Positions 1 to 37,071 of a stretch of 37,071 nucleotides of DNA are shown here, in pieces. Source of the stretch: an uncultured Gammaproteobacteria bacterium. Lineage in GTDB: Bacteria; Pseudomonadota; Gammaproteobacteria; Pseudomonadales; Azotimanducaceae. A program made the position numbers and the translations under genes. Location: the NCBI GenBank assembly GCA_913050035.1, contig CAJXAC010000020.1, forward strand, positions 1 to 37,071. Direction: 5' to 3'. The notes beneath the pieces were generated by a model. The model worked only from the letters and a program-made list of their open reading frames with translations. It was not told the DNA's origin and ran no database searches. The stretch's first letter is position 1, and each line of letters starts with the position of its first letter.

Positions 1-988
1 TTAATGAAAATTTTACAAAAAAAGTAAAAAACAAAAATGTGCTAGACACTGCACTAAAAAACTGGCAAAAGAAATATGAAAACATAGGATGCGTAACATC
101 AAGTTATACGCCGAAATACGAGATTTTAGTCCATCGTAGATTGGGCTGTCTCAGCAAAAGTTACATGTTAGAGGCCGTTCGTCATAAATCAATTCGCGGC
201 CTTGAAAAACTAGATAAAAAGAAAATTGAAGAATGCATAGGAATGGGTAGCGGTCTCCCGTGTATGGGCTGTCAAGCCAAGGCAAACGCCCACGTATTAT
301 CGAGAAGAACAAGGGGCCAAGCCAATGACAGTACATACAGAAATATACCAAAATCATTACCAATGCAAACTGAAATAGACATTGCTACTGATACGTTTGG
401 TCCGTTTACACCAAATTATCAAGGTATTAGATATGCACAAATTTTCATAAATACCAGCAGCAGAATGGCATGGTTGTATCCTATGCGAGCGCGTAGTGAA
501 TATCCATTTGCATTGAAACAATTCCTGCTTGATTACAAGTCCAATTATCCATCTAAAACAAGACCGGTCATATATCAATCTGATTATCAAACCACCTTTC
601 AAGGTACAGTAGATGGAAAAATAGACATTATACGCTCAGACAGAGCACCAGAATTATCATCAGAAGAGGTGAATCTTATTTTGAGTGATTATGACATAAA
701 ACACTTGAAAACAATAGCATATACATCAATAATGAATGCAAAAGCTGAAAGAGCTATTCAAACTTTGAATAAAATAGCGATTTCACAATTAGCAAATGCG
801 AATCTAACAACAGAAGAATACAAATTATGTTACTGGAAAAGTTTAAAACATGCAGTCCATGTTTACAACATAAGGCCGCATCGCAGTTTAGGATATCAAA
901 CTCCGTATTATGCACAAACAGGTGTAATTCCCCACATAGACTGGATCAGGACGTGGGGGAGCACTGCATTTGAGCATTTAAAAATACA
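1..988. mobile_element. AT-rich foreign segment carrying copia-like integrase
   Basis: Composition changes abruptly near 985, from AT-rich sequence with many A and T runs to roughly 50% GC. The left segment holds only the integrase frame. The right side enters the middle of a bacterial dehydrogenase gene. No terminal inverted repeat, LTR or target duplication can be seen, because only one end of the segment lies in the window. It may be a genuine insertion or an artefactual join. The exact breakpoint lies between about 980, where copia similarity fades, and about 992, where dehydrogenase similarity begins. Confidence 0.6.
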
Positions 989-1094
989 ACAACGGATGAC
1001 TTCAAGCTCGTTGTCGAAGTCCATTTGTTGGGGTCTGCCTACGTCACCCACGCCGCTTGGCCTTTTATGTATGAGCAGAACTACGGAAGAATAA
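3..1094 (+). CDS. Ty1/copia-type retrotransposon integrase, partial
   Basis: The frame is open from the left edge, so the GTG at 39 is only an apparent start and the 5' end is missing. Counting from that GTG (351 codons), residues 32-36 (HRRLG) and the C75-x2-C78 pair resemble the GAG-pre-integrase zinc finger of copia polyproteins, although the usual second His after RLG is Cys. The integrase core follows: D118 (in ATDTFGPF), then the typical G-x-RYAQIFI and WLYPM segments, D201 (in IIRSDRAPEL) and E237 (in NAKAERAIQTLN). D201 and E237 are separated by exactly 35 residues, so the catalytic triad is intact. Copia-like YW, NIRPHRSLGYQTPY and TWGSTAF blocks follow to about residue 315. No reverse transcriptase, RNase H or LTR is present. 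Beyond about position 985 the frame reads into unrelated DNA. Codon use is AT-rich, unlike every other gene here. A bacterial rve-family transposase is the alternative. Confidence 0.72.
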   Translation, partial: NENFTKKVKNKNVLDTALKNWQKKYENIGCVTSSYTPKYEILVHRRLGCLSKSYMLEAVRHKSIRGLEKLDKKKIEECIGMGSGLPCMGCQAKANAHVLSRRTRGQANDSTYRNIPKSLPMQTEIDIATDTFGPFTPNYQGIRYAQIFINTSSRMAWLYPMRARSEYPFALKQFLLDYKSNYPSKTRPVIYQSDYQTTFQGTVDGKIDIIRSDRAPELSSEEVNLILSDYDIKHLKTIAYTSIMNAKAERAIQTLNKIAISQLANANLTTEEYKLCYWKSLKHAVHVYNIRPHRSLGYQTPYYAQTGVIPHIDWIRTWGSTAFEHLKIQQRMTSSSLSKSICWGLPTSPTPLGLLCMSRTTEE

Positions 1095-1549
1095 TCCTCA
1101 CATCGTCGGTTTCGGGGATTTTCGGACAGTTTGGTCAGAGTGCTTATGGTGCAGCGAAAATGGGCATGCTGGGACTAATGAATGTTCTAGCATTAGAGGG
1201 CAGATCCCATGGGATCAAAATAAACTGCCTCTCGCCTGGTGCCGACACTCGAATGACGGCACTAGATAAAGAGCTTGGTATTGATGCAGATAAACCAAGA
1301 CCTTACTCTCATCCCAAACTGGTAACACCAGTAGCCCTATTCTTGGCCAGCGATGACGCTCCTACTGGTATGGTTATCCATGGACTAAGTGGCAGATATT
1401 TACGCTCGGAAACCTTTGCCAACAAAGGTATATCCCTTGACCCAGACGCCCTCGCGGAAGATCTGATGAGTAACATTGAGGACGTTTTAGACATGTCTAG
1501 CGCTAAAGCGCTTGCCGAGCCGGGCAATATCTCGTTATTGGGAAGCTGA
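989..1549 (+). pseudogene. 5'-truncated short-chain dehydrogenase (MFE-2/hydroxyacyl-CoA DH-like)
   Basis: Similarity to short-chain dehydrogenases begins in this frame at TTDDFKLVVEVHLLG (about 989) and continues through the catalytic Ser region (ILTSSVSG), the Tyr-x3-Lys motif (SAYGAAK) and the NCLSPGADTRMT segment. The ALEGR, SRMT-like and C-terminal NKGISLDPDALAED parts resemble the dehydrogenase domain of peroxisomal-type multifunctional enzymes and bacterial 3-hydroxyacyl-CoA dehydrogenase relatives. The N-terminal Rossmann half with the TGxxxGxG nucleotide motif is absent. An in-frame TGA at 971-973 lies upstream, inside the AT-rich segment. The TTG at 1025 is the first nominal start but has no ribosome binding site and falls within the fold. 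The gene as it stands cannot make a working enzyme. It converges on gspM, with 13 bases between the stop codons. Confidence 0.75.
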
Positions 1550-1562
1550 TAAAAAAGGCGCT

Positions 1563-2075
1563 TTAATTTACTAGCTTAACCTGCCCGCTCACCTTGCTGC
1601 TCTTATCGCCACGATCAATGGATAATCTTTCAACGCTGAGTCCTTGTGTGGTTTCTAACAAAGAAAGCCACTGTAGGACTTGATCAAATTGCTGCTCTTG
1701 TAAGGAGATGCTAACGCCTCCATCGGACTCTGGTTGCAGCCTGTCGAGTTTGAGTTGGTTTTGGTTTGCGGCGTTAGTAATGCTGGGTATTAATGCCGGT
1801 GAGCTATTGCCACGAACTGGTTGTCTTGCGCTTTGTCTTAACGCTTCTTGGTTCAAGACGATCCATTCAGACAGCGCTAATTCGGTAACGTAGCGTGCTT
1901 GTTGGTCTTGGCTGTAGTCGCTAAGCGGTTTCCACACTGCTGTATAAATAATGGTGGCTGCGATAAGTGCGGCTAAGATCTTTATGATCAGTCGATCTGT
2001 CGGCGATTTCGCTGCATACCATTGGCCTATACTGCCTTGCTGCAACTGAGCTATCAGATTTTGTACGGTACTCAT
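1563..2075 (-). CDS. gspM: Type II secretion system protein GspM
   Basis: 170 residues. GspM (XcpZ/EpsM) is a bitopic inner-membrane protein that partners GspL in the assembly platform and helps place the GspE ATPase. The sequence has a short cytoplasmic tail, one membrane helix at about residues 29-48 (LIIKILAALIAATIIYTAVW) and a periplasmic region ending in a ferredoxin-like domain (about 95-170), the usual layout and length. The start ATG overlaps the gspL stop by four bases (ATGA), implying translational coupling. It is the last gene of the gspE-M run. No gspN follows, and the next sequence is the convergent truncated dehydrogenase. The family is poorly conserved in sequence, so the assignment leans on position and topology. 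Confidence 0.9.
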   Translation of the reverse strand: MSTVQNLIAQLQQGSIGQWYAAKSPTDRLIIKILAALIAATIIYTAVWKPLSDYSQDQQARYVTELALSEWIVLNQEALRQSARQPVRGNSSPALIPSITNAANQNQLKLDRLQPESDGGVSISLQEQQFDQVLQWLSLLETTQGLSVERLSIDRGDKSSKVSGQVKLVN

Positions 2076-3331
2076 TTTATGTACTTCGCTCGCAGTCGTG
2101 CACTTATGCCGCCGTCTATTGATCCCGCGCTGACCACGTCTATATCGACACCCCGGCTTTTTAGTTCGGTCTGAATCTGATCTACCTGATCGTAGCCTTT
2201 GAGCTCCATTTCAATGGTCATTTCCTCTTTATCTTGTAGATAGGACAGTGACTGAACGCTGCCCTTACTACCGAATATTGGCGCAGTGTCGCCAAGCAAC
2301 TGAACAAAACTCATAGGCCCCACGCTAACCTGCTGTCCTTGGCTTCTTAGCTTGCCCTCGAATCGACGTCGGAGCTGTGCCGCAGTTATGGGCACCGAGT
2401 CTTGGGGAAATAGCTCCACGTAGCGGTTTCTGTTGTCCGCGGCCAATTGTTCTGCCTGATAGGATGACCACATGCCTTGGACGCCGAGTCCTGCGATGTA
2501 AATTACCACCCAAACCGCAGCCAGCTTTGCCAGCATGGTGAGGTCTTGCTTGCTGCCCGTTTTCTTATTTGCTACCCCATAGGGGCCTTGAAATAGATTG
2601 ATTGGCTTGCGTCTGGCGTATCGCTCAACCAAGAATTTAGCGACGTTATTCTGTTGCTCTACCGCAACTTCGGCGTCTAACTGACTGCGCTCTAGATCGG
2701 ACAGTTCATCGCCCACTGTTATTAATTGAGTGACGGATAGATCTTCCAGCAGCCCAATGAGCTCTTCTCGCTCTACGGTCGCACTTGATTGCTCATATAC
2801 CGCGGTGGCCTGATGGTCATTCAGAAATACGGTGCAGTCTTCGGTTGCGGATGCTAACTGAGCTTCACTGACCAGCACATCAGCAGCAATATCGTACGTG
2901 GCTAACCAGTCTCGCCAACCAGCTATTTGAGTATGATCAATAAGCGCACAGTGGATAGTTTGCCCGGCCTTTATGGCTCCGGGGACGATATGCATATCCT
3001 CGATGTCTGCCGCCACATACTCTTCTAATGCGTAAGGTAACGCCTGGCGTATTTGGTTACTGTTGCGACCTGGCACCTGACACGACAGCTGCAATACCTG
3101 CTCAGTAGGAATAACCACAACGATATCGGCGCTCGCCAACACCTCGCCTTCTAACGAATCTAAATGCTGACCCAGCGTTCGCCCTGTTGCCTGACCCTGA
3201 GCGACGATCTGGTCTTGGCGCGCTACCACCCACTGCAGCGCATAATCGGCTTCCGAATTAGCGCCTGCAGCAACGTCCACATTCTGCTGGTCAGCCGCAT
3301 TGTCTAAAATTCTAAGTAGTAGCGTTGTCAT
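2072..3331 (-). CDS. gspL: Type II secretion system protein GspL
   Basis: 419 residues, normal for GspL (XcpY/EpsL). It is the inner-membrane protein whose cytoplasmic actin-like domain recruits GspE and whose periplasmic ferredoxin-like domain pairs with GspM. The cytoplasmic domain covers about residues 1-245, including the family-typical VPGRNSNQIRQALPYALEE stretch near 87-104. It is followed by the INLFQGPY block at 244-251 and a single membrane helix at about 266-288. The periplasmic part ends in a ferredoxin-like fold. The start ATG overlaps the last base of the gspK stop codon (TAATG), and the stop overlaps gspM by four bases, so K, L and M should be translationally coupled. Confidence 0.93.
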   Translation of the reverse strand: MTTLLLRILDNAADQQNVDVAAGANSEADYALQWVVARQDQIVAQGQATGRTLGQHLDSLEGEVLASADIVVVIPTEQVLQLSCQVPGRNSNQIRQALPYALEEYVAADIEDMHIVPGAIKAGQTIHCALIDHTQIAGWRDWLATYDIAADVLVSEAQLASATEDCTVFLNDHQATAVYEQSSATVEREELIGLLEDLSVTQLITVGDELSDLERSQLDAEVAVEQQNNVAKFLVERYARRKPINLFQGPYGVANKKTGSKQDLTMLAKLAAVWVVIYIAGLGVQGMWSSYQAEQLAADNRNRYVELFPQDSVPITAAQLRRRFEGKLRSQGQQVSVGPMSFVQLLGDTAPIFGSKGSVQSLSYLQDKEEMTIEMELKGYDQVDQIQTELKSRGVDIDVVSAGSIDGGISARLRAKYIK

Positions 3332-4323
3332 TACTCGGCTTCCGTGGAGGCCTCTATGGTTAATGATGAGCGGAATAGTTTAGCAAAGTCTCGCTGCAGC
3401 ACGGTGACTCGTCCATCTGATTCATTCCGCACTAAATGGGAATACAGCGTCACGGAGCCCTCTCCTACCACTGCTTGTACATGCAGGCCGAAATGATCAC
3501 TGCTGACCGTAAGATCATCGGCGATAGCTGAGAACTCTGGGTGGTCGCGTACAAAATCGGTAACGCTGGTGTAGGCGCGTTCTGTCATTGTAATGGCTTC
3601 AGCACTGCCAACGCCAATGCCGTCATCTAAAGTCGCCAATGTTAATGTGTTAGCGGTATTCACATTTATCTTGTTGTCGGTAAAAGGTAACAAGCAGACG
3701 AATGGCAGCAATTCCTTTACTTGTTCGGGCTTTGCAATATCCAGTAGGTACAGTTCGGAAACATGGGAAATTTTGCTATTCGGTGTTCGGTACGGCGGGT
3801 ATTTGCCTAGATAGCTATTGTCCTCGGCACCAAATCCTTGAACTTTGCTGTCCCGATCAACCCAGTCGCGCACGTTGTCTGCCAAAGCCTCGTCAATCTG
3901 CAACTCTCTAAGCATACGCTTCAGGCGTTTAAGGGTGCGCTTTAAAACCACCTCGTCGTTAGAGGCTAAGGCGTTTAAATTTAAACACCCATTTAGGTCT
4001 CGAACCTGGGTTTCCATATAGCCGATATCATCCAACTCAAAGGGCGGAAGTTGCTTAGCCCAGGGCTCTCCCAAGTGATCGATCTTAGGATCTGAACTCT
4101 TATGGTCCTGGAACAGTACCTGCCGAGCTAACGCCTCCGCACCATAGGCGTACTGTAACGCTTGGTTTTGCTCAAAAGTCGCGCGGTGATGGTGCACTAC
4201 AAGGTTGTGGTCCTCGAGCAGGCGCGTGGTGATCGCTACCAATACCGCCACAACCAGCAGCACACTAATCAGCGCAATACCCTGCTGTTTAACTTCAGCT
4301 GTTGGTGGCAAACGCTTATACAC
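3331..4323 (-). CDS. gspK: Type II secretion minor pseudopilin GspK
   Basis: 330 residues, the largest pseudopilin (XcpX). It caps the pseudopilus tip in a complex with GspI and GspJ. The class III leader ends KQQG, followed by IALISVLLVVAVLVAIT. As is typical of GspK, the Glu at +5 of the mature protein is missing, which marks the tip subunit. The large alpha domain and Ca-binding region lie in the C-terminal two thirds (for example LNLNALASNDE and NKINVNTANTLTLATL). The start overlaps the end of gspJ by eight bases. Confidence 0.94.
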   Translation of the reverse strand: MYKRLPPTAEVKQQGIALISVLLVVAVLVAITTRLLEDHNLVVHHHRATFEQNQALQYAYGAEALARQVLFQDHKSSDPKIDHLGEPWAKQLPPFELDDIGYMETQVRDLNGCLNLNALASNDEVVLKRTLKRLKRMLRELQIDEALADNVRDWVDRDSKVQGFGAEDNSYLGKYPPYRTPNSKISHVSELYLLDIAKPEQVKELLPFVCLLPFTDNKINVNTANTLTLATLDDGIGVGSAEAITMTERAYTSVTDFVRDHPEFSAIADDLTVSSDHFGLHVQAVVGEGSVTLYSHLVRNESDGRVTVLQRDFAKLFRSSLTIEASTEAE

Positions 4324-4936
4324 TGGGCACCTGCCAGATCCGCTCGATCATCCCGTAGGGCGCGATTTCCGCCCGGACTAGAATCGCCGCCAGATACAAT
4401 GCCTCACCCTCTTCTGTTACCACATTAGCTTCAGGGTCCAATGGCCACTGCCGGTGCTCATTACCTAGCTGATCAACGGCGAAGAATTCGATCGCCTCCA
4501 CGTCTTCCAACAGGGTTTGATAAGCCGGTTCTGCATCGTAACTGCGGTCAAGGGTCAGCCAATAACCGCGGATAATTTTTTCATCCTGCCAGCGATAGCC
4601 AACCCGCTGTACTTCTGAGCGTGGTTGCCTAAGGGGGTTACGCCAGCCCACTCGGGAGAACTCGATCGCACCCTGATCGCTGACTATAAGGGCCGGCAGC
4701 TCCTCGCCCTGGGCGTCTCTAATTTTGCGGCGGCTCAGTTGTACGATATCTCGCTGCAGCACCCGCATGGCGCGGTGGATCTCAGCCAACCTCTGGCCGC
4801 GGTCTTGGAGATTATTTTGATTGTCTATGCTTTGGGAAAGCAGGCGTGTGCTAAGCAGACCCACAACCGCGAACACCAACAGTGCGACTAGTATCTCTAC
4901 CAGGGTAAAGCCCAGTGTTTTGTTTGAGCCGCGCAT
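4316..4936 (-). CDS. gspJ: Type II secretion minor pseudopilin GspJ
   Basis: 206 residues. GspJ (XcpW) joins GspI and GspK in the pseudopilus tip. The prepilin peptidase site is KTLG-FTLVE, followed by ILVALLVFAVVGLLSTRLL. Glu at +5 is present. The rest is a beta-rich globular domain of the usual size, with the YRWQDEKIIRGYW-like strand pattern known from XcpW. The start lies four bases after the gspI stop, and the 3' end overlaps gspK. Confidence 0.93.
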   Translation of the reverse strand: MRGSNKTLGFTLVEILVALLVFAVVGLLSTRLLSQSIDNQNNLQDRGQRLAEIHRAMRVLQRDIVQLSRRKIRDAQGEELPALIVSDQGAIEFSRVGWRNPLRQPRSEVQRVGYRWQDEKIIRGYWLTLDRSYDAEPAYQTLLEDVEAIEFFAVDQLGNEHRQWPLDPEANVVTEEGEALYLAAILVRAEIAPYGMIERIWQVPSV

Positions 4937-4940
4937 CTTT

Positions 4941-5318
4941 TTAGTTGCGACCTATAAACGCCGTCATATGCTCGAACGGGCCAATCTTTTCCCCGTCCTG
5001 TAGCTCGAAAACATCTACCTCTACCCGGTGCAGCATGGGGGTGTCAGTTTTTGAAATCTTCCGCTCCACTAACCACTGACGATTTGCCATATACAAACGA
5101 TTAGTTTTGCGACTCTCTGTGATCGGCTTGCCAATTTCTTGCCGCTGCGCCAAGCGCAAGCGTGTCAATTCGTTCGCGGCCACCCAATTAGCTATGGTTC
5201 TGCGCTCGAGGGCGTACATCTGGTTAGCGACACCGCCTGTAGCGGTAGCTACAGTAGTGCCGACGACGCCAATAATGACCACCGCCAAAAGCATTTCTAT
5301 TAGGGTGAAACCGCGCAT
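4941..5318 (-). CDS. gspI: Type II secretion minor pseudopilin GspI
   Basis: 125 residues. GspI (XcpV) is the tip subunit thought to nucleate the GspI-J-K complex. The leader is very short (MRG), then FTLIEMLLAVVIIGVVGTTVATA, with the conserved Phe at +1 and Glu at +5. The central ANWVAANELTRLRL segment is characteristic of GspI. The gene follows gspH by three bases and precedes gspJ by four. Confidence 0.93.
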   Translation of the reverse strand: MRGFTLIEMLLAVVIIGVVGTTVATATGGVANQMYALERRTIANWVAANELTRLRLAQRQEIGKPITESRKTNRLYMANRQWLVERKISKTDTPMLHRVEVDVFELQDGEKIGPFEHMTAFIGRN

Positions 5319-5321
5319 CTG

Positions 5322-5846
5322 TTAGCGCTCCTTAGGCTCGGCTTGCACGCGGGAAAAACCGTCGCTTTCCAATAACCATACTCTGGACGGATCACCGATG
5401 GGATGAAGGGTCAGTTCGAACGGCGTTACTTCGCCGCTGGAAAAGAAAATGATATCGGGCAAGATCTGCTCTTCGCTGCCCATCTCACCTTCGTATTCCT
5501 CAACTTCAGCGGCCATTTGCACCTCGCTCGCGAAGGCCTCAGCATTAAACGGACGCAATCCGTAAGGTGCCCAAGTTTGATTCAACTCATCGAATTCGGC
5601 GAATTCATACTCGCCTTCGGCAATGTAGAGGCCCCACTCTTTATTGCGCTGTAATGCCCTATCTCGGGCTAATTCTATGCGCTGAGCCATGCGGTGTGCG
5701 AACCCTTCCATTGCTTGGCTGCGGCCGCTGCCAATAAATGAGGTGCCGATCATCCCGGCCATTACAGCAACAATGGCAACCACCACAAGTAGCTCGATCA
5801 AAGTAAAGCCGAGTGCTCGCTTGCCTGTTTGTAGCCGATTCATCAC
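5322..5846 (-). CDS. gspH: Type II secretion minor pseudopilin GspH
   Basis: 174 residues. GspH (XcpU) is a minor pseudopilin linking the GspI-J-K tip to the GspG shaft. The leader ends KRALG and is followed by FTLIELLVVVAIVAVMAGMIG, with Glu at +5. The globular part contains the ALQRNKEWGLYIAEGEYEF stretch typical of the GspH/FimT family. Two consecutive ATG codons begin the frame, and either could be used. It starts 20 bases after the gspG stop. Confidence 0.92.
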   Translation of the reverse strand: MMNRLQTGKRALGFTLIELLVVVAIVAVMAGMIGTSFIGSGRSQAMEGFAHRMAQRIELARDRALQRNKEWGLYIAEGEYEFAEFDELNQTWAPYGLRPFNAEAFASEVQMAAEVEEYEGEMGSEEQILPDIIFFSSGEVTPFELTLHPIGDPSRVWLLESDGFSRVQAEPKER

Positions 5847-5866
5847 CCTTCGGAGCGGTTAACTTC

Positions 5867-6304
5867 TTAGAGGTCCCTCAGACGGATATCCGCAGCGGTG
5901 CCCTCACCGCCTTCTGCCCCGTCGGCACCAAGGCTGTAGAGGCTTACTTGACTGTCGAAGCGTTCATAAATGTAAGGTGAGCCCCAGGGGTCGGTAGGTA
6001 GCTTTTTAATGTAGCCATCTGGATTCCAGTTTTTCGGTTCTGGAAATCCCGCAGGTCGGGTCACTAACGCCTCTAGTCCCTGCTCGGAAGATGGATAGTT
6101 GAAGTTATCAAGGCGATATACATCAAGCGCTGCTGACAAGGTTCGTATATCGGTTTGCGCGGCCTGTACCCGGGCGGTGTCCGGCCTAGATAACAGCTGT
6201 GGTACGACCACCGCGCCGAGGATACCGAGGATTACAATAACCACTAAAATTTCTATAAGTGTGAACCCTGCATTACGCGGTAAATATGTAGATCTATTAT
6301 TCAT
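5867..6304 (-). CDS. gspG: Type II secretion major pseudopilin GspG
   Basis: 145 residues. GspG (XcpT) forms the shaft of the pseudopilus that pushes exoproteins through the outer-membrane secretin. The prepilin peptidase site is RNAG-FTLIE, cutting after Gly13, followed by a hydrophobic helix ending in VVVPQLL. The diagnostic C-terminal half is present: LDNFNYPSSEQGLEALV, KLPTDPWGSPYIYE and SLYSLGADGAEGGEG, the last including the Asp residues of the family's calcium site. A good ribosome binding site (GGAGAGG) precedes the ATG, consistent with high expression of the major subunit. Confidence 0.97.
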   Translation of the reverse strand: MNNRSTYLPRNAGFTLIEILVVIVILGILGAVVVPQLLSRPDTARVQAAQTDIRTLSAALDVYRLDNFNYPSSEQGLEALVTRPAGFPEPKNWNPDGYIKKLPTDPWGSPYIYERFDSQVSLYSLGADGAEGGEGTAADIRLRDL

Positions 6305-6322
6305 CTTAGCCTCTCCATCGGC

Positions 6323-7534
6323 TTAAACCATTTGGTTCATACTTAACATAGGCAGCATGACCGCCATTACAATAAACAAAACAATCCCGCCCATTATAAG
6401 CAACATGGCGGGTTCAATAAGCTTTAGCACTGCGCCCAATATGCGCTCCACTTCTTTTTGCTGGAACACCGCGACCCGGCTCAACATTTCGTCAAGCTCG
6501 CCGCTTTGCTCACCGGCGGCGATCATATGCAGCATCATGGGCGGGAATTGACCGATTTCTTCGAGGCTGGTTTTTAACGCCACCCCTTCGCTAACGGTCT
6601 GGGTGGCTTTAACCAAACCTTTTTGCAACCAAGTATTACTCACCACATCACCAGCAATTGCCATAGCGTCCACTAGCGGAACGCCAGAGCGGGTCAATAT
6701 TGATAGCGTATTAGTGAAGCTGGCGGCATTGGAATTACGGGTAACCCGGGCAATCAGGGGCAACCTAAATTTGAATTTATCCCACTGCAGTTTCGGCTGC
6801 GGGCGACTCAACAGCCATCGAATCAATACTACAGCTGCTGCAAATAGCCCCAGCAGTAACCACCAGAATTTAGCTAGGAAGTCTGATAAATCAATCAAGA
6901 TCAGAGTAAACCACGGCAACTGTTGGCCGGAATCAATAATGACATTGACCATATCCGGCACCACATAAACCATCAGCGCACCAACAATAAAAAAGGCCAA
7001 AATCAGTACTGCAATGGGATAAAACAGTGCGCCTTTTACACTACTGGTGGCTTCATATTGGCGCTCAATGTAGTCCGCCAAATTTTCCAACACCTTACTC
7101 AGATACCCGGACTGCTCGCCTGCCGCTACCGTGGAGCAGAACAGGGTATTAAAACTTCGAGGATGCTCGCGCAGGCTTGCCGCCAAGGTATAACCCTCTA
7201 ATACCTTACTGCGCACCGCCATAATAAGAGTTGCTACCCGTTGTTTCTCTGTTTGTTCGGCAACTGCTTTGAGCGCTTCTTCAATGGGCATGCTCGACCC
7301 CACCAAAGTTGCTAATTGGCGAATAAACAACACTCGATCAAACGACGATAACCCTGTGCTGAAATCAAATCCGGCGGTGGCGGATGACTGGCTATTCGTA
7401 GAGCTTTCAACCTGAGTGGGGATCAGATCTTTATCGCGCAACAGTTGTCGCGCGTGGCGGGCACTGTCGGCTTCTAAGACTCCGCGTTCTTGCCTGCCTT
7501 TGGGGTTCAGTGCGGTATATTCAAACGCGGCCAT
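6323..7534 (-). CDS. gspF: Type II secretion inner-membrane protein GspF
   Basis: 403 residues from the ATG at 7534. GspF (XcpS, PilC relative) is the polytopic platform protein at the base of the pseudopilus. The family normally begins MAAFEYTAL, which matches this start. An ATG five codons earlier (7549) is also in frame, and neither has a strong ribosome binding site. Two tandem T2SSF domains are visible: about 65-190, with FIRQLATLVGSSMPIEEAL, and about 265-390, with FTNTLSILTRSGVPLVDAM. Both have the AAGEQSG motif. Three membrane helices lie near 165-190, 220-240 and 375-397. It lies 35 bases downstream of gspE from this start. Confidence 0.95.
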   Translation of the reverse strand: MAAFEYTALNPKGRQERGVLEADSARHARQLLRDKDLIPTQVESSTNSQSSATAGFDFSTGLSSFDRVLFIRQLATLVGSSMPIEEALKAVAEQTEKQRVATLIMAVRSKVLEGYTLAASLREHPRSFNTLFCSTVAAGEQSGYLSKVLENLADYIERQYEATSSVKGALFYPIAVLILAFFIVGALMVYVVPDMVNVIIDSGQQLPWFTLILIDLSDFLAKFWWLLLGLFAAAVVLIRWLLSRPQPKLQWDKFKFRLPLIARVTRNSNAASFTNTLSILTRSGVPLVDAMAIAGDVVSNTWLQKGLVKATQTVSEGVALKTSLEEIGQFPPMMLHMIAAGEQSGELDEMLSRVAVFQQKEVERILGAVLKLIEPAMLLIMGGIVLFIVMAVMLPMLSMNQMV

Positions 7535-7569
7535 TACGGCACCCGACATAAGTGTTTTGTTTTCGCGCC

Positions 7570-9135
7570 TCAGTCACCCAAGCTCACCCGCATGACTTCG
7601 TTTACCGTAGTGATGCCCGCAAGTATTTTGCTTTTTCCGTCCGCGCGAATACTAGGGGAGTGCTGGCGGGCGTACCGTGTAAGCTCCTGCTCGCTGGCGC
7701 GGTCGTGGATCAATTGCCGCACGTTATCGTCTACTTCAAGCATTTCATAAATACCTGTTCGGCCGCGATAGCCGGTATGGGCGCAGGCTTCGCAGCCTTT
7801 GGCGGAATAAACCACTGCTTTTTGCTCTTGCAGAAACTCTAACTCGGCAGCTGTTGCCGGCCGTGATTCACGACAGTGCGGGCACAATGTGCGCACCAAG
7901 CGTTGGGCGAGCACCCCTACTAGGCTCGAACTCAATAAGAATGGCTCAACGCCCATATCCATTAAACGCGTAATTGCACCTACCGCGGTATTGGTATGCA
8001 AAGTAGACATTACCAGGTGCCCGGTAAGGCTGGCTTGCACCGCGATTTCTGCAGTTTCTAGATCGCGGATTTCACCCACCATCACCACATCCGGGTCTTG
8101 GCGCAAAATCGCTCTTAAGCCCCTGGCAAAAGTCATATCCGCCTTGTTATTGACCTGGGTTTGGCCGATACCGGGTAGGCTGTACTCGATCGGATCTTCA
8201 ACCGTGAGAATGTTGATAACATCACTCTTAAGTTCCGCCAAAGAGCCATACAGGGTTGTTGTTTTTCCGGAGCCTGTGGGTCCGGTAACAAGAAATATGC
8301 CGTGGGGTTTATGTACGATGCCTTGTAGCTGGTTCAGGGTGTGGGCTTCTAGTCCCAGGCGGCTTAGTTGCAAGCGACCTGCCTGCTTGTCTAATAGGCG
8401 CATAACCACTCGTTCGCCGGCGCTCGACGGCATGGTGCTGACCCTTACATCCACCTCTCGGCCACCAATACGCAGCGAAATCCGTCCGTCTTGAGGCACG
8501 CGCTTTTCCGCAATATCAAGCTTAGCCATAACCTTGATACGCGATACGAGTAAGGGTGCCAGCTGTCGTTTCGGACGCACAACCTCGCGCAGCACGCCAT
8601 CAACTCGGAAACGTACTAATAATTCCTGCTCGAAAGTTTCCACATGAACATCCGATGCGCTCTCGCGAATGGCTTCTGACAACAGCGCATTTATCAGCCG
8701 CACAATTGGCGCATCGTCTTGTTGGTCCAGCAGGTCCTCAGTTGTGGGCAGAGCATCCGCTAGACTCGCCAAGTCCATCTCATCGCCCATATCCTCGACC
8801 ATTTGGCGGGCTTGGTTCGCATCTCGAGAATAGACATTTGACAGGGCTTCATCGAATTCAGCCTCATCTACCACTCGCACCTTTATCGAACGCTGAGCTA
8901 CTCGCCTTAGTTCAGCAATCACGCTTAACCCTAACCGCTCTTTGGCGACGGCCTCTAAACTTCCTGATGCTGTTTCATTACCCGTCAACACCACACCAAA
9001 ACGCCGGGCAAAGGCGAATGGCAGAGTGACAGAGGAATGCTCTGATGCGGTTTTTTGCGCACTGTCAGCTGCTGGTAACTCAGTAACGCCCAGCGGTTCT
9101 GTACTCGATTGATCTAGAGAACTGATTTCACTCAT
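7570..9135 (-). CDS. gspE: Type II secretion ATPase GspE
   Basis: 521 residues. GspE (XcpR) is the cytoplasmic hexameric ATPase powering pseudopilus assembly. It has an N-terminal GspL-binding domain (about 35-150), Walker A GPTGSGKT at 285-292, the Asp box near 314, Walker B in [12 protein letters not shown] at 347-358, and the His box [13 protein letters not shown]. The tetracysteine zinc motif (C418, C421, C448, C451) separates T2SS ATPases from PilT. It opens the operon, which runs gspE-F-G-H-I-J-K-L-M, the same order as xcpR-Z in Pseudomonas. The 193 bases upstream are shared with divergent pyrB. I see no confident sigma-70 promoter for gspE there. Confidence 0.97.
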
Positions 9136-9328
9136 TGGTTATTCTCGTCTATGACAACAGGGACTGTTAAGTACAAGTAATTGGTAAGTTGCCACGATGA
9201 AGTTTAGCTAAAATTTTTGCCGCTTGGTCTTTTGCAAAACCGACATGCTTCGCCCTATATGATTATTGGCATAAGCCTCAGCGCGCAGATCATAGTATCA
9301 TCCACCCAGTAGTAATGGAGCCTGGCTA

Positions 9329-10348
9329 TTGGACTTTATTGGTAACCACATTATCTCTGTTGATCAGTTCAATCGTGAGGCAGCAGATCGGGTTTTTACG
9401 GTAGCAGATCGTATGCGCCCCTATGCAAACCGGCAACGCATTACCCGAGTACTGCAGGGGGCGATTCTGTCGAATATGTTTTTTGAGCCCAGTACGCGTA
9501 CACGGGTTTCCTTTGGTTCTGCATTTAATCTGCTCGGTGGCGAAGTACGCGAGACCAGTGAGGTCAAAGCGTCGTCTCTGACCAAGGGCGAATCCCTCTA
9601 TGATACGGCCAGAGTACTGTCTGGCTACAGTGACATTATCGTCATGCGACACCCAGAATCCGGCAGCGTTGCTGAGTTCGCTGAAGCCAGTCGGGTGCCG
9701 GTGATAAACGGCGGTGACGGGCCCAACGAACATCCCTCCCAGGCATTATTAGACCTGTACACCATGCGCACGGAAATGGCGGCCCATGGCCGTGGCTTAG
9801 ACGGCATGACCATCGCGTTAATCGGCGATCTGCGATATGGCCGCGCGGTGCATTCGCTGTGCAAGCTATTGTGCCTGTACGATCAGATCACCCTACACTT
9901 GATCGCGCCACCTGAACTAAGCATTCCGGAAGATATTGCCAACGATCTCATTGCCGCAGGTCACCAAGTGCAGACCTTTACAGATCTCGCCGACGGAATA
10001 CGCGATGTGGATATCATTTACGTTACCCGCACCCAGGAAGAACGCTTCCCGAGCCAACAGGATGCGGATAGATACCGGGGGTTATTTCGTCTTAACCAGA
10101 CGATCTACACTCAGAACTGCGCACCCAATACAGTGATCATGCACCCACTGCCCAGAGATTCTCGGGAGCAAGCCCAAGAGTTAGATGATGACTTAAATCA
10201 GAATCCGAATTTGGCGATATTCCGCCAGACCGATAATGGCGTATTAGTGCGGATGGCGTTATTCGCCTTGGTCTTGAATGTGGTAGATGAGGTGGATAAC
10301 CACGCTCAACCGGTCACGTGGTTTACTTCGAAGCGTTTGCCTAATTGA
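9329..10348 (+). CDS. pyrB: Aspartate carbamoyltransferase catalytic subunit
   Basis: 339 residues. PyrB condenses carbamoyl phosphate and aspartate to N-carbamoylaspartate, the first committed step of pyrimidine synthesis. The carbamoyl-phosphate loop is S55-TRTR, the catalytic Lys lies in SSLTKGESL, and MRHPE, GDGPNEHPSQALLD, the LRYGRAVHS Arg, YVTRTQEER and HPLPRD are all present. The pattern is that of the enteric class B enzyme, with about 25 extra residues and a C-terminal tail beyond the usual LVLN end. The start is TTG, with GGAG at 9317-9320 eight bases upstream. The nearby ATG at 9315 is out of frame. No pyrI regulatory-subunit gene follows; a convergent etfA comes next. A TTGGCA (9266-9271) and CATAGT (9291-9296) pair with 19-base spacing is a weak candidate promoter. 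Confidence 0.95.
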   Translation: MDFIGNHIISVDQFNREAADRVFTVADRMRPYANRQRITRVLQGAILSNMFFEPSTRTRVSFGSAFNLLGGEVRETSEVKASSLTKGESLYDTARVLSGYSDIIVMRHPESGSVAEFAEASRVPVINGGDGPNEHPSQALLDLYTMRTEMAAHGRGLDGMTIALIGDLRYGRAVHSLCKLLCLYDQITLHLIAPPELSIPEDIANDLIAAGHQVQTFTDLADGIRDVDIIYVTRTQEERFPSQQDADRYRGLFRLNQTIYTQNCAPNTVIMHPLPRDSREQAQELDDDLNQNPNLAIFRQTDNGVLVRMALFALVLNVVDEVDNHAQPVTWFTSKRLPN

Positions 10349-10350
10349 CC

Positions 10351-10375
10351 GCCCCAACCCACTCTGGGTTGAGGC
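10351..10375. terminator. Hairpin between convergent pyrB and etfA
   Basis: A perfect stem CAACCC (10355-10360) and GGGTTG (10366-10371) with loop ACTCT extends through one C-A mismatch to GCC/GGC. It sits in the 48-base gap between two convergent stop codons, the expected place for a bidirectional terminator. Only a weak T-containing tail (AGTCTT) follows on the plus strand and none on the minus strand, so termination is inferred from position and structure. Confidence 0.45.
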
Positions 10376-10396
10376 AGTCTTATAGGGCGAGATGGG

Positions 10397-11326
10397 CTAG
10401 ATCAGCGACTCTAGTTCCGGCAGCGCCTGAAACAGATCCGCCACTAGGCCGTAGTCCGCAACCTGAAAGATAGGCGCGTCTTCGTCTTTATTGATGGCCA
10501 CAATTACTTTGCTGTCTTTCATGCCCGCCAAGTGCTGGATCGCACCGGAAATTCCAACAGCAATGTAGAGCTCTGGCGCTACAATTTTACCGGTTTGTCC
10601 AACTTGCATATCGTTGGGCACGAAGCCCGCATCGACAGCTGCCCTTGAAGCACCGATGGCGGCACCCAACTTATCAGCAATGCCTTCAAGCAAGCTGAAG
10701 TTGTCGCCGTTCTGCATGCCGCGTCCACCTGAAATGATAACGCCTGCAGCAGTAAGCTCGGGTCGCTCGGATTGGGCAATTTCTTCTGATACGAAGGTTG
10801 AGATACCTGCATCCGCTACTTCAGACACGGCTTCAATTGACGCACTACCACCTTCTGCTGGTACTGGGTCATAGGCAGTGCCGCGGACCGACACTACCTT
10901 TACTGTATCATTAGCTCTTACCGTGGCAATGGCGTTACCAGCATAGATCGGGCGCTTGAACGTATCGGCGCTCTCAACACTGATGATGTCGGAAATTTGC
11001 GCAACGCCGAGGCTGGCTGCAACCCGTGGCAGGTAGCTCTTACCACTGGTGGTATGGGGCGCAAGAATGTGCGTATAGCCGCGAGCAATAGAGGTAATCA
11101 GCCCTGCCATGTTTTCAGCAAGCTGGTTTTCGTAGGCCGCATTGTCTGCAACCAGAACCTTATTAACGCCAGCAATTGCGGCGACCTGACTAGCGACAGC
11201 GTCTACACCGCTGCCCGCAACCAGTACGTCGATATCGCCGCCAATGGCTTGAGCCGCAGCAAGGGCGACCCCAGTCAGGCTCTTATTTTCTGTATTGTCG
11301 TGTTCTGCAACTACTAAAATGCTCAT
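10397..11326 (-). CDS. etfA: Electron transfer flavoprotein alpha subunit
   Basis: 309 residues, standard length. EtfA binds the redox-active FAD of the soluble ETF heterodimer, which takes electrons from acyl-CoA dehydrogenases and related enzymes. The C-terminal FAD domain is complete: ISGGRGMQ, the [22 protein letters not shown] region, [21 protein letters not shown] and [12 protein letters not shown]. The N-terminal domain begins with ILVVAEHDN. The start ATG overlaps the etfB stop by four bases, so the two subunits are translationally coupled, fitting their 1:1 complex. Confidence 0.97.
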
Positions 11327-12075
11327 GCAATCACCTTCGCTTCATTCTTCAGTTTGTCGACCAATTGTTCGACACTCTCAACTTTGATACCCGCTTGTCG
11401 TTCAGCCGGCGCCTCGACGCTGAGGATTTCTACTGTCGGAGTGAGATCCACTCCAAGTTCATCTGGAGTTAACACATCCAGTGGCTTTTTCTTGGCCTTC
11501 ATAATGTTAGGCAGCGATGCATAACGCGGCTCGTTAAGGCGCAAATCAGTGGTAACCATGGCAGGTAATTTGATTTCAAGGGTTTGTAAGCCACCATCCA
11601 CTTCGCGAATCACTTGGGCTTTGTCACCGTCGATCGTGATTTCTGATGCAAAAGTTGCCTGAGACATACCCGTCAGCGCTGCAAACATTTGGCCGGTCTG
11701 GCAATTATCGTCATCAATGCTTTGCTTGCCGAATATGACCACACCAGCTTGCTCTCGTTCCTGCACCGCCTGTAATGCTTTGGCAATACCCAGGGGTTGG
11801 GCGTCCTGATCTGTCTCTACTAAGATGGCTCTATCAGCACCTAAGGCCAAACAGGTGCGCAATTGCTCCTGGCAAGCACCACTACCCACTGCTACGGCGA
11901 TGACTTCTTCTGCCACGCCAGCTTCCTTCATGCGCACTGCTTCTTCTATACCGATCTCGCAAAACGGATTGACCGACATTTTCACGTTATTTAAATCAAC
12001 GCCAGAATTGTCCGGCTTTACTCGCACTTTAACGTTGTAATCTACAACTCTCTTCACAGGTACGATCACTTTCAT
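11323..12075 (-). CDS. etfB: Electron transfer flavoprotein beta subunit
   Basis: 250 residues, standard length. EtfB carries the structural AMP and the partner-recognition loop of ETF. Visible motifs are [15 protein letters not shown] at the N terminus, [43 protein letters not shown] (signature region) and the C-terminal [10 protein letters not shown] stretch, close to the recognition loop and anchoring segment. GAGGA lies ten bases before the ATG. A perfect TATAAT at 12128-12133 (minus strand) lies upstream. It forms an operon with etfA and is divergent from the ETF-QO gene, its electron acceptor. Confidence 0.97.
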
Positions 12076-12127
12076 GGATCAATGGTCCTCAATTATCCCC
12101 ACCGCTCTCTTATTCAGCAGCGCATAA

Positions 12128-12177
12128 ATTATAGGGTTTACGTATTACCGTCGGGTTACTGTTGTTCAAACCCGACG
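12128..12177 (-). promoter_or_regulatory. Candidate etfB promoter with overlapping palindromic operator
   Basis: On the minus strand a perfect -10 TATAAT (plus-strand 12128-12133) lies about 52 bases before the etfB ATG. The -35 position falls at about 12150-12156 and has no TTGACA match. Precisely there begins a perfect 9-bp inverted repeat, CGTCGGGTT (12149-12157) and AACCCGACG (12169-12177), separated by 11 bases. A weak -35 overlapped by a palindrome suggests a regulator-controlled promoter. On the plus strand the repeat is followed by CGGTTTTT, so a terminator-like hairpin is the alternative reading. Confidence 0.4.
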
Positions 12178-12345
12178 CGGTTTTTGGGTTGCATTTAACC
12201 CTCAATTCTCGATCGCACGGTGCAATGCTCTACTTTAATGATCTAAAGCGACCACTCTCCAAAAGACGCATTATAAGCTGCCGAGATTTTGAGGACATAT
12301 TGTCGCCAGCACGCAGTTCCAGGTCAAGGAAACGTAAAAAAACGG

Positions 12346-12403
12346 TATACTACGTTCCGATCGCAGTGGGTTAGTTTGAAGTTAAAGCCCTCCAGTAGAG
12401 GGC
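12346..12403 (+). promoter_or_regulatory. Candidate -10 and leader hairpin upstream of ETF-QO
   Basis: TATACT at 12346-12351 is a good -10, but no convincing -35 is placed 16-18 bases before it. Transcription from it would produce a leader of about 95 bases containing a perfect hairpin, GCCCTC (12387-12392) and GAGGGC (12398-12403) with loop CAGTA, ending 49 bases before the ATG. Confidence 0.3.
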
Positions 12404-12452
12404 GTCATCTGCGCTCGATAATCCAGAGTAGAAAGTCAAGGAAAGTTGAATC

Positions 12453-14117
12453 ATGTCCGAGCAAATACAACGTGAGTCCATGGAATTTGATGTGGTCATT
12501 GTCGGTGGAGGCCCCTCAGGGCTAGCTGCCGCTTGCAGGTTGATGCAGCTGAGCGAAACCAGTGGTCGAGAAATCTCTGTTTGCTTAGTGGAGAAAGCAC
12601 CAGAGATTGGCGGCCATATTCTTAGTGGCGCTGTATTCGAACCAACGGCGCTAAACGAACTTTTTCCAAATTGGAAGGAGCTGGGGGCTCCCTTGGATAA
12701 CCCAGTAACTGAAGACGATGTTTATTACATGGTTAACGACACGAATCGTATCAAGTTTCCAAGCTTTGCGGTTCCCGCAGACCTTCACAATGCTGGAAAC
12801 TACGCGATCAGCCTCGGCAATTTATGCAGATGGTTGGGTGAACAAGCCGAAGCTCTGGGCGTGAATATCTTTCCCGGTTTCGCTGCAGCCGAAGTGTTGT
12901 ATAACGAAAATGGTGCAGTCAAAGGAATTGCAACTGGTGACATGGGTATCAGTTCCGAGGGCGAACAAAAGGGAACATTTACCCCTGGCTACGAGTTGTT
13001 GGCTAAATACACGATATTTTCAGAAGGCTGTCGAGGACATCTCGGGAAACAATTAATCAAAAAGTTCAATTTGGATGAAAGCTCCGGAACACCGCATTAT
13101 GGAATAGGCCTGAAGGAGCTGTGGACGATTGATCCCGAGAAGCACAAACCAGGGAAAGTGCTGCATAGTATTGGCTGGCCGTTGAATCACCTTCCGGGTG
13201 GAACAGGTGGGGGATCATTTCTCTATCACTTGCCCAATAATCAGGTGTCACTGGGCTTAATAGTTGACCTTAGCTACAGCAACCCGCACCTTTCTCCTTA
13301 CGATGAAATGCAACGTTGGAAACATCACCCGTTAATCGCAGATGTTTTAGAAGGAGGGGAAAGAGTTTCTTACGGTGCTCGCGCGATAGCAAAGGGTGGC
13401 CTGCAGGCTCTGCCGAAACTGACTATTCCTGGAGCTGCCCTAGTCGGGGATGATGCGGGTTTCTGTAACTCCCTTAAAATCAAGGGAAGTCATACGGCAA
13501 TGAAGTCCGGTATGCTTGCGGCTGAGGCAATCTCAGAAGAACTAAGCGAAGGAAAGGCGTATACCGAGCCAAGCTCCTACCAGAGTAAATTTGAAAACTC
13601 GTGGCTCTATGATGAGCTCTACAGTTCGAGAAACGTCGGCCCAGGCTTGCACAAATTTGGCATCCTGCTAGGCGGAATTCACACGATTGCAGATCAACTC
13701 ATCAAAGGAAACGCGCCTTGGACGCTTTCTGATCCGACGCCAGATCACGCAACTCTGAAACCAGCAGCACAAAGTAAGGTGATCGACTATCCGAAACCCG
13801 ATGGTATTTTGTCTTTTGATAAATTGTCTTCGGTATTTCTGTCTGGGACCAATCATGAGGAGGATCAGCCTTGTCACTTGACCCTGCTGGATCCGGAGTT
13901 ACCGATCCGCGAAAACTTGCCCAAGTATGCGGAACCTGCGCAGCGCTACTGCCCGGCCGGAGTCTACGAAGTGATTGAAGAAGAAAGCGGTCCCCGCTTC
14001 CAGATCAATGCGCAAAACTGTGTGCACTGTAAAACCTGCGACATTAAGGATCCGGCCCAAAACATTACTTGGGTGGTTCCTGAAGGTGCGGGCGGCCCCA
14101 CATATCCCAACATGTAG
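12453..14117 (+). CDS. Electron transfer flavoprotein-ubiquinone oxidoreductase
   Basis: 554 residues. ETF-QO (ETFDH) is a monotopic inner-membrane iron-sulfur flavoprotein that passes electrons from reduced ETF to ubiquinone. The FAD motif VVIVGGGPSGLAAA is near residue 14. The ubiquinone-binding and membrane-contact region lies in the middle. GDDAGFCNSLKIKGSHTAMKSG is the conserved second FAD contact. The C-terminal 4Fe-4S ligands are C500 (CPAGVY) and C523, C526, C529 (NCVHCKTCDIKDP). The protein ends in the family's GGGPxYPxM-like tail. AAGGAAAG at 12438-12445 is the ribosome binding site. It is divergent from etfBA and lies five bases from the convergent DUF1285 gene. Confidence 0.97.
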   Translation: MSEQIQRESMEFDVVIVGGGPSGLAAACRLMQLSETSGREISVCLVEKAPEIGGHILSGAVFEPTALNELFPNWKELGAPLDNPVTEDDVYYMVNDTNRIKFPSFAVPADLHNAGNYAISLGNLCRWLGEQAEALGVNIFPGFAAAEVLYNENGAVKGIATGDMGISSEGEQKGTFTPGYELLAKYTIFSEGCRGHLGKQLIKKFNLDESSGTPHYGIGLKELWTIDPEKHKPGKVLHSIGWPLNHLPGGTGGGSFLYHLPNNQVSLGLIVDLSYSNPHLSPYDEMQRWKHHPLIADVLEGGERVSYGARAIAKGGLQALPKLTIPGAALVGDDAGFCNSLKIKGSHTAMKSGMLAAEAISEELSEGKAYTEPSSYQSKFENSWLYDELYSSRNVGPGLHKFGILLGGIHTIADQLIKGNAPWTLSDPTPDHATLKPAAQSKVIDYPKPDGILSFDKLSSVFLSGTNHEEDQPCHLTLLDPELPIRENLPKYAEPAQRYCPAGVYEVIEEESGPRFQINAQNCVHCKTCDIKDPAQNITWVVPEGAGGPTYPNM

Positions 14118-14122
14118 AGATG

Positions 14123-14653
14123 CTAGGTTAGCGAACCTAGATTGAACGCGGTGCCCTGGCTGTGAACCCAAAGGGCACCGTCGCGTTCGACCCCAACCTC
14201 CACCAAGCGATAAAAGACACTGCGCTGGATACGCGCTAGCAGGTTGTCGCGCACTGAAAAGTACGGTGTATCACGGATCATAAAGACTTCATGAGCAGCA
14301 TCCGCGAGCACGTAGTCGCCGACATTGGTTGTAAACAATATGTCCGTGTCTTCGCCCTGCCCCCGCACATCCATATCAATGACGAGAAACGGGGAGTCCT
14401 CCACCTCGATGCGCATTTGCTCCACCGGAGTTACCAAAAAATAGGCATCCCCTTCTTTGCGCAGCAAGGTTGCGAATAAATCGATCAACGGCTGGCGTTT
14501 AATCTGATCACCCTCGTGGAACCAGCGACCTTCGCGATCGATGCGAATGTCGACCTCGCCGCGTTTGTCAGGCTGCCACTGTTCAAGAGGCGGTAGACGT
14601 TTTTGTTGTTGTAACGACAGCAGAGTGTCGAACAGTTGTTCTATATCCGCCAT
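14123..14653 (-). CDS. DUF1285 family protein
   Basis: 176 residues matching the DUF1285 family, known from a crystal structure of a marine bacterial protein but with no established biochemical role. The sequence has the family features PPLEQWQPDKRGEVDIRID, GRWFHEGDQIKR, a core LFATLLRKEGDAYFLVTPVE, IEVEDSPFLVIDMDV and FMIRDTPYFSVRDNLLARI. It is soluble with no signal peptide. It lies downstream of moaA on the same strand with a 63-base gap. Its last codons contain a 7-bp stem (CTAGGTT at 14123-14129, AACCTAG at 14134-14140) where it converges with the ETF-QO gene. No function can be proposed from sequence alone. Confidence 0.88.
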   Translation of the reverse strand: MADIEQLFDTLLSLQQQKRLPPLEQWQPDKRGEVDIRIDREGRWFHEGDQIKRQPLIDLFATLLRKEGDAYFLVTPVEQMRIEVEDSPFLVIDMDVRGQGEDTDILFTTNVGDYVLADAAHEVFMIRDTPYFSVRDNLLARIQRSVFYRLVEVGVERDGALWVHSQGTAFNLGSLT

Positions 14654-14716
14654 TAAACCTTAGTTGCCTGTAATCGATCGAGAGGAGTGAATCCAATAGC
14701 GCTTGTGGAAATGGTA

Positions 14717-15706
14717 TTAACCACCGATAAATTTCATCACCGTAGTTTCACCTTTAAAGCTCAGGTCTTGCTTGTCTCGCAAAGCTTGCCCAAGAACTTC
14801 GCGCATGGCGGATTGCGCCCGTTCGTCAGACTGCTCCAGCAGTGGCCGAATATCGTGACTCTTAGCGTTAGACAAACAGCCGTATAAATGGCCGTTTGAC
14901 GACAGCCGCAGGCGTGTGCAGGTGCGGCAGAATGGCTCGCTTTCGTTAGCGATTACACCAAAATAGCCGCCGCCGACGATCTCAAATCGAACCGCAGTTG
15001 AGTCAAATGGTGCATCCGTACGACTGAAGGTGCAGTGCTCGGAGATTAATTCGAGGATTTCATCCATCGAGAAAAATTGCTGCTGATAGGTGTTACTGGA
15101 GCGCAGGTGCCCCATATTCATTAGTTCGATAAAGCGCAGCTCGATGTCCCGTTCACGGCAGTATTCCAGCATGGGCACAATTTGCGACTCGTTTACTCGG
15201 CGCATGGGTACCATATTTACTTTGACCCGCAGGCCGCCTTCGAGCATTCGATCAATGCCGTTCAAGACCGTTGCCAGGTCGCCGGACCGGGCGATGTCGC
15301 GGAACTTATCCGCGTCGAGAGTATCGAGACTAATGTTGATACGACCCATACCACTGGCAATGATGGCATCGCTCCAGCGCGGCAGTAGTTGACCGTTCGT
15401 TGTTAGCGCTACATCGTTCAATCCCAAGCCCATCACGCCCTGCAGAAAGTCGCCGAACTTTGGCGACAACAACGGCTCGCCACCGGTAATTCTGACTTTG
15501 CTAATGCCGGTAGTTTGCTGCAACAGGGTGACCGCCCGAATCATTTCCTGAGCCGAAAGCTCATAAGCGGCTGCTTGTAAGCGCTTACCGTTCGGTACGC
15601 AGTAGGTGCAGGCGTAATTGCAGGCAGCGGTTAAACTGACACGCAAGTTATCGAAGCGACGGCCAAAACGGTCGACTATTACCTCATTGTTTGCGGTATC
15701 ACTCAT
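14717..15706 (-). CDS. moaA: GTP 3',8-cyclase MoaA (molybdenum cofactor synthesis)
   Basis: 329 residues. MoaA is the radical-SAM enzyme that, with MoaC, converts GTP to cyclic pyranopterin monophosphate. The N-terminal SAM cluster ligands are C29-x3-C33-x2-C36. The SAM-binding ITGGEPLLS and ISLDTLDADKF motifs follow. The C-terminal GTP-binding 4Fe-4S cluster is CRTC-x13-C (FCRTCTRLRLSSNGHLYGC), and the essential C-terminal Gly-Gly is present (FIGG). The frame extends 26 codons further upstream, but that part overlaps murF and lacks similarity. Family homology begins at VDRFGRRFDNLRVS, so the ATG at 15706 is preferred. It starts 26 bases after the murF-like gene. No other moa or moe gene is in the window. 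Confidence 0.95.
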   Translation of the reverse strand: MSDTANNEVIVDRFGRRFDNLRVSLTAACNYACTYCVPNGKRLQAAAYELSAQEMIRAVTLLQQTTGISKVRITGGEPLLSPKFGDFLQGVMGLGLNDVALTTNGQLLPRWSDAIIASGMGRINISLDTLDADKFRDIARSGDLATVLNGIDRMLEGGLRVKVNMVPMRRVNESQIVPMLEYCRERDIELRFIELMNMGHLRSSNTYQQQFFSMDEILELISEHCTFSRTDAPFDSTAVRFEIVGGGYFGVIANESEPFCRTCTRLRLSSNGHLYGCLSNAKSHDIRPLLEQSDERAQSAMREVLGQALRDKQDLSFKGETTVMKFIGG

Positions 15707-15732
15707 TAAGTTCGATTTATCCAAAGCTAGGA

Positions 15733-17058
15733 TTAACTGCCCCGAAGCGCCTGCGCCAATTGTTGCACAAAGCCAGTAGCCCAAAATACCCTATTCGAGC
15801 CTTTTATTAACAGACTATCTCCAGGCTGCAGTGTCTCTAGGAGGCGATCAATGAGCATGCTATCTGCATCGTTATGATGAGCATCACCGGCACCACGTAA
15901 TTCAGCAAAACCGGCGCCAACTAAAAAACAACCATCAAACGCCGTGGTCGCATCGAATATTGTTTGATGAGCCTCTGCGCTGATTTCACCCAACTCTAAC
16001 ATCTCGCCCAACAGTACAAATTTGCGTCCCGAGGCTGGTTTTTGCCCAAAGGCCTGCAGGGCTGCCTGCATGCTGGCCGGGTTAGCGTTGTAGCTGTCGT
16101 CTATTAGATCAATACCAGCACAACGCATCAGATTGCCCCGCCCGCTAGGCAAGGTGTCGTCGTCTAGGGCCAATGCCGCGGCAAGATCCACGCCCAGCAA
16201 CTCAGTCGCCAAAATAACTGCGGCCAATGTTAGCGCTCTGTGTTCACCGCCTCCGGGCAATCGCGCTTGCAGCTTACGGCCAAAAAGCTGCAGCTCTAAA
16301 AGATCAGCACCAACATGCAAGATTTGCGCATGGCTGTCGGGGCTGAAGCCAAAACGGTACCCCGCTAATCCCAAAGTGTCCTCGGCGATGCACAACCCAG
16401 CTCCTTGCATGTGCCCAAAGATTGCGCATTTTTCGGCGATTAGAGCCTCACGCGACGGAAAATTTTCTATATGCGCGTTATGCACATTGAGCAATATAGC
16501 GCAATGGGGACGCACTAATGCGGTCAAGGGATCGATCTCGCCAGGATGATTTGTACCTACTTCAAATACCCATGCAGACGCATCTATCGTGGCGTTCGCG
16601 AGGGATAATGGCACCCCGATATGGTTGTTAAAACTGCCCGGCGGCGCATACGCGTCGAGGGCATCGGTTAAAAAGCGTTTTGCCGTGGTCTTACCGCTGC
16701 TCCCGGTTACTGCAACAACGGGTTCAGCAAGTCGCTGCCGTGCTGCTTTGCCCAACTGCCAGAGCGCATCATAGGTATCAGCAACCACTATCTGGGGCAG
16801 CGTACACTCAGCTATACGGCGCTGCACCACAGCGCCCACGGCGCCATTAGCCTGAGCATCGAGCAGATAATCATGACCATCTACAGTGGAGCGCTGACTA
16901 GGGTTGAAGCGTTGACCAGGATCTCCGGCTAGGGCAAAGAACAGGTCTCCCGGCTCGATTTGGCGACTGTCGAATGCTACCCGTTGCACATCCGGCCCCT
17001 GCACTGCTTGATCTAGGAGTGCCTGTGATATCTCAGGCCATGACCAAAGATTGCTCAT
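15733..17058 (-). CDS. MurF-like Mur ligase (UDP-MurNAc-tripeptide-D-Ala-D-Ala ligase family)
   Basis: 441 residues from the ATG at 17058. MurF adds D-Ala-D-Ala to UDP-MurNAc-tripeptide. The three-domain ligase layout is clear: an N-terminal substrate domain (VAFDSRQIEPGDLFFALAG), the ATP-binding P-loop VTGSSGKTTAKRF, GSFNNHIGVPLSLA, EVGTNHPGEIDPL (the MurF-specific E-x-G-x-N-x-PGEI block), and a C-terminal domain with DSYNANPASMQAAL, FVLLGEMLELG and LLIKGSNR. The NVHNAHIENFPS segment departs from the usual NxGxAHLExFGS. A longer frame to 17241 lacks family similarity. It lies outside any dcw cluster and is apparently co-transcribed with moaA, so it may be a second copy or diverged paralogue. 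Confidence 0.85.
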   Translation of the reverse strand: MSNLWSWPEISQALLDQAVQGPDVQRVAFDSRQIEPGDLFFALAGDPGQRFNPSQRSTVDGHDYLLDAQANGAVGAVVQRRIAECTLPQIVVADTYDALWQLGKAARQRLAEPVVAVTGSSGKTTAKRFLTDALDAYAPPGSFNNHIGVPLSLANATIDASAWVFEVGTNHPGEIDPLTALVRPHCAILLNVHNAHIENFPSREALIAEKCAIFGHMQGAGLCIAEDTLGLAGYRFGFSPDSHAQILHVGADLLELQLFGRKLQARLPGGGEHRALTLAAVILATELLGVDLAAALALDDDTLPSGRGNLMRCAGIDLIDDSYNANPASMQAALQAFGQKPASGRKFVLLGEMLELGEISAEAHQTIFDATTAFDGCFLVGAGFAELRGAGDAHHNDADSMLIDRLLETLQPGDSLLIKGSNRVFWATGFVQQLAQALRGS

Positions 17059-17404
17059 ATTGAAGAAGCGTCCAAAGGGTAACGGTAGTAATAAAACCAG
17101 CCTACACGGGTTTAAGTTTCGGCGCGACGACTGAGTCCCTTCACTGACATTACACAAGCAAACCTTTCGATTCAGCAGGAGCGCCCAGCTGCAAAAAAAT
17201 GACCAGTTAATGGTTAAAACAACTAAATGCGCCGTAGTCACACCAGGTTCTTAGGATTAAAGCAACAAAATTTATGCAGTTACTGCCGTTGGTGGGCTGG
17301 CACGATTCCTGAATCTGGTGCCAAAAGGATACCGTAAATGTACACTTAGACGCTTAAGTTGGGCATTACGCCGCGCCAACACCAACCTGATTCGAGGACC
17401 CCTT
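17059..17404. other. Divergent murF / sppA intergenic region
   Basis: 346 bases with no convincing gene. The only structure I see is an imperfect hairpin at 17298-17323: TGGCAC plus GATT, a CCTG loop, AATC, a two-base TG bulge and GTGCCA. No promoter with two good hexamers is evident in either direction. The reading frames here are upstream extensions of sppA and murF without family similarity. Confidence 0.5.
17298..17323. repeat. Inverted repeat upstream of sppA
   Basis: Arms TGGCAC (17298-17303) and GTGCCA (17318-17323) enclose a second complementary pair, GATT (17304-17307) and AATC (17312-17315). This allows a 10-bp stem with a tetraloop and a two-base bulge, 82 bases before the sppA ATG. 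No T-tract follows on either strand, so it is not a standard terminator. It could be an operator or a leader structure. Confidence 0.4.
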
Positions 17405-19246
17405 ATGAGTAACGATGCTGCGATTGACAAGCAGAGCTTTTTTAATCGAGCTGGACAGTGGATTACCAAGATCCGCATCTTTTTAGTGAACAGTTTTTTT
17501 GTTCTGGCGACACTTTTCATCCTGGCCGCCCTAGTGAGTAGTTGCGAGAGCGAAAGCGTGCCGAAAGACAGCGCTTTGTTTATTAATCCCACAGGGCAGC
17601 TGGTGGAACAGACCTCCCCGCCGTTGAGTTTTCCGGATGTTCTGTTCCAGTCGGGACCAGTGCAAGAAACCGCTATAAGCGATGTTTTAGAGGCGATCAC
17701 TCTTGCCGCAACGGATGATGACATCAAACTGATTGTCCTCGATCTTGATCAACTCACTTATGCCTCTTCAGCCCAAGTGTTGCGTATCGGTGCAGCTTTA
17801 GATCGATTTAAAGATACTGGTAAAGAGATTATTTCATACGAAGATAATTTCCAACAATTTCAATATCATATAGCTAGTTACGCGAATGAGCTTTATATGC
17901 ATCCCTGGGGCGATGCGCTGCTTACCGGCTATGGCGGCAATACTCTTTATTTCAGAGAGATGCTGGAAAAATTATCCGTTAACGTTCATGTATTTCGAGT
18001 TGGGGGATTTAAATCAGCAGTTGAACCGTTCACTAGAGACGATATGTCTGAAGAAGCGAAACTTGCCAGACAAACTCTGTATAACGGCCTGTGGCGTTAT
18101 CTGGTTGAAGACATAGCAGATAACCGCAAGCTCCCTGTTGATGATATCGAAGCCTACAGCCAGCAATTTAGTGTGCTGCTGGAAAAAGCCGGCGGCGATA
18201 TGGGCCGAGCAACCCTTGAAGCTAAGTTGGTTGATGAACTGCTCACCTGGGATCAAGTACGCACGCGTATCGCGGATAAAGTAGGCTGGCTTGAAGAAAA
18301 TGAGCGCCTCAATGCCATTGGTATGAGCAGTTATCTGCAGTTGCGCCAGGGACTGCCAACACCTCCCGGTGATAACCAAATTGCCGTATTAGTTGCCCAG
18401 GGCACTATAGTTGAGGGTACTGGCGACGGAGCCGCTGCAGATACATTGGTGCGGAAAATTCGCGATGCGCGCAATAACGACCAGGTTAAAGGGCTTGTAC
18501 TTCGTGTCGATTCGCCCGGCGGCAGCGCGTTTGCATCAGAACTCATCCGCCAAGAGTTAGAACTCCTGCAGGTTGCAGGTAAGCCGGTAGTGGCGTCCTT
18601 CGGCAGTGTCGCGGCTTCTGGCGGCTATTGGATTTCAGCAACAGCTGACGCCATCGTCTCGGAACCCACGACCATTACTGGCTCCATCGGAATTTTTGGG
18701 CTTGTGCCAACTTTTGAAAACGCGCTAGACCGAATTGGCATTCACAGTGATGGTACGGGTACCACCCCTTTGACCTCTATCGACCCTTTCGGCGGGCTAA
18801 ATGGCGAGTTTAAATCAATCCTGCAGAGCAATATCGAATTTGGCTACCAGAAGTTTACGGACCTAGTAGCCAAAGGCCGCAACATGGACCCAGAGGCCGT
18901 AGAAGCCATCGCCCAAGGACGGATTTGGCAAGGCGACAAGGCTATGGAGTTAGGCTTGGTTGATGTCTTAGGCGACACCCAGGTGGCGATAGAGAAAGCC
19001 GCTGAGCTTGCTGAGTTGAGTGACTGGTCGGTCCGCTATTTGGAAGACCCGCTCAACCCTCGGGATGAAATCATCCGCCAGCTTATGAGTGCAGTGGGGC
19101 TTGATCTTACTTCTCAGTCACCTAAGGTCCGACTGCTCAACCAAGCTGCAGCACTGATGCAGGAAGCTCTTGGCCCCCTCGGTTATTTGAACGACCCAAA
19201 ACAAAGTTACGTCGTTTGCTTGGAATGTGCAGCGGGCAAATTCTAA
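17405..19246 (+). CDS. sppA: Signal peptide peptidase SppA, 67 kDa type
   Basis: 613 residues, matching the long two-domain SppA of E. coli (618). It is an inner-membrane serine protease that degrades cleaved signal peptides. One N-terminal membrane anchor is at about 23-45 (IRIFLVNSFFVLATLFILAALV). The catalytic Lys is K203 in GGFKSAVEPFTRDDM, and the nucleophile is S405 in GSVAASGGYWIS, giving the Ser-Lys dyad split across the tandem domains. GAGGA at 17394-17398 sets the ATG at 17405. The frame extends 29 codons further upstream without similarity. The stop abuts the stop of the convergent symporter gene with no bases between. Confidence 0.96.
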   Translation: MSNDAAIDKQSFFNRAGQWITKIRIFLVNSFFVLATLFILAALVSSCESESVPKDSALFINPTGQLVEQTSPPLSFPDVLFQSGPVQETAISDVLEAITLAATDDDIKLIVLDLDQLTYASSAQVLRIGAALDRFKDTGKEIISYEDNFQQFQYHIASYANELYMHPWGDALLTGYGGNTLYFREMLEKLSVNVHVFRVGGFKSAVEPFTRDDMSEEAKLARQTLYNGLWRYLVEDIADNRKLPVDDIEAYSQQFSVLLEKAGGDMGRATLEAKLVDELLTWDQVRTRIADKVGWLEENERLNAIGMSSYLQLRQGLPTPPGDNQIAVLVAQGTIVEGTGDGAAADTLVRKIRDARNNDQVKGLVLRVDSPGGSAFASELIRQELELLQVAGKPVVASFGSVAASGGYWISATADAIVSEPTTITGSIGIFGLVPTFENALDRIGIHSDGTGTTPLTSIDPFGGLNGEFKSILQSNIEFGYQKFTDLVAKGRNMDPEAVEAIAQGRIWQGDKAMELGLVDVLGDTQVAIEKAAELAELSDWSVRYLEDPLNPRDEIIRQLMSAVGLDLTSQSPKVRLLNQAAALMQEALGPLGYLNDPKQSYVVCLECAAGKF

Positions 19247-20911
19247 TCAATCGGCTTTGATCTTTTGCCAATAGGTTTGGGTCATCTGCTTAACCTCCTT
19301 GCGCATCATCAGGATGCCAATGAGGTTAGGCAGAGTCATAAGTGCCACGGTAATTGCGGAAATTAGCCAAATGAGGCTGGTGTCAGCGATGGTGGCCACA
19401 AAAAATCCGCCTATGTAGAGCAACCGATAAGGCATTACCCAGCGGGTCCCAACCAAGTAAACCACCGCGCGATCACCATAATAGGACCAGGCTAGGGCCG
19501 TTGAAAACGCAAACAGCACAAGGCCTATAGTGACCAAATATTCACCATAGGATCCAAGGAAGCTACTTGCGAACGCGCGGGCAGTCAGCGGCACTGAGTG
19601 CAGTAAAGATTTGCCTGACAACGTAACACCGGCTTCAACCACACTGCCCTCTTGCACTCTTATGGCACCGTTAACTGCTTTGCCCTCTCGAGCGACTTGC
19701 ACATCCTCGGCTATGGAGCGATTGTGCAGAACGGTGATATTGGTTAGATCTAATTGCCCGTTAATGACCTCCACAACTCCGCTATAGGGTCGCACAGGAT
19801 CATTCGCAGGCGGCACCAAATCCAAATGCGCTGCCAATTGTCTAACATGGGCTGAATTTTTCTCGTCGTACTGGCCCATAACAATTTCAGTGTCAAAGGT
19901 ACTGAAATCGTTTTCGAACTTCTCTTTCCACACGCCTGACGAGAGGATTACCAGACCCGTTAAGGTACAGATGATTAGGGTGTCGATGAATGGCTCGAGA
20001 ATAGACACCATACCTTCGGCCACCGGTTCTTTCGTGCGCGCCGATGCATGAGCAATAGGCGCAGAACCTTGGCCCGCTTCGTTCGAGTACAGCCCCCGAT
20101 TAACCCCCCGATTAAACGCATAAGCAAAAGAGGCGCCCAAGAAACCGCCCGCCGCGGCAGAACCGGTAAATGCATTCTCGAACACCGCGATAAACGACGG
20201 TACAACGTTATCGTAGTGGGTGATTAGAACCGCGATAGCGCCTAGGGCGTAGAGTGTGCCCATTAGCGGCACTAAGGTAGACGCCACCGCCGCAATGCGC
20301 TTGATGCCACCGATAATGACGAAACCCAACAACAGAGCCAATATGCCACCGGTAAGATAGCTGGGAATTGCGAAAGAGGTTTCGATGCCAGCGGCCATAT
20401 TGTTGGCTTGAGGCATGTTGCCGGAGCCGAAGGAACTGATCACGGTGGCCACCGCAAAGAACACGGCCAGCCATTTCAGCTTCAGACCGTGCTCCATGTA
20501 ATGCATCGGCCCGCCAACCATAAAACCCTGATCATCTTCTTTGCGGTACTTATGGCTGATGGACACTTCGACAAATTTGGTGGTCATGCCGACGAATGCG
20601 GTAGCCCACATCCAAAATAACGCAGCGGGGCCGCCGAGGAATATCGCAAAGGCAACGCCACCGATATTACCGGTACCTACGGTACCCGATAGTGCCGTGG
20701 ACAACGCTTGAAAATGGCTGGTATCGCCGGGATCTTCTGATTTCGAGAAGCGGCCAAACAGTACCGCCCAAGCGTGGCGAAAAAACCGCAGCTGGGGGAA
20801 TCCAAGATAAAGGGTGAAAAATACTCCGACACCCAAGAGCAGGATGGGAAAGTATGCGGCGCTACCTAGAAGGCCATCGAAGAATTCAAGTACTGCGGTC
20901 AAAGCCGACAT
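19247..20911 (-). CDS. AGCS family sodium:alanine/amino-acid symporter
   Basis: 554 residues, about 100 longer than the usual 440-480 of the AGCS family (AlsT/DagA/YaaJ type), which imports alanine or glycine with sodium. Family signatures are clear: ALSGTVGTGNIGGVAFAIFLGGPAALFWMW, GGPMHYMEHGL, and FNRGVNRGLYSNEAGQGSAPIAHASA. About ten membrane segments surround them. Residues about 335-440 form a hydrophilic, beta-strand-rich insert (from VWKEKFENDFSTFDT to LSGKSLLHSVPL) between two membrane helices. The C-terminal helices follow normally. GGAGG precedes the ATG. It is the third gene in a minus-strand run, 38 bases after the alkaline phosphatase stop. Substrate is not determinable from sequence. 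Confidence 0.92.
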   Translation of the reverse strand: MSALTAVLEFFDGLLGSAAYFPILLLGVGVFFTLYLGFPQLRFFRHAWAVLFGRFSKSEDPGDTSHFQALSTALSGTVGTGNIGGVAFAIFLGGPAALFWMWATAFVGMTTKFVEVSISHKYRKEDDQGFMVGGPMHYMEHGLKLKWLAVFFAVATVISSFGSGNMPQANNMAAGIETSFAIPSYLTGGILALLLGFVIIGGIKRIAAVASTLVPLMGTLYALGAIAVLITHYDNVVPSFIAVFENAFTGSAAAGGFLGASFAYAFNRGVNRGLYSNEAGQGSAPIAHASARTKEPVAEGMVSILEPFIDTLIICTLTGLVILSSGVWKEKFENDFSTFDTEIVMGQYDEKNSAHVRQLAAHLDLVPPANDPVRPYSGVVEVINGQLDLTNITVLHNRSIAEDVQVAREGKAVNGAIRVQEGSVVEAGVTLSGKSLLHSVPLTARAFASSFLGSYGEYLVTIGLVLFAFSTALAWSYYGDRAVVYLVGTRWVMPYRLLYIGGFFVATIADTSLIWLISAITVALMTLPNLIGILMMRKEVKQMTQTYWQKIKAD

Positions 20912-20949
20912 AGGGCCTCCATTTAGAAACGGTCAAATCCGGTGAGTTG

Positions 20950-22362
20950 CTAGTCGTTAGAGTCAAATAATGCACCACGCATAACTTCAAATAGAGCGCT
21001 TTGCTCCATCACGCCACGCACCTTATCGGCGTTAACGCCAACGGCGAATGCAGCAACATCCTCTCCTGCGTGGGTTTCAGCATACATGGGCACGGTACCG
21101 AGTTGTTGATAATCCAGTGCCGTGGTGTCCACTTTGGACAGGTCTAAGCGGCGTTTTCTATAGCCGCCGCCGTTTGCATAACTCAGGGTTGTATAGGGAA
21201 GTCCTGTGGCATCTTTGATCGGCTTACCGGGCTGGCTTTCAACCAAACCTAGAATGGGATTGCCGCGCCGCGGGTATCCGCTAATGGTCATAGTGTGGCT
21301 GTGATCTGCAGTAACTAATATCAGGGTTTCTTCTAAATCCACGTTATCCACTGCCCATTGCACGGCCTCAGACATCGCTACGGTATCCACCAAAGCGCGC
21401 CGCGCATTACTGCCATGATGGGCGTGATCAATTCGCCCCGCCTCGATCAATAGAAAATAACCCTGATCGGATTTCTGCATTTCCGCCAAAGCGAATTGGG
21501 TCATTTCCAGCAGCGACGGCTCCCCGGCTGGATCGTTGGCGCGATCCGCCTCGAATTGCATATGTGACGGCTCGAATAAGCCCATAAACTGCCGCTCTGT
21601 ATCAGTGCTGCCCGCGCGTTTCTCCATCAAGGCCAAGAAGTCTTGCCGATTCCAAACGTATTCGCGCCCCGGCACCCGGGATAGCCATTCATCGATTAAA
21701 TTGGCGCCATCATTACGCTTACCCGTTTTGCTCGGATATTCCGGATCAGCCACGGTATTTGGCAAAAATTGCGCGCGTCCACCGCCCAGAATGACTTCTG
21801 GTCCATCGCCATAAGGGGTATCGAGCAATTGCTGGGCAATATCCTTACAGCCTGCAGCGACGGCTTGTTGCGGAATACTTGCACTGTCTTCCCAATTGCG
21901 GTTTGGCGAGTGTGCATAGGCGCCGGCAGGTGTGGCGTGAGTGATTCTCGCCGTGGAGACCAGACCAGTGCGGAGTCCACCCTGCTCTGCTAGCTCTGCA
22001 ATACTCGGCAGGCTGCCTTTTAATGCAGCCGCGCAATCATCCCTGGCAACGCTGGCGTCTACACCGACCACGCCAATACGCGTCTTTTGCCCGGACATGA
22101 TGGCGGTTATGGTGCCGGCACTATCTGGGACTTGAGAGTCCGTATTGTAGGTTTTGACCAGCGCCACATTGTCGAAATGATCGAAGGCGAGATTGTATTC
22201 TTCGCCGGGATTGCCCTGCTGCTGACCTGCATAGATTCTTGCGGCCGTAATCGTGCTGACACCCATGCCATCGCCTAAGAAAAATATGACATTTTTCCCA
22301 TGCACAATGGGTGTAGTTAATAGCGCCAAACTTGCAGAAATACCAACAATTACTTTGTTCAC
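20950..22362 (-). CDS. Secreted alkaline phosphatase (PhoA/ALP superfamily)
   Basis: 470 residues with a GTG start and a signal peptide of about 22 residues (hydrophobic core VGISASLALLTTPIV). It hydrolyses phosphate monoesters in the periplasm. The first metal site is FFLGDGMG. The nucleophile is S81 in VPDSAGT, where most relatives have PDSAAT. RITHATPAGAYAHS, IEAGRIDHAHHGSNA, VTADHSHTM and AETHAGEDVAAFA supply the remaining zinc and magnesium ligands. The overall pattern is closer to the eukaryotic/TNAP-like branch than to E. coli PhoA. It starts 43 bases after the gor stop and is followed by the AGCS gene, so the three may be co-transcribed. I see no Pho box. Confidence 0.94.
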   Translation of the reverse strand: MNKVIVGISASLALLTTPIVHGKNVIFFLGDGMGVSTITAARIYAGQQQGNPGEEYNLAFDHFDNVALVKTYNTDSQVPDSAGTITAIMSGQKTRIGVVGVDASVARDDCAAALKGSLPSIAELAEQGGLRTGLVSTARITHATPAGAYAHSPNRNWEDSASIPQQAVAAGCKDIAQQLLDTPYGDGPEVILGGGRAQFLPNTVADPEYPSKTGKRNDGANLIDEWLSRVPGREYVWNRQDFLALMEKRAGSTDTERQFMGLFEPSHMQFEADRANDPAGEPSLLEMTQFALAEMQKSDQGYFLLIEAGRIDHAHHGSNARRALVDTVAMSEAVQWAVDNVDLEETLILVTADHSHTMTISGYPRRGNPILGLVESQPGKPIKDATGLPYTTLSYANGGGYRKRRLDLSKVDTTALDYQQLGTVPMYAETHAGEDVAAFAVGVNADKVRGVMEQSALFEVMRGALFDSND

Positions 22363-22405
22363 TATTGCCCGCCTTTTACTTATCCCGTGGCATTAAATTC
22401 CCGGC

Positions 22406-23782
22406 TTATGCGGTTCGACTTAACGAGCGCATGGTTACAAATTCCTCGGCGGCGGTGGGATGAATACCCACAGTCGCATCAAACTGCGCCTTGGTTGCAC
22501 CAGCTACCAGTGCAACACCTAGGCCTTGAATAATTTCACCCGCATCAGGGCCAACCATATGGATCCCTAGCACCACATCGTCGCTGCGACGAACGATCAT
22601 TTTCAGATAGGTGCGTTCATCGCGACCACTGAGGGTATGCTTCATGGGTTTAAAGTCGCTTTCATAAATATCCAGATCACCTACATGCTCTGCAACGGCT
22701 TCTGCTTCGGTAAGGCCCACAGTACCGATATTCGGTTGGCAAAATACCGCGGTGGCAATGTTCTGATAATTCAGGCGTTTTTTCGGGTTATCGGTAAATA
22801 GGTTATTGGCGATACACATGCCTTCTTCGATCGCAACCGGGGTCAACTGCACGCGATCCGTTACATCACCGATGGCGTAAATATTCTCCGCACTGGTTTG
22901 ATAGTACTCATCCACCAAAACCTCGCCATTATCGCCTAATGCGACGCCAGCATTTTCAAGGCCAAGCCCTGCCGTCTTAGGTTTACGACCGGTGGCGTAG
23001 AGCACTAAATCCGTCGTGCGCTGGCTGCCGTCTGCCATGGTGAGTGTGAAGCGAGCCTGCCCTTGTGCATCAGCTTGTTCGTCAATTTGCGCAACATTGC
23101 TGTTGAACAACAAATTAATGTGCTTTTTCTCTATCTCGGCTTTAACAAATTCTCGCACTGAATCGTCGAAACCGCGGAGAAATAGATCACCGCGATACAC
23201 GAGAGTTGTGCGCGCACCAAGGCCAGCAAAGATGCCTGCAAATTCCACCGCAATGTAGCCACCGCCTACAATGACTACGTCTTTGGGAAATTCCGGCAAA
23301 TAAAATGCCTCGTTGGAGGTAATAGCGTGTTCACTGCCTGGGAATTCTGGCACTACCGGCCAACCACCGGTGGCAACAAGGATATGTTTGGCGGTGACTT
23401 TTTGCTCGCCGACTTGAATAGTATGTGCGTCGATGAGCGTCGCATGGGCCTCAAACAAGGTCACCCCCGCGCCTTCAAGTAAATTTCGGTAAATTCCGTT
23501 AAGCCTTTGTATTTCCTTAGTTTTATTATCTCTTAATGTAGCCCAGTCGAAATTTCCCTGGCTTACCTGCCAGCCGTAGGCTGAGGCGTCTTCGAAGTCT
23601 TCAGTGAAATGCGAGCCATAGACGAATAACTTCTTCGGCACGCAGCCCACGTTGACGCAGGTGCCGCCTAAAAACATGGATTCTGCTACCGCGACTCGAG
23701 CGCCATAGGAGGCAGATATTCGGCTGGCACGCACGCCACCGGAGCCGGCGCCAATAACAAATAAATCGTAATCAAAATCCAT
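22406..23782 (-). CDS. gor: Glutathione-disulfide reductase
   Basis: 458 residues. It is a flavoprotein that reduces glutathione disulfide with NADPH. The FAD motif [11 protein letters not shown] begins at residue 11, and the redox-active pair is C42-x4-C47 in [13 protein letters not shown]. The NAD(P) domain has [17 protein letters not shown], followed by an Arg-containing [12 protein letters not shown] consistent with NADPH. The FAD-contact YAIGDVT and the C-terminal interface [13 protein letters not shown] with its active-site His complete the family pattern. AAAGG precedes the ATG by about six bases. It is divergent from ugd and first of a minus-strand run of three genes. Confidence 0.95.
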
Positions 23783-23910
23783 AATGACCTTTCAATAAAA
23801 AGACTGCACCGGCACCCTAAGCAAGATCGAACTGGGGTGCAATCATCGTATTAGTTTCTCTACAATATGCTCCAGCGCCCTCTCTGCTATACATCTTTTT
23901 TAGGAAAATT

Positions 23911-25263
23911 ATGAAGGTCTCAATTTTTGGAACAGGTTACGTTGGCCTGGTCACCGGCACCTGCTTTGCCGAAATGGGCAACGACGTTCTGTGTGTTGAT
24001 ATTGATGAAGCCAAGGTCGAAGCACTGCGCAACGGCCACATTCCTATTTTTGAGCCCGGACTTGAGGATTTGGTAACGGCAAATGTGGCCAAACAAAACC
24101 TGCAATTCAGCACGGATATTGCTGCCGGTGTAGATCATGGCGACATTATCTTTATTGCGGTGGGGACACCCGAGGGTGAAGACGGCTCTGCAGATCTGCA
24201 GTATGTGCTGTCTGTGGCTAACAGCATTGGCCAGCATATGACCACGACTAAAATCATCGTCGATAAGTCTACGGTGCCTGTCGGCACCGCCGATCAAGTA
24301 CAGGCGACGATTGCCCAGGCATTAGCAGACCGGGACAGCGATATACCCTTCCATGTGGTTTCTAACCCGGAATTCCTTAAAGAAGGCGCGGCCATTAATG
24401 ACTTTATGAAGCCGGACCGAGTGGTGATCGGCTCTGACAACACGGATGCTGCCAGACAATTAGAGCAGCTTTACGCACCGTTCAATCGCAATCACGACAA
24501 GATCGTGCATATGGATGTGCGCTCGGCAGAACTCACCAAGTACGCGGCAAATGTCATGCTCGCCACCCGTATCAGCCTAATGAATGAATTTGCCAATCTG
24601 GCCGATCGATTGGGGGCAGATATAGAGGCGGTACGGCGCGGCATCGGCACAGATCCCCGTATAGGCTACAACTTTATCTACGCTGGCACCGGCTACGGTG
24701 GTTCTTGCTTTCCTAAGGACGTTAAAGCGCTTATCCATACAGCGGAAAATGTTGGCTATGACGCAAAGATTACCCGCAGTGTTGAGGCGGTTAATGCGGC
24801 GCAAAAACGCACACTATTTGACAAGCTTATGGCGCATTTTGACGGCGATATTACAGGGCGCACCTTCGCGCTCTGGGGGCTCGCATTTAAGCCAAATACC
24901 GACGATATGCGGGAAGCGCCCAGTGAAACTTTAATTGAATTGATTACCGGTGCCGGTGCGCATATCCGAGCTTACGATGCGGAAGCCGCTGAAACTGCTC
25001 AGCGCTTGTTTAGCAACAACGACAAGCTAAGCATTTGCAGCAACAGTGACGAAACCTTAACTGACGCGGGTAACGGGCCAGTTGATGCACTACTGATTGT
25101 TACCGAGTGGAATGAATTCCGCAGCCCTGATTTCACCCAACTGAAAAACGTGCTGAAACAACCGGTGATTTTTGATGGACGCAATTTATACGACCCCAAG
25201 CATCTCGCCGAACTAGGCTTTAGCTACTACTCCATTGGTCGCCCGAGCATTGCTCCGAGCTAG
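23911..25263 (+). CDS. ugd: UDP-glucose 6-dehydrogenase
   Basis: 450 residues. It oxidises UDP-glucose twice with NAD to UDP-glucuronate. The Rossmann motif is [17 protein letters not shown] near residue 7. [31 protein letters not shown] and the catalytic C266 in [14 protein letters not shown] follow. [13 protein letters not shown] begins the UDP-binding domain, and FDGRNLYDP closes it. AGGA lies seven bases before the ATG. A UDP-glucuronate 4-epimerase-like gene lies downstream beyond the imuA-imuB-dnaE2 cassette and could use the product. Upstream, the 128-base gap shared with gor holds a TACAAT (23861-23866) without a convincing -35. Confidence 0.97.
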
Positions 25264-25267
25264 CTAA

Positions 25268-25283
25268 GCGAGCATATGCTCGC
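25268..25283. repeat. Perfect 16-bp palindrome after ugd
   Basis: GCGAGCATATGCTCGC reads identically on both strands. It begins four bases after the ugd stop and ends 13 bases before the LexA box. As RNA it could form only a short stem and there is no T-tract, so it looks more like a protein-binding site than an intrinsic terminator. Confidence 0.5.
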
Positions 25284-25290
25284 ATAACAC

Positions 25291-25319
25291 TTGATACTGT
25301 ATAAATATACAGTTATCTT
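25291..25319 (+). promoter_or_regulatory. LexA box inside the imuA promoter
   Basis: CTGTATAAATATACAG at 25297-25312 is a perfect gammaproteobacterial SOS box (CTGT-N8-ACAG with an AT-rich centre). It lies exactly between a -35-like TTGATA (25291-25296) and a -10-like TATCTT (25314-25319) with a 17-base spacer, so bound LexA would block RNA polymerase. The imuA ATG is 34 bases beyond the box. This is strong evidence that the cassette is DNA-damage inducible. Confidence 0.92.
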
Positions 25320-25345
25320 TTCTGGCCGTAGTAAAAGACAGTGTT

Positions 25346-26197
25346 ATGCGCGCGCTCAAAAAATCTTCCCGCCCGGTCAATACACAGGACTTACTGAAAC
25401 ACCCATTACTATGGCGGGGCCAACAGCTCACACAACCTGGAAGCCAACCGACTGTTAACAGCGGGTTTAGCCGTTTAGACAAACAACTGCCTGGCCATGG
25501 CTGGCCATTGGGCGGTCTGACAGAACTGCTTTTGGCCCATGCAGGGATAGGCGAACTGCGTTTATTACTGCCAGCTCTGACCAAGCTACAAAGCAGCCCA
25601 CACAGCACCTGGAGTGTATGGATCAACCCACCCTTTGTGCCCTACGCACCGGCACTACAGGCCGCAGGCATCAATCCTCGACATCTTCTGTTGGTACATC
25701 CAAAAACCACTGAGGACTTTCTTTGGGCGCTGGAAGCCGCCTGTAAATCTGTATCCTGCGGCGCAGTACTGGCATGGCCAGTTGCGGATAAACTTAAGCC
25801 CCGGGATACCCGACGCATTCAAATAGCCGCCAAACAGGGTCAAACATTAGCCTGCTTGTTCCGCCCCTTAGCCCAACGCCATAACAACAGCATGGCCGAA
25901 CTTAGGCTAGCTCTACATCCGGGCGAGCATTCACAACATCTGCTTGTAGACATTATTAAGCGCCGTGGCGGTTGGCCTATCGAGCAATTGCACTTAACCC
26001 TTACCGATGCAACTGATTCTGTGCATACCGATGCCCAGCATGTGCAGGCGCTGTTTAGAGACTGGCAAGTTAGCCAACAGCGCCAAGTGGTAATGCATGC
26101 GCGGACAGCAGAAGTTGACGACTCTGTGCTGGCGGCAACAATCGAGGCCAATCTGCATCAAGCACCAAGGCCAACAACCGGACATGCATTGCATTAG
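25346..26197 (+). CDS. imuA: SOS mutagenesis protein ImuA (SulA/RecA-like)
   Basis: 283 residues. ImuA is a RecA-like accessory factor of the ImuA-ImuB-DnaE2 mutasome that performs error-prone translesion synthesis. The N-terminal part contains SGFSRLDKQLPGHGWPLGGLTELLL, the RecA/SulA-type entry to a degenerate P-loop (AHAGIGELRLLLPAL), and WVNPPF-like and LLLVHP blocks typical of the family. The C-terminal half (MAELRLALHPGEHSQHLLVDIIKRRGG) also matches. It lacks a clean Walker A and is probably not a normal ATPase. It is the first gene behind the LexA box. The stop lies six bases before the imuB ATG. Confidence 0.92.
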   Translation: MRALKKSSRPVNTQDLLKHPLLWRGQQLTQPGSQPTVNSGFSRLDKQLPGHGWPLGGLTELLLAHAGIGELRLLLPALTKLQSSPHSTWSVWINPPFVPYAPALQAAGINPRHLLLVHPKTTEDFLWALEAACKSVSCGAVLAWPVADKLKPRDTRRIQIAAKQGQTLACLFRPLAQRHNNSMAELRLALHPGEHSQHLLVDIIKRRGGWPIEQLHLTLTDATDSVHTDAQHVQALFRDWQVSQQRQVVMHARTAEVDDSVLAATIEANLHQAPRPTTGHALH

Positions 26198-26203
26198 CGT
26201 TTC

Positions 26204-27631
26204 ATGCTCTGGCTTGCACTGTATTTCCCCCAACTGCCGTTAGAGGCATTTACTGCGTCCAGTTACATCGCGGGCGATCAGAGCGCACAAGTTGTACTGG
26301 AGCAGAACCGTGTGCACTTGGCTAATAGTGCCGCAATGTCAGCAGGTATTGTGCCGGGTTGCTCACTGGCCACTGCTCACAGCATCGAACCCTCTTTAGA
26401 GCACTTCCGACGTAACCCAAGCCGAGAAGCCATAGAGCTGCAGAAACTGGCTGAGAGCCTTTATTGCTTCAGCAGCCTTGTTAGCCTTGCCCCGCCTGAC
26501 AGCATCGTTCTGGAAATACACGGCAGCTTAAAACTCTATACCCAAGCAGATTTATTGATGGCGGCAAAACAGTTATGCCAGAAACTAGGGTTTAGCTGTT
26601 TAACCGGCGTAGCCAGTACGGCTACCGCTGCAATTACGCTAGCGCGCTGCCAAAGCCGACGCCTTAACGATGCTCTATTGAGCCGTTGTGGCCTTGAGCA
26701 CCAACACATCAAAAACCAAGTTATTGAACAACTGGCAAACATGGGCCTGCATACATTAGGTAGTTTATTGTCTCTGCCCAGAAGCGAAGTAGCCCAGCGT
26801 TTTGGCAAAGAGCTGGGGTTCTATCTAGATAAATTAGAGGGCAAGCGCCGCGAACCCCGTGATGCCATCCAACCCACTGCAACGTTTCAACGCAAATTAC
26901 ATCTATTACAGCCCATAACGAACAAACAGCACCTGCTTAAAGGTCCGATGGCAAAGCTGGCTTTAGAGCTACAACAGTGGTTGATTGGTCATCAACAGGG
27001 GTGCGAGAAACTCACTTGGCGCTTCGTTGAACACAGCACCAACGCCAGCACACTGTATGTGCGTTTTACTCAAGGCCGACAGCTGCAGTCGGAGCTGTTA
27101 TCGGTAAGCCACTTACAACTTGAGCAGGCCACCCTCCCCGCGGACGTGCTTAGCGTTGAACTGAATCTTATTGCAAGCGCGCCTTGGTCAGCACAATCCA
27201 AAGATTTATTTTCAGCAAATCAGGGCGCTAATAATAACGGCCAGAATATTGGCGAATTGGTGGATACATTAAGTGCTCGGCTAGGCCCCCAGGCGTGCCA
27301 ACAAATTCACGGCCATAGCCAGCACACCCCAGAACACGCATGGCGCTTTCAGGCGGTTCTACAGCCAACTAGGCACGCAACAGATAACTCACATAATCAA
27401 GCCAGCCGCCCCTTATGGCTATTACCTAAGCCACACCCGGTTAAAGCCACAGAGCTGCAGTTGCTACAAGGGCCTGAGCGCATTCAAAGCGAGTGGTGGC
27501 GTAATAGCGACGCGCGAGATTACTACATAGCCCAACACCAAAGCGGTGCACTGTGCTGGGTTTATAGCCCCTGCGCTACTTTTGGCGAACCGCCAAGTCA
27601 TGAGTTCTATCTACACGGCTACTTTGCATAG
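26204..27631 (+). CDS. imuB: ImuB, catalytically inactive Y-family polymerase-like protein
   Basis: 475 residues. ImuB is the scaffold of the mutasome, linking DnaE2 and ImuA to the sliding clamp. The Y-family fold is recognisable (LALYFPQLPLEAF at the start, ETF-like LEIHGSLKLY, TGVASTATAAITLAR, LPRSEVAQRFGKEL), but the acidic catalytic residues of Pol IV are replaced: the DxD position reads LYF and the DE position reads EIHG. This is the family's hallmark. A clamp-binding-like motif QSKDLF is at 331-336, just before the ELVDTLSARLG segment. It sits six bases after imuA and precedes dnaE2. Confidence 0.93.
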   Translation: MLWLALYFPQLPLEAFTASSYIAGDQSAQVVLEQNRVHLANSAAMSAGIVPGCSLATAHSIEPSLEHFRRNPSREAIELQKLAESLYCFSSLVSLAPPDSIVLEIHGSLKLYTQADLLMAAKQLCQKLGFSCLTGVASTATAAITLARCQSRRLNDALLSRCGLEHQHIKNQVIEQLANMGLHTLGSLLSLPRSEVAQRFGKELGFYLDKLEGKRREPRDAIQPTATFQRKLHLLQPITNKQHLLKGPMAKLALELQQWLIGHQQGCEKLTWRFVEHSTNASTLYVRFTQGRQLQSELLSVSHLQLEQATLPADVLSVELNLIASAPWSAQSKDLFSANQGANNNGQNIGELVDTLSARLGPQACQQIHGHSQHTPEHAWRFQAVLQPTRHATDNSHNQASRPLWLLPKPHPVKATELQLLQGPERIQSEWWRNSDARDYYIAQHQSGALCWVYSPCATFGEPPSHEFYLHGYFA

Positions 27632-27645
27632 CGGTGCTTAAACAC

Positions 27646-30600
27646 ATGAAGACTAAGGACATACAATTTGCGGAACTGCATTGCCTAAGCAATTACAGCT
27701 TTTTGCGTGGGGCCTCGCACCCCGAAGAACTTGTAACGCGCGCTTATGAATTGGGCTACCAGGCCCTAGCGCTGACCGATGAATGTACTTATTCGGGTTT
27801 GGTTAAAGCCCATATTGCCGCAGAAAAACTCAGCATAAAGCTTATTGTTGGCGCTGAATTCAGTGTTAAAACTGAACCTGACAGTATTACCGCAACCGAA
27901 AAACTAATACTACTTGCCCCCACCCGCAGTGCTTACGGCCAACTGTCTGCATTTATCAGCACATTACGCCGGCGCTCAGATAAAGGCCGCTACGATGCTC
28001 GGCTTAACGACTTTAGCTTTGGGTTAAAAGACTGCATTGCACTCTGGGCACCCAGCCAACAGGCGATTGATTTACAGATGGCCCTTGGCCGCCAAATTAA
28101 AACTGCACTGCCTAAACTGTGGTTGGCATTAGAGCTATTCCATGACGGCCACGATCTGGATAAAACAGCCCATATACTGACACTGTCCTCGCGCTTACAG
28201 CTGCCCATAACAGCCGCCAATAACGTTCATACACACCTGCGAGAACGTCAGCCGCTGCAGGATATTCTTACCGCCATACGGCATAAAACAACGTTAAATG
28301 GGCTTGGGCATCACGCCTTCAACAACAGCGAGCGCACCCTGCGATCGTTAGCTGAACTGGCCAGCATTTATCCTATTGAACTGCTGAATGAAACCATGCG
28401 TATCGCTGACCTGTGCCAGTTCAACATGAGCGAACTGCGTTACGAATACCCAAAAGATTTAGTGCCGCCTCATCTCACAGCAGCACGTTATCTACGCCAG
28501 CTGACATTTGCTGGTGCTGCGGAGCGTTGGCCTGAAGGCATACCCAGCGACACACTAGAGTTGATTGAGAAAGAACTGACACTGATCGGCAAACTCAACT
28601 ACGAACATTATTTTTTAACCGTACAAGACATCGTGCAATTTGCGCGCAGCAGAAGAATTTTATGCCAGGGCCGAGGCTCTGCAGCGAATTCAGCGGTCTG
28701 TTATTGCTTATTTATTACTGAAGTTGACCCAGCGCGCATGCATTTATTGTTCGAGCGGTTTGTATCTATGGAGCGCAACGAGCCGCCGGATATCGATGTA
28801 GATTTTGAACACGAACGTCGCGAAGAAGTGATTCAGTACATCTACACCCGCTACGGGCGCGATCGTGCAGCACTGGCCGCAACATTGGTCACCTATCGTC
28901 CACGCAGTGCAATCAGAGATGTTGGTAAAGCTCTCGGCTTTGATCTGGATGCGCTTGAGTTATTAGCAAAATCTCTAGCCTGGTGGGATAAAAATCAAGA
29001 CATCAGCGAACGCTTACGCAGTATTGGCATCGATCCCGACAGTGTTAAGGCCCAACACTTTGTGCGCTTTATAAGTGCGATTATCGGTTTTCCACGCCAC
29101 CTCTCACAGCATGTAGGCGGCTTTGTTATTGCCAGCGGCCCAGTTACTCAATTGGTACCCGTTGAAAATGCCGCCATGGCTGAGCGCACGGTTATTCAAT
29201 GGGACAAAGAAGATCTTGAGGCGCTGGGCTTACTAAAAGTCGACGTTCTGGCCTTGGGTATGCTTACCGCAATCCGTAAAGCTCTAGATCTTTGCAATGC
29301 TGATCCACAGCAAACGGATCCGTTAACCATTCAAGGGATCCCTGCCGAAGATCCAAAGACCTACGACATGCTGCAACAAGGCGACAGCATTGGTGTCTTT
29401 CAGGTTGAATCTCGCGCACAAATGGCGATGCTGCCGCGCTTAAAACCAAAATGCTTCTACGATCTGGTTATTGAAGTTGCCATTGTCAGGCCAGGCCCAA
29501 TACAGGGTGATATGGTGCACCCCTACCTGCGCCGCCGACAGGGTCTAGAAAAACCAACTTATTTAAGTCCGGAAGTTGAACGGGTTTTAGAGCGCACATT
29601 AGGTATCCCCATTTTTCAGGAGCAAGTGATTGAGTTAGCCATGGTGGCGGCCGGATTCAGCGCAGGCGAAGCGGATCAATTAAGACGCGCTATGGCGGCC
29701 TGGAAACGACGCGGCGGATTAGAGCAATTCCGCCACAAACTAGTTACGGGCATGCGAGCACGAGGTTACAACCAAGATTTCGCCGAACGCGTGTTCAACC
29801 AAATTAAAGGATTTGGCGACTATGGTTTCCCAGAGTCTCATGCCGCCAGCTTTGCGCTATTAGTGTATGTATCAGCCTGGCTGAAAAAGCATAAACCTGC
29901 AGCGTTTTACTGCGGCTTATTGAATAGCCTACCTATGGGGTTTTATTCACCCTCACAATTAATTCAAGATGCCGAGCGCCACGGTATAGAGATTCGCCCC
30001 ATAGATGTCCGCATAAGTCAGTGGGATCACACACTGGAGCGCCGCAGTTCAACAACAGCTAATGCTGACTCGCACAGATGGGCGCTGCGCTTAGGATTAC
30101 GCTTGGTTAAAGGGTTAAACAAGACCCATGCAGAGCGCATCATGCAGGCTCAGGCCGTGGCGGCAATTAAGGACAGCCAAGATCTAGCCACACGCGCCCA
30201 ACTCACAAATCAACAACTGGGCTTTCTGGCCCGTGCAGGCGCATTAGCCAATCTTATCGGCCACCGGCATCAGGCCCATTGGGAAGTTGCTGGAATCACG
30301 CCACCGCTACCCATTCAACACAGCCCAATAACGCAAAAAACAGCTACAACTCACTTACAGCCGCCCACTCAGCACAAAGACATGCTCGACGATTATCGCT
30401 ATACCGGACTAACCCTGGGCGCGCACCCTATGGCGCTGCTGCGTAACCATGATGACTTCTTAGAATTTTGCACAGCAGAACAGTTAGCGCAAAAACGTCC
30501 GGGGCAGCTGGTACGCATTGCCGGACTGGTTACCGGGCGGCAGCGTCCGGGCACCGCCAGCGGTGTGGTTTTTCTAACTCTAGAAGATGAAACCGGCAAT

Positions 30601-30813
30601 ATTAATGTCATTATTTGGTCGAGCATCATGAACCGCTTTCGTGCCGCACTGCTGCAAAGTCGGTTACTGAAAATTAAAGGCGTGGTGGAGCGCGAAGGGC
30701 TGGTGATTCACGTTGTGGCTGGGCACGTAGAAGATATCAGCCACATGTTGCACAATGACCCGGAGCATGCAGACGAGCATCCAGACGTCTTTCGCTCCAG
30801 AGATTTTCATTAG
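27646..30813 (+). CDS. dnaE2: Error-prone DNA polymerase III alpha subunit DnaE2
   Basis: 1055 residues from the ATG at 27646. A GTG four codons earlier (27634) is in frame and two bases after imuB; neither has a clear ribosome binding site. DnaE2 (ImuC) is the polymerase of the SOS mutasome. The N-terminal PHP domain starts FAELHCLSNYSFLRGASHPEELV. The C-family catalytic acids are D382, D384 and D386 in PPDIDVDFEHERR. The polymerase core includes QGRGSAANSAVCYCL, FPRHLSQHVGGFV, VDVLALGMLTAI and GFGDYGFPESHAASFALL. The tail has an OB fold (VRIAGLVTGRQRPGTASG). The length and YCL/QHVGG variants fit DnaE2 rather than replicative DnaE (about 1160). Confidence 0.96.
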   Translation: MKTKDIQFAELHCLSNYSFLRGASHPEELVTRAYELGYQALALTDECTYSGLVKAHIAAEKLSIKLIVGAEFSVKTEPDSITATEKLILLAPTRSAYGQLSAFISTLRRRSDKGRYDARLNDFSFGLKDCIALWAPSQQAIDLQMALGRQIKTALPKLWLALELFHDGHDLDKTAHILTLSSRLQLPITAANNVHTHLRERQPLQDILTAIRHKTTLNGLGHHAFNNSERTLRSLAELASIYPIELLNETMRIADLCQFNMSELRYEYPKDLVPPHLTAARYLRQLTFAGAAERWPEGIPSDTLELIEKELTLIGKLNYEHYFLTVQDIVQFARSRRILCQGRGSAANSAVCYCLFITEVDPARMHLLFERFVSMERNEPPDIDVDFEHERREEVIQYIYTRYGRDRAALAATLVTYRPRSAIRDVGKALGFDLDALELLAKSLAWWDKNQDISERLRSIGIDPDSVKAQHFVRFISAIIGFPRHLSQHVGGFVIASGPVTQLVPVENAAMAERTVIQWDKEDLEALGLLKVDVLALGMLTAIRKALDLCNADPQQTDPLTIQGIPAEDPKTYDMLQQGDSIGVFQVESRAQMAMLPRLKPKCFYDLVIEVAIVRPGPIQGDMVHPYLRRRQGLEKPTYLSPEVERVLERTLGIPIFQEQVIELAMVAAGFSAGEADQLRRAMAAWKRRGGLEQFRHKLVTGMRARGYNQDFAERVFNQIKGFGDYGFPESHAASFALLVYVSAWLKKHKPAAFYCGLLNSLPMGFYSPSQLIQDAERHGIEIRPIDVRISQWDHTLERRSSTTANADSHRWALRLGLRLVKGLNKTHAERIMQAQAVAAIKDSQDLATRAQLTNQQLGFLARAGALANLIGHRHQAHWEVAGITPPLPIQHSPITQKTATTHLQPPTQHKDMLDDYRYTGLTLGAHPMALLRNHDDFLEFCTAEQLAQKRPGQLVRIAGLVTGRQRPGTASGVVFLTLEDETGNINVIIWSSIMNRFRAALLQSRLLKIKGVVEREGLVIHVVAGHVEDISHMLHNDPEHADEHPDVFRSRDFH

Positions 30814-30864
30814 TGCCAGCGCTCTTACTTAGAAGCTAACCACACCCACGAGGACAGAGGGACT

Positions 30865-31896
30865 ATGCGCATTCTAGTCACCGGCGCTGCTGGTTTCATT
30901 GGCGCTCATACAGCCAAAGCACTGCTGGCCCGGGGCGATGAGGTTATCGGTATCGATAATTTCAATCCCTATTACGATCTAGCACTTAAACGCGCACGCC
31001 TCGATGAACTACAAAATAATCCGCGCTTTGAATTCCAATCTGTAGATCTAACCGAGAAAAAAAGTCTCAACGATCTTTATAAGAGGGTTAAGCCAGATCG
31101 AATAATTCACCTGGCCGCGCAACCGGGTGTGCGCTATTCCCTTGAAAACCCCCAAGCCTACATCGATGCGAACATTACCGGATTTTTGAACGTTCTAGAG
31201 TGCGCTCGCGATCACGGCACAGAGCATCTTGTTTATGCCTCGTCATCATCAGTTTACGGCGCCAATGCGAACATGCCCTACTCTGTGCACCACAGTGTTG
31301 ACCACGCCGTTAGCCTGTATGCAGCCACCAAAAAATCTAACGAACTGATGGCTCATACCTATGCCCACCTATTTCGTATTCCGTGTACCGGCTTACGCTT
31401 TTTTACCGTATATGGTCCTTGGGGTCGGCCCGATATGGCGCCATTCATTTTTACCCGCAAGATCATTGCGGGCGAGGAAATTCAACTCTTTAACCATGGA
31501 CAACACAGTCGAGACTTTACCTACGTAGACGACATCGTCGAAGGCGTAATTCGCGTTACCGACCGCATCGCTACAGCAAATCCAGATTGGGATGCTGCTA
31601 ATCCAGATCCAGCTACTTCAAACGCGCCTTATCGGGTGTACAACATCGGCAGCAACAACCCAACACCATTACTGCGCTTCATCGATGTGCTGGAAAACAC
31701 CTTGGGCATAGAAGCAAAACGCACCCTACTGCCCATGCAGCCCGGGGACGTTGAGCATACCTATGCGGATGTAGACGACTTAATTCGCGATGTGGGGTAT
31801 CAGCCCACCACTAAAATCGAAGACGGAGTGGCAGAGTTCGTGCGCTGGTATAAGGACTACTACAACCACACGGACATCGCCCACAATCTGAATTAG
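30865..31896 (+). CDS. NAD-dependent epimerase, UDP-glucuronate 4-epimerase-like
   Basis: 343 residues. It is an extended short-chain dehydrogenase that most resembles UDP-glucuronate 4-epimerases (GAE, LspL/CapI type), interconverting UDP-glucuronate and UDP-galacturonate. The NAD motif is GAAGFIGAHTA at residue 7. DNFNPYYDLALKRARL is the signature loop of this subgroup. LAAQPGVRYSLENPQAYIDANITGFLNVLE follows, then S-S-SVYG and the catalytic Y152-x3-K156. LRFFTVYGPWGRPDMAPF, HSRDFTYVDDIVEG and PMQPGDVEHTYAD bind the sugar nucleotide. AGAGGG at 30856-30861 precedes the ATG. Ugd upstream would provide its substrate, which supports the UDP-glucuronate assignment. The SOS cassette separates the two. 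Confidence 0.9.
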   Translation: MRILVTGAAGFIGAHTAKALLARGDEVIGIDNFNPYYDLALKRARLDELQNNPRFEFQSVDLTEKKSLNDLYKRVKPDRIIHLAAQPGVRYSLENPQAYIDANITGFLNVLECARDHGTEHLVYASSSSVYGANANMPYSVHHSVDHAVSLYAATKKSNELMAHTYAHLFRIPCTGLRFFTVYGPWGRPDMAPFIFTRKIIAGEEIQLFNHGQHSRDFTYVDDIVEGVIRVTDRIATANPDWDAANPDPATSNAPYRVYNIGSNNPTPLLRFIDVLENTLGIEAKRTLLPMQPGDVEHTYADVDDLIRDVGYQPTTKIEDGVAEFVRWYKDYYNHTDIAHNLN

Positions 31897-31929
31897 CGCC
31901 CTAGCCCGTTACCCTACTAAGGCGCTAAT
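31892..31929. terminator. Inverted repeat between convergent genes
   Basis: ATTAGCGCC (31892-31900, containing the epimerase stop codon) and GGCGCTAAT (31921-31929) form a perfect 9-bp inverted repeat around a 20-base loop, in the 39-base gap between two convergent genes. Position suggests a bidirectional terminator. The long loop and lack of a T-tract make this uncertain. Confidence 0.4.
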
Positions 31930-31935
31930 CACGCG

Positions 31936-33585
31936 CTAGAACGCGTTAGTGATCTTGTACAAGACTCGGTTGCTTTCACCGGCAACAAATAATGTCCCGC
32001 TGTCATCCCTAGTGATGCCGTTAAATACCTGAGACGGCGGCTGCATAGGACTGGCTGCTTGTGAGCCTGCAGGGATCTTCGCCACCACGCGTTTTGAACC
32101 GTCAGCCCCGGCAACAGTTACCTGACCAAGATCGGCCTCTACAACAACAAACGCTGACTGATGCTTAACGAAGCCCTCAGGGGTTGTCAGCCCAGTAACC
32201 ACGACCCGCGGTTCCTGCAGGATCTTACCCGCCTCAGCAAGCTGCATAATTTGACCTGAGGCACGATCACTAACAAATAGATTATCCCCATCAACCAGCA
32301 GACCGGTGGGAGCTTCTACACCGCTCGCGTAGATTGATGTTTCATCACCGTTCGCATCATAGCCCACAACACTTTGGCGTCCATGTTCCGCAACTACAAT
32401 GTCGGTGCCAAAACGAACCGCTGCCACTGGTGCAGCCAATCCAGCTTTCTGCCAAATCCGCTGCTTATTAACCGGATCCCAAATCCGAACGTCATTATCC
32501 ACCCAGGACACCAACACCAGATTGTCGCCGTCGGCGCTTACATTCAACGCGCCGCCCATAACGCCAGTGCCCAGAACGTTACGTTGCACATAGGCCACAG
32601 CACCCGACGGCTCATAAGCCCGAATAGCATGTAAATCAGCGGCCACAACCACGCCGTTATGGAATGCCAGTCCGCCAGCATGAGCCATACCTCCAGGCTG
32701 TAGCTCAGTTATTGAGCCATCAAGATTGATACGCTTCACAAAACCGTCGGTGAAACTAGAGACAAAATAACGCCCGTCCGCATCAATAGAAAAATTGTCG
32801 AGACCGGGACTGAGCTCGGCGACTTGAACGTTTTCGCCATCAACCACTTTATACAAAAGGCCTGCACCGGTATCCAATACATGCAAAACACCTTGGGCAT
32901 CGAACTTCACCGCCGCAGGCGTGTTAAAGCCCTCCGCCTCCAGCCGCATGGTATTGCTATCAACGTCGAAGCTGACCACCTGCTGATTGAACCAACGAGG
33001 ACCATATAACCGCTGATCGGGCCCCCAATCCATACCGTTGAGGCCGCATCCAGGACCCAGCTTATCGCTGATGGTGCGGGCTGCCGTTAGCCCTTTTGGA
33101 TCAACCTCAAACAAATGCGTACCGAAGAAGCACTGTGAGACGAAAAGCCGCCCATCATCGGCAAACGTAATAGGGTTAACCCCCGCCGTAAGCTGTGCGG
33201 CGACAACCTTTTCACCCTGTGGATTAAAGCCCGCGACTTCGCCGGTCATAATCGAGGTCCAATACCAACTGCCATCAGGACCAAAGGCAACATCGTCGGG
33301 ACCGATAACCCCCTCTTCAGGTCCATAAACCTTGAGGACATCACCAGACTCAGTATCAAGTACAGAAATGTTGGAGCCCAATACTGATGCCACGTACAGA
33401 TTACCGTCTGGCCCGATGGCCATACCATTGGCTCCAGCAATATTTGCACCGGTGGCAATAACCTCCACCGTGGGAGCGTCGTTCGCACCCGCAGAGCTTT
33501 CTACTGCTGCATCATTACCGCACGCCCCTAAGCCAAATAGCGCCGCACCGGCTAATGTAATGGCCTTATAACTTTGTTTATTCAT
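31936..33585 (-). CDS. Beta-propeller (NHL/SMP-30-like) lipoprotein
   Basis: 549 residues from the ATG at 33585, with GGAGGGG at 33590-33596 as ribosome binding site. A TTG one codon earlier is less likely. A lipoprotein signal peptide ends in the lipobox LGAC, placing the lipidated Cys at residue 22, followed by a low-complexity Ala/Asn-rich linker to about 40. The rest is about ten repeated units of the form GMAIGPDGNLYVASVLGSNISVLDTESG, VAFGPDGSWYWTS and GLLVDGDNLFVSDRASGQI, the pattern of NHL and six-bladed propellers. This much repeat suggests two propellers. The enzyme or binding role is unknown. The nearest other genes in the region are tRNA-Ser and a TonB-dependent receptor on the opposite strand. 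Confidence 0.85.
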   Translation of the reverse strand: MNKQSYKAITLAGAALFGLGACGNDAAVESSAGANDAPTVEVIATGANIAGANGMAIGPDGNLYVASVLGSNISVLDTESGDVLKVYGPEEGVIGPDDVAFGPDGSWYWTSIMTGEVAGFNPQGEKVVAAQLTAGVNPITFADDGRLFVSQCFFGTHLFEVDPKGLTAARTISDKLGPGCGLNGMDWGPDQRLYGPRWFNQQVVSFDVDSNTMRLEAEGFNTPAAVKFDAQGVLHVLDTGAGLLYKVVDGENVQVAELSPGLDNFSIDADGRYFVSSFTDGFVKRINLDGSITELQPGGMAHAGGLAFHNGVVVAADLHAIRAYEPSGAVAYVQRNVLGTGVMGGALNVSADGDNLVLVSWVDNDVRIWDPVNKQRIWQKAGLAAPVAAVRFGTDIVVAEHGRQSVVGYDANGDETSIYASGVEAPTGLLVDGDNLFVSDRASGQIMQLAEAGKILQEPRVVVTGLTTPEGFVKHQSAFVVVEADLGQVTVAGADGSKRVVAKIPAGSQAASPMQPPSQVFNGITRDDSGTLFVAGESNRVLYKITNAF

Positions 33586-33717
33586 CAAACCCCTCCAAAA
33601 CTATGCCAAACAAGGCAGCAAACAGAGCCTGAGCTAAAACTTCACTCAGGACACAAAACATATTCCCTAGATCTGCAGCTTAACCTAAATACAGGCGAAT
33701 GCATGAGGGCTAACGCG

Positions 33718-33776
33718 CTCAAGAAAAGTCACCTATTAGCTAAAAATGCTCCGGCTAAGTGACTTTAGCTGTTGAG
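33718..33776. repeat. Long bulged hairpin upstream of tRNA-Ser
   Basis: Three nested complementary pairs line up: CTCAA (33718-33722) with TTGAG (33772-33776), AAAGTCAC (33725-33732) with GTGACTTT (33759-33766), and TTAGC (33736-33740) with GCTAA (33754-33758), around a 13-base loop. This gives 18 perfect base pairs broken by small bulges. It lies in the 225-base gap between the lipoprotein gene and tRNA-Ser. The right arm overlaps the candidate -35 of the tRNA. No T-tract follows. Confidence 0.55.
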
Positions 33777-33800
33777 ATATCAGTCCGAGTTCGTCATCAT
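33772..33800 (+). promoter_or_regulatory. Candidate tRNA-Ser promoter
   Basis: TTGAGA (33772-33777) and CATCAT (33795-33800) are separated by 17 bases and end 10 bases before the tRNA. Each matches the sigma-70 consensus at four or five of six positions. The location is what one expects for a stable-RNA promoter, but a GC-rich discriminator (GCGCGACGCT) and imperfect hexamers leave it tentative. Confidence 0.35.
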
Positions 33801-33810
33801 GCGCGACGCT

Positions 33811-33900
33811 GGAGGGATGGCAGAGCGGTTGAATGCACTGGTCTTGAAAACCAGCAAGGTGTAACAGCCTTCCAGGGTTCGAATCCCTGTCTCTCCGCCA
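33811..33900 (+). tRNA. tRNA-Ser(UGA)
   Basis: A complete class II tRNA of 90 bases with encoded CCA. The acceptor stem GGAGGGA pairs with TCTCTCC (one G-U), the anticodon stem CTGGT pairs with ACCAG, and the loop CTTGAAA gives anticodon TGA, reading UCA and UCG serine codons. The long variable arm (CAAGGTGTAACAGCCTT region) is typical of tRNA-Ser. The T arm is CAGGG-TTCGAAT-CCCTG. I see no copy of its 3' end nearby, so there is no sign of an integrated element. Confidence 0.97.
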
Positions 33901-34012
33901 ACCTGCTTTCCAACGCTGTCTAAAAACGTCTTGCACTCTACGTATAGTCCTGATTTCGATGGCCCTTTCTGCCTTAGCCAACGTACTGCCTTTTATTGGA
34001 GAAAAGGACTAG

Positions 34013-34123
34013 GTGAGAAACTTTAGACTTTTGCTGCTGGGGTTGCTGTTGGTGTATTTGGCCGGTCTCAGCTGGGGTGACTGTATTGAAGGCGATTGCG
34101 AGGACGCTGCCAGTTGTTCCTGA
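34013..34123 (+). CDS. Small hydrophobic/Cys-containing peptide, 36 residues
   Basis: A 36-codon frame with GTG start, AAGGA at 34004-34008 and GGAG at 33998-34001 upstream. The peptide begins MRNFR, continues with a 15-residue hydrophobic run rich in Leu (LLLLGLLLVYLAGLS), and ends in a short acidic tail WGDCIEGDCEDAASCS with three Cys. This looks like a signal peptide or membrane anchor followed by a 14-residue acidic Cys tail. It lies between tRNA-Ser and the TonB-dependent receptor gene, same strand as both. I do not recognise a family. It might not be translated, although the amino-acid pattern is not what random sequence gives. Confidence 0.5.
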   Translation: MRNFRLLLLGLLLVYLAGLSWGDCIEGDCEDAASCS

Positions 34124-34154
34124 CTGAAAAGATTTGTAACAGATCAACGTTTTT

Positions 34155-34200
34155 TTGACATATGTAAAGTCAAACTCCTGTATCCCTGCCGCGAGCAGGG
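34155..34200 (+). promoter_or_regulatory. Promoter and leader structure of the TonB receptor gene
   Basis: A perfect -35 TTGACA (34155-34160) is followed by weak -10 candidates (CTGTAT at 34178-34183 with 17-base spacing, or TGTATC one base on). The -35 is also the left arm of the inverted repeat TTGAC (34155-34159) / GTCAA (34169-34173), which could be an operator. A perfect hairpin CCCTGC (34184-34189) / GCAGGG (34195-34200) with loop CGCGA follows and ends 30 bases before the GTG start, upstream of the strong AGGAGGT site. Confidence 0.45.
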
Positions 34201-34230
34201 AGGAACCCCAACACCTACAGGAGGTAAAAC

Positions 34231-36939
34231 GTGAAAAATGTCCTTATGAGAGCAGCCGCGCTTGTGCTGGCCTTGCCCATTGCCATGGGTGCGCCGGTTC
34301 AGGTGGTTGCTGAAGAAGGCGCCATCGAAGAAGTCGTCGTAACAGGTACTAGAGTTGCTGATCGCTCAGCAGCGGATTCACCTGTACCCGTTGATGTAAT
34401 CAGCGGAAGTGAATTCCGTGACAATGCGTCCACCGACGTGCAAGACATGTTGCGTACAGCAGTGCCGTCATTCGACGTGAACACTCAACCGATCAGTGAT
34501 GCTGCAACCATTTCTCGCCCAGCTAACGTACGTGGATTGTCTCCAGACAACGTACTGGTGCTGGTGAACGGCAAGCGTCGTCATCGCGGATCCATCATCT
34601 CATTTTTGGGTGGCGGCATCTCCGATGGTGCTCAAGGCGTGGACATTGCGGCCATCCCATCGCTGGCGTTAAAGCAAATCGAAGTTCTGCGTGATGGTGC
34701 GTCTTCTCAGTACGGTTCCGATGCTATCGCAGGCGTTTTGAACTTCCTGCTTCGCGATGACGCAGAGGGATTCGAACTGGTTACCCGTTATGGTTCAACC
34801 TTTGAGGGTGACGGCGACAACTACATGGTTGCTGCGAATCTGGGTTTGCCATTGGGCGATCGCGGATTTGTCAACATGACTGGTGAATTGCGCGAAGCCG
34901 ACGGCACTGTTCGAGCAGCGATTCGCGATGACATTGCCTATGCGGTAGCCAACGGTTATACGGCAGTAGCAGATTACCGCACCATCAACAGCTACACTAA
35001 TGAAGCTTCACAGTATTGGGGGCAACCTGACGTAGAGGATGACTTTAAATTCTTCGTTAATGCCGCTTATGAGCTAAACGATAAGGCAGAAGTCTATGCC
35101 TTTGGTAACAGGGCCGAACGCACTGTGACGGGCGGATTCTTCTATCGAAACGTTGTGGGTAGAGTAAGCAACCTCACCCCTGGTGCGTCCACAGGTCAAC
35201 GTGGTGGTGTCTACAGAGGCCCAACGGTAGATCCGCTGACGGGCTTAGAATTGGATTCAGATCTGGGCGGCGTGCCTTCCGTATTGGTGGGTGATTTAGA
35301 CGGTGGTACCAGCTGTATCGATGGTATTCCTCTGGGTGGCGCTGCCGGTATAACGCCAGATGCGGACTTCCTGGCCCAGGTTACCGCGAGCGATAACTGT
35401 TTCTCCTTTATTGAAACCATTCCGACTGGTTTCGTGCCTCGTTTTGGTGGCGACAACGAAGATTCGTCTTTCACCATCGGTGTACGTGGCGAGCTGGATT
35501 ACGGTACCGGACTGTCTTATGACGTCAGCGCCCAGCGCGGATCCAACCGGTCTGACTTCATGATCTCCAACACCATCAACGCGTCTTTAGGACCTGATAC
35601 ACCACGAGATTTTGTACCTGGCGGCCAAGAACAAACTGAGACTCTCTATAACGTGGACTTCGTCTATCGTATGGATGTTGGTCTAGCATCAGATCTGAAC
35701 ATCGCGTTCGGCGCGGAATACCGTGAAGAAGATTTCGAGCTTTACGCCGGTGATGCAGCGTCCTATCAATTAGGACCTTTGGCTGACCAAGGCTTTTCGT
35801 CAAGCTCTAACGGCTTTGGCGGTTTCCCGGCAAATACTTCAGCCTCCCAAGACAGCACAGCTTTCTATGTGGATCTGGAAGGGGATCTCACCGAAGCGCT
35901 GACGGTTCAAGCGGCAGTTAGAAATGAGGACTTCAGCACCTTTGGCGACACCACGGATTATAAGTTGGCGGGTATTTATCGCCTGACTAACGACTTCCGC
36001 ATTCGCGGTGCGTTTTCAACGGGCTTCCATGCACCTACTGCAGGTCAGGCCAATATCACCAACGTAACCACCCAAATCGTTGGCGGTGCCTTGACCGATC
36101 AGGGCACCTTGCCGTTGTTCTCAGCCCCCGGCCAGTTGGCTGCTGATTACATCGAAAGCCAAGGTAACGGTCGTCCGACTTTGGGGCCAGAAGAAGCTGA
36201 AAACTTCTCCATCGGCGTCGCCTTTGATCTGGAAAACTCTAGCTGGACCATCGATTACTACAACATCGAAGTAACCGATCGGGTGGCCTTGGGTGCCAAC
36301 ATTAACTTCCTGGAAGCGCTGAACTATGCCGCTGGCGGCGCAACCTACACGTCGGTCAGCGATGCGCTGACGGGCTTGGGTAACGCTGGATCCATTAATC
36401 GCCAGTCGTTTACAGGCTTAGAAGACCTGAAACAGTTCCGATTCTTCACCAACAGCTTTGATACCACGACGACGGGTATCGACGTCGTAGGTAGCACAGA
36501 CTTTGCACTGGGCGACGGCGAGTCCAAGGTCACCGTCGCGTTCAACTACAACAAAACTGAAGTGGACAGCCGCGGCACCATCAACCCGATCAGCGATGGT
36601 CGCGTAGAGGCGTTGGAAGACTTGCTGCCCAATGTGAAAGGTAACGTTTCGTGGAGCCATATGCAGGGTAATTACCGTACCTTGCTGCGCGCCAATTACT
36701 ACGGTTCCTGGCGTTCAACTGGTAATGGTTACAACGTGGGTTCTGAGATCCTCGTGGATGCCCAAGTGGCATACACCTGGGATGAAAACCTGGAGCTGGT
36801 ACTGGGCGTGGATAACCTCTTCGACGAATATCCGAAGAAAAATCCTGGCGCAGGTAGCATCGGTCAGCTTTATCCTGAAGACAGCCCGTTCGGCTTCAAC
36901 GGTGGTAGTTGGTACCTGCAGGTACGTTACGCGATGTGA
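34231..36939 (+). CDS. TonB-dependent outer-membrane receptor
   Basis: 902 residues with GTG start, fixed by AGGAGGT at 34219-34225. The protein is an outer-membrane beta-barrel that imports a ligand using TonB energy. A signal peptide covers about residues 1-27 (core AAALVLALPIAMGAP). The TonB-box-like EEVVVTGTR is at 33-41. The plug domain runs to about 175, with SPVPVDVISGSEF, VRGLSPDNVLVLVNGKRRHRG, IPSLALKQIEVLRDGASSQYGSDAIAGVLNF. The barrel follows, with a loop carrying two Cys (GTSCIDGIP and SDNCFSF) that could form a disulfide. The C-terminal TonB_dep_Rec strands include VDNLFDEYPKKNPG. It ends LQVRYAM rather than the usual terminal Phe. The substrate is unknown; plug style resembles large receptors of marine gammaproteobacteria. 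A strong terminator follows. Confidence 0.95.
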   Translation: MKNVLMRAAALVLALPIAMGAPVQVVAEEGAIEEVVVTGTRVADRSAADSPVPVDVISGSEFRDNASTDVQDMLRTAVPSFDVNTQPISDAATISRPANVRGLSPDNVLVLVNGKRRHRGSIISFLGGGISDGAQGVDIAAIPSLALKQIEVLRDGASSQYGSDAIAGVLNFLLRDDAEGFELVTRYGSTFEGDGDNYMVAANLGLPLGDRGFVNMTGELREADGTVRAAIRDDIAYAVANGYTAVADYRTINSYTNEASQYWGQPDVEDDFKFFVNAAYELNDKAEVYAFGNRAERTVTGGFFYRNVVGRVSNLTPGASTGQRGGVYRGPTVDPLTGLELDSDLGGVPSVLVGDLDGGTSCIDGIPLGGAAGITPDADFLAQVTASDNCFSFIETIPTGFVPRFGGDNEDSSFTIGVRGELDYGTGLSYDVSAQRGSNRSDFMISNTINASLGPDTPRDFVPGGQEQTETLYNVDFVYRMDVGLASDLNIAFGAEYREEDFELYAGDAASYQLGPLADQGFSSSSNGFGGFPANTSASQDSTAFYVDLEGDLTEALTVQAAVRNEDFSTFGDTTDYKLAGIYRLTNDFRIRGAFSTGFHAPTAGQANITNVTTQIVGGALTDQGTLPLFSAPGQLAADYIESQGNGRPTLGPEEAENFSIGVAFDLENSSWTIDYYNIEVTDRVALGANINFLEALNYAAGGATYTSVSDALTGLGNAGSINRQSFTGLEDLKQFRFFTNSFDTTTTGIDVVGSTDFALGDGESKVTVAFNYNKTEVDSRGTINPISDGRVEALEDLLPNVKGNVSWSHMQGNYRTLLRANYYGSWRSTGNGYNVGSEILVDAQVAYTWDENLELVLGVDNLFDEYPKKNPGAGSIGQLYPEDSPFGFNGGSWYLQVRYAM

Positions 36940-36959
36940 TTCAGTTGCGTCCTACCTGA

Positions 36960-36989
36960 CAAAACCCGCTTCGGCGGGTTTTGTTTTTT
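36960..36989 (+). terminator. Rho-independent terminator of the TonB receptor gene
   Basis: A 10-bp perfect stem, CAAAACCCGC and GCGGGTTTTG, closed by the very stable TTCG tetraloop, is followed directly by six T residues. It starts 20 bases after the receptor stop codon. The remaining bases to 37071 show no gene. Confidence 0.96.
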
Positions 36990-37071
36990 CTGGGCAGTGA
37001 ATTCTAGAGTAGTGGATACTGCTGCGCTGAAAAGACGATCTCGCCCTAAATGATGATCATGGCTTTGGTGT

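Follow-up and report, generated by a model that had tools for sequence, protein, structure and literature searches.

The left end of the window (the whole of draft contig G000:C20, 37,071 bases) is very probably chimeric, a fragment of the pol frame of a eukaryotic copia element having been joined there to bacterial DNA, either because a library molecule was chimeric or because the assembly went wrong. The fragment would be part of the pol frame, comprising a pre-integrase finger and an integrase core, of a Ty1/copia-type LTR retrotransposon from a eukaryote, probably a protist of the plankton that was sampled together with the bacterium. Its attachment to the bacterial contig end may have come about in the library, by template switching or by ligation, or along an assembler path, and the fragment would not be a working element of the bacterium. 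The evidence consists of an open frame, weak domain matches, a composition break, the location at the end of a contig and a sharp seam that falls within a gene left uninterrupted in relatives. The assembly itself is a draft of 120 contigs and 2,615,385 bases (91.67% complete). An earlier note on this DNA had proposed a copia copy resident in a bacterium, with a chimeric join as a serious alternative. The first proposal is unsupported, as the fragment lies at a contig end, its frame is cut at the seam, the seam is intragenic and none of 39 other same-genus genomes carries it. The alternative has become the best explanation, given the contig end, the cut frame and a seam placed in a host SDR gene that is intact in six relatives.

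The open frame runs without a stop from base 3 to base 1094 on the plus strand, with a foreign part from base 3 to about base 971. This fragment is open at the left edge of the contig and is cut within its own frame at the seam; beyond the seam, the frame continues out of frame relative to the SDR gene. The frame had previously been drawn at 3-988, and although its openness is real, its foreign part stops at about 971-977. Its 324 stop-free codons (3-974) compare with a longest run of 197, in any of the six frames, among 2000 mononucleotide shuffles. The translation of 3-974 was used as the Pfam query, and all residue numbers given here are counted from base 3. The features of the fragment are as follows.

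3 to 971, plus strand: putative piece of a copia-type pol frame, covering the last part of the pre-integrase region and the integrase core, recognised by the open frame, Pfam matches below cut-off and outlying GC3 and tetranucleotide composition.
123 to 239, plus strand: gag_pre-integrase-like stretch, residues 41-79, with H44-x4-C49 (PF13976, E 0.0032).
261 to 272, plus strand: C87-x2-C90, second half of a presumed zinc finger, read from the sequence.
390 to 392, plus strand: D130, presumed first catalytic aspartate.
408 to 722, plus strand: match to the rve integrase core, residues 136-240 (PF00665, E 7e-4, below cut-off).
639 to 641, plus strand: D213, presumed second catalytic aspartate.
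747 to 749, plus strand: E249, presumed catalytic glutamate.

All three of the Pfam matches lie under their gathering scores: gag_pre-integrs, rve and rve_3, the last at residues 237-301 with an E-value of 0.0038. A GAG-pre-integrase-like remnant had been claimed for this frame, and the match does fall in the right place, albeit with the sub-gathering E-value listed above. Taken alone, the finger is at noise level across genomes. At E-values up to 0.01, gag_pre-integrs matches were obtained in 21 of 398 genomes of the phylum (own genome included), none of them above cut-off, and those in the other 20 of 397 presumably arose by chance. Four matches were returned from the genome itself when E-values up to 10 were admitted, the best being that of the window. 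The match nevertheless carries weight because it stands in the same frame as the integrase core and directly before it, such that finger (41-79) and core (136-240) follow one another in order, each below its gathering score.

The candidate triad D130/D213/E249 has 35 residues between D213 and E249, which is the DD35E spacing, and 82 residues between D130 and D213. It is identical to the D118/D201/E237 triad described earlier, which was counted from the GTG at base 39, and the reported DDE arrangement is thereby borne out. The copia finger usually takes the form H-x4-H; in the fragment this appears, as we read it, to be replaced by H-x4-C, with C87-x2-C90 assumed to supply the second half of the zinc finger. 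We further take the D130-D213 gap to be longer than is usual in copia, and the blocks following the integrase core look copia-like to us when judged by eye. A sequence search of the PDB returned only three weak matches, all to unrelated proteins (best E 0.017), and AlphaFold2 run without an alignment gave a mean pLDDT of 33, too low for use.

The composition of the fragment sets it apart from the remainder of the contig, and the break coincides with the seam. GC content is 0.368 over 1-970 versus 0.513 over 1001-37071. The GC3 of the fragment is 0.306, compared with a minimum of 0.435 among 74 host-gene stretches of equal length, and its tetranucleotide distance is the largest among 373 sliding windows. 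The AT-richness noted earlier is confirmed by the GC values. The tetranucleotide distance of 1-970 (0.573) also exceeds that of all 40 other contig ends sampled, two each from 20 of the 120 contigs; the next most deviant were the tail of C12 (0.481) and the start of C19 (0.429). Bad ends are thus not common in the assembly, which counts somewhat against its being generally poor.

Two of these ends have features of their own. The C12 tail, second most deviant of those sampled, has a GC content of 0.44. The C19 start consists of approximately 520 AT-rich bases (1-520, 34.6% GC) adjoining a tRNA-Pro gene (524-600, minus strand), and a 74-residue frame within it shares 56% identity with part of a resolvase-encoding IMG/VR contig; this is possibly a tRNA-integrated island or a second foreign join.

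On its right side, the fragment passes into an SDR oxidoreductase gene of the host. The features around the seam are as follows.

969 to 979, no strand: seam between the copia-like frame and the SDR gene of the host, with a few bases that could be assigned to either side (homology of six relatives starts at 972-977; G015).
974 to 1549, plus strand: C-terminal part of the host SDR oxidoreductase gene, starting near codon 106 of 296 (adh_short, E 1e-20; six orthologs).
1563 to 2075, minus strand: host gene beside the SDR gene, occupying the place of GspM in a type II secretion cluster (neighbour GspL).

The last of these frames matched no NCBIfam model at E-values up to 1e-5, and its neighbour at 2072-3331 is GspL. 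Orthologs of the SDR gene were sought in 38 genomes, comprising the genome itself, 24 of the same genus and 13 of the same order. Uninterrupted copies were found in G015, G013, G024, G002, G004 and G022, with 89-93% identity, lengths of 296-332 codons and no stop within the match, whilst the weaker matches in the remaining 18 same-genus genomes are presumably paralogs. At the DNA level, homology to the six relatives, all of the same genus, begins at 972-977. Bases 975-1014 of the window recur unchanged in G015, and only 11 of 41 bases match just upstream (before 972), which is about chance level. From this alignment, the copia-like frame turns into SDR codon ~106 within a few bases, and any microhomology shared at the seam would amount to at most a few bases. 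G004 matches the window past the SDR stop to base 1594, where the G004 contig ends; the host DNA after the seam is therefore genuine.

The missing portion of the SDR gene was not recovered from elsewhere in the assembly. A 527-base query from G002, which spanned the beginning of the SDR gene, some sequence upstream and ~100 bases beyond the point of the seam, was used in a DNA search at E-values up to 0.001, and hit only C20:972-1070 through its bases 429-527. The gene upstream of SDR in G002 and G015 likewise found best matches of no more than 66% identity in the assembly, and its ortholog seems to be absent. Both the missing SDR start and the missing upstream gene fit a contig that simply ends at the seam. 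The two sides of the locus differ in one further respect between relatives: G002 carries an aldehyde dehydrogenase gene (Pfam Aldedh) between SDR and the type II secretion genes, whereas in the window (1550-1600), as in G004 up to its contig end, SDR is directly followed by the secretion side. Within the genus, a gene has thus been gained or lost at this locus.

The position of the seam bears directly on whether a normal LTR-retrotransposon insertion, with a full element, LTRs and a target-site duplication, could have taken place in the bacterium. The pre-integrase and integrase blocks do stand in copia order. However, host DNA takes over within the pol frame, at a point where an LTR would be required, and no direct repeat of at least 14 bases, and so no LTR pair, is present within 1-1600, the left side falling outside the contig. 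A normal insertion would meet the host at an LTR and not in the integrase frame, and we have dropped this explanation as having next to no chance of being correct. Nor does a reverse transcriptase follow the integrase, the frame being cut at the seam before any such domain. RVT_2 was absent from the genome itself and from the 398 genomes of the phylum (own included), a result of little weight since 14 of 14 control genomes were likewise silent. The fragment can, in any case, derive from a copia element without itself being one.

Relatives of the integrase are similarly lacking. It was found in one of 40 same-genus genomes, its own, at E-values up to 0.01. None was confirmed in the genome_contigs set, the viral_contigs set (three scans), phages or plasmids, in scans by tblastn or by exact matching of short peptides, methods that would overlook distant copia kin; the exact seam pattern occurred 0 times in viral_contigs. 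A title-level search of the literature on bacterial copia and on copia in draft genomes, which is not proof of absence, showed among the titles listed none on a bacterial copia element.

A genuine transfer could also account for the join, a eukaryotic copia fragment having entered the SDR gene by illegitimate recombination and disrupted it. The uninterrupted frame and the few bases, at most, of microhomology at the seam fit a recent join of this kind, and the host bases after the seam are genuine. Moreover, a real insertion would produce the same picture of a host gene uninterrupted across the seam in six relatives. Against this, the fragment lies at the end of a contig and lacks a left junction, none of the 39 other same-genus genomes searched contains it, and the failure to find the SDR N-terminal part elsewhere in the assembly fits a contig break as well or better. 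We consider such a recombination very improbable, and would give equally long odds to its fuller form, namely a recent transfer of protist DNA into a marine gammaproteobacterium, caught before decay and with the SDR gene disrupted.

The nature of the protein is a separate matter. The integrase of a Ty1/copia element is the best available reading of its sequence, and the source of the fragment is presumably eukaryotic. This reading is preferred because of the domain order, the motif blocks, the want of a helix-turn-helix (HTH) domain and the low identity to true IS481 transposases. Ty3/gypsy integrase was considered and dropped, Pfam having given gag_pre-integrs and no gypsy-type finger family in its scan of the fragment.

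A divergent bacterial transposase of the IS481/IS3 kind, truly belonging to the genome, has some points in its favour. The best profile score of all was to the NCBIfam IS481 model (NF033577; residues 140-302, E 4e-10), and PHROG transposases matched the frame with an E-value of 2e-9, although these scores come from libraries limited to prokaryotic and phage models and the matches span the catalytic part only. The earlier note had set best matches to IS481/IS3 against its copia assignment; the top profile is indeed IS481, which taken literally would cast doubt on the copia reading, but in a comparison confined to such models. Matches to the frame were also found in four of the 398 phylum genomes (own included). 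Besides the genome itself these were G341, with five places at 33% over 95 residues, G250, with one at 35% over 92 residues, and G054, with a single stop-broken stretch at 28% identity to the integrase frame. One of the five frames in G341 and the one in G250 were scanned as controls, and both proved to be true IS481 transposases, at 300 and 304 bits.

Conversely, the window frame scores 39.7 bits against this same model, whose curated cut-off over the whole protein is 224. Both IS481 controls show several HTH families as well as IS481 zipper domains, and the window frame shows neither, carrying instead the gag_pre-integrs match with its CxxC; no HTH family was found in the fragment by Pfam at E-values up to 1, its N-terminus possibly lying outside the contig. 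Furthermore, the frame, read as a transposase, reaches host DNA at the seam without meeting a stop, its composition is foreign to the host, and it is absent from the 39 other genomes of the genus. We therefore regard a resident transposase gene as unlikely, albeit the least unlikely of the alternatives to a chimeric end.

Returning to the chimeric join, which would be artefactual in nature, several observations count against it. The frame is without a stop, as that of a recent real insertion also would be. The best-scoring profile is bacterial (IS481), and the copia-related Pfam matches are all below gathering scores. The seam shows no long overlap by which an assembler merge could be explained, and the 40 other ends are less deviant.

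The sampling background of the contig is presumably marine, as judged from its relatives. Relatives of the nearby GspL gene occur in records of three MAGs, namely ARS1012 (two loci), MED824 and UBA2955. G002:C50 is 100% identical to the ARS1012 record across the 1,965 bases that they share, and G015:C52 to the MED824 record across 2,817 bases. The prefix NZEI falls within the range of accessions given by the Tara Oceans MAG project (PMC5769542). That project worked with viral, girus, bacterial and 0.8-5 um protistan size fractions, and its primary contigs were merged where they overlapped by 100 bases at 95% identity (PMC5769542). A merge by a long overlap is less likely here because the possible overlap at the seam is short. 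The reverse transcriptase domains found most abundantly in ocean surveys belonged to the lineages Ty3/gypsy, Copia and RAS, those of Copia being among the most abundant for LTR elements (PMC2806351).

Elsewhere the window contains host genes of familiar kinds. At 25346-30813, ImuA (NCBIfam, above cut-off) is followed by a frame that NCBIfam left unnamed at E-values up to 1e-5 and then by an error-prone DNA polymerase of the DnaE2 type. We take the middle frame to be ImuB by position, and the whole looks like the usual mutagenesis cassette. An ordinary tRNA-Ser (tga) gene lies at 33811-33900.

A genuine join would directly document the presence of eukaryotic retroelement DNA within the chromosome of a bacterium. 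As a likely artefact, it is a warning that contig-end scraps of retroelements in draft genomes of bacteria can give rise to false reports of transfer between domains and to wrong annotations.

With IS481 transposases, the fragment shares an rve-type catalytic core (residues 140-302). It differs in the lack of a detected HTH and in placing 163 residues on 137 profile positions, which implies extra residues inside the core. With Ty1/copia pol, for example that of the diatom CoDi elements (PMC2806351), it appears to share the order of gag_pre-integrs then rve in one frame. The DD35E spacing is also common to the fragment and copia, and is found in other rve-type enzymes besides. The fragment differs from Ty1/copia pol in that it represents the integrase segment only, with Pfam matches all below cut-off, and the window lacks a protease, reverse transcriptase, RNase H and LTR. 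The remaining comparison is with chimeric contigs of MAGs, which one study (PMC8862208) attributes to the merging of similar regions, whereas the present seam has no long shared stretch; an assembler merge is no likelier here than a chimeric library molecule. In their other features the two cases are alike: those contigs (PMC8862208) likewise have a foreign contig end, a seam inside a gene and a break in composition.
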